Assembly (NCBI RefSeq): GCF_010686755.1
Contig: NZ_JAAGXA010000006.1
Coordinates: 186,001-250,000, forward strand
DNA length: 64,000 nt
Source: Nocardioides zeae
Lineage (GTDB): Bacteria; Actinomycetota; Actinomycetes; Propionibacteriales; Nocardioidaceae
Direction: 5' to 3'
In this document: in pieces, positions 1 to 64,000 of the stretch
Numbering within the stretch: position 1 is the stretch's first letter
Layout of the letters: each line of letters opens with the position of its first letter
Program-made: the position numbers and the translations under genes
Notes under the pieces: generated by a model
Told to the model about the DNA's origin: nothing
The model's database searches: none
What the model saw: the letters and a program-made list of their open reading frames with translations, nothing else

Positions 1-180
1 CTCCGTGAACGGCAGGCCGAGCAGGCCCATCTCTGCCATCTTCGACCACGTGTCGCGGTCGAAGCCGGGGGCGTCGGCGACGGTGCCCCGTCGTGTCTCG
101 AAGTCCGCGTAGCGCTTGCGGAGCAGTCCTCGCGCGGCCTCGCGCAGCGCCTGCTGCTCCTCGTCGAGCTCGAAGTCCAT
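1..180 (-). CDS. acyl-CoA dehydrogenase, N-terminal part (runs off the window)
   Basis: Only the first 60 residues are in the window. They start MDFELDEEQQALREAARGLL, the opening helix of an acyl-CoA dehydrogenase, and reach MGLLGLPF, also typical of the family. The start ATG at 180 has a purine-rich ribosome site (gagagagg) just upstream. It lies 14 nt after the stop of a second acyl-CoA dehydrogenase on the same strand, so the two are probably co-transcribed. In actinobacterial steroid and side-chain catabolism such adjacent pairs form heteromeric FadE enzymes; that is an inference here. Substrate cannot be told from this fragment. Confidence 0.85.
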   Translation of the reverse strand, partial: MDFELDEEQQALREAARGLLRKRYADFETRRGTVADAPGFDRDTWSKMAEMGLLGLPFTE

Positions 181-194
181 CGTGCTGCCTCTCT

Positions 195-1370
195 CTACAG
201 ACCCAGGATGGTGCCGGCGATGATCTGGCGCTGCACCTCGTTGGAGCCGCCGTAGATCGACGCCTTCCGGAGGTTCAGGTAGGTCGGCGTGCTCCGCCGG
301 GCCCACACCGGCAGGTCGCTGTCGGCGTCGCCGGTGCCGAACGCCAGGGCACCGGGCCCGGCGACGTCGACCACCAGCTCGGACACGGCCTGCTGCAGCT
401 CGGTGCCCCGCAGCTTGAGCACGGAGCTCGCCGGGTGGGGCTTGCCGTCGGCGGAGTTGGCGACCACGCGGAGCGCGGTCAGCTCGAGCGCCATCAGCTC
501 GTTCTCGAGCTCGGCGATGCGCACCGCGACGTGGGGGTCGTCGAGGAGCGTGCCGTCGCCCGAGCGCGTCGCGGCCGCCCACTCCTTGGCCTGGGCCAGG
601 ACGCGCTTCGTCGCGCCGACCGGGGCGACGCCCACCCGCTCGTTGCCGAGCAGGAACTTGGCCTGCGTCCAGCCCGAGTCGACGTCGCCCACGAGGTTCT
701 CGCCGGGGACGCGCACGTCGGTGAACCACACCTCGTTGACCTCGTGGCCCCCGTCGATGAGCTCGATCGGGCGCACCTCCACGCCGGGCGAGCGCATGTC
801 GATGAGCAGCATCGAGATGCCGGCCTGCTTCTTCACGTCGGGGTTGGTGCGCACGAGCGTGAAGATCCAGTCGCCCCACTGGCCCAGCGTCGTCCAGGTC
901 TTCTGGCCGTTGACGATCCAGTCGTCGCCGTCGCGGACGGCCGCGGTGCGCAGCGAGGCGAGGTCGGAGCCGGCGCCGGGCTCCGAGAAGCCCTGGCTCC
1001 AGAAGATGTCGACGTTGGCCGTGGGCGGCAGGAAGCGCTCCTTCTGCTCCTGGCTGCCGAAGGTCGCGATGACCGGGCCGATCATCGAGGCGTTGAAGGC
1101 GAGCGGCGGCGGCACGCACGCGCGCTGCATCTCTTCGTGCCACAGGTGGCGCCGCAGCGGGCTCCAGTCCTTGCCGCCCCACTCCACGGGCCAGTGGGGG
1201 ACCGCGAGGCCCGCGGCGTTGAGCGTGCGGTGCGTCTCGACGATCTGCTCCTTCGTGAGCTCACCGCGATCGCGCACCGTGGCCCGGACGCCCTCGTCCA
1301 CCTCGGTGGTGAAGAACGTCCGGAGCTCGGCGCGGAACGCCTCGTCCTCCTCCGACAGCTGCAGCCGCAT
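195..1370 (-). CDS. acyl-CoA dehydrogenase family protein
   Basis: A 391-residue flavoprotein predicted to oxidise an acyl-CoA to the enoyl-CoA and pass electrons to ETF. The length is normal for the family. Visible family features include the mid-domain FAD/substrate region around FSEPGAGSDLASLRT and WIVNGQKTWTT, and the C-terminal YGGSNEVQRQIIAGTILGL. The ATG at 1370 follows a strong gaggaggt site. It is the first gene of a minus-strand unit with the partial acyl-CoA dehydrogenase at 180. The pair resembles heteromeric FadE enzymes of cholesterol-type degradation, but no steroid genes are visible beside it, so the substrate is open. Confidence 0.9.
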   Translation of the reverse strand: MRLQLSEEDEAFRAELRTFFTTEVDEGVRATVRDRGELTKEQIVETHRTLNAAGLAVPHWPVEWGGKDWSPLRRHLWHEEMQRACVPPPLAFNASMIGPVIATFGSQEQKERFLPPTANVDIFWSQGFSEPGAGSDLASLRTAAVRDGDDWIVNGQKTWTTLGQWGDWIFTLVRTNPDVKKQAGISMLLIDMRSPGVEVRPIELIDGGHEVNEVWFTDVRVPGENLVGDVDSGWTQAKFLLGNERVGVAPVGATKRVLAQAKEWAAATRSGDGTLLDDPHVAVRIAELENELMALELTALRVVANSADGKPHPASSVLKLRGTELQQAVSELVVDVAGPGALAFGTGDADSDLPVWARRSTPTYLNLRKASIYGGSNEVQRQIIAGTILGL

Positions 1371-1446
1371 GGGACCTCCTCGTCGACCGGGCGCGTCTCG
1401 CCCCTGTGCCGCGGGTCACGTTACCCCCGGGTACCGACAGCGCCGT

Positions 1447-1475
1447 GTGACGACCCCCGCCCGGTGCCGTACAGT
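1447..1475 (+). promoter_or_regulatory. predicted promoter of the mntP riboswitch transcript
   Basis: A GTGACG box at 1447-1452 and a TACAGT box at 1470-1475 are separated by 17 nt. This would start transcription near 1482, just before the riboswitch aptamer at 1485. Assigned by eye from sigma-70-like boxes. Confidence 0.5.
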
Positions 1476-1484
1476 CCTCCGCCG

Positions 1485-1627
1485 AAGGGGAGTAGCCCGG
1501 CCGACGCGAGTCGGCAGGGGCGGTCGACATACTGGCGACCACGACGACGTGGGAGCCCGGCCGTCCCGCCCGAGCGACCGTGACGGAGACGTCCGGACCG
1601 CCCGCGGTGGACGAGACCTTCGACCAG
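1485..1627 (+). promoter_or_regulatory. yybP-ykoY manganese riboswitch
   Basis: The aptamer family's hallmarks appear in order: AAGGGGAGTAGCCCGG at 1485-1500, GGTCGACATACTGG around 1522-1535 and GACGAGACCTTCGACCAG closing the element near 1610-1627. Members of this RNA family bind Mn2+ and turn on exporters. The gene downstream is mntP, 71 nt away, which fits the known function exactly. Right after the aptamer, CGACCAG and CTGGTCG (1621-1643) can form a 7-bp hairpin that overlaps the aptamer's closing strand, so it is a candidate for the switching structure. The final ribosome site gagagga sits before the ATG at 1699. Confidence 0.85.
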
Positions 1628-1698
1628 TGATGCTGCTGGTCGAGGCCTCGCCCTGCCCGGCGGACGCTCTCGTCCAGCTCGACGAGAGGAACATCCCC

Positions 1699-2367
1699 AT
1701 GACCATCGCCGAGGTCTTCGTCCTCGCCTTCGCCCTCGCCATGGACGCCGTCGCGGTCTCCGTCGCCCAGGGCATGCGCATGCGCCACCCCCGGTGGCGC
1801 GACGCGCTCCTCCTCGCCGGCGCGTTCGGCGTCTTCCAGGGCGTCATGCCCCTGGGCGGCTGGGTGCTGTCGTTCTGGTTCGCCGGCGTCGTCAGCGCCG
1901 TCGCCCCCTGGATCGCGTTCGCCCTCCTCGCCGTGCTGGGCGGGATGATGCTCCGCGAGGCGTTCTCCGACGACGAGGACGACGACGTGGCCGGGGCTGC
2001 CGGTGCGGCCGACCCGGCCGTCGGCGGAGGTACGCCGGGCGCGCGCGTCGCGACGTACCTGCCCCTCACGCTCGCCGTCGTGCTCCCGCTCGCCGTCGCC
2101 ACCTCGATCGACGCCGCCGCCGTCGGCGTGACCTTCGGCGTGCTCAGCCTCGGCGTCGGGGAGGTGCTCGTGGCCGTCACGATCATCGGCGTCGTCACCT
2201 TCGCGCTCTCGCTCGCCGCCGTCTTCGTCGGCGCGCGCGTCGGCGAGCGGCTCGGGCAGTGGGCCGAGGTCGTGGGCGGCGTCATCCTGGTGCTGATCGG
2301 CCTGCGGATCCTGCTCGACCACCTCGGCCTGCGGATCCTGCTCGACCACCTCGGCGTGCTGGGCTGA
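1699..2367 (+). CDS. mntP: manganese efflux pump MntP
   Basis: A 222-residue integral membrane protein that exports Mn2+ from the cytoplasm. It carries the two conserved halves of the MntP family, each with an acidic helix: FALAMDAVAVSVAQG near residue 15 and VATSIDAAAVGVTFG near residue 140. An acidic loop (DDEDDDVAG) separates them. ATG 1699 is chosen because it follows gagagga and gives the usual MntP N-terminus; an earlier in-frame start would lie inside the riboswitch. The C-terminus is odd: the last helix repeats LRILLDHLG twice because of a 27-bp tandem duplication. Control is by the manganese riboswitch upstream. Confidence 0.95.
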   Translation: MTIAEVFVLAFALAMDAVAVSVAQGMRMRHPRWRDALLLAGAFGVFQGVMPLGGWVLSFWFAGVVSAVAPWIAFALLAVLGGMMLREAFSDDEDDDVAGAAGAADPAVGGGTPGARVATYLPLTLAVVLPLAVATSIDAAAVGVTFGVLSLGVGEVLVAVTIIGVVTFALSLAAVFVGARVGERLGQWAEVVGGVILVLIGLRILLDHLGLRILLDHLGVLG

Positions 2368-2413
2368 CGCTGGGCTGACGCTGGGCTGACGCGGGGCTGA
2401 TGTCGGGCTGACC
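2299..2413 (+). repeat. tandem duplications across the mntP stop codon
   Basis: A 27-bp unit is repeated exactly at 2299-2325 and 2326-2352 inside the mntP coding end. It is followed by three perfect copies of an 11-bp unit (ctgggctgacg at 2359, 2370 and 2381) and two degenerate copies to 2413. The stop codon of mntP lies in the first 11-mer, so each extra 11-mer also carries a TGA in a new frame. Confidence 0.9.
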
Positions 2414-2498
2414 GGTCTGGACCGGCCGGTCCGTCCTCCGCGTTCCCAGGACGGTCGGCGCCTCCCTCCTCTTCACTGGGTCGGTCGATCAACCGAAG

Positions 2499-3134
2499 GT
2501 GGGGGACCTCGTGGAGCAGTACGACATGACGCGGCGGAACGGCCCGGCGCCCGCACGTGGGTTCTGGACCCGGCGCCGGACCGGCGTCGCCGCCGCCGTC
2601 GGAGCGTTCCTGCTCGGGGCGGTCGTCGGCACCGCGGGCGCCGGCACGGACGACGCTGCGCTGGCCGCCGCGGAGGCCGAGGGCCGGTCCGCCGCGGAGG
2701 CGTCCGCCGAGGACCGCCTCGCCGCGGCAGCCGATCAGGTCGCGACCCTGGAGTCGGAGGTCGAGGACGCGGTGGCGGACGCGGCGGCAGCGTCCGCGGA
2801 GCTGGCCACCGCCGAGCAGGAGGCGCAGGCCGCGGCGGAGGCCACCGTGGAGACCGCGGTCGCCGAGGCGCTCGCGGCGCAGCAGGCGGAGTCGGAGCTC
2901 GCGCAGGCCACGGCGGTCGAGGAGGCCGTGGCCGCCGCCCTGGCCTCGGCGGGGTCGCGCTCGGGTTCGTCCGGCGCGGGCTCGTCCGGCTCGGGTTCGT
3001 CCGGCACCGATCCCCACTTCGGGACGTGCGGGGAGGCGAACGCGAACGGCTACGGCGACTACGTGTCGGGCGTCGACCCCGAGTACGACTGGTACACGGA
3101 CCGCGACAGCGACGGGATCGTCTGCGAGCGCTGA
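2499..3134 (+). CDS. excalibur calcium-binding domain protein, membrane-anchored
   Basis: 211 residues in the longest form. A short basic N-terminus leads into one membrane segment (VAAAVGAFLLGAVVGTAG, about residues 29-46), then a long Ala/Glu-rich stretch of probable coiled coil (about 50-145), a Ser/Gly linker, and a C-terminal excalibur domain with cysteines and DRDSDGIVCE, the DxDxDG calcium loop. It is likely a cell-surface protein. Function is unknown; excalibur domains occur in surface proteins and nucleases of Gram-positives. The start could be GTG 2499 or ATG 2526, the latter having ggag 9 nt upstream. It stands alone between mntP and the 151-bp repeat array. Confidence 0.8.
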   Translation: MGDLVEQYDMTRRNGPAPARGFWTRRRTGVAAAVGAFLLGAVVGTAGAGTDDAALAAAEAEGRSAAEASAEDRLAAAADQVATLESEVEDAVADAAAASAELATAEQEAQAAAEATVETAVAEALAAQQAESELAQATAVEEAVAAALASAGSRSGSSGAGSSGSGSSGTDPHFGTCGEANANGYGDYVSGVDPEYDWYTDRDSDGIVCER

Positions 3135-3645
3135 CGCGAGCGTCGCGGCGAGCGGGGAGCGGGCGGGGCCGGACCCCGCGCGGAACGGGGACGTTGGTGC
3201 GTCTCGGATCGACCCTGCGGCGTCGCAGCCGCACAGTTCCGGGCGCGGGGCATCTCTCGCGGGGCCTCGCGTAGGGCAGGCCATTCGGGTGGTGGGGCGC
3301 CTCCGGGTCCGGGGCCTGTCGCGGCTGGTCGCGGAACGGGGACGTTGGTGCGTCCCGGATCGACCCTGCGGCGTCGCAGCCGCACAGTTCCGGGCGCGGG
3401 GCATCTCTCGCGGGGCCTCGCGTAGGGCAGGCCATTCGGGTGGTGGGGCGCCTCCGGGTCCGGGGCCTGTCGCGGCCGGTCGCGGAACGGGGACGTTGGT
3501 GCGTCCCGGATCGACCCTGCGGCGTCGCAGCCGCACACTTCCGGGCGCGGGCATCCCTCCCCCGAGACTCCGCGCGTAGCGGACCGGCGCGGTCCGGGTC
3601 CTCCCTGTGGACAGGGCCGTGCGGATTCGCGATGACGCCGCCATC
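3135..3645 (+). repeat. 151-bp tandem repeat array; no gene seen
   Basis: This 511-bp gap holds no convincing gene. Two full copies of a 151-bp unit (3181-3331 and 3332-3482) and a partial third (3483 to about 3560) lie head to tail with only a few substitutions. Each unit opens with a 63-nt core running from CGGAACGGGGACGTTGGTGC to CCGCACAGTTCCGG. The core can fold: GGAAC pairs with GTTCC, GTGCG with CGCAC, and CTGCG with CGCAG around a GCGT loop. Related cores lie at 17005, 17130 and, inverted, at 39820. Confidence 0.9.
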
Positions 3646-4392
3646 ATGGTTCGCGTGAGTGGACATCTCGGGAATGTCCGTCCGCAGCAGGCGACGCGTG
3701 CGACCGCGCCGGGCTGGCGCGATCCGCGGCTGTGGGTGGGACTGCTGATCGTCGCCGTCTCGGTCGTGGTCGGCGCGCGCGTGCTCGCGTCGGCCGACGA
3801 CACCGTGGCGGTGTGGGCCGCGCGGGAGGACCTGCCGGCCGGTTCCGCGGTGGCGGCGGACGACCTCGTCGCCGTCGAGGTGAGGTTCCGCGACGGTGAC
3901 CGGCTGGAGGAGTACGTCGCGGCTTCCGACCCACCCGACCCCGACGTCCGGCTGGACCGGGACGTGGGCGCCGGCGAGCTCCTGCCGTCGGCAGCGGTGG
4001 TGCCGGCGGACGAGTCCGACGTGCTGCACCTCCCCGTCACGGTCGAGCCCGGCCTCGTGCCGCCCGGGGTCGGTGTCGGCAGCATCGTCGACCTCTGGGT
4101 CGCCGGCAGCGACCTGCCCGCCGTGTCCGACGGGTCGGTCTCTGGGGAGCCGGGCGATCCCGGTGCCGGTGCCGGGACCGATGCCAGCTCCGCCTCCTCC
4201 GCCGCGCAGGACGGGGCCGTCCTCCTCCTCGAGGCCGTCCGTGTGGTCGAGGCTCCCGACGCGTCGACGCAGGTGGGTTCGGTGGCCGATCGGCAGCTGG
4301 TGCTCGCGGTGCCGGAGGAGCAGCGCGACGCGGTGCGCACCGCGGTCGCCGCGATGGCGGCCGGCACGGTCACGGTCGCGCAGCGGGGGTGA
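3646..4392 (+). CDS. SAF-domain protein, CpaB/RcpC-like
   Basis: 248 residues. One membrane helix (WVGLLIVAVSVVVGARVLA, about residues 28-46) is followed by a SAF domain with AAREDLPAGSAVAADDLVAVEV, cut by a variable Gly/Ser/Asp-rich insert. This is the plan of CpaB/RcpC, the periplasmic pilus-assembly factor. It is followed 4 nt later by a CpaE-like ATPase, so the two form an operon, but no CpaF ATPase, TadB/C or pilin is here. There is no clear ribosome site; ATG 3646 is used, while GTG 3655 preceded by CATCAT seven nt earlier could be a leaderless start. Its role outside a full Tad system is unknown. Confidence 0.75.
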   Translation: MVRVSGHLGNVRPQQATRATAPGWRDPRLWVGLLIVAVSVVVGARVLASADDTVAVWAAREDLPAGSAVAADDLVAVEVRFRDGDRLEEYVAASDPPDPDVRLDRDVGAGELLPSAAVVPADESDVLHLPVTVEPGLVPPGVGVGSIVDLWVAGSDLPAVSDGSVSGEPGDPGAGAGTDASSASSAAQDGAVLLLEAVRVVEAPDASTQVGSVADRQLVLAVPEEQRDAVRTAVAAMAAGTVTVAQRG

Positions 4393-4396
4393 CGGC

Positions 4397-5833
4397 GTGA
4401 TCTGCGTGCTCGTCGTGGGGTCGGGAGCCGCGTGGGAACCGACCGCGCTCACCGCCTTGGCCTCCCGCACCGACGTGACCGTCCTCAAGCGGTGCGTCGA
4501 CGTCAACGACCTCCTGGCCGCGGCGACCCTCGGGCAGGCCGACGTGGCGGTCGTCGGCCTCGACGCCCCGGGTCTCGACGCGGCCGCGGTGGAGCACCTG
4601 CGCCGCCACCGCGTGCGGGTGGTCGGCGTCGTCGACACGACCGCGAGCCCCGAGGCGGCGCGCGCCCACGCGCACCGCATCGGCGTGCGGGCGCTGGTGC
4701 CGGCCGGCTCCGGGGACGCGCTGCTGACGAGCGTGCTCGCACCGCCGTCGACCGACGCGCCCACCAGGCCCGGCGCCAGGCCTTCCACCGGGCCGGGCAG
4801 CCGGCCGAGCGACGCCACCGTCCCCCGCGGCCCCCGGCTGCCGTCGTCCGGGGGTCGCGCCGACGCGCCCGGTCACGATGCCCCCACGTGGCCAGGGCCG
4901 GCACCCGGCACACCTGGCACGTCCGGCGCACCGGGCACGCCCGGCGACCCCGGCGCCGCGGAGCAGTCCGTCGTCGGCGGTCGGGTCGTCGCCGTGTGGG
5001 GTCCGGCGGGCGCGCCGGGCCGCACGACGGTGGCCGTCGGGCTGGCGGCCGCGCTCGCGCGTCGCGGGCGATCGACGCTGCTCGTCGACGCCGACCCGTG
5101 GGGCGGCACGGTGGCGCAGGCGCTCGGCGTCCTCGACGACGTGTCCGGGTTGCTCGCCGCGGCGCGCGCCCATGCAGCCGGCGACCTCGAGACCGGGTGG
5201 CCGGGGCTCGTGCGCCAGGTGGAGCGGCACCTGCACCTCCTCACCGGCCTGCCGCGCCCCGACCGCTGGGCCGAGGTCGCGCCCGAGGTGCTCGAGGTGC
5301 TGCTGCCCGCGGCCGCCGTGGCCGGTGACGTCGTCGTCGACACCGGGTTCGGCATCGAGGGCGACGAGGCCGCCGACCTCGCGGGGCGGCCCGTGCGCGA
5401 CGCGACGACCCAGGTGGCGTTGCAGACGGCCGACGTGGTGGCCGTGGTCGGCACCGCCGACCCCGTCGGTCTCACCCGCCTCGCGCGGGGACTGACCGAC
5501 CTGCGGGAGCTCGAGGTCGCGGCGCCCGTGCACGTCGTCGTCAACCGCATGCGTCCCACGCTCGGGTGGTCGGAGGCCCAGGTGCGGGCCATGCTCACGG
5601 ACGTGGCGCGCCCGGCGGCCGTGCACGTGCTGCCCGACGACGTGGCGGCGTGCGACCGGGCCCTCGTCACCGGTCGTCACCTGCTCGACGTCGGGGACGG
5701 CCCGTTGGCCCGTGGGGTGCGGGGGCTGGCGGACGCGCTGCTGCCCGGTCCGGGTGTCGCCGCGCGGACGACCACGCGTCGGCTACGCCGAGCCGGGCGG
5801 CAGCGCCGGGGTCAGGAGGCGAACAGCAGGTAG
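4397..5833 (+). CDS. CpaE/MinD-like ATPase with receiver-like N-terminus
   Basis: 478 residues. The first 115 look like a degenerate receiver domain as in CpaE/TadZ, then a Pro/Gly-rich linker (about 116-190), then a MinD-type ATPase (195 onward). The phosphate loop reads GPAGAPGRTTVAVGLA (about 202-217): the usual lysine of GKTT is arginine. LLVDADPWGG follows as the switch region. TadZ proteins position pilus machinery at the cell pole. Partner is the SAF-domain gene just upstream; no secretion ATPase is present. GTG 4397 lies 4 nt after the upstream stop. The 3' end overlaps the convergent membrane-protein gene by 22 bp. Confidence 0.75.
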   Translation: MICVLVVGSGAAWEPTALTALASRTDVTVLKRCVDVNDLLAAATLGQADVAVVGLDAPGLDAAAVEHLRRHRVRVVGVVDTTASPEAARAHAHRIGVRALVPAGSGDALLTSVLAPPSTDAPTRPGARPSTGPGSRPSDATVPRGPRLPSSGGRADAPGHDAPTWPGPAPGTPGTSGAPGTPGDPGAAEQSVVGGRVVAVWGPAGAPGRTTVAVGLAAALARRGRSTLLVDADPWGGTVAQALGVLDDVSGLLAAARAHAAGDLETGWPGLVRQVERHLHLLTGLPRPDRWAEVAPEVLEVLLPAAAVAGDVVVDTGFGIEGDEAADLAGRPVRDATTQVALQTADVVAVVGTADPVGLTRLARGLTDLRELEVAAPVHVVVNRMRPTLGWSEAQVRAMLTDVARPAAVHVLPDDVAACDRALVTGRHLLDVGDGPLARGVRGLADALLPGPGVAARTTTRRLRRAGRQRRGQEANSR

Positions 5834-7203
5834 AGGCCACCGGCGGTGAAGGCGACCATCACGACGAGCATCGGGAGCTGTCCCGTCACCGTGTGCTGCT
5901 TCGGCAGGAGCGCCAGCGACCGGTCGTGCGCGGCCACCGCTCCGATGATGTGGCCGAGCACTACGGCACCGACCTGGATGAAGGCGAGGAGCCCGATGTT
6001 GTCGGTGAGGAAGTAGGACGGCTGCAGGTCGGCGGTGCCGAGCCAGTTGGCGCCCGTGCCGAGGGGGTCGCTCATGTAGATGACGACCTGCTGGCCGAAC
6101 TCGAGCAGGTAGGTCACGTAGTGGGCCACGATGTAGCCCACGATGATCGGCACGATCGAGGGCGCCATCCGCGCCGGCAGGTCGCGCCGGGGCACCTCGC
6201 CCACGGCCGGCGTCGCCATCGCCGCGCCCGCCAGGAGCACCCCGACGATCCCGATCAGGGCGACGAGGGACACGTTGAGGATGAGGTCGGAGTCGATCGT
6301 CGTGTTGTTCATGAACTTCGCGAACGGGATGGACTCGCGGAACGAGTCGTAGGCCGTCGAGCCGAACAGCACGGCGACGACGGCGGCGAGCCCGGGGTCG
6401 GGCCGCAGGGTCGCGAGGTTGGCCAGCGGGCTGCGCACGACCAGCGTGCCGTCCTCGTCGCGGCCCCAGATCGAGACGTGGGCGACGAGGGTGGAGTAGG
6501 CCTCGAACGGGTCGCAGCGCTCGAAGAAGGTGTCGCCGAAGAGGGCGCCACCGACGAGCATCACCGCCAGGTACGCCGCGAGCCAGAGCCGCACGCTGCT
6601 CGTCGTGGTGCCGGACGCGCTCACGAGCTCGAGCCACACGAAGGCGAACAGCCCGAGGGCGGCCGGCCAGTAGCCCAGCCAGGGCGGCAGCTCCCGGGCT
6701 CCGACCGCGGGGTCGCTGCCGGCGATCCGCGCGAGCCCGGCGTGGATGGCCCGCGCCGGGTTCACCGCCCGGTAGAAGCGCCCGAAGAACACCGACGCGG
6801 GCACGATGCCGACCCACAGGAACACGTAGAACATGCCGAGGCCCGGGTTGGTGACGACGTCCCGGCCCGCGACGAGGGCGAAGAGCAGGTAGGCGAAGAA
6901 CAGCACGCCCAGCAGGCGGAGGGCCAGGCGCGTCGCCGGGTGGTCCACGACCGTGCCGAGCCGCGCCACCGCACCGGCCCGCCAGGGCGCCATGCGGGTG
7001 GTGCCGGGCCGCTCCCCGTCGTACCGGGGCCGCCGCCAGGCCACCGCGAGCACGATGAACGAGGCGGTCAGGGCCAGGGCGGAGCCGATGACCACCGCCT
7101 CGAAGGGGATGGGGAGGTCGGCGGTGGCGCCGATGCCGCTGTGGGCGAGCACGGCGTCGCCGGGCCGCCCGCCGGCCGGACCCCCGAGCGGGTCGGTCGT
7201 CAC
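5812..7203 (-). CDS. polytopic membrane protein of unknown function
   Basis: 463 residues with about ten hydrophobic segments. The N-terminus HSGIGATADLPIPFEAVVI, a conserved RFYRAVNPARAIH and FFERCDPFEAYSTLVAHVS stand out. I recall actinobacterial relatives labelled fenitrothion hydrolase in databases, a name this sequence does not justify. The GTG start (7203) overlaps the stop of the cupredoxin-like lipoprotein gene in GTGA, so the two are translationally coupled and probably work together at the membrane. Transport or a redox role is possible; no catalytic motif is visible. Its end overlaps the CpaE-like gene on the other strand. Confidence 0.7.
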   Translation of the reverse strand: MTTDPLGGPAGGRPGDAVLAHSGIGATADLPIPFEAVVIGSALALTASFIVLAVAWRRPRYDGERPGTTRMAPWRAGAVARLGTVVDHPATRLALRLLGVLFFAYLLFALVAGRDVVTNPGLGMFYVFLWVGIVPASVFFGRFYRAVNPARAIHAGLARIAGSDPAVGARELPPWLGYWPAALGLFAFVWLELVSASGTTTSSVRLWLAAYLAVMLVGGALFGDTFFERCDPFEAYSTLVAHVSIWGRDEDGTLVVRSPLANLATLRPDPGLAAVVAVLFGSTAYDSFRESIPFAKFMNNTTIDSDLILNVSLVALIGIVGVLLAGAAMATPAVGEVPRRDLPARMAPSIVPIIVGYIVAHYVTYLLEFGQQVVIYMSDPLGTGANWLGTADLQPSYFLTDNIGLLAFIQVGAVVLGHIIGAVAAHDRSLALLPKQHTVTGQLPMLVVMVAFTAGGLYLLFAS

Positions 7204-7646
7204 GAGCGGACGTCGAGGCGGACGAGCAGGCGGTCCGGGTCGTGCAGCTCGATCTCGTAGCTGCCGACCTGGTCGATGGTCGTCGTGTGGTCGCTCGTGC
7301 CGGGCTGCGCCTCGATCGTGAACTCGGGGTTGGTGTGCCCGTGGATCTCGATCGGCACGTCGGTGGTGACGCGGAAGACGATCTGCTGGCCGACCGACGC
7401 CTCGACCCGCTCGGCGTCGGGGCTCACGGAGTCGCCGTCGACGGTGACTTCGATGACGAGGGCGTCGCTCGCGATGCTGCTCGACGGGGCCGTGCCCGGG
7501 GTGCTCGCCGACGAGGACGTCGCGCCCGGCTCGGGGCTGGGGCTGCTGGTGTCGCTGTCGTCGGCGCGGCCGCCGCAGGCGGCGACGGACAGCACGAGGA
7601 GGGCGGTGACCGCGGTGGTGGCGCACCGGCGCACGGCGGGTCTCAT
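7200..7646 (-). CDS. cupredoxin-like lipoprotein
   Basis: 148 residues. The signal peptide ends in a lipobox (LSVAAC), followed by a Ser/Pro/Thr-rich spacer and a small beta domain: QQIVFRVTTDVPIEIHGHTN, then QVGSYEIELHDPDRLLVRLDV. The pattern resembles EfeO-type cupredoxins, where a lipid-anchored copper-like fold faces outward. No cysteine follows the lipobox, so a classical type-1 copper site is unlikely; His and Met-free loops suggest binding of another ligand or a structural role. ATG 7646 follows gaaggaag. It is the first gene of a pair with the membrane protein at 5812-7203. Confidence 0.7.
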   Translation of the reverse strand: MRPAVRRCATTAVTALLVLSVAACGGRADDSDTSSPSPEPGATSSSASTPGTAPSSSIASDALVIEVTVDGDSVSPDAERVEASVGQQIVFRVTTDVPIEIHGHTNPEFTIEAQPGTSDHTTTIDQVGSYEIELHDPDRLLVRLDVRS

Positions 7647-7729
7647 CAGTCGTCTCTTCCTTCGTCGAACCGGTGGCTCCGGACGGCCCGAGACGCCCGT
7701 CACCCCACTCTGTCAGAATCGCCTCCGAG

Positions 7730-7747
7730 GTTACGTACCGTCGTAAC
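7730..7747. promoter_or_regulatory. palindrome GTTACG-N6-CGTAAC between divergent genes
   Basis: GTTACG at 7730-7735 and CGTAAC at 7742-7747 form an inverted repeat around TACCGT. It lies between the lipoprotein start (7646, minus) and the acyltransferase start (7771, plus), where a TetR-type repressor could control either gene. No regulator gene is adjacent. Confidence 0.45.
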
Positions 7748-7770
7748 GCACCGGCAGGGAGGGTGGGTCT

Positions 7771-9261
7771 GTGACCGAGCGTCTGAGGTCCCGGGACATG
7801 ACCATCCTGGCCACCGACTCCACCACGACGCCGCTCCACAACACGACGCTCGAGATCTTCGACCCGGGTGACTCGGGCTTCGACCACCCGCGCCTCGTCG
7901 AGCTGATCGCCGACCGGATCGCCTTCGTGCCGCGCTACCGCCAGCGCATCCTCACCGTGCCCGGCTCGGTGGCCAACCCGGTCTGGGTCGACGACCAACG
8001 CTTCGACCTCGGCTACCACGTGCGTCGCTCGGCGATCCCGCGGCCGGGTGGCATGGCCGAGCTGCTGGAGCTCGTCGCCCGCATCGTGTCGCGCCCGCTC
8101 GACCGCTCGCGGCCGCTGTGGGAGGTGTACTTCGTGGAGGGGCTCGCGGACGGGCGCGTCGCCGTGCTGTCGAAGTCCCACCAGATGCTGGTCGACGGGG
8201 TCGAGACCGTCGACATCGGCCAGGTCCTGCTCGACGCCCAGCCGGAGCCGAAGGTGATGGAGGCGGACGAGTGGCACGCGCGCCGTCGCCCCACCAACCC
8301 GGCGCTCGTCGCCGACGCCCTGCGGGAGTCGCTGACCTCGGGCGGCACGGTGCTCGCGACGGCCCGCACGGCGGGGGACGCCGTCGCGCGCCGCACGCTC
8401 GGCCTGCGGCGGCGGCTCACCGGGGTCGCGGGCCCGCTCGCCCGCCTCGGCGGCCCGCTGGCCGCCCCGCCGCCGGTCGCCGAGTCGCCCATCACGCCCG
8501 CCACGCTGAGCCAGCAGCGCCGGGTCGTCGGCGTCCGCACGAGCCTCGCCGACCACCGACGCGTGCGCGAGGTGCACGGCGGCACGGTCAACGACGTCGT
8601 GCTGGCCACGGTCGCGGGCGCGCTCCGCACGTGGCTGATGGCGCGCGACCAGCGGATCGGGCCCTCGCGCCGGGTGCGGGCGCTCGTGCCGATGTCGGTG
8701 ATCGACGACGAGCTCGAGGCCACCTCGCTCGGCACCCAGATCCAGGGCCACCTCGTCGACCTGCCGATCGGTGAGCCCAGCCCCGTGGTGCGGCTCCACC
8801 AGGTGTCGTACTCGTTCAAGGCCCACAGCGAGACCGGCCGCGCGGTGGCGGCGAACCGGCTGGCCGGCATCGCCGGGTTCGCGCCGACGACCTTCCACGC
8901 CCTGGGGTCGCGGGTGGCTCTCGCCGAGCTGCGCAGCAAGCGGTTCCAGGTGACGGTGACGAACGTGCCGGGGCCGCAGTTCCCGCTGTACGCGGCGGGC
9001 GCGCGGATGCTCGAGACCTACCCGGTGCCGCCGCTGCTCCCGCGGCACGCGCTCGCGATCGGGGTGACGTCCTACGACGGTCACGTCCACTACGGCGTGA
9101 CGGGCGACCGCGACGCGATCACCGACCTCGAGCTGTTCGGGCAGTGCCTCACCGACGCGCTCGACGAGCTGCTCGACACGACCGACGAGTCCCGTCGCCG
9201 CGCGCCGCGGGGGCGCACGGGGAGCCGTCGGGCCGACCGAGGGACGGAGGCCGGTCGATGA
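7771..9261 (+). CDS. WS/DGAT-family acyltransferase
   Basis: 496 residues, normal for bacterial wax ester synthase/diacylglycerol acyltransferases, which move an acyl group from acyl-CoA to an alcohol or diacylglycerol. The N-terminal TTTPLHNTTLEIF, PLDRSRPLWEVY, the NDVVLATVAGALR segment and FQVTVTNVPGP are all family blocks. The active-site motif HHxxxDG reads HQMLVDG (about residues 137-143): the second histidine, taken as the catalytic base, is glutamine. GTG 7771 is chosen because it follows agggaggg and gives a full-length N-terminus. The gene overlaps the next by ATGA. Confidence 0.85.
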   Translation: MTERLRSRDMTILATDSTTTPLHNTTLEIFDPGDSGFDHPRLVELIADRIAFVPRYRQRILTVPGSVANPVWVDDQRFDLGYHVRRSAIPRPGGMAELLELVARIVSRPLDRSRPLWEVYFVEGLADGRVAVLSKSHQMLVDGVETVDIGQVLLDAQPEPKVMEADEWHARRRPTNPALVADALRESLTSGGTVLATARTAGDAVARRTLGLRRRLTGVAGPLARLGGPLAAPPPVAESPITPATLSQQRRVVGVRTSLADHRRVREVHGGTVNDVVLATVAGALRTWLMARDQRIGPSRRVRALVPMSVIDDELEATSLGTQIQGHLVDLPIGEPSPVVRLHQVSYSFKAHSETGRAVAANRLAGIAGFAPTTFHALGSRVALAELRSKRFQVTVTNVPGPQFPLYAAGARMLETYPVPPLLPRHALAIGVTSYDGHVHYGVTGDRDAITDLELFGQCLTDALDELLDTTDESRRRAPRGRTGSRRADRGTEAGR

Positions 9262-9722
9262 CCGTGCGTGTGTACGTGCCGGTGACCTCGGGCCAGCTCG
9301 CCCGGGTCGTCGCCGAGGGGCGCCTCGACGGGCCGTTCCGGGCCCACGCGGTCACGGCCGCGCTGCAGGAGGCGTGGCCGGAGGCCGAGGACGAGGAGTG
9401 GGAGTACGCCGCGCAGGCGGCCGCCGGTGTCGCCTCGCTCGCCGCGCGCGGCGAGGGCGACGTGCCGCGCCGCCTGGTGCTCGCCGCCGACGTGCCCGAC
9501 GTTCGCCCCGCGGGCGACGAGACCGAGCCGACGCTCGTCGAGGTCGACGCCGACCTGCCCTGGAAGCGCATCGCGTCGGCCCACGTGGACGTCGAGGACC
9601 TGAGCCCGGCGGTCGTCGCGGCGTACCTCTCCGACGAGGAGCTGCCCGACGTCGTCGACGGCGTCGAGCTCGACCACGACCTGGCGTGGTTTGCGACGCA
9701 GGAGATCCGCACGCTCGTGTAG
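9258..9722 (+). CDS. DUF6912-type hypothetical protein
   Basis: 154 residues, acidic, without membrane segments or signal peptide. The start MTVRVYVPVTSGQLARVVAE and the block WEYAAQAAAGVASL fit a small actinobacterial family of unknown function that I recognise as DUF6912. ATG 9258 overlaps the acyltransferase stop in ATGA, which settles the start and implies co-translation. Nothing in it suggests an enzymatic motif. No function is proposed. Confidence 0.75.
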   Translation: MTVRVYVPVTSGQLARVVAEGRLDGPFRAHAVTAALQEAWPEAEDEEWEYAAQAAAGVASLAARGEGDVPRRLVLAADVPDVRPAGDETEPTLVEVDADLPWKRIASAHVDVEDLSPAVVAAYLSDEELPDVVDGVELDHDLAWFATQEIRTLV

Positions 9723-9728
9723 GTCCGG

Positions 9729-9757
9729 TTGAGCCCTGACCGGGGTCCTGCGACGAT
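9729..9757 (+). promoter_or_regulatory. predicted leaderless promoter of pruA
   Basis: TTGAGC (9729-9734), 17 nt, GACGAT (9752-9757), then 7 nt to the ATG at 9765. There is no ribosome site, so the transcript probably begins at the start codon. Confidence 0.5.
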
Positions 9758-9764
9758 CGACGGC

Positions 9765-11390
<1,626 letters not shown>

Positions 11391-11417
11391 GCGGGGCCGC
11401 GCCGGCCGGCACGCGGG

Positions 11418-11885
11418 TCAGCGGGCGAGCCAGGCGCGGCCGGCGCGGTTCTCGGCCTTGAGGGCCTTGACGAGCATCTCGCCGATGAGGCCCTCGATCT
11501 TGCCGCCGACGAGCGGGATCGAGACCTTGATCTCGAGGTCGACGGTCTCGACCGTGCCGCCGTCCACGCTCTTCAGCGTGGCGGTGCCCTTCATGTCCCC
11601 GGGCTTGCCGGGGATGGTGACGTGCACGTCGGCCTGGTCGCCGGTCCACGTCTCGCGCTGGTCGATGACGATCTCGTCGCCGACGAACTTCTTCGCGAAC
11701 GAGGGGATCCCGTTCGCCGGCTGCACCGTCTCGAGGTGCACCGTCGTGCCCTGGATGTCGACGGTGGAGCGGAGGGCCCGCTGCTCGGTCGCGACGGTGC
11801 GTCGGAACTCCTCGTCGAGGAGCATCGCGCGGACGTCCTCGATCGGGGCGTCGTAGGTGAGGTCGTGGGAGATGCGCTTCGCCAT
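11418..11885 (-). CDS. DUF2505 domain protein
   Basis: 155 residues with no signal peptide. The opening MAKRISHDLTYDAPIEDVRA and the centre (VTIPGKPGDMKGTATL, then IKVSIPLVGGKIEGLIGEML) match DUF2505, a START/SRPBCC-like fold with a hydrophobic cavity common in actinobacteria. A lipid or other hydrophobic ligand is possible but not shown. ATG 11885 is taken because the family begins at this MAKR; an upstream ATG at 11897 would add four residues. No strong ribosome site is seen. Confidence 0.8.
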   Translation of the reverse strand: MAKRISHDLTYDAPIEDVRAMLLDEEFRRTVATEQRALRSTVDIQGTTVHLETVQPANGIPSFAKKFVGDEIVIDQRETWTGDQADVHVTIPGKPGDMKGTATLKSVDGGTVETVDLEIKVSIPLVGGKIEGLIGEMLVKALKAENRAGRAWLAR

Positions 11886-11905
11886 GGGCGTCATCATGGC
11901 GCACC

Positions 11906-11953
11906 GTCCCCAGCCCCGTCCCCAGCCCTGTCCCCGGCGGCGTCCCCAGCCCG
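11906..11953 (+). repeat. 12-bp minisatellite (GTCCCCAGCCC-like), 4 copies
   Basis: Four head-to-tail units of 12 bp start at 11906, 11918, 11930 and 11942; the third is diverged. They lie between the DUF2505 start and the promoter of the NAD-glutamate dehydrogenase. Confidence 0.75.
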
Positions 11954-11964
11954 GGGCGCATCCC

Positions 11965-11994
11965 TTGTCCGGGCTCGTCGGGCCCCCCTAGGGT
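11965..11994 (+). promoter_or_regulatory. predicted leaderless promoter of the NAD-glutamate dehydrogenase gene
   Basis: TTGTCC (11965-11970), 18 nt, TAGGGT (11989-11994), then 6 nt to GTG 12001. No ribosome site intervenes. Confidence 0.55.
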
Positions 11995-12000
11995 CGCAGG

Positions 12001-15000
12001 GTGGCGACGACCCTGGACGGCAGGAACCTCGACCGGAGCAAGACCGACCTGGTGACGGAGGCTGCCGACCACGCCCGGTCGCGGTGCGCCGCGCTCGGCG
12101 TGGATCCGGGGGACGTGGGGGCCCTCATGACGGCGTACTTCCGCCACGTCGCGCCCGAGGACATCCTCGACCGCTCCCCGGCGGACCTCTACGGGGCGTT
12201 CGCCTCCCACCGCCGCCTCGCCCAGACCCGCGCCGCAGGCGCGGCGGTCGTGCGCGTGAGCACCCCCGCGGCGGCCGAGAACGGGTGGACCGCGGGCGGC
12301 CACACCGTGGTCGAGGTCGTCACCGACGACATGCCGTTCCTCGTCGACAGCGTGACGATGGAGCTCGACCGCCAGGGCCGTGACGTCCACGTCGTGCTCC
12401 ACCCCCAGCTGCTCGTTCGGCGGGACGCCTCGGGCGAGCTCCTCGACGTGCGGGCCGTCGAGGAGGGCACCGCGCCGGCGCCGGGGCAGGACGAGGTGGC
12501 GACGGACGCCGAGGCCCTGCGCGAGTCGTGGATCCACGTCGAGATCGGCCGCCTCGCGACGGACGACGGCGCCGACGACCCCGAGGAGATCCGTGCCGCG
12601 GTGCTCGGCGTGCTCGCCGACGTGCGCGCCGCGGTCGCCGACTGGCCCGCGATGCGCGGCGCCGTGGAGCAGGTGGTGGCGGACCTGCGCGAGCGGCCGG
12701 AGGAGACGGCCCCCGGTGTCGACGCCGCCGAGGTGCGCCGTGGCGCCGACCTGCTGGCCTGGCTCGCCGACGACCACTTCACGCTCCTCGGCTACCGGGA
12801 GTACGTGCTCGACGCCGACACCCTCGAGGTGGTGCCGGGCACGGGACTCGGCATCCTGCGCGAGCAGTCGCCGGACGACCCGCCGCCGCACCGCGTCGCA
12901 GGCGCCTCCGGCCGGCTCACCGACGAGGTGCGGGCACGCCTGCGCGAGCCCCACCTGCTGGTCCTGGCCAAGGCCAACTCGCGGGCCACCGTGCACCGTC
13001 CGGCCTACCTCGACTACGTGGGGGTGAAGACCTTCGCGCCCGACGGCTCGGTCACGGGCGAGCGCCGCATCCTCGGGTTGTTCTCCTCCGCGGCGTACAC
13101 GGAGTCCCTCACCCGCATCCCGCTGCTGCGCGACAAGGCGCAGGCGGTGCTCGACGGCCTCGGCTTCGCGCCGTCGAGCCACGCGGGCAAGGCGCTCCTC
13201 GACACCCTCGAGAACTTCCCGCGCGACGAGCTGTTCCAGACGCCGGTCGCGGAGCTGACGCCGATCGCGCAGGCGGTGATGTACGCGCGGGAGCGGCGCC
13301 GTGCCCTGCGCCTGTTCGTGCGGCGCGACACCTACGGGCGCTACCTGTCGGTGCTCGTCTACCTGCCCCACGACCGGTACTCCACGACGGTCCGGGAGCG
13401 CTTCACGGCGGTGCTGCGGCATCGGCTCGACGCGGGCGGCATCGAGTACGCGGTGCGGCTCTCCGACGCCGCCATGGTGCGCGTGCACTTCGTGGTCCGG
13501 CCCCGGGAGGGCATCGCGGTGGCGCCCAGCGACGCCGCGCTGGTCGCCGACCTCGAGCACCGCTTCGACGAGGCCGCCCGCTCGTGGCGTGACGACCTGC
13601 GGGCCGCGCTGATCGCGAGCCACGGCGAGGTCGACGGCGCGAAGCTGGCCCGCCGCTACTCCCAGGCGTTCCCGGAGGCCTACAAGGAGGACTTCGACGC
13701 CCGCACGGCCGCCTCCGACATCGGTCGTCTCGAGCAGGTACGCCGCGAGGCCGCCACCCACGGCGGCGTCGACGTCGCGCTGCACCAGCCCGTGGACGCG
13801 CCCCCGGGTGAGGCACTGCTGAAGATCTTCCGCGTCGGGCCGCCGATCTCGCTGTCCACGGTGCTGCCGATGATCTCCTCGATGGGCGTCGAGGTGCTCG
13901 ACGAGCGGCCCTACGAGCTGGAGGGCCTCGAGGAGCCGTCGTGGGTCTACGAGTTCGCGCTCCGCCACGACGGCCCGGTGCCGTCGGAGGCGGTGGAGCT
14001 GTTCGGCAGCGCCCTGCGTGCGGTGTGGGACGGTCACGCCGAGGTGGACCGCTTCAACGCCCTCGTGCTCGGCGGCGGCCTCACCTGGCGGCAGGTGAGC
14101 GTGCTGCGCGCCTACGGCCGCTACATGCGTCAGGGCGCCTCCCCGTTCTCGACCGGCTCGATGGCGGACGCCCTGGCGGCCAACCTCGACATCACGCGCC
14201 TGCTCGTGGCGCTCTTCGAGGCGCGGTTCGACCCGGACGCGGACGACGCGTCCCGCGAGGAGACGCAGGGCCGTCTGGTCGAGCGCATCACCTCGGCGCT
14301 CGAGGAGGTCGTCTCCCTCGACCACGACCGGATCCTGCGGGCCTACCTCACCCACGTGCGGGCCACGCTGCGCACCAACTTCTTCCAGCAGCCCGACGCG
14401 GGGGGCGTGCGGTCCCACCTCGCCCTCAAGCTGCGACCCTCGGCGATCCCCGACCTGCCCGCGCCGCGGCCGGCGTTCGAGATCTTCGTGTACTCGCCCC
14501 GGGTCGAGGGCGTGCACCTGCGCTTCGGCTCGGTGGCGCGCGGCGGCCTGCGGTGGTCCGACCGGCGCGACGACTTCCGCACCGAGGTGCTGGGGCTCGT
14601 CAAGGCCCAGATGGTCAAGAACACGGTCATCGTCCCGGTGGGCGCGAAGGGCGGGTTCTACGCCAAGCGCCTGCCCGACCCCAGCGACCGCGAGGCGTGG
14701 ATGGCCGAGGGGGTGGCGGCGTACCGCACCTTCATCTCCGGCCTGCTCGACGTCACCGACAACCTCGTCGAGTCGTCCGAGGGGCGCACGGTGGTGCCGC
14801 CGCAGCGGGTGGTGCGCCACGACGGCGACGACACCTACCTCGTCGTGGCCGCGGACAAGGGCACGGCGACGTTCTCCGACATCGCCAACGGCCTCTCGGC
14901 CGACTACGACTTCTGGCTCGGCGACGCGTTCGCCTCGGGCGGTTCGGTGGGCTACGACCACAAGGCCATGGGCATCACCGCCCGCGGCGCCTGGGTCTCG

Positions 15001-16980
15001 GTCCAGCGCCACTTCCGCGAGCTCGGCCTCGACACGCAGCGCGAGGACTTCACCGTGGTCGGCATCGGTGACATGTCGGGCGACGTGTTCGGCAACGGCA
15101 TGCTGTGCTCGCCCCACATCCGCCTGGTGGCCGCCTTCGACCACCGCGACGTCTTCCTCGACCCGGATCCGGACCCGACCGCGTCGTACGAGGAGCGGGA
15201 GCGCCTCTTCCGCCTGCCGCGCTCGTCGTGGCGCGACTACGACCGCACGAAGATCTCGGCGGGTGGCGGGGTGCATCCCCGCACCGCGAAGTCGATCCCC
15301 GTCACCGAGCAGGTACGCCGCGTGCTCGGCCTCGCCGACGACGTCACCTCCCTGCCGCCCAACGACCTGCTCCGCGCCATCCTCAGGGCGCCCGCAGACC
15401 TGCTGTGGAACGGCGGCATCGGCACCTACGTGAAGGCCGCCCACGAGTCGCACGCGGACGCGGGCGACAAGGCCAACGACGGGATCCGCGTGAACGGCGG
15501 GGACCTGCGGGTGCGCGTCGTCGGGGAGGGCGGCAACCTCGGCCTGACGCAGGGCGGTCGGATCGAGCTCGCCCGCAACGGTGGGCGGCTCAACACGGAC
15601 TTCATCGACAACTCGGCCGGTGTGGACACGTCCGACCGCGAGGTCAACATCAAGATCCTCCTCGACCGGGTGGTCGCCGCGGGTGACCTGACGGGCAAGC
15701 AGCGCAACGAGCTGCTGGCGTCGATGACCGACGAGGTCGCGGCGCTCGTGCTCCGGGACAACGACCAGCAGAACCGGGCGCTCGCCAACGCGGACGCCAA
15801 CGCACCGGCCCTGCTGCACGTGCACGAGCGTTGGATGCGGCGCCTCGAGGGCGACGGCGTGTTCGACCGTGCGCTCGAGGGACTGCCGGACCGCGCGGAG
15901 GTGCGTCGCCGCCTCGAGGCGGGGGAGGGGCTGAGCCTGCCGGAGCTGGCGGTGCTCATGAGCTGGACGAAGATCGTGCTGGCCGACGAGCTGCTGGAGT
16001 CCGACCTGCCTGACGACCCCTACCTGCGGGGGTTGCTCTACAGCTACTTCCCCACGCCGATGCGCCACCGGTTCCGCGCCCAGATGGACGCCCACCCGCT
16101 GCGCCGCGAGATCGTCGTGACGGCCGTGGTCAACCACCTCGTCAACACCGCGGGCATGACCTTCTGGCCCCGGCTGGCCGACGAGACGGGGGCGAGCCCG
16201 GCCGAGCTCGCGCGGGCGCACTTCATCGCGGAGGAGATCTTCGGCGCCGTCGCGCTCCGCCGTGAGATCGAGGCGCTCGACAACCGGCTGGACGCCGCCG
16301 TGCAGACCCGCATGCGCATCGAGCTGCGCACCCTCGTCGAGCGCGCGGCCCGTTGGCTCGTGCTGCGCCGCTCCGACCGCGGGGCGGAGGGCGTCGTCGA
16401 CTTCTTCGGCGAGCGCATCCAGCAGGTGCTCGCGGGCGACCCCGGGCTGGCCGGGCTGCTCAGCGGGCGGGACCTCGCGGCGTACGAGCAGCGCCGCGAC
16501 GCGCTCCTGGAGGGCGAGGTGCCGCGCGACCTGGCGGAGCGGATCGCGGCGCTCCCGCCGTCGTACGCGCTCCTCTCGGTCGTCGAGACCGCCGCCTCGG
16601 AGGACCTGCCGGCCGAGACGGTGGCCCGGGTGCACTTCGCGCTCGGCGAGCGGCTCGGGCTCTCGAGCCTGCTGGCGCGCATCCTGGCGCTCCCGCGCTC
16701 CGACCGCTGGGAGACGACGGCGCGGGCCGCGCTGCGCGACGACCTCCACGCCGTGCACGCGCTGCTGACCGGCCAGGCGCTCGCCGTGTCGTCCGACGAC
16801 GACCCGGCACCGGTGCGGGTGGCGACCTGGGAGGAGACCCAGCCGCAGGTCGTGGCCCGTGCGGCGAGCACCCTGGAGGAGGTCTGCGCGGAGGAGCCCG
16901 ACCTCGCCCGGCTCTCGGTCGGCATGCGCGTCGTGCGCGGCCTCGTCGCGTCGCCGAGCGGCGGGGCGGACGTGGCCTGA
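12001..16980 (+). CDS. NAD-specific glutamate dehydrogenase, large (GDH-180 class)
   Basis: 1659 residues, the size of the giant bacterial NAD-GDH class that converts glutamate to 2-oxoglutarate and ammonia. The N-terminal third is ACT-like regulatory sequence (HTVVEVVTDDMPFLVDSVTM). The central catalytic domain has GGLRWSDRRDDFRTEVLGLV, PVGAKGGFYAKRLP with the catalytic lysine region, then VVGIGDMSGDVFGNGML as the dinucleotide fold and WNGGIGTYVK. The C-terminal third is the long helical extension of this class. The GTG start is set by the leaderless promoter and the family N-terminus. It probably runs in the degradative direction with pruA. Its antisense strand is also open for long stretches, as expected from GC-rich codon use. 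Confidence 0.95.
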   Translation: MATTLDGRNLDRSKTDLVTEAADHARSRCAALGVDPGDVGALMTAYFRHVAPEDILDRSPADLYGAFASHRRLAQTRAAGAAVVRVSTPAAAENGWTAGGHTVVEVVTDDMPFLVDSVTMELDRQGRDVHVVLHPQLLVRRDASGELLDVRAVEEGTAPAPGQDEVATDAEALRESWIHVEIGRLATDDGADDPEEIRAAVLGVLADVRAAVADWPAMRGAVEQVVADLRERPEETAPGVDAAEVRRGADLLAWLADDHFTLLGYREYVLDADTLEVVPGTGLGILREQSPDDPPPHRVAGASGRLTDEVRARLREPHLLVLAKANSRATVHRPAYLDYVGVKTFAPDGSVTGERRILGLFSSAAYTESLTRIPLLRDKAQAVLDGLGFAPSSHAGKALLDTLENFPRDELFQTPVAELTPIAQAVMYARERRRALRLFVRRDTYGRYLSVLVYLPHDRYSTTVRERFTAVLRHRLDAGGIEYAVRLSDAAMVRVHFVVRPREGIAVAPSDAALVADLEHRFDEAARSWRDDLRAALIASHGEVDGAKLARRYSQAFPEAYKEDFDARTAASDIGRLEQVRREAATHGGVDVALHQPVDAPPGEALLKIFRVGPPISLSTVLPMISSMGVEVLDERPYELEGLEEPSWVYEFALRHDGPVPSEAVELFGSALRAVWDGHAEVDRFNALVLGGGLTWRQVSVLRAYGRYMRQGASPFSTGSMADALAANLDITRLLVALFEARFDPDADDASREETQGRLVERITSALEEVVSLDHDRILRAYLTHVRATLRTNFFQQPDAGGVRSHLALKLRPSAIPDLPAPRPAFEIFVYSPRVEGVHLRFGSVARGGLRWSDRRDDFRTEVLGLVKAQMVKNTVIVPVGAKGGFYAKRLPDPSDREAWMAEGVAAYRTFISGLLDVTDNLVESSEGRTVVPPQRVVRHDGDDTYLVVAADKGTATFSDIANGLSADYDFWLGDAFASGGSVGYDHKAMGITARGAWVSVQRHFRELGLDTQREDFTVVGIGDMSGDVFGNGMLCSPHIRLVAAFDHRDVFLDPDPDPTASYEERERLFRLPRSSWRDYDRTKISAGGGVHPRTAKSIPVTEQVRRVLGLADDVTSLPPNDLLRAILRAPADLLWNGGIGTYVKAAHESHADAGDKANDGIRVNGGDLRVRVVGEGGNLGLTQGGRIELARNGGRLNTDFIDNSAGVDTSDREVNIKILLDRVVAAGDLTGKQRNELLASMTDEVAALVLRDNDQQNRALANADANAPALLHVHERWMRRLEGDGVFDRALEGLPDRAEVRRRLEAGEGLSLPELAVLMSWTKIVLADELLESDLPDDPYLRGLLYSYFPTPMRHRFRAQMDAHPLRREIVVTAVVNHLVNTAGMTFWPRLADETGASPAELARAHFIAEEIFGAVALRREIEALDNRLDAAVQTRMRIELRTLVERAARWLVLRRSDRGAEGVVDFFGERIQQVLAGDPGLAGLLSGRDLAAYEQRRDALLEGEVPRDLAERIAALPPSYALLSVVETAASEDLPAETVARVHFALGERLGLSSLLARILALPRSDRWETTARAALRDDLHAVHALLTGQALAVSSDDDPAPVRVATWEETQPQVVARAASTLEEVCAEEPDLARLSVGMRVVRGLVASPSGGADVA

Positions 16981-17004
16981 GGCCGGTCGGCCTGGTCCGT
17001 GGCC

Positions 17005-17193
17005 CGAACTGGGACGTTGGTGCGCCCCGGGCTGGTCGGGACCGGCCCCATCCGCACATTTCGGGCAGCAGAAGTGCGGCCAGGGCGCGGCCCGAACCGG
17101 GCCGGGCCCGGGCCGGCCTGGCGAGGCGTGGAACTGGGACGTCGGTGCGTCCCCGACTCGCTACGACATGCCCCATCCGCACATTTCTTGCGG
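17005..17193 (+). repeat. two copies of the dispersed GAACTGGGACG element
   Basis: The 268-bp gap between the glutamate dehydrogenase and the enoyl-CoA hydratase holds two ~62-64 nt elements, 17005-17066 and 17130-17193. Each runs from GAACTGGGACG(T/C)(T/C)GGTGCG to CCATCCGCACATTTC. They match the core of the 151-bp repeats at 3181-3560 but have their own middles. No gene is seen in the gap. Confidence 0.85.
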
Positions 17194-17248
17194 CGGCGGC
17201 GGCGGGAGCGGCGCGGGCGACGGAGCCGGACAGCGGACCGGCTCGAGC

Positions 17249-18046
17249 TCAGCGCCCCTCGAACCTCGGCGCGCGCTTCTCCACGAAGGCCGTCATGCCC
17301 TCGGCGGTGTCGGCGGTGCGGAACAGGGTGAGCTGGCCGAGGTTCTCGCGCTCCATGGCCGACTCGAGCTCGACGAGGGTCGCGGCGTTGACCGCCTTCT
17401 TGGTGGCCGCGTACGCCAGGGGCGCCCCCGCGGCGAGCGTCGCCGTCAGGTGCGCGACGGCCGCCGCGAAGGCGTCGGCGGGCGCGAGGTGGCTGACGAG
17501 GCCCGCGGCGTGGGCGTCGGCGGCCGGGAGCCGCTCGCCGAGGAGCACCATCCGCATCGCCCGAGCGCGGCCGACGGCGGCCGCGATGGTCGCGCTGGCC
17601 CCGCCGTCCGGCATCAGCCCGATCCGGGCGAAGGTGAACGCGAAGGACGCGTCGCTCGAGGTCACCTGCAGGTCGCAGGCCAGCGCGAGGGACGCGCCGA
17701 CGCCCGCGGCGACGCCGTTGACCGCCGCGACCACGGGCTTGTCGAGGCGGGTGACGGCGCGGACGAGACGGTTGGCGCGGTGCACCGCCTCGTCGTCGAA
17801 CGCGTCCAGGGGCGAGGCCCCGGCGAGCGCGGCACCCGAGCTGAAGGCCTTCCCGCGGCCGGTGAGCACCACCACGCGCACGTCGTCGCGGCCGACCGCT
17901 CGCTCGAGGGTCGCGGCGGTCGACTCGACCATCGCGGCGTCGAGCGCGTTGTAGGACTCCGGCCGGTCGAAGGTGACCGTGAGGACGCCCCGGGCGTCGA
18001 GGTCGACCTCGACGCCCGGGGCGCGGACGATCCACTCAGCGGACAA
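17249..18046 (-). CDS. enoyl-CoA hydratase/isomerase family protein
   Basis: 265 residues, crotonase fold. The CoA-binding and oxyanion blocks are present: PESYNALDAAMV near residue 30, GKAFSSGAAL near 65, and AAVNGVAAGVGASLALACDL near 110. One position where many true hydratases have Glu reads as Gly/Ala here, so isomerase or another crotonase reaction is equally possible. ATG 18046 lies 11 bp inside the pncA coding end, so it is the last gene of a pncB-pncA-echA unit, an unexpected partner for NAD salvage. Substrate unknown. Confidence 0.85.
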   Translation of the reverse strand: MSAEWIVRAPGVEVDLDARGVLTVTFDRPESYNALDAAMVESTAATLERAVGRDDVRVVVLTGRGKAFSSGAALAGASPLDAFDDEAVHRANRLVRAVTRLDKPVVAAVNGVAAGVGASLALACDLQVTSSDASFAFTFARIGLMPDGGASATIAAAVGRARAMRMVLLGERLPAADAHAAGLVSHLAPADAFAAAVAHLTATLAAGAPLAYAATKKAVNAATLVELESAMERENLGQLTLFRTADTAEGMTAFVEKRAPRFEGR

Positions 18047-18593
18047 GGGACACCCCGGCGTCCTGCATCGCGGCGAGGGCAGCGTCGGTGCTCTCCGGTG
18101 CGACCCCGGCCGTCAGCCCGGTCAGCACCCGCACGGAGAAGTGCTCGCGCACCGCGTCGAGCACGGTGGCCCGGACGCAGTGGTCGGTCGCGATCCCGCA
18201 GACGTCGACCTCGTTGATGCCCCGGGCCCGCAGCCAGTCCACGAGGGTCGTGCCGTCGTCGGCGGCTCCCTCGAAGCCGGAGTACGCCGCGTCGTACTGG
18301 CCCTTGAGGAACACCGCCTCCACCGCGGAGGTGTCGAGCTCGGGGTGGAACTCCTCGCCGCGGGTGCCGACCTCGCAGTGCACGGGCCAGGAGTCGACGA
18401 AGTCGGGGTCGTCCGACCAGTGCGCGCCGGGGTCGATGTGGTGGTCCTTGGTGGCGACCACGGCGGCGTAGCCGTGGTCGCCGGCCAGCAGCGCGGAGAC
18501 GCCGGCGGCGACGGCCGCGCCGCCGCTGACGGCCAGCGAGCCGCCTTCGCAGAAGTCGTTCTGCACGTCGACGACGATGAGTGCTCGGGTCAT
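18036..18593 (-). CDS. pncA: nicotinamidase
   Basis: 185 residues. It hydrolyses nicotinamide to nicotinic acid in NAD salvage. The catalytic triad of the isochorismatase fold is in place: Asp9 (VVDVQNDF), Lys97 (FLKGQYD) and Cys139 (ATDHCVRAT). Metal ligands Asp50, His52 and His72 are visible in TKDHH and WPVHC. The gene starts 34 nt after pncB on the same strand, and PncB uses its product, so the two form one pathway unit. This enzyme class activates pyrazinamide in mycobacteria. Confidence 0.95.
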   Translation of the reverse strand: MTRALIVVDVQNDFCEGGSLAVSGGAAVAAGVSALLAGDHGYAAVVATKDHHIDPGAHWSDDPDFVDSWPVHCEVGTRGEEFHPELDTSAVEAVFLKGQYDAAYSGFEGAADDGTTLVDWLRARGINEVDVCGIATDHCVRATVLDAVREHFSVRVLTGLTAGVAPESTDAALAAMQDAGVSLVR

Positions 18594-18627
18594 GGTGTCC
18601 AGCCTTCCAGACGGTGGGGTGGGATGT

Positions 18628-19935
18628 TCAGGACTGGTAGACGGTCGGGAGCAGCGGCTCGCCGCGCGTCATCGAGCGGGCCGCCAGCGGCAGCTCGGCG
18701 AACGCGGCGGCGTGGCGCTCGCGCGCGGCCTCGAGCGTCTCGCGGCCGACGATCTCGCCGCCGACGACGAGGTCGCGGTGCAGGGGACGGTCCGTCGTGC
18801 CGTCGCCGGGCTCGGGGTCGGCGTCGACCGCGATCACCTCGGCGACCGCGACGCCGTCGGAGAGCCGGCGCACCGCACGCTTGCTGCCGCCGACCGAGAG
18901 CTTGTTGGTGCTCTTCTTGGCGACCGGGACCATGCGGCCCTCGTCGTCCTCGCGGGCGACGAGCTTGTAGACGAAGGCGCTCGTGGGGTGGCCCGAGCCG
19001 GTGACGAGGCGGGTGCCCACGCCGTACCCGTCCACCGGTGCCGAGGCCAGCGACGCGATGGCGAACTCGTCGAGGTCGCTCGTGACGATGATGCGGGTGT
19101 CGCGGGCCCCGAGGGAGTCGAGCTGCTCGCGCACCTCGACCGCCAGGGCCCCGAGGTCGCCCGAGTCGAGACGCACGGCGCCCAGCTCCGGACCGGCGAC
19201 CTCGACGGCGAGGCGCACGGCCTCCGCCACGTCGTAGGTGTCGACGAGCAGGGACGTGCCGGCGCCGAGGCTCGAGACCTGGGCGCGAAACGCGTCGGCC
19301 TCGGTGTCGTGGAGGAGCGTGAAGGCGTGCGCCGAGGTGCCCGTGCTCGGCACGCCGTAGCGCTGCCGGGCCGCCAGGTTGCTCGTGGCGCCGAACCCGG
19401 CGACGTACGCCGCGCGTGCGGCCGCCACCGCGGCCTCCTCGTGGGTGCGCCGCGAGCCCATGTCGATGCACGGGCGCCCGCCGGCCACGGCGATCATGCG
19501 CGACGCGGCGCTGGCGATGGCGGAGTCGTGGTTGTAGATCGAGAGCAGCACGGTCTCGAGGAGGACGGCCTCGGCGAACGTCGACTCGACCACGAGGAGG
19601 GGGGAGCCGGGGAAGTAGGCCTCGCCCTCGCCGTACCCCCGGACGTCGCCGGAGAACCGGTAGTCGGCCAGCCACGCGAGCGTCGTGTCGTCGACGACGC
19701 GCTCGTCGGCGAGGAAGTCGAGCGTGGCGGTGTCGAAGCGGAACGCCTCGATCGCCTCCAGCGCGCGGCCCACGCCGGCGACGACGCCGTAGCGGCGACC
19801 CTCCGGCAGCTTGCGCCCGAACAGCTCGAAGACGGAGCGGCGGTGCGCCGTGCCGGAGGCGAGCGCGGCCTGGAGCATCGTGAGCTCGTAGTGGTCCGTC
19901 AGCAGCGCGGTGGCCGGCGCCTCAGTAATAGTCAT
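18628..19935 (-). CDS. pncB: nicotinate phosphoribosyltransferase
   Basis: 435 residues. It joins nicotinic acid to PRPP to give nicotinate mononucleotide, the entry step of the Preiss-Handler route. Family blocks include LLTDHYELTMLQAAL at the N-terminus (with the His that is phosphorylated further on in GSRRTHEEA), VRLDSGDLGALAVEVREQLD and VYKLVAREDDEGR. The start ATG is preceded by TATATT six nt upstream and has no ribosome site, so the mRNA is likely leaderless. A palindrome overlaps the start. It is divergent from clpS, as pncB1 is in mycobacteria. Confidence 0.95.
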   Translation of the reverse strand: MTITEAPATALLTDHYELTMLQAALASGTAHRRSVFELFGRKLPEGRRYGVVAGVGRALEAIEAFRFDTATLDFLADERVVDDTTLAWLADYRFSGDVRGYGEGEAYFPGSPLLVVESTFAEAVLLETVLLSIYNHDSAIASAASRMIAVAGGRPCIDMGSRRTHEEAAVAAARAAYVAGFGATSNLAARQRYGVPSTGTSAHAFTLLHDTEADAFRAQVSSLGAGTSLLVDTYDVAEAVRLAVEVAGPELGAVRLDSGDLGALAVEVREQLDSLGARDTRIIVTSDLDEFAIASLASAPVDGYGVGTRLVTGSGHPTSAFVYKLVAREDDEGRMVPVAKKSTNKLSVGGSKRAVRRLSDGVAVAEVIAVDADPEPGDGTTDRPLHRDLVVGGEIVGRETLEAARERHAAAFAELPLAARSMTRGEPLLPTVYQS

Positions 19936-19970
19936 GATGACAATATAAGGGGTGGGGTGTCACCCCGCAA
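19928..19970 (-). promoter_or_regulatory. pncB leaderless promoter with operator-like palindrome
   Basis: On the minus strand TTGCGG (19970-19965), 17 nt, TATATT (19947-19942), 6 nt, then the ATG. GTCAT-C-ATGAC, extending to ATtGTCATcATGACtAT (19944-19928), is centred on the start codon. A repressor bound there would block a transcript that begins at the ATG. Which NAD regulator, if any, binds is unknown. Confidence 0.6.
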
Positions 19971-20002
19971 GGGTGTCCCCGCCGCTGTGTCACGATGGGC
20001 GC

Positions 20003-20299
20003 GTGTCTGCTGCCAGCCCCGTCGAGGTCGAGCCGACGCTCACCCCGGACGACTCGCCGATGCTCGCGAGCCCGTGGGTCACGATCGTCTGGGACGACCC
20101 GGTCAACCTGATGAGCTACGTCACCTTCGTGTTCCGCACCTACTTCGGCTACACCACCGAGCACGCCGAGGAGCTGATGCTCCAGGTGCACAACGACGGC
20201 AAGTCGGTGGTGTCCACCGGGAGCCGGGAGGCCATGGAGCGCGACGTGCAGGCGATGCACGAGTACGGGCTGTGGGCCACCATGGAGCGCGCCGAGTGA
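20003..20299 (+). CDS. clpS: ATP-dependent Clp protease adaptor ClpS
   Basis: 98 residues. ClpS delivers N-degron substrates to the ClpAP/ClpCP protease. The core reads [20 protein letters not shown], with the NLMSYV helix that forms the N-end residue pocket, and ends [12 protein letters not shown], a normal C-terminus. GTG 20003 fits the family length. The next gene overlaps it by 4 bp (GTGA) and encodes the DUF2017 protein that follows clpS in mycobacteria, so the gene pair is conserved. Confidence 0.95.
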
Positions 20300-20880
20300 G
20301 CGGGTTCACCCGGCACCGTCGCAGCGGACGCGTCATCGCCGCGTTCACCGGCTTCGAGGCCGACCTGCTGCGCTCCCTGGCCGGACAGCTGGTCGAGCTG
20401 CTGCGCAACGAGGCCGCCGCGCCCCGCGACCCGGTCGACCCGCTGGAGGCGATGTTCGACTTCGACGGTCCGACGACCGCGCCGGAGGACCCCGTGCTCG
20501 CGCGGCTCTTCCCCACGGCGTACCAGCACGACGAGGAGGCGGCGGCCGAGTTCCGGCGCTTCACCGAGGGGCACCTCCGTGACGGCAAGTCGGCCGCGGC
20601 CTGCCGCATCATCGAGGACCTCGAGGAGGCGGGCCTCCCCGACGAGCTCGGTGAGGACGGCCTCATGATCGACGTCGAGCTCACCGAGGACGTCGCCGTG
20701 ACCTGGATGCGCTCGTTCACCGACATCCGCCTCGCCCTTGCGACGCGGCTCGGCATCGAGGACGGCGACGAGGCCCGGTGGATGGCCCTGCCCGACGACG
20801 ACCCGCGGGCCCAGGCGCACGACATCTACGAGTGGGTCGGCTACCTGCAGGAGACGCTCGTCGGCGCGCTGACGCGCTGA
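20296..20880 (+). CDS. DUF2017 family protein
   Basis: 194 residues, soluble, acidic. The start [20 protein letters not shown] and the tail [16 protein letters not shown] are diagnostic for DUF2017, a family of unknown role almost always next to clpS in actinobacteria. The GTG start overlaps the clpS stop in GTGA, which implies coupled translation and perhaps a role in the same proteolysis pathway; the latter is inference from context only. Confidence 0.9.
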
Positions 20881-20923
20881 GGGCGGCTCGACCCCTCAGG
20901 CCGAGGGTGCTTCGATGGGTGGC

Positions 20924-21508
20924 ATGCGCCTGTTGCGATCCGCTCGTGCCACCGCCCTGGGCCTCGGGGTCGGGCTCGTGCTCGCGTCGACCGCCGCGTG
21001 CAGCGGCTCCGACCCCGACGACGCGGCCGACCCGACCTCCTCCGCGCCCCCGGAGTCCACCACGACCTCGGACCCGGCCGAGCCCTCCGGCACGACGGAG
21101 CCCACCGAGAGCAGCGGCACCCCCGAGGCCGAGCCGCCCGACACCGCCTCGACCGGCGAGGCCCTCCCGCCCGTGGACGGGCAGCCATGCTCCGCGGACG
21201 TCACGCTGAGCGGCGCCGTCGAGTCCAGCTGGGAGGGTGAGGGCGTCGTCGCCGAGGGCGGGGCCTACGGGCCGACCGTCACCTACCAGTCGACCCACGA
21301 GGACCACGGCGTCACGCTCGTCGCGGCCGGTGAGGGGTTCGACGCGGCGGCGTACCTGACCTCCGGGGGAGCGTTCTTCGGCTCGGTCCCCGGCGGCGAC
21401 GGCGTCGAGATCGACCCGGCGGGCGGCGGAGCCCAGGTGGACGTCGAGCTCGTCGCTCCCGAGCTCGAGGGCGACCCGGTGCGCCTCGTCGCGACCTTCA
21501 CCTGCTGA
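20924..21508 (+). CDS. putative lipoprotein, unknown function
   Basis: 194 residues. The signal peptide ends with the lipobox ASTAAC, followed by about 45 Ser/Thr/Pro/Glu residues as a wall-spanning spacer and a small C-terminal domain with two cysteines (GQPCSADV and the final FTC) that could form a disulfide. ATG 20924 is preferred over 20915: TCGACC, 17 nt, TTCGAT, 7 nt fits a leaderless promoter (20888-20916). No family recognised. Its stop shares an A with the ATG of the Nudix gene. Confidence 0.7.
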   Translation: MRLLRSARATALGLGVGLVLASTAACSGSDPDDAADPTSSAPPESTTTSDPAEPSGTTEPTESSGTPEAEPPDTASTGEALPPVDGQPCSADVTLSGAVESSWEGEGVVAEGGAYGPTVTYQSTHEDHGVTLVAAGEGFDAAAYLTSGGAFFGSVPGGDGVEIDPAGGGAQVDVELVAPELEGDPVRLVATFTC

Positions 21509-21999
21509 TGCCGGTCCCCGACTTCATCGCGGCGCTCCGCGAGCGCATCGGCACGGCCGAGCTGTGGCTGCCGGGCGTCACCGCCGTGGTGGTGCGTCCC
21601 GGGAACGGTCCCGGCGCAGCGGCCCGCGAGGTGCTGCTCGTGCGCCGCTCCGACAACGGCGCGTGGACCCCGGTCACCGGCATCTGCGACCCGGGCGAGG
21701 AGCCCGCCGTCACCGCGCGGCGCGAGGCCCTCGAGGAGACCGGTGTCGAGATCGTCGTCGACCGGCTCGCGCTCGTGCGCACGACGGGCCTCGTGGTCTA
21801 TCCCAACGGCGACCGCAACCGCTACCTCGACCACACCTTCGCGTGCCGGTGGGTCGCGGGGGAGGCGTACGTCGCGGACGACGAGTCCTCCGAGGTCGGC
21901 TGGTTCGCGCTCGACGCGCTGCCGCCGATGAGCGACGAGATGCGCGAGCGGATCGACGCCGGCGCCAGCGACGAGACCGCGACGCGGTTCGTGCGCTGA
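21508..21999 (+). CDS. Nudix hydrolase
   Basis: 163 residues. The Nudix box is complete at about residues 58-80: GICDPGEEPAVTARREALEE then TGV, with the RE and EExG metal-binding residues. It probably cleaves a nucleoside diphosphate derivative; the substrate cannot be read from sequence. The ATG overlaps the preceding lipoprotein stop by one base. It lacks the C-terminal winged helix of NrtR regulators, so it is not the repressor of the nearby pnc genes. Confidence 0.85.
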   Translation: MPVPDFIAALRERIGTAELWLPGVTAVVVRPGNGPGAAAREVLLVRRSDNGAWTPVTGICDPGEEPAVTARREALEETGVEIVVDRLALVRTTGLVVYPNGDRNRYLDHTFACRWVAGEAYVADDESSEVGWFALDALPPMSDEMRERIDAGASDETATRFVR

Positions 22000-22048
22000 G
22001 GGGGGCTGACACTTTCCCCGGTCGACCGGGGAATGTGTCGCCCCTCAG
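21996..22048. terminator. symmetrical palindrome between convergent genes
   Basis: CTGAGGGG at 21996 pairs with CCCCTCAG ending at 22048, and inside it GACAC-TTTCCCCGGTC faces GACCGGGGAA-GTGTC. The centre is GGTCGACC. Both stop codons (Nudix TGA at 21997, reductase TGA at 22047) lie in the outer arms. It probably terminates transcription from both sides, though it has no T run. Confidence 0.7.
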
Positions 22049-23637
22049 TAGCCCGCGAACGCGTCGGTCCGCACCTTCGCGGCGCGTCGGCGCAGGCCGC
22101 CGCGCAGGGCGGCGACCATGGCCGGCGGCCCGGAGACGTACGCCGCGCGCTCGCCCAGGTCGGCCACGGCGTCCGCGACGAGGTCGGCGGTGACGTACGG
22201 CGCGTCGACGTGCCGCCAGCCGGCCGGTAGGTCCCGCGGCGCACCGGGCGCGACGAGCACGACGGGCACGCCCGTGGCGGCGAGCTCGTCGCGGTAGGCG
22301 ACGTCGTCGGGGTCGGGCACGCCGTACACGAGCACCACGTCGCGGTCGGTGGCCCCGGGGGAGCGCAGCTGGGAGAGGAACGGGGTGACGCCGATGCCCC
22401 CGGCCACGAGCAGGAGCGGCCGGTCGCCGCGCGGGAGCACGAAGTCGCCGCCGACGGCGGTGGCGGTGAGGCGCGAGCCGACCTCGGTGGCGAGCAGCGC
22501 CGACTTGAAGGACGAGCACGGCTCGGGGACGCGCAGCGCGACGGCGACCTCGTCGGCGCCGGCGGGGCTGACGATGCTGAAGGCGCGCCGTACGCCGCGA
22601 CGGTCGACACCGCGGTGCGGAGCGGCGAGCTCGAGGTACTGGCCCGGCGCGAACCGCACGGGGCGCCGCGGCGCGAACGACAGCTCCCACACGTCGCCCG
22701 CCACCCGTCGGCGGCCGGTGAGGTGGAGCCGCACGCCGCCGCGCTGCCCCAGCCAGAACGCGACCGCGCCCGACAGCACGAGCGCCAGCTCGGACTTGAG
22801 CGTGTAGAACCAGTAGGTCGGGGGGTCGAGGACGAAGATCGACTGGAAGCTCGGCCACGCGTAGACGACCGCCGCCAGCACGGCCACGCCCAGCTGCTGG
22901 GCCCGCCGCGGCGGGAGCGTCAGCGGCTCGCTCAGCATGAAGCCCGCGAGGAAGATCGCCGGCGAGGACACGAACGCGAAGGTCAGCGCGTCCGACAGCG
23001 TGCTGCCGAGGTTGACCTGCCCGAGCACGACGAGCCCGGAGCCCAGCAGCGCGAAGACGAGGCCGAGCGCGACCTTGCGGGTGCGCCAGAGCACCACGAG
23101 CGCGGCGAGGGCGACCGGCACGACCATGGCCTCGTTGGCGATCCACCAGCCGTTGGCGATGCCGGCGCCCTGCTGCCAGAAGTGGTGCACGGTGAAGACG
23201 ATGACGACGCCGGCGGCCGCCGGGTTCACGACGTGGCGGCCCCGCACGGCGATCACGTACTTCGACGCGCTCGCCGCCACCGCCGTCGCCGCCACCCACA
23301 CCAGGCCCTCGAGATCGGCCGCGGGCAGCAGCAGGAAGAAGAGCAGCAGGCCGGTGATGACCGACGACTCGGTGTGGGGCCTCACGCCCAGGGGGAGTGC
23401 GATCGCCGCGTTCGACAGCACCGCTGCGGCGACGGCGACGACGAGCGTGAGGGCTGCGGCGCCCACCGTCGTGAAGCCGACGAGCAGGCGGTCGGTGCCG
23501 ATGAGCAGGAGCGCGTACGCCGCGAGCAGCCCCAGCAGGAGCGTCACGACGCGATACATGGGGAGGCGTCCGAGCGCGGCGTCGAGCCGTCCGGTCACGG
23601 CACCGGGGCCGGTGGTCAGGGTGGTCGGGGTGCTCAT
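22045..23637 (-). CDS. NqrB/RnfD-like membrane domain fused to ferredoxin reductase-type domain
   Basis: 530 residues. The N-terminal ~290 residues hold about nine membrane helices with NqrB/RnfD-like sequence (RGRHVVNPAAAGVVIVF, FMLSEPLTLPP). The C-terminal ~230 are an FAD/NAD(P)H oxidoreductase: RFAPGQYLEL and RAFSIVSPAG for FAD, GGIGVTPFLSQL and YVSGPPAMVAALR for the nucleotide. It should take electrons from cytoplasmic NAD(P)H and pass them across the membrane to flavinylated partners. The ATG overlaps the ApbE stop in ATGA, making the third gene of an FMN lipoprotein-ApbE-reductase operon. The electron acceptor outside is unknown. Confidence 0.85.
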   Translation of the reverse strand: MSTPTTLTTGPGAVTGRLDAALGRLPMYRVVTLLLGLLAAYALLLIGTDRLLVGFTTVGAAALTLVVAVAAAVLSNAAIALPLGVRPHTESSVITGLLLFFLLLPAADLEGLVWVAATAVAASASKYVIAVRGRHVVNPAAAGVVIVFTVHHFWQQGAGIANGWWIANEAMVVPVALAALVVLWRTRKVALGLVFALLGSGLVVLGQVNLGSTLSDALTFAFVSSPAIFLAGFMLSEPLTLPPRRAQQLGVAVLAAVVYAWPSFQSIFVLDPPTYWFYTLKSELALVLSGAVAFWLGQRGGVRLHLTGRRRVAGDVWELSFAPRRPVRFAPGQYLELAAPHRGVDRRGVRRAFSIVSPAGADEVAVALRVPEPCSSFKSALLATEVGSRLTATAVGGDFVLPRGDRPLLLVAGGIGVTPFLSQLRSPGATDRDVVLVYGVPDPDDVAYRDELAATGVPVVLVAPGAPRDLPAGWRHVDAPYVTADLVADAVADLGERAAYVSGPPAMVAALRGGLRRRAAKVRTDAFAGY

Positions 23638-24545
23638 GCGAAGACCTCTCCGGGGAAGTCGGGGGAGACGTGGAGGCGGTGGCCGGTGCCACCGGGTCCG
23701 CGGTCGAGGCGGACGTACGCCGCGCCCTCCGCCGCGGCGAGCGCGGCCGCCGCGTCGGGGTCGAGCAGGAACAGGGCGGTCGCGAGACCGTCGGCGACGA
23801 GGGCGGAGCCGGCCACGACCCACGTGGCGAGCACGTCGTCGACGGGCCGTCCGGTGCGTGCGTCGAGCACGTGGTGGAGGCCGTCGCCCCAGGTGCGGCG
23901 GTTGGTCGCCGACGCGCAGAGCGCGCGGCGCTGCGCCGCACCGTCCAGCGCGGCGACGCCGACGGCGAAGCCGGGCCGCTCCGGGTGCTCCAGGGCGACC
24001 CGGTACGGCGCGGCACCCGGCCCCGGCACGTGGACGAGGTCCCCGCTGGCGTCGACCGTGACCCCGCCGGAGCGGTGCTCGGCGAAGCCGCGGACCACGT
24101 CGGCGACGAGGTCGACGAGGTAGCCCTTGCCGGCCGCCCCGACGTCGAGCACGAACGGCTCCGCGGTCACCAGGTACGGCGCGTCCCAGCCCACCGCGCC
24201 CCAGTCCACCGCCGGGCGGTGGCCGGGACGGGCGGCGAGGGTGTAGCCCGCGTCGTACCCCAGGTGCTCGAGGCCGTCGCCGACCGCCGGGGACATCGCC
24301 CCGGCGGTGGCGGCGTGCAGCCGGTCGTAGAGACCGAGGAGCGGGCCGGCGTCGTCCGGCATCCGGTGCCGCCCCGCGGCGGTGCGCACCGCGTCGACGA
24401 CCGACCCGGGCCGGAAGCGTGACCAGTCCCGGTCGAAGGCGTCGATGCGGAGCGCGACGGCGTGCCGCACGGCGTCCGTCAGCGGAGCCTCGGTCGTCAG
24501 GCGCCAGCGGGTGCCGATCGCCTCGAAGACCCAGTCGCCGCCCAT
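23634..24545 (-). CDS. apbE: FAD:protein FMN transferase (ApbE family)
   Basis: 303 residues. ApbE transfers FMN from FAD onto a Ser/Thr of a partner protein. Family blocks are present: DVGAAGKGYLVDLVADVVR, GGVTVDASGDLVHVPG and HHVLDARTGRPVDDVLATWV for Mg2+ and FAD. No signal peptide is apparent, so it may act before or during export. It starts 9 nt after the stop of the FMN-binding lipoprotein, whose AGSSLTS site is the likely target, and overlaps the reductase gene by ATGA. ATG 24545 is the first start after the upstream stop. Confidence 0.9.
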   Translation of the reverse strand: MGGDWVFEAIGTRWRLTTEAPLTDAVRHAVALRIDAFDRDWSRFRPGSVVDAVRTAAGRHRMPDDAGPLLGLYDRLHAATAGAMSPAVGDGLEHLGYDAGYTLAARPGHRPAVDWGAVGWDAPYLVTAEPFVLDVGAAGKGYLVDLVADVVRGFAEHRSGGVTVDASGDLVHVPGPGAAPYRVALEHPERPGFAVGVAALDGAAQRRALCASATNRRTWGDGLHHVLDARTGRPVDDVLATWVVAGSALVADGLATALFLLDPDAAAALAAAEGAAYVRLDRGPGGTGHRLHVSPDFPGEVFA

Positions 24546-24553
24546 GGCCTGGA

Positions 24554-25054
24554 TCAGGCCCGGGCCTGGCTGATGATGTCGTCGATCGCGTCGTTGAAGC
24601 CGCCGCTGGTCAGCGACGAACCGGCGACGGTCGAGACGTCGAGCTCGTCGATCCGCTTGCCGACGACCTCGTCGGCGATGCCGCCGGCGAACTGCGACTG
24701 GTAGCGCTCCGACGTGCTGTCGGAGGCCTCGGGGGTGACCTCGACGTCGGTGACGGTGCCGTCGGCGTCCAGGGTCACCTCGACCCCGACCGACTGCTGG
24801 CCGCCGGGGCTGGTGTAGCCGCCCTCGGCGTCGTAGGTGCCGGCGGTGAAGGAGCCGGACTCGCTTCCGGACCCGTCGGACGCGTCCGAGGACCCGGTGG
24901 ACTCCTGTGAGCTCGAGCTTGAGCCCGCGTCGGAGGAACCGTCGGAGGAGGACTCGTCGCTGCTCTGCCCGACGCCGCAGGCGGCGGTGAGGGAGAGGGT
25001 CGCGACGGCGGCGGCGGTGACCAGCCAGCGGCGGGCGGGGGAGTGCGAGGACAT
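24554..25054 (-). CDS. FMN-binding domain lipoprotein
   Basis: 166 residues. A signal peptide with lipobox LTAAC, a ~45-residue Ser/Asp/Glu spacer, and a small FMN-binding domain of the NqrC/RnfG type. The flavinylation site of that family (S/T-G-A-S/T-x-T) reads VAGSSLTSG, so the threonine is the probable FMN attachment point. It would be an extracellular, lipid-anchored electron carrier. It is the first gene of an operon with apbE and the NqrB-like reductase. ATG 25054 is chosen for the signal peptide; the operator repeats lie upstream. Confidence 0.85.
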   Translation of the reverse strand: MSSHSPARRWLVTAAAVATLSLTAACGVGQSSDESSSDGSSDAGSSSSSQESTGSSDASDGSGSESGSFTAGTYDAEGGYTSPGGQQSVGVEVTLDADGTVTDVEVTPEASDSTSERYQSQFAGGIADEVVGKRIDELDVSTVAGSSLTSGGFNDAIDDIISQARA

Positions 25055-25082
25055 GCGGGGGCTCCTGGTCCGAGACGTCATT

Positions 25083-25120
25083 GCTTGCGGGCTGCAAGCG
25101 ATGGTTGACGGTGCAACCAT
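25083..25120. promoter_or_regulatory. two adjacent inverted repeats upstream of the flavin operon
   Basis: GCTTGC-N5-GCAAGC (25083-25099) and ATGGTTG-N6-CAACCAT (25101-25120) lie side by side, 29-66 nt before the FMN-lipoprotein start and also upstream of mec. On the minus strand TTGCAT and AACCAT 18 nt apart could be the promoter, so a protein on the second repeat would cover its -10 box. The regulator is not identified. Confidence 0.55.
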
Positions 25121-25233
25121 TCCGATGCAACACGATCGGCGCGGCGCACGCCAGGGGAGGGGGCATCCTCACACGAATCTCACAGGTTGCCACCGGGTCG
25201 GGGGAGCGGTCGCCCGCGCCGTACCCTGGCCGG

Positions 25234-25716
25234 GTGCTGAGGATCGAGCGCGCCACGCGCGACGCCATCGTCGCCCACGCCAAGCGGGACCACCCGGACG
25301 AGGCGTGCGGCATCGTCGCCGGCCCCGCGGGCAGCGACCGGGCCGAGCGCCTGGTCGAGATGGTCAACGCGGCGGGCAGCCCGACGTTCTACGAGTTCGA
25401 CTCGCTGGACCTGCTGGCGCTGTACCGCGAGATGGACGACCGTGACGAGGAGCCAGTGGTGGTCTACCACTCGCACACGGCGACGGAGGCGTACCCCAGC
25501 CGCACCGACATCGGGCTCGCCAGCGAGCCGAACGCGCACTACGTGCTCGTCAGCACGCGCGAGCACGGGAATAACGAGGGCCCGGTGGAGTTCAGGTCCT
25601 ATCGCATCGTCGACGGCGTCGTCACCGAGGAACCGGTCGAGGTCGTCGAGCACCTGCCGACGAACACAGCTGCTGACGCAGCAGCTGCCGACGAAACAGT
25701 GGAGAGTGAGTCCTGA
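25234..25716 (+). CDS. mec: Mec-type JAMM metallopeptidase (CysO-cysteine peptidase)
   Basis: 160 residues. In mycobacteria Mec is a zinc peptidase that releases cysteine from the CysO-cysteine adduct. The JAMM motif is intact: Glu23 (PDEACGIV) and H79-S-H81-x7-S89-x2-D92 in YHSHTATEAYPSRTD. TACCCT lies 6 nt before GTG 25234 without a ribosome site, suggesting a leaderless start. Its stop shares an A with the cysO ATG. The last ~20 residues (AADAAAADETVESES) are a low-complexity tail. Product and substrate of this pathway are encoded right downstream. Confidence 0.9.
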   Translation: MLRIERATRDAIVAHAKRDHPDEACGIVAGPAGSDRAERLVEMVNAAGSPTFYEFDSLDLLALYREMDDRDEEPVVVYHSHTATEAYPSRTDIGLASEPNAHYVLVSTREHGNNEGPVEFRSYRIVDGVVTEEPVEVVEHLPTNTAADAAAADETVESES

Positions 25717-26006
25717 TGGCCATCGAGGTCCGGATCCCGACGATCCTGCGCACGTACACGGGCGGCGAGAAGGCGGTCTCCGCCGAGGGCGCCACCCTGG
25801 CGAGCCTCATCGACGACCTCGAGGCGAACCACCCGGGCATCCGGGACCGCCTCGTCGAGAGCGGCGAGGGCGACGGCGTCGACCTGCGTCGCTTCGTCAA
25901 CGTCTACATCAACGACGAGGACGTCCGCTTCATCGGCGGCCTCGAGGCCGAGCTCTCCGACGGCGACCAGGTCGTCGTGCTCCCGGCCGTCGCCGGCGGC
26001 TGCTGA
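25716..26006 (+). CDS. cysO: CysO sulfur carrier protein (ThiS/MoaD fold)
   Basis: 96 residues, ubiquitin-like. CysO carries sulfur as a C-terminal thiocarboxylate, which CysM joins to O-phosphoserine to make cysteine on the carrier. Family blocks: VRIPTILRTYTGGEKAV, RRFVNVYINDEDVRFIGG and the end LPAVAGGC. In the mycobacterial protein the chain ends at the diglycine; here one more residue, Cys, is encoded before the stop. Either Mec first trims it or the encoded adduct itself is a cycle intermediate. It overlaps mec by one base. Confidence 0.92.
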   Translation: MAIEVRIPTILRTYTGGEKAVSAEGATLASLIDDLEANHPGIRDRLVESGEGDGVDLRRFVNVYINDEDVRFIGGLEAELSDGDQVVVLPAVAGGC

Positions 26007-26046
26007 GCCGTCCGTGGTCCGGCCACGGGTCGGTAGGGTGCCGGTC

Positions 26047-28606
<2,560 letters not shown>

Positions 28607-28688
28607 GACCGACGCCCGCCGGATGCCTGCGTGACGTCCGTGACGCGTCGTCGCGTTGCGTGCGTGTTACCCCGTAGATTGGCTCGTT

Positions 28689-29501
28689 GTGGTGGACGAC
28701 GTGGCTGACGCACCGGTCGGCATCTTCGACTCGGGGTTCGGCGGCCTGACGGTGGCGCGGTCGGTGATCGACCAGCTTCCCCACGAGTCGGTCCTCTACC
28801 TCGGCGACACGGCACGGCAGCCGTACGGCCCGAAGCCGATCGGCGAGGTGCGGGAGTACGCGCTGGAGTGCCTCGACCACCTCGTCGCACGGGGCGTCAA
28901 GGCCCTCGTCATCGCCTGCAACTCCGCGAGCGCCGCCATGCTGCGCGATGCCCGGGAGCGCTACGACGTGCCGGTCGTCGAGGTCATCTACCCGGCCACC
29001 CGTCGCGCGGTCGCCGCCACCCGGTCGGGGCGCATCGGCGTCATCTGCACGCGGGCCACGGCGGCCTCGATGGCGTACGACGACGCGTTCGCCGCTGCTC
29101 CCCACGTCGAGCTCGTCACGCAGGCGTGCCCGCGGTTCGTCGAGTTCGTCGAGAACGGGGTGACGTCCGGGCCGGAGCTCCTCGAGGCGGCCCACGCCTA
29201 CCTCGACCCGCTGATCGCGGCCGACGTCGACACCCTCGTCCTGGGGTGCACCCACTACCCGCTGCTGACCGGTGTGATCTCGTCGATCATGGGGGACGGT
29301 GTCACGCTGGTGAGCAGTGCGGAGGAGAGCGCGAAGGCGGTGTACCGGATGCTGGCGACCACCGGACTGATGCGGGCGGGCGGCGACGCGTCGTACGAGT
29401 TCGTGACGACGGGCGAGCCCGGGGAGTTCGAGCGCATCGGCCGCCGCTTCCTCGGCCCCGAGCTCGCGATCGCCAGCCAGTTCGCGGGAGGTCTCGCGTG
29501 A
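28689..29501 (+). CDS. murI: glutamate racemase
   Basis: About 270 residues. MurI makes D-glutamate for peptidoglycan. The two catalytic cysteines are in place, [13 protein letters not shown] and [11 protein letters not shown], together with [15 protein letters not shown] and [14 protein letters not shown] codons at 28689, 28692 and 28701 are all possible starts; TAGATT at 28675-28680 and the lack of a ribosome site favour a leaderless start at 28689. It overlaps the next gene in GTGA. The murI-MBL order matches Rv1338-Rv1339 of M. tuberculosis. Confidence 0.95.
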
Positions 29502-30301
29502 CCGCCGACGACCCCGCGGGCCTCCGCCTCACCGTCGTGGGCTGCGCCGGGTCGTACCCCGGCCCCACGTCGCCCGCGAGCTGCTACCTCCTCGAGGCCG
29601 ACGGCGACGACGGCGCGGGCGGCACCCGCCGCTGGCGGATCCTGCTCGACCTCGGCAACGGTGCGCTGGGCGCGCTGCACAACCACGCGGACCCGCTCGC
29701 GATCGACGCCGTCTTCGTCAGCCACCTGCACGCCGACCACTGCCTCGACCTGTGCGGCTACTACGTGCTGCGCAAGTACCACCCCACCGGCGCCCAGCCG
29801 CGCATCCCTGTCTGGGCCCCGTCCGGGGCGGCGGCGCGGCTCGCGCGTGCCTACGACCTCCCGCTCGACCCGGGGATGACCGAGGAGTTCGACTTCACGG
29901 AGTACGCCGCGGACCGCGCCGCCGTGCAGGTCGGGCCGTTCACGGTGCAGCCGTTCGAGGTCTACCACCCGGTGACGGCCTACGCGTTGCGGGTGACCGC
30001 CGCCGGCCGCACGTTGACGTACTCGGGCGACACCGCGCCCTGCGACGGGCTCGACGAGGCGGCCGCGGGCGCCGACCTGCTGCTGGCCGAGGCAGCGTTC
30101 CGGAGCCAGGACGACAACCCGCCGGGCGTGCACCTCACGGGCGCGGACGCCGGCGACCTGGCGACCCGGGCCGGCGTGGGCCAGCTCGTGCTCACCCACG
30201 TCCCCGCCTGGTTCGACCCGCTCGTCGCCCACGGCGAGGCGGTCGAGAAGTACGACGGCCCCACCTGGCTCGCCACCACCGGCGCGGTGTTCGAGGTCTG
30301 A
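29498..30301 (+). CDS. MBL-fold hydrolase, probable cAMP phosphodiesterase (Rv1339-like)
   Basis: 267 residues, metallo-beta-lactamase fold. The metal motif is [11 protein letters not shown], with GDTAPCDGL and [10 protein letters not shown] supplying later ligands. By position after murI it corresponds to M. tuberculosis Rv1339, reported as an unusual cAMP phosphodiesterase; that function is carried over by orthology, not shown here. The GTG start overlaps the murI stop by 4 bp. In mycobacteria rph follows directly, but here some 7.5 kb of other genes intervenes. Confidence 0.85.
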
Positions 30302-30620
30302 GGAAGAAAACGCGGACCGGCCCTCCCGAGGGTCGAAGAAAACGCGGACCGGCCCTGCTGAGGGCCAAGGAAAACGCGGACGCGTACGGTCCAGGGCTCG
30401 GCGTGTCGCGCCTCGCATCCCGCACTCTTCTCGCCCCGCCTCCCGGCTCGGCGCACTTTCCTCCGCGCCCGCGCATTCTTCTCGCTCCGAGGTTCGCGGG
30501 CCTCGGTCCCTCGGGCGGGCGGCCAGCCCGGCAAGCGTCCACAAGCGTTCGATCCGGCGGGTCTGTCCACCGCCCCCGCGACGGGCGGGACGCGCGGCCG
30601 CCACGGGGTACGTCGCGGTC
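30302..30620 (+). repeat. GAAAACGCGGACC direct repeats and AT-tailed motifs; no gene seen
   Basis: Three direct copies of AAGAAAACGCGGACCGGCCC or a close variant lie at about 30305, 30336 and 30368, followed by CTCGGCGTGTCG at 30398. Further on, CACTCTTCTCGC, GCGCACTTTCCTCCGCGC and GCGCATTCTTCTCGC form a second motif family at about 30422, 30451 and 30471. The same motifs occur, mostly inverted, just after the next gene. The 319-bp gap has no other feature I can support. Confidence 0.85.
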
Positions 30621-31622
30621 ATGTCCTCGCCGTACGTTCCGCGCACCGCCTTCCCACCCCCGGGCACCACGCTCGCTGCCGCCGTCCATCCGCGGACCCG
30701 GCCCCTGGTGGCCCGCCGCCCGGTCGTCGACGAGCGCCGGGCGGAGCTCGTCCGCGCGCTCGAGGCCCTGCCGCCCAGCGGGTGCCTGACGGGGCTCTCG
30801 GGCGCGGAGGCGCGGGGATGGTGGTCGCTCCCGGCCCCCGACGGACTACCGGTCTTCGCGGCCGTGCCCGAGACCGCGCCACACCCGGAGCGGCGCGGGC
30901 TGGTGGTGACGCGCCACGCCGTACCACCCGCCCTCGAGGCGCGCCAGGACCTTCGCGCGGGAACACCGGGCGAGGTGCTCCTCGGCTGCTGGGACCTCTG
31001 CCTGCTGGACCTCGTCGTGCTGCTCGACGGAGCGCTGGCCGTGGGGGAGGACCTCGCGGAGCTCGTCGCGACCGCTCGTCTGCGTCGCCGCGGAGCGCCC
31101 CTGCTCAGGCAGGCGCTGCTGCTCGCCGACGCCCGGGCCGAGTCGCTCTGGGAGGCGGTGAACCGGATGTTCCACGTGGGGGTCGGGGTCGACGTCGTGC
31201 CGCAGCACCCGATCGCGCTGCCCGACGGCACGACGGCCTACGCCGACCTGTGGTTGCGGGGGACGCGGCGGCTGCACGAGTACGACGGCGCCCACCACCT
31301 CGACCGCGACCAGCAGCGCCGGGACCTGCGCCGCGGGCGGCTGCTGGTCGGGGGCGGGTGGGAGCGCAACGGGTACACCAGCCACGACCTCCTCGTCCGC
31401 ACCCGCGACCTGCTGCGCGACATCGACATCGCCCTCGGCCGGGAGCACGACCCGGCCCGCCTCGCCTTCTGGGAGGCACAGCTGCAGCACTCGCTGCTCA
31501 CGCCGGCCGGGCGCGCCCGGCACGCCGAGCGCTGGTCGCGCGCCGCGCAGGGACGCGCCGGGCGACGAACCCAGCGGGCGCGAGGTCACGACGAGCCGAT
31601 CGCCCCGCCGTACGCCGCGTGA
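30621..31622 (+). CDS. DUF559/Vsr-like endonuclease-domain protein
   Basis: 333 residues. The C-terminal part has the Vsr-like/DUF559 nuclease pattern: LHEYDGAHHLDRDQQRRDLR (about 213-232) then GWERNGYTSHDLLVR. The Glu and Asp of this segment are the likely metal ligands. The first ~120 residues (TGLSGAEARGWW) resemble the winged-helix/AbiEi-like front ends seen on such actinobacterial proteins. Function is uncertain: DNA repair, anti-phage defence or a mobile-element remnant. The gene is bracketed by inverted repeat families and breaks a gene order conserved in mycobacteria, which suggests insertion. ATG 30621 has no clear ribosome site. Confidence 0.7.
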   Translation: MSSPYVPRTAFPPPGTTLAAAVHPRTRPLVARRPVVDERRAELVRALEALPPSGCLTGLSGAEARGWWSLPAPDGLPVFAAVPETAPHPERRGLVVTRHAVPPALEARQDLRAGTPGEVLLGCWDLCLLDLVVLLDGALAVGEDLAELVATARLRRRGAPLLRQALLLADARAESLWEAVNRMFHVGVGVDVVPQHPIALPDGTTAYADLWLRGTRRLHEYDGAHHLDRDQQRRDLRRGRLLVGGGWERNGYTSHDLLVRTRDLLRDIDIALGREHDPARLAFWEAQLQHSLLTPAGRARHAERWSRAAQGRAGRRTQRARGHDEPIAPPYAA

Positions 31623-31654
31623 GCGCCCCCGCCGGCAACGCTGCGCCGGCCGCG

Positions 31655-31795
31655 GAGGAGGAAAGTGCGCGGGATCGCGCCTCGTGAGAAAGAAAACGCG
31701 GACCGGCCGGGCCGGAACCTCGGCGTGTCGGGTGCCCGGGTCCGCGTTTTCTTTCCCCGGCCCGCAGCCGCGTCCGCGTTTTCCTTCCCCCGAGG
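31655..31795 (-). repeat. repeat cluster downstream of the DUF559 gene
   Basis: GAGGAGGAAAGTGCGCGG (about 31655) is the inverse of the GCGCACTTTCCTCC motif before the gene. AAAGAAAACGCGGACCGGCC (about 31685) pairs with GTCCGCGTTTTCTTT (about 31741), and a second inverted copy lies near 31769. CTCGGCGTGTCG recurs at 31721. The cluster could fold into a large hairpin behind the gene. Confidence 0.85.
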
Positions 31796-31822
31796 TCGGC
31801 CTGGACCTCGAGGCGCGCGACC

Positions 31823-32521
31823 TCAGACCAGCCCGGCGTCGTGCACGCAGATGGCGATCTGCACGCGGTTGGTGGCGCCCAGCTTGTCGAACAGCCGCGA
31901 CACGTGGGCCTTGACGGTCGGTACCGACAGGTAGAGCTCGGCCGCGATGTCGGCGTTGGACAGCCCGCGACCGACGGCGACGGCCACCTCGCGCTCGCGC
32001 TCCGTCAGGGTCGCGAGCTTGGCCTCGGCCTCGGCCGTGCGGGGGTCGCTGCCCTGGCGGACCTGCCGGATGAGGGTCTGCGTGACCGAGGGGGAGAGCA
32101 TCGGCTCACCGTCGGCGACCTTGCGGATGGCCGCGACGATCTCCGGGGGCGGGGTGTCCTTGAGGAGGAAGCCGTCGGCTCCGGCGGCGAGCGCGCCCAC
32201 GACGTAGTCGTCCGCGTCGAAGGTCGTGAGCACGATGACCCGCGGCGGCTGGGGGCGGGCGTGGAGCGCCGCCGTCGCCTCGAGGCCGTCCATGACGGGC
32301 ATGCGGATGTCCATGAGCACGACGTGGGGCCGCAGGGAGGCGGCGAGGGTGGTGCCCTCGCGGCCGTCGCGCGCCTCCCCGACGACCTCGAGGTCGGGCT
32401 GCCCGCCGAGCATGAGCCCGAGCGCGGAGCGCACCAGGGGGTCGTCGTCGACCACGAGCACCCGGATCGGGGTCGTCACGGGCTCGGGGCTCGAGGCGGT
32501 CACGGGGCCCACGGTAGCCAT
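31823..32521 (-). CDS. NarL/LuxR-family response regulator
   Basis: 232 residues. A receiver domain with the phosphoacceptor Asp71 (VVLMDIRMPVMDG) and acidic pocket VLVVDDDPLV, then a LuxR helix-turn-helix (LATLTEREREVAVAVGRGLS, LYLSVPTVKAHVSRLFDKLG). It should bind DNA after phosphorylation by the histidine kinase whose gene overlaps its start by 22 bp. The pair is divergent from an ABC transporter, its probable target. ATG 32521 is used; GTG codons downstream are possible alternatives. Confidence 0.92.
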   Translation of the reverse strand: MATVGPVTASSPEPVTTPIRVLVVDDDPLVRSALGLMLGGQPDLEVVGEARDGREGTTLAASLRPHVVLMDIRMPVMDGLEATAALHARPQPPRVIVLTTFDADDYVVGALAAGADGFLLKDTPPPEIVAAIRKVADGEPMLSPSVTQTLIRQVRQGSDPRTAEAEAKLATLTEREREVAVAVGRGLSNADIAAELYLSVPTVKAHVSRLFDKLGATNRVQIAICVHDAGLV

Positions 32522-33654
32522 GCGTGGACGACGAACGCATCTCCGTCGCGGCCGTGGGTGAGGTGCCCGCCGGCGAGGTCGACGCGCTCCGTCAGGCCCA
32601 CGAGGCCGAGACCGGAGCCGGGCACGCCGGGGGCGCTGAAGCCGTAGGGGTTGCGCAGCCGCACCTCGACGCCGTCCCCGGGCGTCCCGCGGAGGCAGAT
32701 GGACAGCAGCGCGCCGGGCGCGTGCTTCTGCGCGTTGGTGATGCCCTCCTGCACGACGCGGTAGAGCGCCCGGCCGACCGGGGTGGGCGGCGCCTCCTCG
32801 AGCTCGTCCTCGAAGGCGATCCGTGCGCCCGCCTCGACCGCCTCCGCCACGAGCGCCGCGATGTCCTCGTAGGTCGGCTGCGGGCGGTGGGTGACCTCGC
32901 CGGTGGCGGGGTCGCGCAGCACGCCGAGGACACCGCGGAGGTCGTCGAGCGCCTCGTTGGCCCGCACCTGCACCTCGGCGATGCCCTCGCGCAGCGCGTC
33001 GGCGTCGAGGTCGGTGCGGTAGGACAGCGCCCCCGCGTGCATGGAGACCTGGCTGATCCGGTGGGCCAGCACGTCGTGCATCTCGCGGGCGATCCGCGAG
33101 CGCTCGTCGACCCGGGCCTTGGCGAGCCGCAGGTCCTGCTCCGCCTCCGCCCGCTCGGCGCGCTGGCGCAGCGTCCAGAGGAGCTCGCGCCGCGATCCGA
33201 TGTACATGCCCCACGCCGCGATGGCCCCGGCCGCCGCCACGTTGGCGGTGAAGTTGATCCACATCGGGTTGGAGCCGGTCGACGGCGCGACCCGGAAGTA
33301 GACCTCGGCCCCGGCGACGCTGAGGACGCTGCCGACGGCGATCTCCCAATAGACGCGTCGCGTGGCCAGCGAGACCAGCGCGAGCACGGACGGGCCGGCG
33401 GCGAACGACGAGACGCAGGCCAGCGCGATGGTGACGACGACGACGAGCATCGGCCGCCGCCGCCGGAAGTGGACCGCCACGAACCCGACGAGCCCCAGGA
33501 GCAGGTCGCCGGCGATCCACCAGGCGTGGCCGCGCTGCACCAGCAGCGGGTACGACTCGACCGCGACCAGACCGCTGAAGACCAGCATGAGCAGCACGCG
33601 CCAGGTGCGGCCCCACGCGCTGACGCGCGGCTGGTACTCGGCGGGGTCCGTCAC
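32500..33654 (-). CDS. sensor histidine kinase (HisKA_3 type)
   Basis: 384 residues. About five membrane helices in the first 155 residues with no large external domain, then a dimerisation helix with the phospho-accepting His193 (IAREMHDVLAHRISQVSMHA) and an ATPase domain (EGITNAQKHAPG, GSGLGLVGLTERVDLAGG). Such short-loop kinases often sense membrane stress or antibiotics and work with a linked ABC exporter. TACGCT lies 6 nt before the GTG start on the minus strand, predicting a leaderless mRNA. It is divergent from the ABC genes. Confidence 0.92.
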   Translation of the reverse strand: MTDPAEYQPRVSAWGRTWRVLLMLVFSGLVAVESYPLLVQRGHAWWIAGDLLLGLVGFVAVHFRRRRPMLVVVVTIALACVSSFAAGPSVLALVSLATRRVYWEIAVGSVLSVAGAEVYFRVAPSTGSNPMWINFTANVAAAGAIAAWGMYIGSRRELLWTLRQRAERAEAEQDLRLAKARVDERSRIAREMHDVLAHRISQVSMHAGALSYRTDLDADALREGIAEVQVRANEALDDLRGVLGVLRDPATGEVTHRPQPTYEDIAALVAEAVEAGARIAFEDELEEAPPTPVGRALYRVVQEGITNAQKHAPGALLSICLRGTPGDGVEVRLRNPYGFSAPGVPGSGLGLVGLTERVDLAGGHLTHGRDGDAFVVHAWLPWAP

Positions 33655-33783
33655 CCGGTCAGCGTAGGGCGACCCGGGTCGCGCGGCAGCGGACCGGGGG
33701 CGCGGGCGCCACCTACTTTCGTCGTACGCGGTCAGGCCCAGCGGACGATGTGCCACCGGGCGGCGGCAGGCAGCATCGTCTGC

Positions 33784-34719
33784 ATGATCACTGTCCAAGG
33801 ACTCACGAAGAGGTACGGCGGGTTCACCGCCGTCGACGACGTCAGCTTCGTGGCGCGGGCCGGCCAGGTGACGGGCTTCCTCGGCCCGAACGGCGCCGGC
33901 AAGACGACGACGATGCGGATCCTCGCCGGCCTGACCCACCAGGACGCCGGTGTCGCCACCGTCGGGGGTCACCGCCTGCAGGACATCCCCAACCCCGGCC
34001 GGCACGTCGGCATCCTGCTCGACGCGTCCGCGCAGCACGCGGGCCGCACGGGCCGCGAGGTGCTGACGCTGGCCGCGAAGACCATGGGCCTGCCCGGCTC
34101 GCGCGTCGACGAGATGCTCGAGCTGGTCAGCCTCAGCGACGACGAGGCGAAGCGCCGGGTGCGCAACTACTCGCTGGGCATGCGGCAGCGCCTCGGCATC
34201 GCGCACGCCCTCATGGGCGACCCCCAGGTGCTGATCCTCGACGAGCCGGCCAACGGTCTCGACCCGGCCGGCATCCGGTGGATGCGCGGCCTGCTCCGCG
34301 GGTACGCCGAGCGTGGCGGCGCCGTCCTGCTCTCCAGCCACCTGCTGCACGAGGTCGAGCAGATCGCCGACGAGATGCTGGTCATCGGCCGCGGCAAGAT
34401 CGTGGCCGCCGGCACGAAGTCGGAGCTGCTCGCGTCGGCCGGCACCTTCGTCAAGGCCGTCGACACCGCGGCGCTGGCGTCCGCCGCCCAGGCCAAGGGC
34501 CTCGCGGTGACGCCGTCCGGCGAGGGCTTCATCGTCGACGCCGAGCCGCAGGCCATCGGCGAGCTCGCGCTCGCCGCGCAGGCCGTGCTCCTCGAGCTGC
34601 GGGCGGCCGACGCCTCCGGCCTCGAGGACCTGTTCCTCCAGCTGACCGCCGACACCCAGCGCGAGGCGGCCGCCGCCTTCCCGCCCGGATCGCCCTACCA
34701 CCAAGGAGCCTCGGCATGA
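33784..34719 (+). CDS. ABC transporter ATP-binding protein
   Basis: 311 residues. Walker A GFLGPNGAGKTTTMRIL, signature NYSLGMRQRLGIAHAL and Walker B QVLILDEPANGLDP are complete. The ~70 residues after the ATPase core form the extra domain usual in bacitracin/lantibiotic-type exporters. It works with the permease that overlaps it by ATGA. A two-component system faces it across 129 bp and is the likely regulator. Antibiotic or peptide export is plausible; the substrate is unknown. Confidence 0.92.
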   Translation: MITVQGLTKRYGGFTAVDDVSFVARAGQVTGFLGPNGAGKTTTMRILAGLTHQDAGVATVGGHRLQDIPNPGRHVGILLDASAQHAGRTGREVLTLAAKTMGLPGSRVDEMLELVSLSDDEAKRRVRNYSLGMRQRLGIAHALMGDPQVLILDEPANGLDPAGIRWMRGLLRGYAERGGAVLLSSHLLHEVEQIADEMLVIGRGKIVAAGTKSELLASAGTFVKAVDTAALASAAQAKGLAVTPSGEGFIVDAEPQAIGELALAAQAVLLELRAADASGLEDLFLQLTADTQREAAAAFPPGSPYHQGASA

Positions 34720-35549
34720 GCGCCACCGCCCCCGCCCCCCACCTCGGCACGGGCACCTTCGACATCTCCGGCACCGCCCCGATCCCGCTGACGCGCCTCG
34801 TCGGCGTCGAGGTGCGCAAGCTCGTCGACACCCGGTCGGGCCGCTGGCTGCTCATCGTGCAGGCTGCGCTCATCGCGATCGGCTCGCTGGTGCTCGCGGT
34901 CGTCATCGCACGCAACGACGGCACGGCGGCGCTGTTCGACTTCACGTCGATCGCCGGAGGCGTGACCCAGCTCCTCCTGCCGGTGATGGCCATCATGGCG
35001 GTCACCACCGAGTGGTCGCAGCGCACCAACATGGCCACGTTCACGCTGGAGCCGCGCCGCGGCCGGGTCGTGCTGGCGAAGGCACTGGCCGCTGTCCTCG
35101 TCGGCCTGGCTGCGCTGGTCGTGGCGGTCGGGATCGGCGCCCTCATGACGGGCGTGTCCGGCCTGCTCGGCGCCGAGACCACCTGGGACCCGCGCCCGGA
35201 GCTGCTGCTGGGCTTCGCCCTGCTGCAGGTGATGAGCCTGCTCATCGGCTTCGCGTTCGGCACCCTGCTGCTCAACACCCCGGCCGCGATCGTGCTCTAC
35301 ATCGCGTTCTACACGATCATCCCGGGCATCATCGCCGCGGCTGCGTCGCTGATGTCGTGGTTCGACGACATCCGGCCCTGGATCGACTTCAACATGGCGA
35401 TCATGCCGCTGTCCGACTTCGGCCAGCCCGACAGCGAGCTGGGCTTCGGTGCCATCGAGTGGCCGGAGTTCACCACCTCGGTCGCCCTCTGGTTCGGGCT
35501 CCCGCTCGTGCTCGGCGTCCTCCGCATGCTGCGCGCCGAGATCAAGTGA
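34716..35549 (+). CDS. ABC transporter permease
   Basis: 277 residues with six predicted membrane helices of the ABC-2 type (LLIVQAALIAIGSLVLAVVI, LVGLAALVVAVGIGALMTGV, IVLYIAFYTIIPGIIAAAAS). The segment ALLEPRRGRVVLAKAL-like TLEPRRGRVVLAKALAA is typical for permeases paired with such ATPases. The ATG overlaps the ATPase stop in ATGA, so the two subunits are made together. Substrate unknown. Confidence 0.88.
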   Translation: MSATAPAPHLGTGTFDISGTAPIPLTRLVGVEVRKLVDTRSGRWLLIVQAALIAIGSLVLAVVIARNDGTAALFDFTSIAGGVTQLLLPVMAIMAVTTEWSQRTNMATFTLEPRRGRVVLAKALAAVLVGLAALVVAVGIGALMTGVSGLLGAETTWDPRPELLLGFALLQVMSLLIGFAFGTLLLNTPAAIVLYIAFYTIIPGIIAAAASLMSWFDDIRPWIDFNMAIMPLSDFGQPDSELGFGAIEWPEFTTSVALWFGLPLVLGVLRMLRAEIK

Positions 35550-35641
35550 GCCCGGCCGCTCCGGCGGCCCCCTGACCCCGGTCGGGGCTCGGCGACATCT
35601 GAGGGGAGTGTTCACCGAGCCCTGACCGGCCTGTCACCCCC

Positions 35642-35673
35642 GTGGCGGCGCAGTGTTCCCGCTGCGCCGCCAC
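35642..35673 (+). terminator. 12-bp perfect hairpin after the ABC genes
   Basis: GTGGCGGCGCAG and CTGCGCCGCCAC flank an 8-nt loop (35654-35661). The stem is perfect. No T run follows. It lies 93 nt past the permease stop and just before the GDSL start, so it may end the ABC transcript or modulate the next gene. Confidence 0.65.
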
Positions 35674-35683
35674 GCTGCGTCTC

Positions 35684-36619
35684 GTGACCGCGCAGCGCAC
35701 CACCGCACGCAGGTACCTCCGCTTCGCCGCCCTCGGCGACTCGACCACCGTCGGCGTCGGTGACCCGATGCCCGGGACGCCGCTCGGGCTGGGGGCGGGC
35801 GCGACCGGCCAGGACGGCACGTGGCGCGGTTGGGCGACGTTGCTCGCGCGGGCGCTCGACGCGTCGTACGACGTCTCCTTCTGCAACCTCGCCGTCTCCG
35901 GGGCGACGGCGCGCGACGTGGTGGAGCACCAGCTCACCGACGCCGTCGACCACCACCCCGACCTGGTCTCGCTGGTCGTCGGCCTCAACGACACGATGCG
36001 CTCCACGTGGAGCCCCGCGCAGCTGCGCGCGGACCTCCTCCACGCCGCCGACCGGCTGACCGCGGGCGGGGCGCTCCTCATGACGGCGCGGTTCCACGAC
36101 CACGGCGCGGTGCTGGGCCTGCCGGCGTTCCTGCGGCGGCCGATGCAGCGCCGCATCGAGGTGGTCAACGCGGTGTACGACGAGGTGCACGCGGCGTACG
36201 GCGGGGTGCGGGTCGACCTCGCCACCTGCGCGGCCGTGCGGGACCGGGCCTCGTGGTCGGTCGACCGGATGCACCCCTCCGAGCGCGGTCACCGTGCCCT
36301 GGCGCGGTGCTTCGCCGAGGAGCTGACGGCGGCCGGGCTCAGCGTGGAGCCGCCGCGCGCCGAGCCCGACACGGACCGCGTCGTCACCTGGCGGGAGGAC
36401 CTCGGGTGGGTCGTCACCGAGGCCGTGCCGTGGATGGGGCGCCGGGTGCGCGACCTCGGGCCCTGGGCGGCCCGTGCCGCGTGGGACCGGGTGCCCGTGC
36501 CGGCCGGCGTCCGGGGGCGGACGCCGGGCCGCTCAGCCGCGGGCGGTGAGGACGATCGGGTCGCCGTGGGTGATGGCGATCGTGTGCTCGCTGTGCGCCC
36601 CGCGCGAGCCGTCGGCTGA
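35684..36619 (+). CDS. SGNH/GDSL hydrolase
   Basis: 311 residues. The SGNH blocks are clear: FAALGDSTTVGVG with the nucleophile Ser, SGATARD, VVGLND with the Asn, and DRMHPSERGH with Asp and His of the catalytic site. It is an esterase or lipase of unknown substrate; no signal peptide is seen, so it is probably cytoplasmic. GTG 35684 follows the hairpin. The 3' end overlaps the convergent map gene by 87 bp, and the last ~40 residues are low-complexity, so the functional domain ends earlier. Confidence 0.85.
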   Translation: MTAQRTTARRYLRFAALGDSTTVGVGDPMPGTPLGLGAGATGQDGTWRGWATLLARALDASYDVSFCNLAVSGATARDVVEHQLTDAVDHHPDLVSLVVGLNDTMRSTWSPAQLRADLLHAADRLTAGGALLMTARFHDHGAVLGLPAFLRRPMQRRIEVVNAVYDEVHAAYGGVRVDLATCAAVRDRASWSVDRMHPSERGHRALARCFAEELTAAGLSVEPPRAEPDTDRVVTWREDLGWVVTEAVPWMGRRVRDLGPWAARAAWDRVPVPAGVRGRTPGRSAAGGEDDRVAVGDGDRVLAVRPARAVG

Positions 36620-37300
36620 CAGGATCGTCCAGCCGTCGTCGGCCATCGCGATCTCGTCGGTGGTGGCGAGCAGCCACGGCTCGATGGCGATGACGAGGCC
36701 TGGCTTCAGCTTGAACCCGCGGCCGGCGCGGCCGTCGTTGGGCACGTGGGGCTCGCCGTGCATGGTGCGACCGACACCGTGACCGCCGAACTGGGTGTTC
36801 ACGGAGTAACCGTTCGCCCGGGCGATGGTGCCGATGGCCTCGCCGATGTCGCCGAGGCGGTTGCCGGAGCGCGCGACCTCGATGGCCGCGGCGAGGGCCT
36901 CCTCCGTGGTGCGGATGAGGCGGAGGTCCTCCTCCCGCGGCGTACCGACGACGACGCTGACCGCGGAGTCGCAGACCCAGCCGTCGACGCTCACGGCGAA
37001 GTCGAGGCTGAGGAGGTCGCCGTCGGCCAGCGTGTAGTCGTGGGGGAGGCCGTGGAGCACCGCGTCGTTGACGGACGTGCAGAGCACCTTGCCGAAGGGG
37101 CCCCGGCCGAACGAGGGGGCGTAGTCGATGTAGCAGGACTCCGCACCGCGCTCCTTGATCATCTCGTGCGCGAGCGCGTCGAGCTCGAGGAGGTTCATGC
37201 CCACGTCGGCGGTCTCCGCCAGCCGGGTGAGCACGCTGGCGACGAACTCGCCGGCCGGGCGCATCTCGTCGATCTGGCGGGGTGAGAGCAGCTCGATCAT
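36533..37300 (-). CDS. map: type I methionyl aminopeptidase
   Basis: 255 residues. It removes the N-terminal methionine from nascent proteins. The pita-bread fold ligands are visible: [20 protein letters not shown] with two Asp, [17 protein letters not shown] with the metal His, [10 protein letters not shown] and the final EHTIAI with Glu residues. ATG 37300 overlaps the stop of a small membrane-protein gene in ATGA. The 3' end overlaps the GDSL gene on the other strand by 87 bp. Confidence 0.95.
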
Positions 37301-37764
37301 CGGTCGCCTCCTCGGGCGGACCCGCCGGAGCGGGCGGTGCTGGTGCGGCTGGTGGGGAGCCCGGCCGCGCGGGCCTGCGCGAGCAGGCCGACGACGGCGA
37401 GCAGGAGCCCGGCGAGGCCGAGCGTGCCGAGCGCGACGTGGCTGTAGACCCCGTCGGCCTCCGCGGTCGAGGCGGCGACGGTGGTGAAGCCGCCGATCAT
37501 CGCGGCGAGCAGGGCGGCGTGCATCCGGAGCGTGCGCGTCGGTGCAGCGCCCCAGAACGAGTACGTGATGCCCGCGGTGAGGGCGGCGCCGCCGATGGCC
37601 AGCACGACCCCGACGGAGCGGTTGTCGTCGAGCGAGCCCGCGGCGTCGGCCGCGAGCACGGCGGCCACGAGCCCGGCGCCGACGAGCGCCGCGACGACCT
37701 GGCCCCGGGAGGGCGCGGGCTCGACGGGTCCGCGGCGCGACGAGGCGGACGTGCTGCTGGGCAT
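37297..37764 (-). CDS. small four-helix membrane protein, unknown function
   Basis: 155 residues with a Ser/Arg-rich N-terminus and four hydrophobic segments ([76 protein letters not shown]). No family recognised. It is translationally coupled to map (ATGA overlap) and divergent from rph, 87 bp away. Confidence 0.7.
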
Positions 37765-37851
37765 GGGGGCCAGGGTATCGGTCGGCCGCTCGTCCACAGG
37801 CCGCGGCCGTCGGCACCGGGCGACCGCCGCGGATGGCCTAACCTCACGGGC

Positions 37852-38616
37852 ATGACCGCCACCCCCGCCACGCCCCCGGCCGAGCCACGTCCCGACGGGC
37901 GCGCCGACGACGAGCTGCGCCCCGTGAGGATCACGCGCGGCTGGCTCGACCACGCTGCCGGCTCGGTCCTCGTCGAGTTCGGCAGCACCAAGGTGCTGTG
38001 CGTCGCCTCGGCCTCCGAGGGCGTGCCGCGCTGGCGCAAGGGCTCGGGCCTGGGCTGGGTGACGGCGGAGTACGCGATGCTCCCCGGCTCCACCCACACC
38101 CGCAGCGACCGCGAGTCGGTCAAGGGCCGCATCGGTGGGCGCACCCACGAGATCTCCCGCCTCATCGGGCGCTCGCTGCGCTCGGTGGTGGACTACCAGG
38201 CGCTCGGCGAGAACACGATCCAGCTCGACTGCGACGTGCTGCAGGCCGACGGTGGCACGCGCACGGCGTCGATCACCGGGGCCTACGTGGCGCTCGCCGA
38301 CGCGATCACCCACCTCCGCTCCACCGGTGCGCTCAAGGGCGAGCCGCTGACCGGCTCGGTCGCCGCCGTCTCGGTCGGCATCGTGGGGGGCCGCCCGCGG
38401 CTCGACCTGCCGTACGTCGAGGACGTCGCCGCCGAGACCGACATGAACGTCGTCATGACGGGCGACGGGCGCTTCGTCGAGGTGCAGGGCACCGCGGAGG
38501 GCGTGCCGTTCGACCGGGCCGAGCTGGACGCGCTGCTCGACCTGGCCGCCGGCGGCTGCGCCGACCTGACCCGCCTGCAGCAGGAGGCCCTCGCGCAGGA
38601 GGTCACCCGTGGCTGA
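37852..38616 (+). CDS. rph: ribonuclease PH
   Basis: 254 residues. RNase PH trims the 3' end of tRNA precursors using phosphate. Family blocks: [57 protein letters not shown] and [20 protein letters not shown]-like [26 protein letters not shown] lies 7 nt before the ATG and there is no ribosome site, so the mRNA may be leaderless. rdgB follows with an 8-bp overlap, as in most actinobacteria. Confidence 0.96.
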
Positions 38617-39211
38617 GGTGTTCCTGGCGTCGCGCAACCGCAAGAAGGTCGAGGAGATGGAGCGCATCCTGGCCGCGCACCTGCCTGGCGTGCGGGTGCT
38701 CGGGCTCGACGACGTGGCGGCCTACGACGAGCCGGTGGAGGACGAGCCCACCTTCGAGGGCAACGCGCTGCTCAAGGCCCGCGCGGGCCTCGCGGCCACC
38801 GGGCTGCCGAGCGTCGCCGACGACTCGGGCATCTGCGTCGACGCGCTCAACGGCATGCCCGGCGTGCTCTCGGCCCGCTGGGCGGGCCCGCCGAAGAGCG
38901 ACGCCCGCAACAACGAGCTGCTGCTCGCGCAGCTCGCCGACGTTCCCGACGAGCGCCGCACCGCACACTTCCGCTGCGCCGTCGCCTTCGTCCACCCGGG
39001 CGGCGAGGTCGTCGTCGAGGGGCGCATGCCCGGGCGCGTGATCCGCGAGGTCCGGGGCGAGGGCGGGTTCGGCTACGACGTGCTGTTCGTCGCCGACGAC
39101 CGCCCCGGCCTCACCACGGCCGAGCTGTCCCGCGAGGAGAAGGACGCCATCTCCCACCGCGGCAAGGCGATGCGCGAGCTGGGCCCCGTCGTCGCGGCGA
39201 CGCTCGCGTGA
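38609..39211 (+). CDS. rdgB: XTP/dITP pyrophosphatase
   Basis: 200 residues. It removes non-canonical purine nucleotides (ITP, XTP) from the pool. The HAM1-fold blocks are present: [37 protein letters not shown] and [13 protein letters not shown], then [12 protein letters not shown] 38609 overlaps the rph end by 8 bp. The next gene overlaps in GTGA. Confidence 0.95.
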
Positions 39212-39783
39212 GCGCCGGCACGCGGTTCCGCCGCCGCCTCGCGCGCCTCGTGCTGCGGGCGGTCCGGTGGCGCACGGTGGGCGAGGTGCCGCGGCGCGGC
39301 ATCCTCGTCGGGGCTCCGCACACCTCGAACTGGGACTGGGTGCTCACGCTCCTGCTGGCGTGGGACTCCGGCGTCCGCATCCGGCTGCTCGTCAAGCACT
39401 CGCTGTTCCGCGGCCCGCTCGGGCCGCTGCTGCGGGCGACGGGGGCCGTCGAGCTCGACCGGGCGAACCCCGGCGCCACCATCCGCGAGCTGCTGGCCGA
39501 GGCGGAGACCGACGAGTCCTTCCTGCTCGGGATCGCCGCCGAGGGCACGCGCGGCCGGGGCGAGTACTGGAAGTCGGGTTTCCACCGCATCTCGCGACAG
39601 ACGGGCATCCCGATCACGTTGGCGTTCCTCGACGCCCCGAGCCGCACCGTGGGCTGGGGACCGACCTTCCCGGCGACCGAGGACGTGCGCGCCGATATGG
39701 ACCGGGTCCGCGCGTTCTACGCCGACAAGCGGGGCTTCAAGCCCGAGCTCGCGACGCCGCCGCGGCTGCGCGAGGAGGGGTAG
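39208..39783 (+). CDS. 1-acylglycerol-3-phosphate acyltransferase-like protein
   Basis: 191 residues. The PlsC-type motif is GAPHTSNWDWVLTLLL (HxxxxD), then GIAAEGTRGRGEYWKSG as the substrate block. It is shorter than PlsC proteins with membrane anchors and resembles the small cytoplasmic acyltransferases often found after rdgB. An acyl transfer to a lysophospholipid or another alcohol is probable. The GTG start overlaps the rdgB stop in GTGA, so rph-rdgB-acyltransferase is one operon. Confidence 0.85.
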   Translation: MSAGTRFRRRLARLVLRAVRWRTVGEVPRRGILVGAPHTSNWDWVLTLLLAWDSGVRIRLLVKHSLFRGPLGPLLRATGAVELDRANPGATIRELLAEAETDESFLLGIAAEGTRGRGEYWKSGFHRISRQTGIPITLAFLDAPSRTVGWGPTFPATEDVRADMDRVRAFYADKRGFKPELATPPRLREEG

Positions 39784-39819
39784 GGCCGGTCTGCCCCGTC
39801 GGCGCCAGCGCGGGGGCCT

Positions 39820-39880
39820 GGAACTGTGCGGCTGGTGCGGGTCGAGGGGCCTGGAGCGCGACGTACCGTCCCATTTCCGG
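39820..39880 (-). repeat. inverted copy of the GAACTGGGACG element
   Basis: Read on the minus strand the segment runs from GGAAATGGGACGGTACGTCG to CCGCACCAGCCGCACAGTTCC. It shares both ends with the repeats at 3181 and 17005. It lies between the acyltransferase and tRNA-Leu. A second small repeat (GCGCCTGCCGCGCC-GTACGACC, 39921-39942) recurs at 63789 with one change. Confidence 0.7.
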
Positions 39881-39954
39881 CCCCGCGGGTTCCGCGCCGC
39901 GCCGTACGGCCCAGCTCGGCGCGCCTGCCGCGCCGTACGACCCATCTCGATGGG

Positions 39955-40035
39955 TGCCGGAGGCGGGACTCGAACCCGCACGCCCTGGGGCACAGGTACC
40001 TAAAACCTGCGTGTCTGCCGTTCCACCACTCCGGC
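39955..40035 (-). tRNA. tRNA-Leu (anticodon TAG)
   Basis: 81 nt. Acceptor strands GCCGGAG and CTCCGGC pair fully, with discriminator A. The anticodon arm is CAGGT-TTTAGGT-ACCTG, so the anticodon is TAG (leucine CUN codons). A long variable arm with GCCC/GGGC makes it a class II tRNA. The T arm GCGGG-TTCGAGT-CCCGC is canonical. CCA is not encoded exactly (CCC A). Confidence 0.95.
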
Positions 40036-40048
40036 GCGGCGCCGCGCC

Positions 40049-40537
40049 TCAGTCGAGACCGAGGTCGCGGCGCAGCTTGGCGACGTGGCCCGTGGCGCGC
40101 ACGTTGTACGCCGCGTGCGCGACCTTGCCCTCCTCGTCGACCACGACGGTCGAGCGGATGACGCCCTGGACGATCTTGCCGTAGTTCTTCTTCTCCCCGA
40201 ACGCGCCCCAGGCGCTGAGCGTCTCCTTCGACGGGTCGGCGAGCAGCGGGAAGGTGATGCCGTCGCGCTCGCGGAACTTCGCGAGCTTCTCGGGCTGGTC
40301 GGGGGAGATGCCGAGCACCTCGTAGCCCTGGGCCTGCAGCGCGTCGAGCGAGTCGCGGAAGTCGCAGGCCTGCGTGGTGCAGCCCGGGGTCATGGCAGCC
40401 GGGTAGAAGTACACGATCACCTTGCGCCCGCGGAGGCCGGACAGCGTCACCTCGTCGCCGGAGTCGGAGGTGAGGGTGAAGTCGGGGGCGACGTCGCCGG
40501 GGGCGAGCCGCTGTGCGGGGGCCGGGGACTGGCTCAT
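40049..40537 (-). CDS. bcp: thioredoxin-dependent thiol peroxidase (Bcp/PrxQ)
   Basis: 162 residues. It reduces hydroperoxides using thioredoxin. The peroxidatic cysteine lies in YPAAMTPGCTTQACDFRDSL, where the second cysteine five residues on is the resolving one of the PrxQ type. The N-terminus APDFTLTSDSGDEVTLSGLRG is also typical. ATG 40537 is divergent from cbiM; the Nur box in between could affect it too, but its own promoter is not obvious. Confidence 0.95.
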   Translation of the reverse strand: MSQSPAPAQRLAPGDVAPDFTLTSDSGDEVTLSGLRGRKVIVYFYPAAMTPGCTTQACDFRDSLDALQAQGYEVLGISPDQPEKLAKFRERDGITFPLLADPSKETLSAWGAFGEKKNYGKIVQGVIRSTVVVDEEGKVAHAAYNVRATGHVAKLRRDLGLD

Positions 40538-40567
40538 CGGGCAGGCACCTCTCTGGTCGGACGGCTA

Positions 40568-40595
40568 TTGCAATGGATCTGCAACAACGTACTCT
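40568..40595 (+). promoter_or_regulatory. Nur-type box overlapping the cbiM promoter
   Basis: TTGCAA-TGGAT-CTGCAA (40568-40584) fits the known Streptomyces Nur box tTGCaa-N5-ttGCAA, bound by the nickel-responsive Fur-family repressor. TTGCAA is also the -35 box of a promoter with TACTCT 16 nt later (40590-40595). A bound repressor would cover the -35. The regulator gene itself is not in the window. Confidence 0.7.
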
Positions 40596-40658
40596 TCGTG
40601 GGCAGCCCGGCACGGGGGTCCGGACGCACTGGTTGACCCCAACCTAGAGGAGGCAGGC

Positions 40659-41369
40659 ATGCACGTGCCTGACGGGTTTCTCGACGCACCGACGTCGATC
40701 GCGACCGGCGTGGTCGCCGCCGCCGGCATCGGTCTCGCGCTCCGCGGCGCCCGCCGCGAGCTGGACGACCGCACCGCGCCCATGGTGGGCCTCGTGGCGG
40801 CGTTCGTGTTCGCCGCGCAGATGGTGAACTTCCCGGTGGGTGCCGGCACGAGCGGCCACCTCCTCGGCGGTGCGCTGGCCGCCGTGCTCGTCGGACCGTG
40901 GTCGGCCGTGCTGTGCCTGAGCACGGTGCTGCTCGTCCAGGCGCTGCTCATGGCGGACGGCGGGATCACGGCCCTCGGCACCAACGTCACGCTCATGGGG
41001 ATCGTCGGCGTGGGGGCGGGCTACCTCGTCTTCGTCGCGGTCCGCGCGGTCCTGCCGCGGCGCCCGGCGATGGTCGTGCCGGCGGCAGCCGTCGGCGCGT
41101 TCGTCAGCGTGCCCGCCGCGGCGGCCGTGTTCACCCTGCTCTTCGCCGTCGGCGGCCAGGCCTCCGTCGGCATCGGGGACGTCGCCGTCGCCATGCTGGG
41201 CTGGCACACGGTCATCGGCCTCGGGGAGGCCGCGGTCACCGCGCTCGTCGTCAGCGCCGTCGTCGCGACGCGCCCCGACCTCGTCCACGGCGCCCGTCCG
41301 CTCCTCGCGGCCTCGACGCTCGAGATCCGTCGCCCCGGGGCACCGGCCGGGGCGGAGGTGGCGGGATGA
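40659..41369 (+). CDS. cbiM: energy-coupling metal transporter subunit CbiM
   Basis: 236 residues, about seven helices. CbiM is the substrate-binding component of a nickel or cobalt ECF importer. It begins MHVPDGFLDAPTS, the invariant N-terminus whose amino group and His2 bind the metal. NFPVGAGTSGHLLGGALAAV and GGITALGTNVTLMG are further family blocks. ATG 40659 follows gaggagg. First gene of cbiM-cbiN-cbiQ-cbiO. The nickel-type box upstream and absence of a cobalamin riboswitch favour nickel. Confidence 0.93.
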   Translation: MHVPDGFLDAPTSIATGVVAAAGIGLALRGARRELDDRTAPMVGLVAAFVFAAQMVNFPVGAGTSGHLLGGALAAVLVGPWSAVLCLSTVLLVQALLMADGGITALGTNVTLMGIVGVGAGYLVFVAVRAVLPRRPAMVVPAAAVGAFVSVPAAAAVFTLLFAVGGQASVGIGDVAVAMLGWHTVIGLGEAAVTALVVSAVVATRPDLVHGARPLLAASTLEIRRPGAPAGAEVAG

Positions 41370-41713
41370 GCACCGCGACGGACACCCCGACCTCGCCCGC
41401 CCGTCCGCGGCTGTCCCGCGGCCGCTTCTTCGCCGCTGTCCTCGTGGTGACGCTGCTCGTGGCCGGCGGTCTCAGCTACCTGGCGTCGGCGCACCCCGAC
41501 GGCCTCGAGCACGTGGCGGCCACGACCGGGTTCGGCGACACCGCCCGCGACTCCGCGACGTCGGGCAGCCCGTTCGCCGACTACGGCACGGCCGGCGTCG
41601 ACCACGCCTGGCTCAGCGGGGCCATCGCGGGCATCGTCGGCGTCGCGGTCGTCCTCGTGCTGGCGGGTGGGCTCGCCCTCGTCGTACGCCGCCGCGGCTC
41701 CGCGCAGGACTGA
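41366..41713 (+). CDS. PDGLE-domain (CbiN-like) subunit
   Basis: 115 residues with two membrane helices (FFAAVLVVTLLVAGGLSYLA and IAGIVGVAVVLVLAGGLALV). After the first helix comes SAHPDGLEHVAATTGF, the PDGLE signature of the small subunit that sits with CbiM and is needed for metal loading. The external loop is short and acidic. The ATG overlaps the cbiM stop in ATGA. Confidence 0.88.
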   Translation: MSTATDTPTSPARPRLSRGRFFAAVLVVTLLVAGGLSYLASAHPDGLEHVAATTGFGDTARDSATSGSPFADYGTAGVDHAWLSGAIAGIVGVAVVLVLAGGLALVVRRRGSAQD

Positions 41714-41717
41714 CGCC

Positions 41718-42431
41718 GTGGGAGCGGGACACGGTCGACCGGGCGGGGGACTGACGCTCCACCACGCCGGCGCCAGCCGGGTCCACCGGGCACCGGCCCA
41801 CCTCAAGGTGCTGGCGCTGCTGGCCTTCATGCTCCTCGTGGTGGCGATCCCGGGGGACGCGGGCTGGGCACCGGAGGCGTACGGCGTCGCCGCGGCCCTC
41901 GTCGTCGCGACGGTGCTCGTCGCGCGGGTGCCCCTGCTGTTCGTGCTGCGGCGGATGGTGGTCGAGATCCCGTTCGTGGTCTTCGCGCTCCTCGTCCCCT
42001 TCGTCGCCCACGGCCCGCGCACGACGCTTCCGGTGCTCGGGCTGGAGGTCTCGGCCCCGGGCCTCGCCGAAGCCGGTCACCTGCTGGCGACGGGCACGAT
42101 CGGTGTCGCCGCGGCTCTCACCCTCGCGGCCACGACGACCGCCCGCGACCTCCTCGCGGGCCTCGCGCGGCTGCGCGTCCCCGCTCTCCTGCTCGAGATC
42201 ATGGGCTTCATGCTGCGCTACGCCGAGGTCGTGACGGGGGAGTGGAGCCGCATGCTCGTGGCCCTGCGGTCCCGCGGCTGCGAGCCCCGCTCGCCCCGCC
42301 ACTGGCCGGCCCTCGGCCGGGCCCTCGGGGCCCTGTTCGTGCGCTCCTACGAGCGCGGTGAGCGGGTGCACCTCGCGATGCTCTCCCGTGGGTACGTCGG
42401 GGCTCGCCCCGCGCGGGAGGGGGCGCCGTGA
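41718..42431 (+). CDS. cbiQ: ECF transporter transmembrane subunit CbiQ
   Basis: 237 residues, about five helices. CbiQ is the T component that couples ATP hydrolysis to metal entry. AHLKVLALLAFMLLVVAIPG at the start and the coupling motifs VALRSRGCEPRSPR and AMLSRGYVG (Ala-Arg-Gly-type helices that dock on the ATPase) are visible. GTG 41718 lies 4 nt after the upstream stop. The next gene overlaps by GTGA. Confidence 0.9.
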   Translation: MGAGHGRPGGGLTLHHAGASRVHRAPAHLKVLALLAFMLLVVAIPGDAGWAPEAYGVAAALVVATVLVARVPLLFVLRRMVVEIPFVVFALLVPFVAHGPRTTLPVLGLEVSAPGLAEAGHLLATGTIGVAAALTLAATTTARDLLAGLARLRVPALLLEIMGFMLRYAEVVTGEWSRMLVALRSRGCEPRSPRHWPALGRALGALFVRSYERGERVHLAMLSRGYVGARPAREGAP

Positions 42432-43189
42432 GCGACCCTGTCCTCGCCCTCGACGGCGTCGCGTTCGCCTACCCCGACGGCCACCAGGCGCTCTTCGGCG
42501 TCGACCTGCACGTGGAGCGTGGCGAGCGGGTCGCCCTGCTCGGGCCCAACGGCGCCGGCAAGACGACCCTCGTGCTCCACCTCAACGGCATCCTCAGCCC
42601 CGGCGCCGGCACGGTCCGGGTGGCGGGGCTCGACGTCGGTCGTCGCACCCTCGCCGAGGTGCGCCGCCGCGTCGGGGTCGTCTTCCAGGACCCCGACGAC
42701 CAGCTGTTCATGGGCACCGTGCGCGACGACGTCGCCTTCGGGCCCCGCAACGCCGGGGTGCGCGGCGCCGAGCTGGACCGCCGCGTGGAGGCAGCGTTGG
42801 AGCAGGTCGGGATGGCGGCGTACGCCGACCGGCCGCCCCACCACCTGTCCTTCGGGCAGCGTCGCCGGGTCGCCATCGCGACGGTGCTGGTGATGGAGCC
42901 GGAGCTGCTCGTGCTCGACGAGCCCTCGTCCAACCTGGACCCCGCCTCGCGCCGGGAGCTCGCCGAGATCCTGCTCGGCCTCGACGTGACCATGCTGATG
43001 GTCACCCACGACCTGCCCTACGCGTTGCAGCTCTGTCCGCGGTCGGTCGTGCTCTCCGACGGGGTCGTCGTGGCGGACGCCGCGACGTACGACGTGCTCA
43101 CCGACGAGGCGACCATGGCCGCGCACCGCCTGGAGCTGCCGTTCGGCTTCGATCCCCGCACGGCGGGTCGCCCGGGCGCGCGTTGGTAA
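42428..43189 (+). CDS. cbiO: ECF transporter ATPase CbiO
   Basis: 253 residues. ATPase of the metal importer. Walker A LLGPNGAGKTTLVLHLNG, Q-loop VVFQDPDDQLFMGTV with the DDQLF typical of ECF ATPases, signature LSFGQRRRVAIATVL, Walker B LLVLDEPSSNLDP and switch VTHDLPYAL. Only one ATPase gene is present, so it acts as a homodimer as in other Cbi systems. GTG 42428 overlaps cbiQ by 4 bp. Confidence 0.94.
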   Translation: MSDPVLALDGVAFAYPDGHQALFGVDLHVERGERVALLGPNGAGKTTLVLHLNGILSPGAGTVRVAGLDVGRRTLAEVRRRVGVVFQDPDDQLFMGTVRDDVAFGPRNAGVRGAELDRRVEAALEQVGMAAYADRPPHHLSFGQRRRVAIATVLVMEPELLVLDEPSSNLDPASRRELAEILLGLDVTMLMVTHDLPYALQLCPRSVVLSDGVVVADAATYDVLTDEATMAAHRLELPFGFDPRTAGRPGARW

Positions 43190-43243
43190 CGTTCAGCCCG
43201 ACCGCCGAAGTGTTGACCTGAGCCTGTCGAAAGTGGTGCGTAC

Positions 43244-43492
43244 GTGAGCAACGACCTCAACTCCCTCGAGGGCGAGATCGAGCAGACGCGGGAGCGTCTC
43301 GCCTCGACCATCGACGAGCTGCTGCACCGCACGAACCCGAAGACGATCGCCCGCAAGGAGGCGAACGCCGTCAAGGGCTACTTCGTCGACGAGGCCAGCG
43401 GTGCGCCCCGCACCGACAACATCCTCAAGGTCGTCGGCGGGGTCGCGGGCGTGGTCGCGGTGGTCGTGGTCGTCCGCAAGCTCGTCAAGTGA
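43244..43492 (+). CDS. DUF3618 membrane protein
   Basis: 82 residues. LEGEIEQTRERLASTIDELL at the N-terminus is the DUF3618 signature, followed by the ARKEANAVKGYFVDE linker and one C-terminal helix (ILKVVGGVAGVVAVVVVVRK). The family is of unknown function and in mycobacteria one member adjoins bcp. The GTG start is used; it overlaps the following GroES-like gene in GTGA. Confidence 0.85.
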   Translation: MSNDLNSLEGEIEQTRERLASTIDELLHRTNPKTIARKEANAVKGYFVDEASGAPRTDNILKVVGGVAGVVAVVVVVRKLVK

Positions 43493-43830
43493 GCTCCGCC
43501 GGCGGCGCCGGTGACGGCACGCCGATCCGCATGCTCCACGACCGGCTCCTCGTCGAGCTGGACCGTGAGGCGGGGGAGCGGCGCTCGTCGGGCGGCATCG
43601 TGATCCCGGCGACCGCCGCCATGGGGGCGAAGCGGCTGGCCTGGTCGCGCGTGGTCGGTGTCGGTCCCCAGGTGCGCTCGGTGGAGGTCGAGGACCGGGT
43701 GCTCTTCGACCCCGACGAGCGTGCCGAGGTCGAGGTGCACGGCGACACCTACGTGGTGCTGCGCGAGCGCGACGTGCACGCGGTGGCGGCGGGCCGGCTC
43801 GGCGACTCCGCCACCGGCCTCTACCTCTGA
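43489..43830 (+). CDS. GroES-like chaperonin-fold protein
   Basis: 113 residues. MLHDRLLVELDREAGERRSSGGIVIPATA and the later DRVLFDPDERAEVEVHGDTY match the Cpn10 beta-barrel, with a shortened mobile loop. It has no groEL beside it and an extra C-terminal tail, so it is a paralog rather than the main GroES. Its function is unknown. The GTG start overlaps the DUF3618 stop by 4 bp. It ends convergent with the tyrosine kinase gene. Confidence 0.8.
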   Translation: MSSAGGAGDGTPIRMLHDRLLVELDREAGERRSSGGIVIPATAAMGAKRLAWSRVVGVGPQVRSVEVEDRVLFDPDERAEVEVHGDTYVVLRERDVHAVAAGRLGDSATGLYL

Positions 43831-43852
43831 GGGTCCCGCGCCGACGCCGCCG

Positions 43853-45337
43853 TCAGCTGCGGCGCCACCACCGGCTCGCCCTGCCGTCGGGCCGGGACTC
43901 CCGTGCCTTCCGGCTGCGGACCTTCGCGCCGTCCTTGCCGCCGTCCGTGGCGGGCTCCTCGCGGTAGTAGCCGCCGTAGTAGTAGCCCCCGGCCGAGTTG
44001 CGCCGCGGCACGCGGTTGAAGACCACGCCCAGCACGCGGCCGCGCACCGCCGTGAGGTTGCCCAGCGACGTCTCGAGCTCGGTGTCGACGGTGCTGCCGT
44101 AGGACACCACGACGATCGCGCCGTCCGCGACGGTCGAGAGCACGGCGGCGTCGGTGACGGGCAGCAGGGGCGGGGCGTCGAGCACCACCAGCGCCGACTC
44201 CGCCATCTGCTTGAGCAGGTTGCGCATCGACTGCGAGCCGAGCATCTCGCTCGGGTTGGGGGGCACGCCGCCGGCGGCGAGCACCTGGAACCCGGGCACG
44301 TCGGGGTGGTCCTGGAGCACGTCGTCGAGCTCGGCGCGCCCGATGAGCACGTCCGTGAGGCCCGCGCCCTCGACGAGACCGAGGGTGGGCGCGACGACGG
44401 GACGACGCAGGTCGGCGTCGACGAGGATGACCGGCTGGCCCGACGTCGCGATGGCGGCGGCGAGGTTGGTGGACACCGTCGACTTGCCGTCCGACTGCCG
44501 GGAGCTGGTGACGACGATGATGCGCGGCGGGTTGTCGATGTCCATGTACGACAGGTTGGTGCGTAGCTTGCGGAAGGCCTCGCCCGCGATGAAGGCAGAG
44601 TTCTGCTCCGTCTCCGTCACCGCCAGGTCGGCCGCCTCCCCCCGGGCGTGCTCGAGCGCCTTGGTGGCCGGGATGGCGCCGATGACGGCCACGCCGAACT
44701 TCTTCTCGATCTCCTGCGCCGTGCGGAGGCGACGGTCGAGCTGGGAGCGGACCGCGGCGTACGCGACGCCGAGGAGGAGGCCCAGGACGAGGCCGATGCC
44801 GCCGTCGCGGGCCGGCACCGGGGAGACGGGGGTGCTGGGCAGAGCAGCGCCCTCGACCGGACGCACGACGAGACCGGTGCTCGCGGCGACGCCGTCCGGG
44901 TTCTGGATCTCGTCGATCTCGTCGGCCAGCGCCTGCACCCACGCGTCCGCGAGGTCCCGGGCCGCCTGCGGCTCACCGGCCTGGGCCGTGATGCGGATGA
45001 GGGAGGTGTCGACGGGCTGCTCGACCGAGATGCGGCCGATGAGCGCCTGCGGCGACACGTCCAGCCCGAGGGTCGTGATGGCCCGCTCCGCGACCGGGCG
45101 GCTGGTGGCCACCTCGACGAACGACTTCGCCTGCGACTTCGCCAGCGAGTCGGCCACCGACTGCCCCGCGATCGAGGGATCGGGGTTGGCGGAGGTGACG
45201 AGCCCGGTCGCGTTCGCGGCGTACACCGCCGGCTGGCTCAGCGAGTAGGCCAGGGCCAGGACGAGGCACGCGACGACGATGACCCCGGCGCCGAGCCAGT
45301 GGTTGCGCAGCGCACGCAGGTAGTCGCTGAGGGACAT
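43853..45337 (-). CDS. polysaccharide co-polymerase/tyrosine autokinase (BY-kinase)
   Basis: 494 residues. An N-terminal Wzz-type domain lies between two membrane helices (near 16-34 and 180-197). The cytoplasmic kinase has Walker A VTSSRQSDGKSTVSTN (about 276-291), Walker A' VILVDADLRRP (about 303-313) and a tyrosine cluster near the C-terminus, GGYYYGGYYREE (about 450-461), the autophosphorylation site. Such kinases control length and export of capsule or exopolysaccharide. A low-molecular-weight phosphatase is divergent from it, the usual counterpart, but no glycosyltransferase genes are here. Confidence 0.93.
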   Translation of the reverse strand: MSLSDYLRALRNHWLGAGVIVVACLVLALAYSLSQPAVYAANATGLVTSANPDPSIAGQSVADSLAKSQAKSFVEVATSRPVAERAITTLGLDVSPQALIGRISVEQPVDTSLIRITAQAGEPQAARDLADAWVQALADEIDEIQNPDGVAASTGLVVRPVEGAALPSTPVSPVPARDGGIGLVLGLLLGVAYAAVRSQLDRRLRTAQEIEKKFGVAVIGAIPATKALEHARGEAADLAVTETEQNSAFIAGEAFRKLRTNLSYMDIDNPPRIIVVTSSRQSDGKSTVSTNLAAAIATSGQPVILVDADLRRPVVAPTLGLVEGAGLTDVLIGRAELDDVLQDHPDVPGFQVLAAGGVPPNPSEMLGSQSMRNLLKQMAESALVVLDAPPLLPVTDAAVLSTVADGAIVVVSYGSTVDTELETSLGNLTAVRGRVLGVVFNRVPRRNSAGGYYYGGYYREEPATDGGKDGAKVRSRKARESRPDGRASRWWRRS

Positions 45338-45388
45338 GGGGTCCTTCCATCGGGAGGGTCTCGCACCTCACGGAACCGGGACTTCGGC

Positions 45389-45417
45389 TTCGTGACCCCA
45401 CCGTCTCGTGGGAGCCT
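45389..45417 (+). promoter_or_regulatory. predicted leaderless promoter of the phosphatase gene
   Basis: TTCGTG (45389-45394), 17 nt, GAGCCT (45412-45417), then 6 nt to GTG 45424. No ribosome site. Confidence 0.4.
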
Positions 45418-45423
45418 GGGCCC

Positions 45424-46005
45424 GTGAGGATCCTCATCGTATGCGTCGGCAACGTGTGTCGTTCGCCTCTTGGTGAACGTCTGCTCCGACTCGCGCTGGC
45501 CGACGAGGTCGCCGCCGGTCTCGTGGAGGTGACGAGCGCCGGCACGGGAGCGCTGGAGGGTCGGGCCATGGAGCCGGACGCCGCCGCCGAGCTCGAGCGC
45601 CTCGGCGGGTCGGCCGAGGGGTTCGTCGCCCGCTCGGTCACGGACGCGATGCTGGTGGGGTCCGACCTCGTGCTGACGGCGACCACGGAGGTGCGCAAGC
45701 AGGTCGTGGGCATCACCCCCGCGGTGCTGCACCGCACCTTCACGCTCAAGGAGCTCGCACTCGTCGTCGAGCAGGAGGCGCAGCACGTGCAGGTGCTGCC
45801 CGACGTGCGGCGTGCGATGCGCGCCCTCTCGGCCCGCCGCGGCGCGGTCGCGCGGAACGACCTCGACGTGCCGGACCCGATGGGACGGGACGCGGCGCGC
45901 CACCGCGAGGCGGCCGACCAGATCGCCGCGGCCGTCGACGTCCTCGCTCCGCTCGTGGCGGTGCTCGTCGAGGAGCAGCTCGCCGCCCAGGCAGGGGAGG
46001 CGTGA
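45424..46005 (+). CDS. low-molecular-weight protein tyrosine phosphatase
   Basis: 193 residues. The catalytic loop is VCVGNVCRSP with Cys7 and Arg13 (Cx5R), and the general acid lies in VPDPMGRD. It probably dephosphorylates the tyrosine cluster of the BY-kinase, whose gene is divergent 86 bp away. It is longer than the ~150-residue norm by a mid-region (FTLKELALVVEQEAQHVQVL) and a C-terminal helix. GTG 45424 is the likely leaderless start. Confidence 0.93.
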   Translation: MRILIVCVGNVCRSPLGERLLRLALADEVAAGLVEVTSAGTGALEGRAMEPDAAAELERLGGSAEGFVARSVTDAMLVGSDLVLTATTEVRKQVVGITPAVLHRTFTLKELALVVEQEAQHVQVLPDVRRAMRALSARRGAVARNDLDVPDPMGRDAARHREAADQIAAAVDVLAPLVAVLVEEQLAAQAGEA

Positions 46006-46025
46006 GGGCTGCGACCCGGCGCGCC

Positions 46026-46301
46026 TCAGGTCAGCAGCACCAGCCCGCGCTCGGCCAGCTCGCCGAGGAAGGGCAGCACGTCGCCGCGCACCTGGGCGGC
46101 GGCCGCGCCGTACTCGGTGGCCAGGAGGAGCACCAGTGCGCCGAGCGTCATCGGCCGCTCGAGGCTCTCCCACACCGACACGCCGACGGGGTTGAGCTCG
46201 AGGTACTCGCCGCGCTCGTCGAGCAGCACCATCGTGTCCCCGGTGCTGGTGCCGAGGGCCGACGGGTTGCGGGTGAGCGTGGTCGTGTCGTCGATGCGCA
46301 C
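46026..46301 (-). CDS. PqqD family protein
   Basis: 91 residues. The PqqD fold is seen in TMVLLDERGEYLELNPVGVS then VWESLERPMTLGALVLLL and FLGELAERGLVLL. In peptide natural products PqqD domains bind the leader of a precursor peptide. It is divergent from an HPr-kinase-like gene only 14 bp away and has a second PqqD-like partner beyond that. GTG 46301 is the first in-frame start that gives the family N-terminus. There is no ribosome site, so its expression is unclear. No precursor peptide is visible. Confidence 0.8.
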   Translation of the reverse strand: MRIDDTTTLTRNPSALGTSTGDTMVLLDERGEYLELNPVGVSVWESLERPMTLGALVLLLATEYGAAAAQVRGDVLPFLGELAERGLVLLT

Positions 46302-46315
46302 GGGGTGATGGTGCC

Positions 46316-47161
46316 ATGACCGCGGAGCCCGGCGAGGGCACGCTCGTCCCCGTGCACGGCCTGGGTGCGGTCGTGACGCTGCGGCTCCGCGGCACGGAGC
46401 GGGCCGCGCTGGTCGACACGGTCCGTGCGGCCTGGGAGCGGTGCCTCGTGCCGGCGCCCGCACCCGGCGGCGCCGGTGACGTCGTCGACGCCGGCACGCT
46501 CGACGTCGTGCTCGACGCGCCCGACGCCGATCCCGCCGACCGGCACGCGGCCGTCGCGGCGGGTGCGGTGGCCGGCACGTCGCTCGCCGACGTGATGCAC
46601 CAGCTGTCGCCGGCGGTCACCCTCCGCCTCATCGAGAGCCGCGCGGGGGCGCTCATGATGCTCCACGCCTGCGCCCTCGCCCACCCGGCGACGGGTCGCA
46701 CGGCGGTGCTCGTGGCACCGTCGGGCACGGGCAAGACGACGCTCGCCCGCACCCTCGGCACGACGTTCGGCTACCTGACCGACGAGACCGCCGGCATCGA
46801 CGCGCGCGGCCGGTTGCTGCCCTACCCCAAGCCGCTCTCCGTGATCCCGGTGCCCGGGGAGCCGATCAAGGACCAGCTCGCGCCCGCAGCCTGCGGGCTC
46901 GCGCCGGCGCCGGACGGTCCCCGGCTCGCTGCGGTCGTCCTGCTCGAGCGCGACGCGGCGGGTCCCGACGAGCCGGAGGTCGTGCCCGAGCCCACGGTCA
47001 CCGCGCTGGCGACCCTGGCGGGCCAGACGTCGTACCTCACCCGCATCGAACGGCCCCTCCACGCCCTGGCCGCGACGATCGAGCAGGGCGGCGGGCTGCG
47101 GCGCGTGCGCTACCGCGAGTCCGCCAGCCTCGCCCCCCTCCTCGAGGAGTGGCTGTCGTGA
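46316..47161 (+). CDS. HPr kinase-like P-loop protein
   Basis: 281 residues. The C-terminal half has the HprK-type nucleotide fold: HACALAHP and VLVAPSGTGKTTLARTLG (Walker A about 134-141), then YLTDETAGID. The N-terminal half lacks the HprK regulatory domain. HprK-related kinases of this type occur with PqqD-like proteins in peptide and exopolysaccharide clusters, where the substrate is unknown or a peptide. The gene overlaps the next PqqD-like gene in GTGA and is divergent from another PqqD. ATG 46316 has no ribosome site. Confidence 0.75.
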   Translation: MTAEPGEGTLVPVHGLGAVVTLRLRGTERAALVDTVRAAWERCLVPAPAPGGAGDVVDAGTLDVVLDAPDADPADRHAAVAAGAVAGTSLADVMHQLSPAVTLRLIESRAGALMMLHACALAHPATGRTAVLVAPSGTGKTTLARTLGTTFGYLTDETAGIDARGRLLPYPKPLSVIPVPGEPIKDQLAPAACGLAPAPDGPRLAAVVLLERDAAGPDEPEVVPEPTVTALATLAGQTSYLTRIERPLHALAATIEQGGGLRRVRYRESASLAPLLEEWLS

Positions 47162-47469
47162 GCGGGCTGCGGGTGCGGCGGGCGCCGGTGGCGGACTGGT
47201 ACGTCGAGGGCGAGGACTCCGCCGTGATGGTGGGCGCCACCGTCGTCGTGCTGTCGGCGCTCGCCACGGCGGTGCTCGAGATCCTCGACGCCGAGCGGAC
47301 CGCCGAGGACGGCTGGGTCGCCGCCACCGTCGTCACCGCCGGCCTGGTGGAGCGCTTCGGGGAGCCCGAGGGGCTCGACGTGCACGCCACGACCGCCGGC
47401 GTCCTGGCCGACCTCGCCGAGCAGCGGGTGGTGGAGACGGAGCAGCGGCCGGGACCGGCCGCGGGTTGA
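47158..47469 (+). CDS. small PqqD-like protein
   Basis: 103 residues. [40 protein letters not shown] and [16 protein letters not shown] follow the PqqD pattern of a strand, three helices and a final helix ending in a hydrophobic residue. The assignment is from pattern, not a named family. The GTG start overlaps the HprK-like stop by 4 bp, so the two proteins are made together. No peptide precursor is adjacent. Confidence 0.6.
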
Positions 47470-47491
47470 CCCCGGTGGGACGCTGGAGGTC

Positions 47492-48355
47492 ATGAGCGAC
47501 CACGTCTCCGCAGCAGCGTCCGGCCACTTCCGCATCGGGGGCGAGCTCCCCGTCGTCCGCCTGGGCTACGGCGCCATGCAGATCACCGGCGAGGGGGTCT
47601 GGGGCTGGCCCGACGACCGGGAGGGCGCGATCGCCGTGCTCCGCCGGGCCGTCGAGCTGGGCGTGACCTTCATCGACACCGCCGACTCCTACGGCCCGAC
47701 CGTCTCCGAGGAGCTCATCGCCGAGGCTCTGCGGCCCTACGCCGACGACCTCGTCATCGCCACCAAGGCCGGCCTGGTGCGCACCGGCCCGGCGCAGTGG
47801 GTGCCGGTCGGCCACCCGGCGTACCTGCGCCAGCAGGCGGAGCTCAGCCTCCGCCGCCTCGGCGTCGAGGCCATCGACCTGTTCCAGCTCCACCGCGTGG
47901 ACCCGGCCTTCCCGCTCGAGGACCAGGTGGGCGAGCTGAAGAAGCTGCAGGAGGAGGGCAAGGTGCGCCACATCGGGCTCTCCGAGGTCTCCCTCGGTCA
48001 GCTGCAGGAGGCCCGCGAGGTCGCCGAGATCGCGACGGTGCAGAACCTCTTCAACCTGGTGAAGCGCGACGCGGAGCCGCTGCTCGACTACTGCGACGCG
48101 GAGGGCATCGGGTTCATCCCGTGGTTCCCGCTCGCGACCGGCGAGCTCGCCGGGGCCGACGGCCCGCTGGCGCAGTCCTCCCGCGACCACGGGGCCGAGC
48201 CGTCGCAGCTGGCCCTCGCCTGGCTGCTGCGCCGCTCGCCCGTCGTGCTGCCGATCCCCGGCACGAAGACCGTGGCGCACCTCGAGACGAACGTCGCGGC
48301 AGCGGCCATCGAGCTGAGCGACGAGGAGTACGCGGCCCTCGACGCCGTGCGCTGA
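47492..48355 (+). CDS. aldo/keto reductase
   Basis: 287 residues, TIM-barrel oxidoreductase using NADPH. The tetrad is intact: Asp62 and Tyr67 in [12 protein letters not shown], Lys92 in VIATKAGLV and His134 in [27 protein letters not shown] binds the cofactor. ATG 47492 follows tggaggt closely. Substrate unknown. The luciferase-like gene follows 18 nt later and may share its transcript. Confidence 0.93.
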
Positions 48356-48373
48356 GCCGGGGTCGACCCTGCG

Positions 48374-49414
48374 ATGACACGACCGCTGCGCCGTCTCGGC
48401 TTCCTCACCATCGGGCTGTTCGACCCCGACGAGCCCCGCGCCGGCCACGAGGCGACGCTCCGCATCATCGAGCTCGGCGAACGGCTCGGGTTCGACAGTG
48501 CCTACGTGCGCCACCGGCACCTGCAGCACGGCATCTCCTCGCCGCTCACGTTCCTGGCTGCCGCCAGCCAGCGCACCCGCCGCATCGACCTCGGTACGGC
48601 GGTCATCCCCCTGGGCTGGGAGAACCCGCTGCGCCTGGCCGAGGACCTGGCCACCGTCGACGTCCTGTCCGGCGGGCGGCTCCAGCCCGGCGTCAGCGTC
48701 GGTCCGCCGATGCAGTGGGAGCACGTGCGCGGCGCGCTCTACCCCGACACCGCCGACGTGGAGGACTTCTCCTACGCACGGGTCGAGCGCCTGCTGCGGC
48801 ACCTCCGCGGCGAGCCGGCGAGCACGTTCAGCGGCCAGCAGGGGATCGAGGTGTTCTCCGAGCGCGTGCAGCCGCACGCGCCCGGTCTCGCCGACCGGGT
48901 CTGGTACGGCGCCGGCTCGGTCCGGTCCGCCACGTGGGCGGGGCGGCAGGGCCTGGGGCTGCTGAGCAGCAACGTCGTGAAGCACGAGGGCGACCCGGGG
49001 GAGCCCGTCGACTTCGCGCGGGCGCAGCGCGCCCAGATGGATGCGTTCCTGGCCGCCCACCCCGACCCCGGCGCGGCGCGGCTGTCGCAGGGGCTGGTGG
49101 TCGTGCCGACCGACAGCGCGTCCGCCGACCAGCGGCGGCGCTACGAGCAGTACGCCGCGGAGCGACTGCCCCGCACCGCGGAGCCCCAGGGGCCGGCCCG
49201 GATGCTCTTCGCCCCCGACCTCGTCGGGCCCTCCGAGCAGCTCGCCGAGCAGCTCCGGGCGCACGCGGGCTTCCAGGCCGTCGACGAGGTCGTCGTCGCG
49301 CTGCCCTTCACCTTCGACCACGAGGACTACGTGCAGATCCTCACCGACATCGCGGAACGCCTGGCGCCCGCGCTGGGGTGGACGGGCCCGGCGGACGACG
49401 GGGACCCCGCGTGA
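48374..49414 (+). CDS. LLM-class flavin-dependent oxidoreductase
   Basis: 346 residues, luciferase-like TIM barrel. Family features are FDSAYVRHRHLQHG, RIDLGTAVIPLGWENPLRLAEDLATVDVLS (split here as adjacent segments) and the helical end. In actinobacteria these enzymes use FMN or F420; cofactor and substrate cannot be assigned. It overlaps the YbaK gene in GTGA. Confidence 0.88.
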   Translation: MTRPLRRLGFLTIGLFDPDEPRAGHEATLRIIELGERLGFDSAYVRHRHLQHGISSPLTFLAAASQRTRRIDLGTAVIPLGWENPLRLAEDLATVDVLSGGRLQPGVSVGPPMQWEHVRGALYPDTADVEDFSYARVERLLRHLRGEPASTFSGQQGIEVFSERVQPHAPGLADRVWYGAGSVRSATWAGRQGLGLLSSNVVKHEGDPGEPVDFARAQRAQMDAFLAAHPDPGAARLSQGLVVVPTDSASADQRRRYEQYAAERLPRTAEPQGPARMLFAPDLVGPSEQLAEQLRAHAGFQAVDEVVVALPFTFDHEDYVQILTDIAERLAPALGWTGPADDGDPA

Positions 49415-49884
49415 GCGAGGAGCGAGCGGTCGCGGCCGCGCGAGCCCTCGGCGTACCCGTCACGGTGACGCGGCACGGTCCGGTCGCATCGCTGGAGGAG
49501 GCGGCCGCGGCCCGCGGCGTCGCGCCGGACCGCCTCGTCAAGACGCTGGTGGTGCGGCGCGGGGACGACGACCACCTCCTGGTGCTGGTGCCGGGGGACC
49601 GCACGATCAGCTGGCCGCGGCTGCGCGCCCTGCTCGGCGTCTCGCGGCTCTCCATGCCGTCGGCCGCCGACGCGCAGCGCGCCACCGGCTACGCCCGGGG
49701 CACCATCACGCCGTTCGGAGCCGCACCCGGACCGCACGGCCCCTGGCCCGTCGTCGCCGACAGCCGGGTCACCGGCACGATCTCCATCGGCGGTGGCGAC
49801 CACGGCGTCGGGCTGACGGTGGAGGCGGAGGCCCTGCTCGCGGCGTACGACGCGGTCGTCGCCGACGTCACGGACCCCGCCTGA
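49411..49884 (+). CDS. YbaK/EbsC-type aminoacyl-tRNA deacylase
   Basis: 157 residues. The YbaK fold carries the conserved lysine in DRLVKTLVVRRGD, and LVPGDRTISWPRLRALLG and GGDHGVGLTVEAEALL match the family. Members clear mischarged Cys/Ala from tRNA-Pro. GTG 49411 overlaps the upstream gene by 4 bp. The gene ends 26 bp before a 76-nt palindrome. Confidence 0.85.
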   Translation: MSEERAVAAARALGVPVTVTRHGPVASLEEAAAARGVAPDRLVKTLVVRRGDDDHLLVLVPGDRTISWPRLRALLGVSRLSMPSAADAQRATGYARGTITPFGAAPGPHGPWPVVADSRVTGTISIGGGDHGVGLTVEAEALLAAYDAVVADVTDPA

Positions 49885-49910
49885 CGTCGGCGCCTTCTCC
49901 TGTCCGCCCT

Positions 49911-49986
49911 CCGTGTAACGCGGTGTCCGGGCTACTGGAGCAGTGGTCGACCGCTTCTCCAGTAGCCATAACACCGCGTTACACGG
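49911..49986. repeat. 76-nt near-perfect palindrome between convergent genes
   Basis: Outer arms CCGTGTAACGCGGTGT and ACACCGCGTTACACGG (16 bp) pair exactly. Inner arms GCTACTGGAG and CTCCAGTAGC (10 bp) also pair, separated by 4-nt unpaired stretches (ccgg/cata). The centre is GGTCGACC. It can fold into one long hairpin on either strand. It probably terminates both convergent transcripts; there is no T run. Confidence 0.9.
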
Positions 49987-50033
49987 GGAGGGGGCGGTGC
50001 GAGGCCACCACCAACCCCGCCCCGAAGGGACGG

Positions 50034-50876
50034 TCAGGAGACCTGGGCCAGGATGTTCTGGGTGATCTCGTCGATGCTCGCGCCACCCACCTGCTGGCCG
50101 TCGACGAGCACGGTCGGGGTGCCCTGCACGCCGTTGTCGGCGGCGGCGGTGCCGGCCTCCTCGACCCAGTCCTCGAACGCGAGGTCCTCGATGCCGGGGC
50201 GCACGGCGTCCTCGTCGGCCCCGGCGACGACGGCCTGGTCGACGAGCCAGTCATCGTCGGGGAACGGGCCGCTCTCGGAGGGCTGCTGGTCGTAGAGGAG
50301 GTCGTGGAACGTCTTCGCGGCGTCCGGCCCGGCGGCGTCCATGACGACCGCCATCGCGTTGGCCGAGCGCAGGGAGTAGTCGCTGATGCGGCCGAGGAGG
50401 TCGAAGACGCGGTACTCGACGACGATGTCGCCGGAGTCGACGAGCTGGGTCAGCTGGTCGCTGCTCGCCGCCTCGAGGGCGCCGCAGAACGGGCAGAGGA
50501 AGTCCTCGTAGATCACCACGCGGTGCTCGGCGCCCGGGTCGCCGAACGCGAACCCGTAGTCGGAGGTGACCTCGCCCGTCAGGTTGACGCTGTCGCCGCT
50601 GCCGGGGGCCGTCGCCGACCCCGCGTCGTCGGAGGGAGCGTCGGAGGGGTCGGTGCTGCGTCCCACGCCGGGAGCGTCGGCCTCCGCGCCGCCGTCGTCG
50701 TCACCGCCGGTGAACACGAGCACACCGATGATGACCACGGCCACGGCGACGACGACCCCGCCGACGATCAGCCACTCGCGGAGGCGCTCCTTGCGCTGCG
50801 CCTCGCGCTGGGCACGGGCCGCGACCTCCGCCCGGCTCTGCTTCGGTCCGTCGGGCCTGCCGGGCGCCTGGGCCAT
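50034..50876 (-). CDS. membrane-anchored DsbA-like thioredoxin-fold protein
   Basis: 280 residues. A charged N-terminus, one helix (LIVGGVVVAVAVVIIGVLVF, about 36-55), an acidic low-complexity linker, and a DsbA/thioredoxin domain outside the cell with the active site YEDFLCPFCGALE (CPFC) and the cis-proline region GVQGTPTVLVDGQ. It should form or shuffle disulfides in exported proteins. ATG 50876 is used. Its partner VKOR-type oxidase is not nearby. Confidence 0.9.
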   Translation of the reverse strand: MAQAPGRPDGPKQSRAEVAARAQREAQRKERLREWLIVGGVVVAVAVVIIGVLVFTGGDDDGGAEADAPGVGRSTDPSDAPSDDAGSATAPGSGDSVNLTGEVTSDYGFAFGDPGAEHRVVIYEDFLCPFCGALEAASSDQLTQLVDSGDIVVEYRVFDLLGRISDYSLRSANAMAVVMDAAGPDAAKTFHDLLYDQQPSESGPFPDDDWLVDQAVVAGADEDAVRPGIEDLAFEDWVEEAGTAAADNGVQGTPTVLVDGQQVGGASIDEITQNILAQVS

Positions 50877-50997
50877 GCGTCCACGCCTCACTTCGTCGGG
50901 GAGCTCGGGATCGTTGCTGGCTCCTGAGGCTAGGCAGGGTTCCTTAATCCATCCTGAGCCGGTGCCGGGCGCGGGCCGTCCCGCGCCGGGCACGTGC

Positions 50998-51069
50998 GGG
51001 GGCGCGGGCAGGGGCGCGGGCGGGGGCGCGGGCGGGGGCGCGGGCGGGGGCGCGGGCGGGGGCGCGGGC
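50998..51069 (+). repeat. 12-bp G-rich minisatellite (GGGGGCGCGGGC), 6 copies
   Basis: Six units of 12 bp begin at 50998, 51010, 51022, 51034, 51046 and 51058; the second has A at its first position. The array lies 21 nt before orn and on the other side of the DsbA-like gene. With this many runs of G it could form G-quadruplexes. Confidence 0.9.
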
Positions 51070-51089
51070 GGGGCGTAGGCTGCGACGTC

Positions 51090-51743
51090 GTGACGGACCG
51101 ACTGGTGTGGATCGACTGCGAGATGACGGGCCTCGACCTGGGTGCGGACGCGCTCATCGAGGTGGCCGCGCTCGTCACCGACTTCGAGCTGAACGTGCTG
51201 GGCGACGGGGTGGACCTCATCATCAAGCCCGAGCCGGAGGCGCTGGCGCAGATGGGCGACTTCGTGCGCGACATGCACGAGAAGTCGGGCCTGCTCGCGC
51301 AGCTCGACACCGGCATGACCCTCGCCGAGGCAGAGGCCGAGGTGCTCGCCTACGTGAAGAACCACTGCCCGGACGGCAGCCGCCCGCCGCTCGCCGGCAA
51401 CACGGTGGCCACGGACCGCTCCTTCCTCGCGCGGGACATGACGGAGCTCGAGGGCTTCCTCCACTACCGCATCGTCGACGTCTCCTCCATCAAGGAGCTG
51501 TCGCGCCGCTGGTTCCCGCGGGCCTACTACCAGGCGCCGAAGAAGCGCGGCAACCACCGCGCGCTCGCCGACATCCAGGAGAGCATCGAGGAGCTGCGCT
51601 ACTACCGCGAGGCCGTCTTCGTCCCGTCCCCCGGTCCGAGCTCGGCGCAGGCCGGCGAGATCGCCCGCCGCCACGGCGGCGCACTGACCGGTATCGGGGA
51701 CCCGGAGACCGGATCTGACCCGGGTGGTCAGAGCACCCCCTGA
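51090..51743 (+). CDS. orn: oligoribonuclease
   Basis: 217 residues. Orn degrades 2-5 nt RNA, the end step of mRNA decay, and pGpG. The DEDDh residues are visible: VWIDCEMTGLDLGAD, LAGNTVATDRSFLARDM, and KRGNHRALADIQESIEELRYYR with the histidine. GTG 51090 gives the family N-terminus. TAGGCT lies 8 nt before it without a ribosome site, so translation may be leaderless. tRNA-His follows as in mycobacteria. The last 30 residues are a variable tail. Confidence 0.95.
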   Translation: MTDRLVWIDCEMTGLDLGADALIEVAALVTDFELNVLGDGVDLIIKPEPEALAQMGDFVRDMHEKSGLLAQLDTGMTLAEAEAEVLAYVKNHCPDGSRPPLAGNTVATDRSFLARDMTELEGFLHYRIVDVSSIKELSRRWFPRAYYQAPKKRGNHRALADIQESIEELRYYREAVFVPSPGPSSAQAGEIARRHGGALTGIGDPETGSDPGGQSTP

Positions 51744-51797
51744 GACCCGGTACACTTCTGCCCGGCCCGTCGCGATGAGAGTCGCGCACGCGGTCGT

Positions 51798-51874
51798 GGT
51801 GGGTATAGCTCAGCTGGTAGAGCGCCGCCTTGTGGTGGCGGATGTCGCGGGTTCGAGTCCCGTTACTCACCCCA
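51798..51874 (+). tRNA. tRNA-His (anticodon GTG)
   Basis: 77 nt counting the extra 5' G and encoded CCA. Acceptor GTGGGTA pairs with TACTCAC, and G at 51798 faces C73, the histidine-specific G(-1). The anticodon loop TTGTGGT gives GTG. The T arm CGGG-TTCGAGT-CCCG is canonical. TACACT at 51751-51756 is the likely -10 box. Confidence 0.96.
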
Positions 51875-51876
51875 TG

Positions 51877-51908
51877 GAACGCGCGAGGCCCTCGGGCCTC
51901 GCGCGTTC
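51877..51908 (+). terminator. hairpin terminator after tRNA-His
   Basis: GAACGCGCGAGGCC and GGCCTCGCGCGTTC make a perfect 14-bp stem around ctcg, followed by gtcattt. Confidence 0.9.
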
Positions 51909-51950
51909 GTCATTTCCGAGGGTCCCTGCAGGTCGGGCTCCGTCCCGGCG

Positions 51951-54023
51951 CTACCGCGCGCCGACGCCCAGCCGGGGGAGCACGACGAGGAACGTCGAGC
52001 CGATCGAGGGCTCCGACGTGGCGCCGATGACGCCACCGTGCTGCTCGATGATCGCGTGCGCGATGGAGAGCCCGAGGCCGGTGCCCTGGATCGCCTCGCG
52101 CTTCGCGATCGACGAGCGGAAGAACTGGGTGAACAGCTGGTCCTGCTCCTCCAGGGGGATGCCGAGGCCGGTGTCGCTGACCTCGAGCACCGCCTCCTCC
52201 GCCTCGAGCTTGACGGAGACGTCCACCTGTCCGCCGTCGGGGGTGAACTTGAGGGCGTTCGTCAGCAGGTTGAGCACGACGCGCTCGAGCATCCCCGCGT
52301 CGCCTTCGACGAGGGCCTTGCTCTCACCCAGCGTCACGCGCACGTCGAGCGCGCGCGTCTCGAGCTGGGGGGCCACGACGTCGTACGCCGAGCGCACGAC
52401 GTCCCGCAGGTCGAGCGGCTCGCTGGCGAGGTCGAGCTGCCCGGCGTTGACGCGCGAGAGCACGAGGAGGTCCTCCACGAGCGAGCGGAGGCGCTCGCCG
52501 TTGTTGATGATGCGGTCGAGGGTCTGCGCCACCAGCGGCGGGAGGTCCCCGAGGTCGCCGTCGGCGAGCATCGTGGCGTAGCCGAGCACGCTCGTGAGCG
52601 GGGTCCGCAGCTCGTGGCTGACGGTCGAGACGAGGGCGTCCTTCATGCGGTCGGCCTGCTCGAGGCGCTCGACGGCCTCGCGCTCGCTGAGCAGGGCCGC
52701 CAGGAGCGCGTCCTGGCGCTGCACCCGCGCGGTGACGTCCTCGGACGTGCAGACGTAGCCGACGACCTCGCCGCGCTGGTCGTGCATGCGCGTGATGGTG
52801 AGCGAGTGGGTGCGCATCTCCCCGGACCTGCGGCGCATGCGCCAGTCGCGCGGCTCGCTCGAGCGCTTCGTGAGGGCGCGGGCGATCCGGTGGAACTCGG
52901 GCGCGGTGCCGACGGCCTCCGCCTGCGCGTGCAGCTCCGACCTCGGGACGAACGAGGCCGGGGTCTGCCCCAGCATCTCGCGTGCGTCGTACCCCAGCAG
53001 CAGCTCGGCGCCCACGTTGAACAGCGTGATGCGCCCGTCGCGGTCGGTGCCGATGATGGCGGTCCGCGTGGCCGAGTCCATGATCCGGCCCACGAGCTCG
53101 CGCTCGCGGTGCGCCTCCGCGGAGCGCTCGCGGAACAGCTGCGCCACGAGGGTGTACGGCACCACGAGGAGCACCGCGCTCACGAGGAACAGGTGCAGCA
53201 CCGTGCTGTCGTGCACCGCCGTGCCCTCGCGCAGGGAGACGCTGTAGGGGCCGACCCCCAGGGAGGCGAAGGTCAGGACCGCGACGGAGACCACGAACAG
53301 CTGCGCGATCATGTCCGTCAGCGTCAGGCGGAGCGCGCCCCACGCCAGGAGCGGCACGAGCGTGAACGCCCACGCGACCTCGTCCTGCAGCGTGAAGACC
53401 GCGCTGGTCGCCAGGAGCACCGCGATCCACTGGGCCCAGCGTTCCGGGTCGGTCACCCGGAGGGTGGCCCGGTCGAGGCGCAGGAACGGGAGCACCAGCA
53501 GCAGCTGGGAGAACGCGGTGGCGAGCACGACCAGCATCGACCGGCTGGGCCCGGGTTGCACGCCGGCGGCGGCGACGAAGCCGGCGAGCGCGAGCACGCC
53601 CAGCAGCGGCCCGAGGGTGCCGGCGACGAGCCAGCGGGCCAGGTCGCCCTGGCTCCGCAGCCACGGCCGTCCACGCCCCCGCCAACGCAGCACGACCGAT
53701 CCCACGAGCGCCTGTGCCGCCACGCTGACCCCGAAGCCGACAGCGGTGAGGGGGCGGACCTCGGACAACGACATCGTCCACCAGCCGACGAGGCCGCCGA
53801 GCACGATCGGCACCGGCGCCCAGCGGCGGGGCGCCACGATGACCGCGACCGTCACCAGGCCGACCGGCCACTGGGTGAACGCCACCACCCAGGACTCGCC
53901 CCAGTAGGTCGCGGTGAACCCGAGCCCGAGCACCACGAGGAGCAGCGACGCCGGGAGGCGGAGGCCCGTGAACGGGTCGCCCGTCCCGGGACGGGCGGTG
54001 CCCGTCTCGCTGGTGCTGCTCAC
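51951..54023 (-). CDS. MASE1/PAS sensor histidine kinase
   Basis: 690 residues. About eight membrane helices (first ~320 residues) of MASE1 type, a PAS domain (IIGTDRDGRITLFNVGAELL, then YVCTSEDVTARVQRQDA), a HisKA dimer helix with ALVSTVSHELRTPLTSVLGY, and an ATPase (NLLTNALKFTPDGGQVDVSV, DTGLGIPLEEQDQLFTQFFR, GTGLGLSIAHAIIEQHGG). No response regulator is adjacent. The signal is unknown; PAS domains may bind a small ligand. GTG 54023 follows gggagg. Confidence 0.92.
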   Translation of the reverse strand: MSSTSETGTARPGTGDPFTGLRLPASLLLVVLGLGFTATYWGESWVVAFTQWPVGLVTVAVIVAPRRWAPVPIVLGGLVGWWTMSLSEVRPLTAVGFGVSVAAQALVGSVVLRWRGRGRPWLRSQGDLARWLVAGTLGPLLGVLALAGFVAAAGVQPGPSRSMLVVLATAFSQLLLVLPFLRLDRATLRVTDPERWAQWIAVLLATSAVFTLQDEVAWAFTLVPLLAWGALRLTLTDMIAQLFVVSVAVLTFASLGVGPYSVSLREGTAVHDSTVLHLFLVSAVLLVVPYTLVAQLFRERSAEAHRERELVGRIMDSATRTAIIGTDRDGRITLFNVGAELLLGYDAREMLGQTPASFVPRSELHAQAEAVGTAPEFHRIARALTKRSSEPRDWRMRRRSGEMRTHSLTITRMHDQRGEVVGYVCTSEDVTARVQRQDALLAALLSEREAVERLEQADRMKDALVSTVSHELRTPLTSVLGYATMLADGDLGDLPPLVAQTLDRIINNGERLRSLVEDLLVLSRVNAGQLDLASEPLDLRDVVRSAYDVVAPQLETRALDVRVTLGESKALVEGDAGMLERVVLNLLTNALKFTPDGGQVDVSVKLEAEEAVLEVSDTGLGIPLEEQDQLFTQFFRSSIAKREAIQGTGLGLSIAHAIIEQHGGVIGATSEPSIGSTFLVVLPRLGVGAR

Positions 54024-54149
54024 GCGTCCTCCCTGCCGGGCCGGCATCGCCGGCCCCTCGTTGCCGCACATTCTCACCCCAACGGCGGGGCTTGGCAGGG
54101 GAACGCCGCTCTGTCCGGTCCTGGAGGGCCGCGCCCTAGGGTGGCCGAC

Positions 54150-55769
54150 ATGGACGAGAGCACGGAGACCCGGTCGCCCCGGCTCGGGCGGCGTGAGTAC
54201 GACGTCGTCGTGGTGGGTGGCGGTCACAACGGCCTGGTGGCCGCGGCCTACCTCGCCCGCCGCGGCCTGTCGGTCGCGGTGCTGGAGCGTCTCGGACGCA
54301 CCGGCGGCGCCGCCGTGTCCGCCGAGGCGTTCCCCGGTGTGCCGGTGCGGCTCTCCCGCTACTCCTACCTCGTGAGCCTCCTGCCGGAGCAGGTCGTCAG
54401 CGACCTCGGGCTCGACCTGCGTCTCGTGTCGCGCTCGACCGCGTCGTACTCGCCCTACCGACGCGACGGCGTCGACGGCGGGCTCCTGGTCGAGCGGCCC
54501 GAGGGTCCGGCCACGCGTCAGTCGTTCGCGGCGCTGACGGGCTCGGACGACGCGTACGAGGCCTGGACGGCGTTCTACGGCGAGGTGGAGGAGCTGGCAC
54601 GGGTCGTCGCGCCGACCTTGACGCAGCCCCTGCCCCGGGTGGACGACCTGGCCGCGCGGGTCCCCGCGACGATCTGGCGGGACGTCGTGGAGCGCCCGCT
54701 GGGGGAGGCCGTGGAGCGGCGGTTCGCGGACGACCTCGTGCGGGGCGTCGTCGCCACGGACGGGCTCATCGGCACGTTCGCCTCGCTCCACAGCCCGTCG
54801 CTGGTGCAGAACCGCTGCTTCCTCTACCACCTCGTCGGCAACGGCACGGGGGAGTGGCGCGTGCCGGTCGGCGGCATGGGGGCGGTCACCGACGCGCTGC
54901 TCTCCTCCGCCGTGGGCGCGGGAGCCGAGGTGCTGACGCACGCCGACGTACGCCGCGTGCACGCCGCCTCCGCCGGCGCGGGGGCCGGAGGGTCGGGGGC
55001 CGAGGTCACGTTCGTCGACGCCGAGGGGACGCACACGGTCGGTGCGCGCTTCGTGCTGTCGGGCGTCGCGCCGTGGACGCTGGCCGGGCTCGTCGGCGAC
55101 CCGCTCGACGGCGTGGTGAAGCCCCAGGGGTCGCAGCTGAAGATCAACCTCCTCCTCGACCGCCTGCCGCGCCTGCGCTCGGGCGTGGACCCCGCGGTGG
55201 CGTTCGCGGGCACGCTGCACCTGGCCGAGGGCGCGGCCGAGCTCGAGGTGGCCCACGCCGACGCGGTCGCCGGCCGGGTGCCGACGCGGATGCCGGGCGA
55301 GGTCTACTGCCACTCCCTCACGGACCCGTCGATCCTGGGCCCGCTGGCCGGCACCGGGGCGCACACGCTCACCTACTTCGGGCTCCACACGCCGGCGGGG
55401 CTCTTCGCCGGTGACCCCGGGTTCGCGAAGGTCGCCGTCGAGCGGGCCATCGCCTCCCTCGACGAGGTGCTCCTCGACCCGATCGCCTCCGTCGTCGCCC
55501 GGGACGCGGACGGCAAGCCGTGCATCGAGGCGAAGACCCCGCTCGACGTCGAGGCCGACCTCCAGATGCCCGGCGGCCACATCTTCCACGGCGACCTCGA
55601 GTGGCCCTGGGCGCCCGCGCGCGCCGCGCTCGACGCACCGGCGGCGGCGTGGGGGGTCGAGACGGCGCACGACGGCGTGCTCCTGTGCGGCTCCGGCGCG
55701 CGCCGCGGCGGAGCGGTCTCCGGGCTCGGCGGACACAACGCCGCCCAGGCGGTCCTGGCCTCGATCTGA
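54150..55769 (+). CDS. FAD-dependent oxidoreductase, PYROXD2/phytoene-desaturase type
   Basis: 539 residues. The FAD fold starts YDVVVVGGGHNGLVAAAYLA, then VAVLERLGRTGGAAVSAEAF; the C-terminus has LLCGSGARRGGAVSGLGGHN. It belongs with the amine-oxidase/phytoene-desaturase-like family to which PYROXD2 belongs; the substrate is unknown. No carotenoid genes are nearby. TAGGGT at 54137-54142 lies 7 nt before the ATG with no ribosome site, so the mRNA may be leaderless. It ends 54 nt before tRNA-Lys. Confidence 0.85.
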   Translation: MDESTETRSPRLGRREYDVVVVGGGHNGLVAAAYLARRGLSVAVLERLGRTGGAAVSAEAFPGVPVRLSRYSYLVSLLPEQVVSDLGLDLRLVSRSTASYSPYRRDGVDGGLLVERPEGPATRQSFAALTGSDDAYEAWTAFYGEVEELARVVAPTLTQPLPRVDDLAARVPATIWRDVVERPLGEAVERRFADDLVRGVVATDGLIGTFASLHSPSLVQNRCFLYHLVGNGTGEWRVPVGGMGAVTDALLSSAVGAGAEVLTHADVRRVHAASAGAGAGGSGAEVTFVDAEGTHTVGARFVLSGVAPWTLAGLVGDPLDGVVKPQGSQLKINLLLDRLPRLRSGVDPAVAFAGTLHLAEGAAELEVAHADAVAGRVPTRMPGEVYCHSLTDPSILGPLAGTGAHTLTYFGLHTPAGLFAGDPGFAKVAVERAIASLDEVLLDPIASVVARDADGKPCIEAKTPLDVEADLQMPGGHIFHGDLEWPWAPARAALDAPAAAWGVETAHDGVLLCGSGARRGGAVSGLGGHNAAQAVLASI

Positions 55770-55823
55770 GCCTCGATTTTTCTGGGGCGTCACTCGCTGC
55801 TAATGTTGCACCCGCTTCACCGC

Positions 55824-55896
<73 letters not shown>

Positions 55897-55904
55897 CCGA
55901 TCGA

Positions 55905-55935
55905 GAAGGCCCCGCACCACTGGTGCGGGGCCTTC
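55905..55935 (+). terminator. hairpin terminator after tRNA-Lys
   Basis: GAAGGCCCCGCACC and GGTGCGGGGCCTTC form a perfect 14-bp stem with a 3-nt loop. It also lies just downstream of the IclR gene on the other strand and may serve both. Confidence 0.9.
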
Positions 55936-55943
55936 TGCGTCTC

Positions 55944-56744
55944 TCAGGTCGTCTGCACCGAGGGGATGGCTGCCCGGCGCGCGATGTCGTCGCTGATGGC
56001 CGCGGCCGTGGCGAGCAGGTGGGGGAGGTGCTCCTCGACGAGGGTCTCGACCGTCGTCTCGGCAGCGTGCACGGTGACGTTGAGCGCCGCCAGGGTGCGG
56101 CCGTCGGCGCCGCGGATGGCCGTGGCCACGGAGCGCACGCCCGCGGCGAGCGCCTGGTCGGTGAGGCACCACCCCCGCTCACGGATCTCGGCGAGCTCGC
56201 GGTGCAGGTCCGCGGGACCGGGCGTGCGCTGCACGGTGACCCCGGAACGGCTGGGCTCGGCGAGCACCTCGTCCACCTGCTGGGGGTCCAGGTCGGCCAG
56301 CATGACCTTGCCGAGCGACGTGGACGTGGCCGGGAAGCGGGTGCCGATGGTCACGGCGAGCGCGATGATCTTGGGGACGGCCACGCGCGCGACGTACACG
56401 ATGTCGGAGCCGTCCAGCTGGCCGACCGAGGACGACTCGCCCGTCAGGCGGACGAGGTCCTCCATGTGGGGGCGGGCGAGCTCCCAGAGCCCGGTCGAGT
56501 GGACGTAGGCCATGCCGAGCTCGACCACGCGCGGGGTGAGCGTGTAGCCGCTCTCCCCGGCGCGCACGTAGCCCAGCTCCTCGAGGGTCAGCAGGATCCG
56601 GCGCGCGGTGGGGCGGGCCAGCCCGGTGCGGGCGGCGACCTCCGACATGGACAGGGTGGGGCGCGCCGCGTCGAAGGCCTTGATCACGTCGAGCCCGCGG
56701 GCGAGCGCCTCGATGAAGTCCGGACCGGTGCCACGGGGACTCAT
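55944..56744 (-). CDS. IclR-family transcriptional regulator
   Basis: 266 residues. An N-terminal winged helix (LSMSEVAARTGLARPTARRI, LEELGYVRAGESGYTLTPRV) and a C-terminal effector domain (ATSTSLGKVMLADL, TDQALAAGVRSVATAIRGAD). It resembles PcaR/PobR regulators of aromatic catabolism. It is divergent from the CoA-transferase of the ring-cleavage cluster and probably controls it, with candidate operators in between. ATG 56744 is the family start. Confidence 0.93.
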   Translation of the reverse strand: MSPRGTGPDFIEALARGLDVIKAFDAARPTLSMSEVAARTGLARPTARRILLTLEELGYVRAGESGYTLTPRVVELGMAYVHSTGLWELARPHMEDLVRLTGESSSVGQLDGSDIVYVARVAVPKIIALAVTIGTRFPATSTSLGKVMLADLDPQQVDEVLAEPSRSGVTVQRTPGPADLHRELAEIRERGWCLTDQALAAGVRSVATAIRGADGRTLAALNVTVHAAETTVETLVEEHLPHLLATAAAISDDIARRAAIPSVQTT

Positions 56745-56772
56745 CTCGCTCCTTCGGTCGGTCGCATCGCGG

Positions 56773-56849
56773 GTCACTGTACGGCCCTTGACAGCGCGCA
56801 TGACGACGACCACAGTGACGGGCATGCATTGGCGGACAAGTGACCGCCA
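56773..56849. promoter_or_regulatory. promoter of the ring-cleavage cluster with IclR-type operators
   Basis: TTGACA (56788-56793), 17 nt, CACAGT (56811-56816). GTCACTGT (56773-56780) and ACAGTGAC (56812-56819) form an 8-bp inverted repeat that spans the promoter, and TGGCGG-N8-CCGCCA lies at 56830-56849 just after the expected start. Either may be the IclR site. Confidence 0.55.
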
Positions 56850-56873
56850 GGCGGACACGAAGGGTTCTGGTTC

Positions 56874-58052
56874 ATGACCACGCGCACTGACGGGCCGCTC
56901 AGCGGGCTGCTCGTCGCCGACTTCTCGCGGATCCTCGCGGGTCCCTACGCCACGATGCTGCTGGCGGACCTCGGGGCCGAGGTGATCAAGGTCGAGGGCC
57001 CGGCCGGCGACGACACCCGCACCTGGGTGCCGCCGGTGCGGGACGACGTCTCGACCTACTACCTGAGCGTCAACCGCAACAAGAAGTCCATCGCCCTCGA
57101 CCTCAAGGACCCCGCCGACGTGGAGGTCGCCCGCGACCTCGCCCGCCGTGCCGACGTGCTCGTCGAGAACTTCCGCCCGGGTGGCCTCGCCAAGTACGGC
57201 CTCGACTACGCCAGCGTCAGCGCGGAGAACGCAGGACTCGTCTACGCCTCCATCAGCGGCTTCGGCTCGGGCGGCGGCGCGCACCTGCCGGGGTACGACC
57301 TCATGGTCCAGGCCATGTCGGGCCTCATGAGCCTCACGGGCGACCCCGAGGGGCAGCCGTACCGGGCCGGCATCTCCGTCTTCGACGTGATGACCGGGAT
57401 GCACGCACTCGTCGGGGTGCTCGCGGCGCTCAACGAGCGCCAGACCTCGGGACGTGGCCAGCACGTGGAGGTCAACCTCATGTCCTCCGCCCTCTCGGGG
57501 CTGGTCAACCAGACCGGGGCGTTCGTGGCGGGCGGTGCCGTGCCGTTCCGGATGGGCAACGCCCACCCGTCGCTCTTCCCCTACGAGCCGCTCCCCGCGG
57601 CTGACGGCGACATCATCATCATCGCCGGCAACGACCGGCAGTTCGCGGCGCTCGCCACCGTGCTGGGGGCGCCCGAGCTCGTCGAGGACCCACGCTTCGC
57701 GCACAACGAGGACCGCACCGCGCACCGCGAGGAGCTGCGTCCGCTCCTCGTCGAGCTGCTGGCGAAGCGCACGAAGGCCGAGTGGTTCGAGGCCCTGTCG
57801 GCCGCCGGCGTCGCCTCCGGACCGATCAACACCGTGGACGAGGGCGTCGCGTTCGCCACCGGGCTCGGCCTGGAGCCGGTCGTCGAGGTCGGGGAGGGCG
57901 CCGACGCCGTGCCGCTCGTGCGGAACCCCATCACGTTCTCGCGGTCGGGCGTCCGCTACGACCTGCCGCCGCCCACCGTCGGACAGCAGGGCGCCGAGGT
58001 GCGGGCGTGGCTGTCCGAGCAGGCCCCCGTCGGGACGGAGGGGGACCGATGA
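56874..58052 (+). CDS. CaiB/BaiF family CoA-transferase (class III)
   Basis: 392 residues. It moves CoA between carboxylic acids. Blocks: LVADFSRILAGPYATMLLAD, LGAEVIKVEGPAGDDTRTW, NRNKKSIALDLKDP and GYDLMVQAMSGLMSLTGDPE, where the Asp of GYD is the catalytic aspartate. Substrate unknown; the cluster suggests an acid from ring cleavage. ATG 56874 follows the operator region. The citryl-CoA-lyase-like gene overlaps it in ATGA. Confidence 0.93.
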   Translation: MTTRTDGPLSGLLVADFSRILAGPYATMLLADLGAEVIKVEGPAGDDTRTWVPPVRDDVSTYYLSVNRNKKSIALDLKDPADVEVARDLARRADVLVENFRPGGLAKYGLDYASVSAENAGLVYASISGFGSGGGAHLPGYDLMVQAMSGLMSLTGDPEGQPYRAGISVFDVMTGMHALVGVLAALNERQTSGRGQHVEVNLMSSALSGLVNQTGAFVAGGAVPFRMGNAHPSLFPYEPLPAADGDIIIIAGNDRQFAALATVLGAPELVEDPRFAHNEDRTAHREELRPLLVELLAKRTKAEWFEALSAAGVASGPINTVDEGVAFATGLGLEPVVEVGEGADAVPLVRNPITFSRSGVRYDLPPPTVGQQGAEVRAWLSEQAPVGTEGDR

Positions 58053-58879
58053 GCGACGACCTCCGCTTCCCGACCTCGCTCGGGATGTCCACCACCTCGA
58101 GCATCACCCTGCTGGGGGAGGACCTCGCCACCGACCTGATGGGCTCGGTGAGCCTCACCGAGCTCGTCTACCGCATGGTCACGCTGCGCACCCCCACGCC
58201 GGGACAGGTGCGGATGCTCGACGCCTGCCTCCTCGCGCTCGCCGACCACGGGTTCACGCCGACCGCCATCGCGGCGCGGCTCACCTTCCTCAGTGCCCCC
58301 GACTCGGTCCAGGGCGCCATGGCGGCCGGCCTGCTCGGCGGCGGCTCCCGCTTCCTGGGCGTCACGGAGGACGCGGGCCAGTTCCTGCACGGCGTCATCG
58401 AGGGCCTCGACGACCTGCCCACGGACACTGCGGGCTGGGACGACGTCGCCCGTGAGGTCGTGCGCGCGGCCCGGGCGGAGCGCCGCACGATCCCCGGCCT
58501 CGGCCACCCGGTGCACAAGGAGCTCGATCCCCGCACCCCGGCGCTCGTGCGCATCGCGACCGAGGAACAGGTGTACGGCGCGCACCTGGCCCTCTTCGAG
58601 GCCATCGGCCGGGTGCACCCCGAGCTCATCGGCCGCCGCCTGGTGCTCAACGGAGCCGGGGTCGTCGGCGCCGCCCTCGCGGACCTCGGCCTGCCGATGC
58701 AGCTCCTCCGAGGGTTCGCGCTCCTCGCCCGCGCCGCGGGCCTGCTGGGCCAGCTCGCCGAGGAGCTGCGCATGCCCGTCGGCATGGACACCTACCTCGC
58801 GGTCGAGCACAACGCCGTCTTCGTGCCGCCCGCGGAGGCGCTGGCGCGGCAGGAGGAGGCCGGAGGCAGCACCGGGTGA
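58049..58879 (+). CDS. citryl-CoA lyase / citrate synthase-like protein
   Basis: 276 residues, the small citrate-synthase-fold class. Likely catalytic residues are the His in IPGLGHPVHKELDPR, and the later MDTYLAVEHNAVF. Members cleave citryl-CoA or related acyl-CoAs. Its coupling to a CoA-transferase (ATGA overlap) suggests the acid is first activated and then cleaved. No N-terminal extension of full citrate synthases is present. Acyl substrate is unknown. Confidence 0.85.
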   Translation: MSDDLRFPTSLGMSTTSSITLLGEDLATDLMGSVSLTELVYRMVTLRTPTPGQVRMLDACLLALADHGFTPTAIAARLTFLSAPDSVQGAMAAGLLGGGSRFLGVTEDAGQFLHGVIEGLDDLPTDTAGWDDVAREVVRAARAERRTIPGLGHPVHKELDPRTPALVRIATEEQVYGAHLALFEAIGRVHPELIGRRLVLNGAGVVGAALADLGLPMQLLRGFALLARAAGLLGQLAEELRMPVGMDTYLAVEHNAVFVPPAEALARQEEAGGSTG

Positions 58880-58886
58880 GCGCCTG

Positions 58887-58908
58887 CCGGCGGGGGAGCG
58901 CCCGCCGG
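58887..58908 (+). terminator. hairpin after the citryl-CoA-lyase-like gene
   Basis: CCGGCGGG and CCCGCCGG pair around ggagcg. It lies in the 119-bp gap before the dioxygenase gene and could attenuate transcription. No T run. Confidence 0.5.
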
Positions 58909-58998
58909 GCCACCCGCCGTACCGCCCGTCCTGCCTGACCAGCCGACCCCACCCGAACGCGTCTCGATCCGCCTGCCGTCCGAACCGGAGGACCCCCG

Positions 58999-59901
58999 AT
59001 GGCCGACCTCGTCGCGGTGCTCGCCACCACGCACCACCCGTTCTACTACCGCACCAGCCAGCTGCCCCCCGAGGAGCGGCCTCCGTTCGCGGAGGAGTGG
59101 ATCTCCAAGATCGCCACCTACCGGGAGACCCTCACGCGGGCACGGCCCGACGTGCTCGTGATGGTCGGCTCCGACCACTTCCACCAGCTCTGGCTCGACA
59201 ACATGCCGCAGTTCCTCGTCGGCAAGGCGCCGTTCTACGACGCGAACTGGGAGAACGAGATCCGGGAGTTCGGCATGCCGAAGCTCCTGCTGAAGGGCGA
59301 CGAGGAGCTCTCGGCGTACATGCTCCGCGAGGGGCTCGATCGCGGCTTCGACCTGGCGTTCTCCAACGAGCTGCGCATCGACCACTCCGTGACCTGCCCG
59401 ATCCTGACGGTGCGCCCCGAGGCGGACCTGCCGATCGTGCCGATCTACACCAACATCTTCGCCCCGCCGCTGCCGAAGCCCGAGCGCTTCGTGCAGCTCG
59501 GGCGCACGATCCGCGAGATCATCGACGCCTGGCCGAGCCACCTGCGCGTGGCGGTCATCGGCTCGGGCCACCTGTCGCTCGAGCTCGGCGGGCCGCGCCA
59601 GTTCGGTCCGACGGGACCCGACCCGGAGTTCGACCACCGCGCCGTCGAGTGGATCAGCAACGGCGACATCGACGGCTGCCTGCGCGAGGTGACGCTCGAC
59701 AGCCTCCACGCCCCCGGCAACGCCACCCACGGGTTCATGGACTTCATGTTGATGATGGGCGTCGCGGGCCACGAGAAGGCCGATCACGCCGACCACCTGA
59801 GCCTCTTCCACACGATGGAGGCCTACTTCACCTGGTACCCGAACCCCCACCTGGTCGACCCGCCGCTCGGCGGTGTCCCCACGATCGGAGCGACGGCGTG
59901 A
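58999..59901 (+). CDS. class III extradiol dioxygenase large subunit, LigB-like
   Basis: 300 residues. The start MADLVAVLATTHHPF gives the iron ligand His12 and GSDHFHQLW a second histidine (about 60-62), as in protocatechuate 4,5-dioxygenase LigB. The block that in LigB ends with the base histidine of GGMSHQLQG reads GSGHLSLELGG here, and the metal Glu region reads THGFMDFML. So the family is clear but two catalytic positions differ by eye. It pairs with the LigA-like gene that overlaps by 4 bp. Confidence 0.85.
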   Translation: MADLVAVLATTHHPFYYRTSQLPPEERPPFAEEWISKIATYRETLTRARPDVLVMVGSDHFHQLWLDNMPQFLVGKAPFYDANWENEIREFGMPKLLLKGDEELSAYMLREGLDRGFDLAFSNELRIDHSVTCPILTVRPEADLPIVPIYTNIFAPPLPKPERFVQLGRTIREIIDAWPSHLRVAVIGSGHLSLELGGPRQFGPTGPDPEFDHRAVEWISNGDIDGCLREVTLDSLHAPGNATHGFMDFMLMMGVAGHEKADHADHLSLFHTMEAYFTWYPNPHLVDPPLGGVPTIGATA

Positions 59902-60260
59902 GCAAGTACCTCGTCAACAAGTTCCTCTACACGGTCGACCGCGACCACGACCTCACGGAGCGCTACCGGACCGACCCTGCCGGCACGGTCGCCTGGTGGG
60001 AAGTCGAGATGGCCGGCACGCTGCTCAACGCGATCGACGCCGAGCGCACGACCTGGCTGTCGTTCACCGACGCGGAGCGGGAGGCGCTCGTGGGGCACGA
60101 CCACGTGGCGCTCTTCGAGATGGGCGCGCACCCGTTCCTCACCCTCACGCTCTGGATCGCGATGTTCGAGCGCGACCACCCGGAGCCGCTCGCCATGCAG
60201 CTCGACTACGCCGCGCGCCTCGCGCACGTCACGCAGCCGTACCCCGACATCACGACCTGA
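59898..60260 (+). CDS. extradiol dioxygenase small subunit, LigA-like
   Basis: 120 residues. YLVNKFLYTVDRDHDLTERY, FTDAEREALVGHDHVALFEM and GAHPFLTLTLWIA match the LigA subunit that covers the LigB active site. The GTG start overlaps the ligB-like stop in GTGA. A two-gene dioxygenase of this kind cleaves catechols next to a hydroxyl. The substrate is unknown. Confidence 0.85.
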   Translation: MSKYLVNKFLYTVDRDHDLTERYRTDPAGTVAWWEVEMAGTLLNAIDAERTTWLSFTDAEREALVGHDHVALFEMGAHPFLTLTLWIAMFERDHPEPLAMQLDYAARLAHVTQPYPDITT

Positions 60261-60262
60261 GC

Positions 60263-60340
60263 CCGGTCGTCCGGTCGTCCGGTCCGGCCGGCCGGTCGGT
60301 CGGTCCGGTCCGGCCGGTCGGTCGGTCCGGTCGGTCGGCC
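60263..60340 (+). repeat. CCGGTCGGTC-type degenerate tandem repeat
   Basis: The 119-bp gap between the ligA-like and amidohydrolase genes is mostly imperfect 4-8 bp iterations of ccggtc and ggtcggt. Confidence 0.8.
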
Positions 60341-60379
60341 ACCGCCACCCGTCCCACGCTCCGCCAGAGAGGCACCCCC

Positions 60380-61837
60380 ATGACCCAGTCCGCAGCCACC
60401 TCCGCCGTCGCGTCAGCGCCGGCGGTCGTGTTCCGCAACGCGCTCGTGCTCACGATGGACACCGGGCGTCGCGTGCTCGAGGGCACCGACGTCCTCGTCG
60501 TCGGCACGACCATCGAGGCCATCGGCCCGGACCTCGCGGTCCCCGAGGGCACCGCCGAGATCGACGCCGCCGGCGGCATCCTCATGCCCGGGATGGTCGA
60601 CACCCACCGGCACATGTGGCAGACCGCGATGCGCGGGTACGGCGCGGACTGGACCCTCACGCAGTACTTCGTGTGGAACTACCTCGAGCACGGCATCAAG
60701 TTCCGGCCCCAGGACATCTTCGCCGGCAACCTGCTGAGCGGTGTGGAGGCGCTCGACGCCGGCGTCACCACGACGGTCGACTGGTCGCACGGGCTCTCCA
60801 CCGTCGACCACGCGGACGCAGCGGTCGACGCCCTGGAGGCGGTGCCGGGGCGCTTCGTCCTCGCCTACGGCAACATCCACGCCGCGCCGTGGGAGTGGAC
60901 GCAGTCGGCCGACTTCCGCAGCTTCGTGGAGCGCCGCATGCCGCGCACCGACATGCTCGGCTTCCAGCTCGCGTTCGACGTGACCGGCGACCCGGCCTTC
61001 CCCGAGAAGGCGGCCTTCGAGGCGGCACGCGACCTCGGCGCCGCGGTGACGACCCACGCCGGCGTCTGGGGCGCGACCAACGACGACGGCATCCGCCTCA
61101 TGCACGAGCACGGCTTCATGACGCCCGAGACGGTCTACGTCCACGCGGCCACGCTGTCCGACGACTCCTACCAGCGGATCGCGGCGACCGGAGGCACAGC
61201 CTCGGTCTCGGCCGAGAGCGAGGCCAGCTGCGGTCAGGGCTACCCGTCGAGCTGGAACCTCCGACGGCACGGCATCGACGTCTCGCTCTCCGTCGACACC
61301 AGCGTCTGGTGGAGCGCCGACGCGTTCGCCGCCATGCGGTCCACGCTGTCGTCCGACCGCACGCGCGAGCACCACGAGGCCCACGCCCGCGGGGAGACGG
61401 TGACCCACGTCGGGCTCCGCGCACGGGAGGTCGTCGAGTGGGCGACCATCGGCGGCGCCAAGGCCCTCGGGCTCGACCACGTCGTCGGCAGCATCGAGGT
61501 CGGCAAGCGCGCCGACCTCGTCCTCGTCAAGAACGACCGCTCGCCGGCGATGTTCCCCCTGCTCAACCCCTACGGCCACGTCGTCTTCCAGGCGCAGCGC
61601 GGCGACGTGCACACCGTGCTCGTCGACGGCCGGGTCGTGAAGCACGAGCACGAGCTCGTCGGGATCGACCTCGGCGCCGCGCGCGAGGCCGTCGGTGCGA
61701 CGGTCGAGCACCTGCGCGCCACGCTCGGCGAGGAGGAGTGGATCGCGGGGATGAACCCCGACGTGCCGGAGTCGAAGATCCTCGACAACCCGTACACCTA
61801 CACCGACTACGCCGACGCCTCGACGCACGGCCAGTGA
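60380..61837 (+). CDS. amidohydrolase superfamily protein (chlorohydrolase/deaminase-like)
   Basis: 485 residues. Metal-dependent hydrolase: PGMVDTHRHMWQTAM carries the HxH ligands, VTTHAGVWGATNDDG the next His, VYVHAATLSDD another, and SVDTSVWWSAD the Asp. DVVGSIEVGKRADLVLV-like HVVGSIEVGKRADLVLVKND closes the barrel. It resembles TrzN/AtzA-type and guanine-deaminase-like enzymes that remove amino or halo groups from rings. It could supply the hydroxylated ring that LigAB cleaves. ATG 60380 follows agagaggcac. Confidence 0.88.
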   Translation: MTQSAATSAVASAPAVVFRNALVLTMDTGRRVLEGTDVLVVGTTIEAIGPDLAVPEGTAEIDAAGGILMPGMVDTHRHMWQTAMRGYGADWTLTQYFVWNYLEHGIKFRPQDIFAGNLLSGVEALDAGVTTTVDWSHGLSTVDHADAAVDALEAVPGRFVLAYGNIHAAPWEWTQSADFRSFVERRMPRTDMLGFQLAFDVTGDPAFPEKAAFEAARDLGAAVTTHAGVWGATNDDGIRLMHEHGFMTPETVYVHAATLSDDSYQRIAATGGTASVSAESEASCGQGYPSSWNLRRHGIDVSLSVDTSVWWSADAFAAMRSTLSSDRTREHHEAHARGETVTHVGLRAREVVEWATIGGAKALGLDHVVGSIEVGKRADLVLVKNDRSPAMFPLLNPYGHVVFQAQRGDVHTVLVDGRVVKHEHELVGIDLGAAREAVGATVEHLRATLGEEEWIAGMNPDVPESKILDNPYTYTDYADASTHGQ

Positions 61838-61935
61838 CGGGCGCCGGCGGATCGGGCCGGTCGGGCCGGTCGGGCCGGTCGGGCCGGTCGGGCCGGTCGG
61901 GCCTGGCTGGGCCCGTCGGGCACATGCCCCTCGTC
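61838..61935 (+). repeat. TCGGGCCGG 9-bp array and flank
   Basis: Five exact 9-bp units (61852-61896) and a degenerate sixth follow the amidohydrolase stop. The remaining bases to 61935 show nothing further. Confidence 0.85.
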
Positions 61936-62045
61936 GGACGTCATGCGAGGCGGTGCGCTCGGCGACCGGAGCGCATGACGTCCCCGAGCCCGGTCGCCGG
62001 ACGTCATGCGAAGCGGCGGCCCGGGCGATCGTCGCGCATGACGTC
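61936..62045 (+). repeat. two copies of an ACGTCATGCG inverted-repeat element
   Basis: Each element is GGACGTCATGCG, 24 nt, CGCATGACGTC: copy one 61936-61983, copy two 61999-62045. The 10-bp arms are exact in both while the middles differ. The rest of the 303-bp gap (to 62140) holds no feature I can support. Confidence 0.9.
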
Positions 62046-62140
62046 TTCGGGCCTGACCATCTGGCTGGGTGCGTCGGGGCATGCTGCGCCGCCCGGCCAC
62101 GGGCGTGGGCGGGCGGCGGGTGGCGCTGGGTCGGTCTTCG

Positions 62141-63613
62141 TCAGGTGTTGTCGGGCTCGCGACCTGGACCCGGTGGCGGCCACGGTCGGGTGCCGTCGCG
62201 GTCGACGAGGTAGCGCAGGCCCAGCGGGCTGGTCCAGATGACGGCGTTGGGCAGCTCTCCGGCGCTGGGGTCGGTGGGCCGGTAGGTCCACCGTTTCCCT
62301 GTTGCCATCTCGCGGTGGGTCTTCATGCGGTGGTGGCGTCGGCAGAGCGGGAACAGGTTCCGGGTGGAGGTCTGGCCGGGTGGGCCTTGCGGGTCGTAGG
62401 GGTGGCAGTGGTCGAGGTCGGCGGTGCGTGAGCTGCGGGTGCAGTAGGGGAAGACGCACCTGGGCCAGCGGGCTCTGACGTGGTCGGCGATCCGGTCGGG
62501 CGGGTTGTAGCCGTTCACGGCCTCGTGCTTGGTGAGGTCGATGATCGGCTTGACCGTCACTCGGGTGTCGGGCAATCCGCACCAGGACTGGACCTGCTCG
62601 ACCGTCACGGCCCCGCGGGGCGCGCCTGGGGTGTCAAGGCGGGCGAGGTCGATGCCCGTCATGCCGGTGCAGGCATCGATCCCGGGACCGATCCCGTTGA
62701 GGGTGCCGGTGATCGCCGCCTGGTCGAGGTGCACGAACAGCACCACCTCGCGCCGCGCCCGGTGCACCGGTCGCGGCTCGGTCTCGGTCGTCGCTTCACC
62801 CGCGTCGTACTCCAACGTCGTCACCCCGTCGCAGCGCCGTGCGATCTCACCGAGGGCCATCGAGCGGCGGATGTCGAGGTTCGGGTCGCAGCCGAGCTCG
62901 CCCAACTGCCGGGCGACGTGCGCGATGCTCCGCTCCAGGTCGAGCGCATCAGCCAGATCCAGGGAGCCGTGGACGTTCACCGTGCCGCGCAGCGTCCCGG
63001 TCAACGGGTCCGCATAACCGACCTCGCCCAGGTCGATCGCCAGGTACCGATCCCCGTCAGCCGCATGCCGTTCGGCCTCGGTGGTCTCGGGGTCGAACCG
63101 CGTCGCGGCCTCCGCCACCAGCCGGTCGACCTCGGGACCGGTGGCCTTGCCCGCGACGTACGCAATGTGCCGGTCGACGAACCCCGCCGCGTCGAACGTC
63201 AACGTCCGCGTGGCTTGGGCGATCCGCCGGCCCCGCCACACGTCGACCTCACCCGCAGCCACCCGCGCATGCACCCGCGGCAGCCGCCAGCGCAGCTCCA
63301 CCGCATCGCCCACCAGCCGACGGGCCGCATCGAACGAACATCCCCGGGCGGCCGCGACCTCGCCGATGCAGAACTCCGCCACCACCGGCGCCCCCGGTCC
63401 ACCCAGCTCGAGGAACTGATCCCCAGCCAGAGCCTCGGCGTCCCACTCGCCCAGCGTCGTGATCGGATCACCCACCACCTCGTCCGCGGTGTGCGCCGCA
63501 GCCCAGTCACCCACCGCGACGAACGCATCAGCCTCCGCCACACGCGCAGCAGCCGTGCGCTCGCGGACCGCGTTGATCAACGCGGTCGCTGTGGTGTGGG
63601 TCCCCCGATCCAT
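62141..63613 (-). CDS. DUF222/HNH endonuclease
   Basis: 490 residues. A long N-terminal DUF222 region (EFCIGEVAAARGCSFDAARR, GLDLERSIAHVARQLGEL-like ALDLERSIAHVARQLGELGC) and a C-terminal HNH nuclease: DLDHCHPYDPQGPPGQTSTR then LFPLCRRHHRMKTHREM. Such proteins are common, multi-copy, poorly understood actinobacterial genes thought to be mobile. ATG 63613 is the first start. Function unknown; its family is often linked to homing or defence. Confidence 0.9.
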   Translation of the reverse strand: MDRGTHTTATALINAVRERTAAARVAEADAFVAVGDWAAAHTADEVVGDPITTLGEWDAEALAGDQFLELGGPGAPVVAEFCIGEVAAARGCSFDAARRLVGDAVELRWRLPRVHARVAAGEVDVWRGRRIAQATRTLTFDAAGFVDRHIAYVAGKATGPEVDRLVAEAATRFDPETTEAERHAADGDRYLAIDLGEVGYADPLTGTLRGTVNVHGSLDLADALDLERSIAHVARQLGELGCDPNLDIRRSMALGEIARRCDGVTTLEYDAGEATTETEPRPVHRARREVVLFVHLDQAAITGTLNGIGPGIDACTGMTGIDLARLDTPGAPRGAVTVEQVQSWCGLPDTRVTVKPIIDLTKHEAVNGYNPPDRIADHVRARWPRCVFPYCTRSSRTADLDHCHPYDPQGPPGQTSTRNLFPLCRRHHRMKTHREMATGKRWTYRPTDPSAGELPNAVIWTSPLGLRYLVDRDGTRPWPPPGPGREPDNT

Positions 63614-63689
63614 GCCCCCGACCCTAGTCGAACAGACATACGATCACCACCTCTGAATGGTGACCTGTGGACGACCAACCCGAGGCCGG

Positions 63690-63850
63690 CACCGAGTTGT
63701 CACGTACACAGCGACGTGTCCTCACTCGCGCCACGGCGTACATGACAACTCGACACCCCCCGACCCGCGCCATACGACCAAACGCGACGCGCCTGCCGCG
63801 CCATACGACCAACCTCGACGCACTCACCGCGGCGTACGTGACAGCTCGGC
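63690..63850. repeat. short direct and inverted repeats before the DoxX-like gene
   Basis: CGAGTTGTCACGTAC (63693-63707) is inverted as GTACATGACAACTCG (63738-63752, one mismatch), and a third variant is at 63832-63850 inside the end of the DoxX-like gene. CGCGCCATACGACCA occurs at 63766 and 63797. The second lies in a stretch that matches 39921-39942. No gene is seen in 63614-63823. Confidence 0.75.
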
Positions 63851-64000
63851 GCCACGCGGGTCGAACCACCCGCACGCCCACAACGCCGCGACCACGAGCA
63901 CCGGCTGGAAGAACAGTCGCGTCAGCCGGGCGCCGTCGGTGTCGAGGCCGAACGCGGACGTGCCCTCGACGTACTGGGCCACGTTGCCCGGGAACACCGC
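63824..64000 (-). CDS. DoxX-like membrane protein, C-terminal part
   Basis: 58 residues before a TGA at 63826. AVFPGNVAQYVEGTSAFGLD and RLTRLFFQPVLVVAALWACG match the C-terminal end of DoxX-like membrane proteins: a FPGN motif and a terminal helix. The start lies beyond the window. The last residues overlap a repeat. Function of this group is uncertain, often linked to redox or thiol stress. Confidence 0.65.
   Translation of the reverse strand, partial: AVFPGNVAQYVEGTSAFGLDTDGARLTRLFFQPVLVVAALWACGWFDPRGAELSRTPR

Follow-up and report, generated by a model that had tools for sequence, protein, structure and literature searches.

The HprK-like kinase encoded between two small PqqD-type proteins was found to co-occur, across related genomes, with a family of exported-looking proteins that share a Tat-like signal peptide, and the trio and this signal family are very probably partners. 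The best explanation of the whole, in which we place as much belief as doubt, is that the trio forms the core of an intracellular protein-tagging system. Somewhat more tentative is the fuller reading, in which recognition elements of the RiPP type would read the motif W-x-x-P-x-[VI] in Tat signals and direct the phosphorylation and glycosylation of whole exported proteins in the cytoplasm, by the kinase and a nucleotidyltransferase. The tagged proteins would perhaps be the attachment point or primer of a polysaccharide, and a single locus would be responsible for as many as 14 candidate substrates in one genome, with such loci occurring in several actinobacterial families. With these results, uncharacterised HprK/PqqD loci gain concrete candidates for their substrates, and a recognition motif that can be tested. 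If true, the tagging would extend the leader-recognition principle of RiPPs to Tat-exported proteins, show a way for surface proteins to be marked before they leave the cell and offer a link to the surface polysaccharide.

The window, that is, the whole 64,000-nt stretch of DNA that was analysed, corresponds to C30:186001-250000 of a source genome of 4.4 Mb in 33 contigs. The genes of interest lie in the following order:

43853..45337, minus strand: BY-kinase, Wzz fusion (polysaccharide chain length / tyrosine autokinase), with TIGR01007 at 151 bits and PF02706 at 27.7 bits, both above cut-off
45424..46005, plus strand: low-molecular-weight tyrosine phosphatase, with PF01451 at 72 bits
46026..46301, minus strand: PqqD A (P0001), RRE type, 91 aa, GTG start, with PF05402 at 58.3 bits
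46316..47161, plus strand: HprK-like P-loop kinase, 281 aa, with TIGR04352, Walker A and a predicted PEPCK-type fold
47158..47469, plus strand: PqqD B (P0003), GTG start, with a predicted-structure match to TbiB1

This five-gene group was flanked by a DUF3618/Cpn10 pair on one side and by an aldo-keto reductase on the other. As the initial annotation had pointed out, a BY-kinase and a tyrosine phosphatase adjoin the trio, and the divergent starts of PqqD A and the kinase are separated by a gap of 14 bp (46302-46315). The start of PqqD B is likely the GTG at 47158 rather than the position given by the ORF finder (47149), since the former shares 4 bp (GTGA) with the stop of the kinase gene, and since the gene begins at the corresponding place in the relative L034. 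The ten neighbouring proteins scanned were CbiM, CbiQ, an ABC ATPase, DUF3618, Cpn10, the aldo-keto reductase, luciferase-like, tRNA-editing and DsbA-like proteins and an exonuclease; apart from the BY-kinase, no polysaccharide gene was seen among them. The earlier statement that no precursor, radical SAM or cyclase gene is present held for the 15 genes of this neighbourhood that were scanned, and neither a signal-family protein nor a nucleotidyltransferase lies alongside the window locus itself. The BY-kinase of the window ends in a serine, and its tail is tyrosine-rich.

The probable partnership between the trio and the signal family was deduced from comparisons among relatives. Of 195 genomes, 47 contained the kinase at E < 1e-9, 36 of them from the genus (the source genome included) and 11 from a second family; 9 further genomes gave weak kinase matches only. 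Near many kinase loci, exported-looking proteins with dissimilar bodies were seen by eye to have the N-terminus SRR..V..AAW.vPAv.v..AAPAfA in common. An SRR consensus is typical of Tat signals, and the shared signal was classed as Tat-like on this consensus. A profile of the 40 N-terminal residues of the signal proteins beside kinases (A4) matched, at E ≤ 1e-5, in all 47 kinase genomes and in 1 of the 148 others (G064), with weak matches (E 5.7e-5 to 0.0099) in 15 more kinase-free genomes. The co-occurrence was likewise near-perfect on an rpoB tree built from 100 genomes, of which 40 have the kinase and 60 do not (45 from the genus and 15 from the second family, drawn from the 148), with counts of 40/0/1/59 for both, kinase only, signal only and neither. 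Seven kinase genomes (G023, G024, G108, G157, G173, G048 and G093) were left out of this tree, the last two having given no rpoB match. The kinase was gained or lost at least 18 times on the tree, and the well-supported branches gave 16 independent pairs, in every one of which the signal followed it (sign test p 3e-5); with the weak signal matches counted too, 15.5 of the 16 pairs agreed on average. The profile A4 was trained on kinase-adjacent sequences and favours near relatives of the training genomes, but the kinase-free genomes of the same genus are about equally close. PF05402 was only loosely coupled to the kinase on the same tree (32/8/11/49), since PqqD proteins of the B type often fall below that model.

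The source genome encodes at least 11 signal proteins (E ≤ 5.1e-5), which lie on C4, C11, C14, C16, C23, C28 and C29. None of the 11 found is on C30, the contig of the trio, so that linkage is not the explanation of the co-occurrence here. At least 14 signal proteins were found in each of the genomes G058, G062 and G085, the counts per genome being lower bounds with at most 38 candidates scored in each. When ten of the source genome's 11 proteins were scanned in Pfam (E ≤ 0.01), one contained DUF5122, one an RCC1 propeller and eight gave nothing. Over the shared signal of these ten proteins, neither Pfam (E ≤ 0.01) nor NCBIfam (at its cut-offs) gave a match, the best NCBIfam score there being that of MelC1 (15.6 bits against a cut-off of 120), and no C-terminal motif common to the signal-family proteins was seen by eye. 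The idea, raised in the initial annotation, of a peptide system with its substrate elsewhere was right in that the candidates are scattered over the genome; they are, however, exported proteins with Tat-like signals and not small peptides.

The proximity of the signal to the kinase was evaluated with two regular expressions. The first was run on 1.06 Mb of DNA centred on kinase genes, with about 10 kb on each side, and all of its 15 matches were within 4.3 kb of a kinase gene. The second, applied to 20-kb kinase loci, gave 26 near versus 4 far matches, of which 3 of the near and all 4 of the far looked spurious by eye; it gave 0 matches in 246 kb of rpoB loci and 2 in the window, both spurious-looking. 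A wider sample of 296 genomes was drawn from the class. Kinases scoring over 100 bits, here called strong, were found in 13, and 12 of these had the signal at E ≤ 1e-4; in the remaining one, G241, an adjacent SRRTVNLGAAWSVPVV protein was missed by the profile. The signal was also found in 8 of the 283 class genomes without a strong kinase. In three of the eight (G227, G314 and G419), a lower-scoring homologue of the kinase lies 0.2-0.6 kb from the signal, and among the other five G424 alone shows the W-P motif by regular expression, with no kinase detected there. With the threshold set at E ≤ 1e-6, the kinase was present in 38 of the 296 genomes, many of the matches being weak, and 15 of the 38 had the signal (E ≤ 1e-4). 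Since distant signals score poorly in the profile, the DNA of distant loci was inspected, and a protein such as GLSRRQVLRRGVAVGTAVWTVPTVTAITLTPANAASPSG was found within about 1.5 kb in 13 of 17 distant kinase loci (L120-L136), several of these proteins having an LPNTG-like end; L126, L128, L130 and L133 had no signal protein in reach (about 1.5 kb). Among the strong loci L107-L119, a signal protein lay within about 1.5 kb in 2 of 13. Nine distant loci were read gene by gene by eye: a PqqD-like protein adjoins the kinase in all nine, a phosphatase-like or glycosyltransferase-like gene was present in several, and no nucleotidyltransferase was seen beside the kinase.

The description of two small PqqD-type proteins proved sound for both genes, on different evidence. 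PqqD A passed PF05402 (58.3 bits against a cut-off of 23.4) and is, by sequence comparison, closest to lasso B1 proteins, the profile of its family (A3) matching TbiB1 with E 2e-13 and TfuB1 with E 4e-7. It scored below the cut-offs of the lasso PqqD models of NCBIfam (NF033530, 41.6 against 70; NF033536, 38.2 against 80) and of TIGR04353 (16.2 bits against 35), a model that PqqD B did not match. PqqD B gave no Pfam family at E ≤ 1, hence no score above the PF05402 cut-off, and no relevant NCBIfam family. PF05402 was found at E ≤ 0.1 in 17 of the 23 members of its family alignment, and its profile matched the PqqD A family (hhalign 97%, E 1e-10). For two relatives of PqqD B that were scanned, the sole NCBIfam match was TIGR04353, with 23.8 and 25.3 bits against the cut-off of 35. 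The AlphaFold model of PqqD B (pLDDT 85, built from 4 sequences) aligned to leader-bound TbiB1 with Z 9.7 over 82-85 residues (rmsd 2.1-2.3) and to TfuB1 with Z 8.6. Foldseek alone gave no match for this model at E ≤ 0.001, with TbiB1 at E 0.045, and the matches of the PqqD B profile to solved structures were weak (lasso PqqD 9x90, E 0.002; TbiB1, E 0.006). On its family profile and its model, PqqD B is predicted to have a winged-helix RRE fold of the PqqD-like kind. The top row of the solved-structure search with PqqD B was 40S ribosomal protein S3 (E 9e-4), a chance-looking match with no stretch passing alone.

Besides the Tat-like RR, the element of the signal kept across families was W-x-x-P-x-[VI]. 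The key place, where the extraction pattern allowed any residue, was occupied by W in 41 of 44 extracted segments, a count that is not free of selection because many of the loci were fetched with a profile containing the W; the 13 distant loci were found via the kinase, but the regular expression used there demanded W. Of the three segments without W, one is that of L046 and the other two are spurious-looking. The P was required by the pattern, and the residue two after it, left free, was V or I in 41 segments, L in 1 and others in 2. According to PMC6784204, actinobacterial lasso leaders carry YxxPxL, and the YxxP motif and the conserved Leu fit a hydrophobic cleft of the PqqD protein TfuB1. 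The spacing of W-x-x-P-x-[VI] is identical to that of Y-x-x-P-x-L, and this identity, together with the resemblance of PqqD families A and B to TbiB1 and TfuB1, led to the proposal that the signal peptide is recognised by PqqD. By this analogy, the reading of the W-P motif by a PqqD protein is about evenly balanced between true and false; against it, a Trp-Pro in the hydrophobic part of the signal would need to be reachable in the cytoplasm. In a control with a crude signal-peptide rule, W..P.[VIL] occurred in 4 of the 146 N-termini classed as Sec-like and in 1 of the 15 Tat-like ones that remained. This control is weak, since no more than 4 family members, 3 of them with the motif, were recovered by the rule. 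The single Tat-like match (L037) is itself of the signal family and lies beside the kinase. In 41 of the 44 segments, a Ser or Thr was present among the four residues that follow the signal, a figure without control, and the choice of either as the acceptor residue is a guess because it is based on composition only.

For the protein between the two PqqDs, no confident Pfam family was obtained, and TIGR04352 was its only NCBIfam match at E ≤ 0.01. The same model matched all 30 sequences of the kinase family alignment at E ≤ 0.01, more than any other NCBIfam model, and stayed below its cut-off of 200 bits in both kinases with scores shown (27 bits for the kinase of the window and 20.3 for the other). 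The Walker A stretch APSGTGKT and the D156-E157 pair, which we take to be the catalytic acidic pair, are intact; among the 30 sequences G139, T142 and D156 are invariant and G137, K140 and E157 near-invariant, and further conserved elements are the histidine of an LHA stretch, Y-x-[TS]-D-E and K-P-L-S. The PEP carboxykinase fold is also that of HPr kinase. The AlphaFold model of the kinase (pLDDT 89, built from 5 sequences) matched PEP carboxykinases with Z 13.8 (255 residues aligned, rmsd 5.0), and the best 50 fold matches listed were all PEPCK entries, with no HPr kinase structure among them. The best 60 rows obtained with the sequence profile against solved structures were mainly P-loop stretches of ABC and other ATPases. 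The middle gene product, judged by its model, thus has a predicted PEPCK/HPr-kinase-type fold with intact ATP-site motifs, in agreement with the HprK-like P-loop protein of the initial annotation, and its activity as a Ser kinase is putative. That annotation had named two findings that would speak against its view, a kinase without ATP binding and small proteins without a predicted PqqD-like fold; neither was encountered, the ATP-site motifs being intact and the PqqD-like fold being predicted.

The neighbourhood was compared in 54 kinase copies, namely those in the relatives' loci and the window's own. A same-strand PqqD lies directly downstream of, or is fused to, the kinase in 50 of the 54, so that the arrangement of the trio is not due to chance. 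A PqqD lies within 5 kb of the kinase in 52 copies, the two exceptions, L067 and L087, being truncated at an edge. Kinase and PqqD share one open frame in 24 of the 54, two PqqDs are present within 5 kb in 36 and a PF14907-type nucleotidyltransferase gene in 39. The PqqD and nucleotidyltransferase neighbourhood models were iterated inside a small locus set, so that the weak members lean on the neighbourhood; representatives of both sets were independently supported by PF05402 and PF14907. Candidate single frames joining PqqD and nucleotidyltransferase were noticed in six loci. In the source genome, this enzyme partner lay outside the view of the initial annotation: its single PF14907 gene is on a contig other than that of the trio (C5:67101-68219, minus strand), the domain at C5:67485-68126 scoring 133.8 bits against a cut-off of 31.2. 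The gene is near a second BY-kinase and near rml-like and acyltransferase-like genes (the latter two by eye), and these surroundings are likely a polysaccharide cluster. The close relatives G107, G058 and G095 likewise carry PF14907 away from the trio. On the rpoB tree, all 40 kinase genomes gave a PF14907 match at E ≤ 1e-3, some below the family cut-off, as did 17 of 60 kinase-free genomes (40/0/17/43).

In the proposed tagging system, the PqqD proteins would be the recognition elements, binding W-x-x-P-x-[VI] inside the Tat-like signal peptide and handing the exported protein, while still cytoplasmic, to the HprK-like kinase. The kinase would then phosphorylate this substrate, most likely on a Ser or Thr among the first residues after the signal, and the PF14907 nucleotidyltransferase may add a sugar to the phosphate, by analogy to the nucleotidyltransferase of pseudomycoidin. 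A mark consisting of a phosphate or phospho-sugar near the mature N-terminus is possible rather than probable. The tagged protein would afterwards be exported and associate with the surface polysaccharide, the assembly of which would be run by the BY-kinase and phosphatase encoded next door.

The initial annotation had offered regulation of a surface polymer as one of two readings, and a related alternative is that the kinase and the PqqDs regulate the BY-kinase, the phosphatase or another export component, the signal proteins being merely polymer-associated and carried by the same genomes. A BY-kinase was found within 5 kb in 42 of the 54 kinase copies and a phosphatase in 19, PqqD and phosphatase share one open frame in L054 and L058 (in L058 the phosphatase domain is certain, with 59 bits, and the PqqD part weak, with 14.8 bits), and several of the relatives' loci sit, by eye, among glycosyltransferase- or rml-like genes. 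Nevertheless, regulation of this kind would require neither two leader-binding proteins nor a common W-x-x-P-x-[VI] in the signals, and the very tight coupling of kinase and signal on the rpoB tree speaks against it. The C-terminal Ser of the window's BY-kinase was rejected as a target of the kinase, since only 9 of 50 BY-kinase frames end in Ser (by eye) and that of the close relative L034 does not. The earlier proposal keeps some backing from the nearby BY-kinase but leaves the two PqqDs and the coupled signal family unexplained, and it is unlikely.

Less likely again is that the PqqD proteins and the kinase serve the Tat export of these proteins as a chaperone and quality gate of their own; the kinase would then have the signal or itself as its target and leave no lasting mark on the mature protein. 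Redox-enzyme maturation proteins are such a chaperone and quality gate, and a signal-binding helper makes sense because Tat substrates fold in the cytoplasm. The co-occurrence and motif evidence put forward for the tagging system fits the chaperone equally, but the co-occurring PF14907 (40 of 40 kinase genomes) would be left unexplained.

When compared with known systems, the locus resembles, by sequence, parts of the lasso tailoring module and of HPr-rel-A, and belongs to neither by cut-offs and PF13471. The lasso module B1-K-N, as in paeninodin and pseudomycoidin, likewise combines a PqqD, an HPr-kinase homologue and a nucleotidyltransferase, and the lasso leaders present the same aromatic-x-x-P-x-aliphatic spacing as the signals; unlike in lasso peptides, the motif here sits in the signal peptides of whole exported proteins. 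PMC8498205 describes HPr-kinase homologues that phosphorylate a Ser of lasso peptides and a nucleotidyltransferase that adds a hexose to the phosphate. The locus is not a member of the lasso family, since PF13471, the lasso B2 transglutaminase-type protease, was absent from the source genome at E ≤ 0.001. No asparagine-synthetase-like cyclase was found among the ten flanking proteins scanned, and no precursor with a YxxPxL leader was seen by eye among the small ORFs listed in 43300-47700; a lasso or other RiPP cluster in the source genome was rejected for want of PF13471 and of a small precursor ORF. The least probable alternative is a RiPP pathway in which a small peptide missed by annotation would be the substrate of kinase, PqqD and nucleotidyltransferase. 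It has in its favour that the three occur together in lasso clusters (PMC8498205 and PMC7533575) and that the kinase of L041, L043, L071 and L077 has next to it a peptide of 41-52 aa with NVWCC or NIWCC at its end, but this peptide was seen in one group of loci only and was rejected as a general substrate, PF13471 occurs in only two of the 47 kinase genomes (G035 and G077, on the same contig, about 47 and 255 kb off), and the 16 small ORFs with an RBS-like stretch in 43300-47700 all lie, by eye, in or against called genes.

HPr-rel-A, composed of the HprK-related kinase A (TIGR04352) and a PqqD (TIGR04353), is similar in the broad kinase family and in the PqqD neighbour. It differs in that both curated cut-offs were missed here (27 and 20.3 against 200 for the kinases, about 24-25 against 35 for the PqqD B relatives) and in that the present locus has, in addition, two PqqDs, a BY-kinase, a phosphatase and the coupled Tat-like signal family. 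In the literature, searched mostly without subscription journals, no description of a substrate of HPr-rel-A and no paper on the signal family or its PqqD link was found, nor any joining PqqD and an HprK/serine kinase with exopolysaccharide or polysaccharide biosynthesis, or PqqD with exosortase. In exosortase/PEP-CTERM systems, many dissimilar exported proteins share a short signal and co-occur with one polysaccharide-linked locus. The signal family is comparable, in that dissimilar exported proteins share one signal and co-occur with one locus tied to polysaccharide, whereas the signal here is N-terminal and Tat-like, and the locus encodes a kinase and peptide-binding proteins.

The exported proteins sharing the Tat-like signal that adjoin the kinase in the distant actinobacterial loci L121, L124, L129, L131 and L155 were found to be rich in proline, with a PSG motif shortly after the signal. 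An LPNTG-like wall-anchor sequence ends the protein in L121, L129, L131 and L155; the L124 locus is cut. Among the genomes of the rpoB tree, G064 was the sole one with a strong signal match (G064:C1:170577-170687) in which the kinase was undetected, and it could have lost the kinase recently.

At four other loci, a peptide of 41–52 aa, secreted in appearance and ending in NVWCC or NIWCC, adjoins the kinase:
L041, 10709-10834, CC-ending peptide
L043, 9150-9275, CC-ending peptide
L071, 10600-10725, CC-ending peptide
L077, 9340-9498, CC-ending peptide

As read, an XRE-TPR-like regulator borders the peptide on the side away from the kinase in L041, L043 and L077, the Pfam families TPR_12 and HTH_3 having been tested in L043 only. 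The two look like a peptide-regulator pair, possibly of the quorum type.

The sole PF14907 nucleotidyltransferase of the N. zeae genome lies on another contig (G000:C5, locus L075), together with a second BY-kinase and, by eye, RmlA/RmlB/RmlCD-like, acyltransferase-like and cysN/cysD-like genes; this locus is likely the polysaccharide cluster of the genome. In the relative G023, the PF14907-type gene may be broken or misassembled:
L048, 6656-7702, PF14907-type gene, split across several frames

The window also contains:
40659-43189, upstream of the locus, genes for a cobalt-type uptake transporter (CbiM, CbiQ and ATPase)
43489-43830, Cpn10-like protein, after a DUF3618 gene

No GroEL-like protein was found among the scanned neighbours of the window locus. 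The DUF3618/Cpn10-like pair also adjoins the locus, by eye, in L034, L035 and L036.
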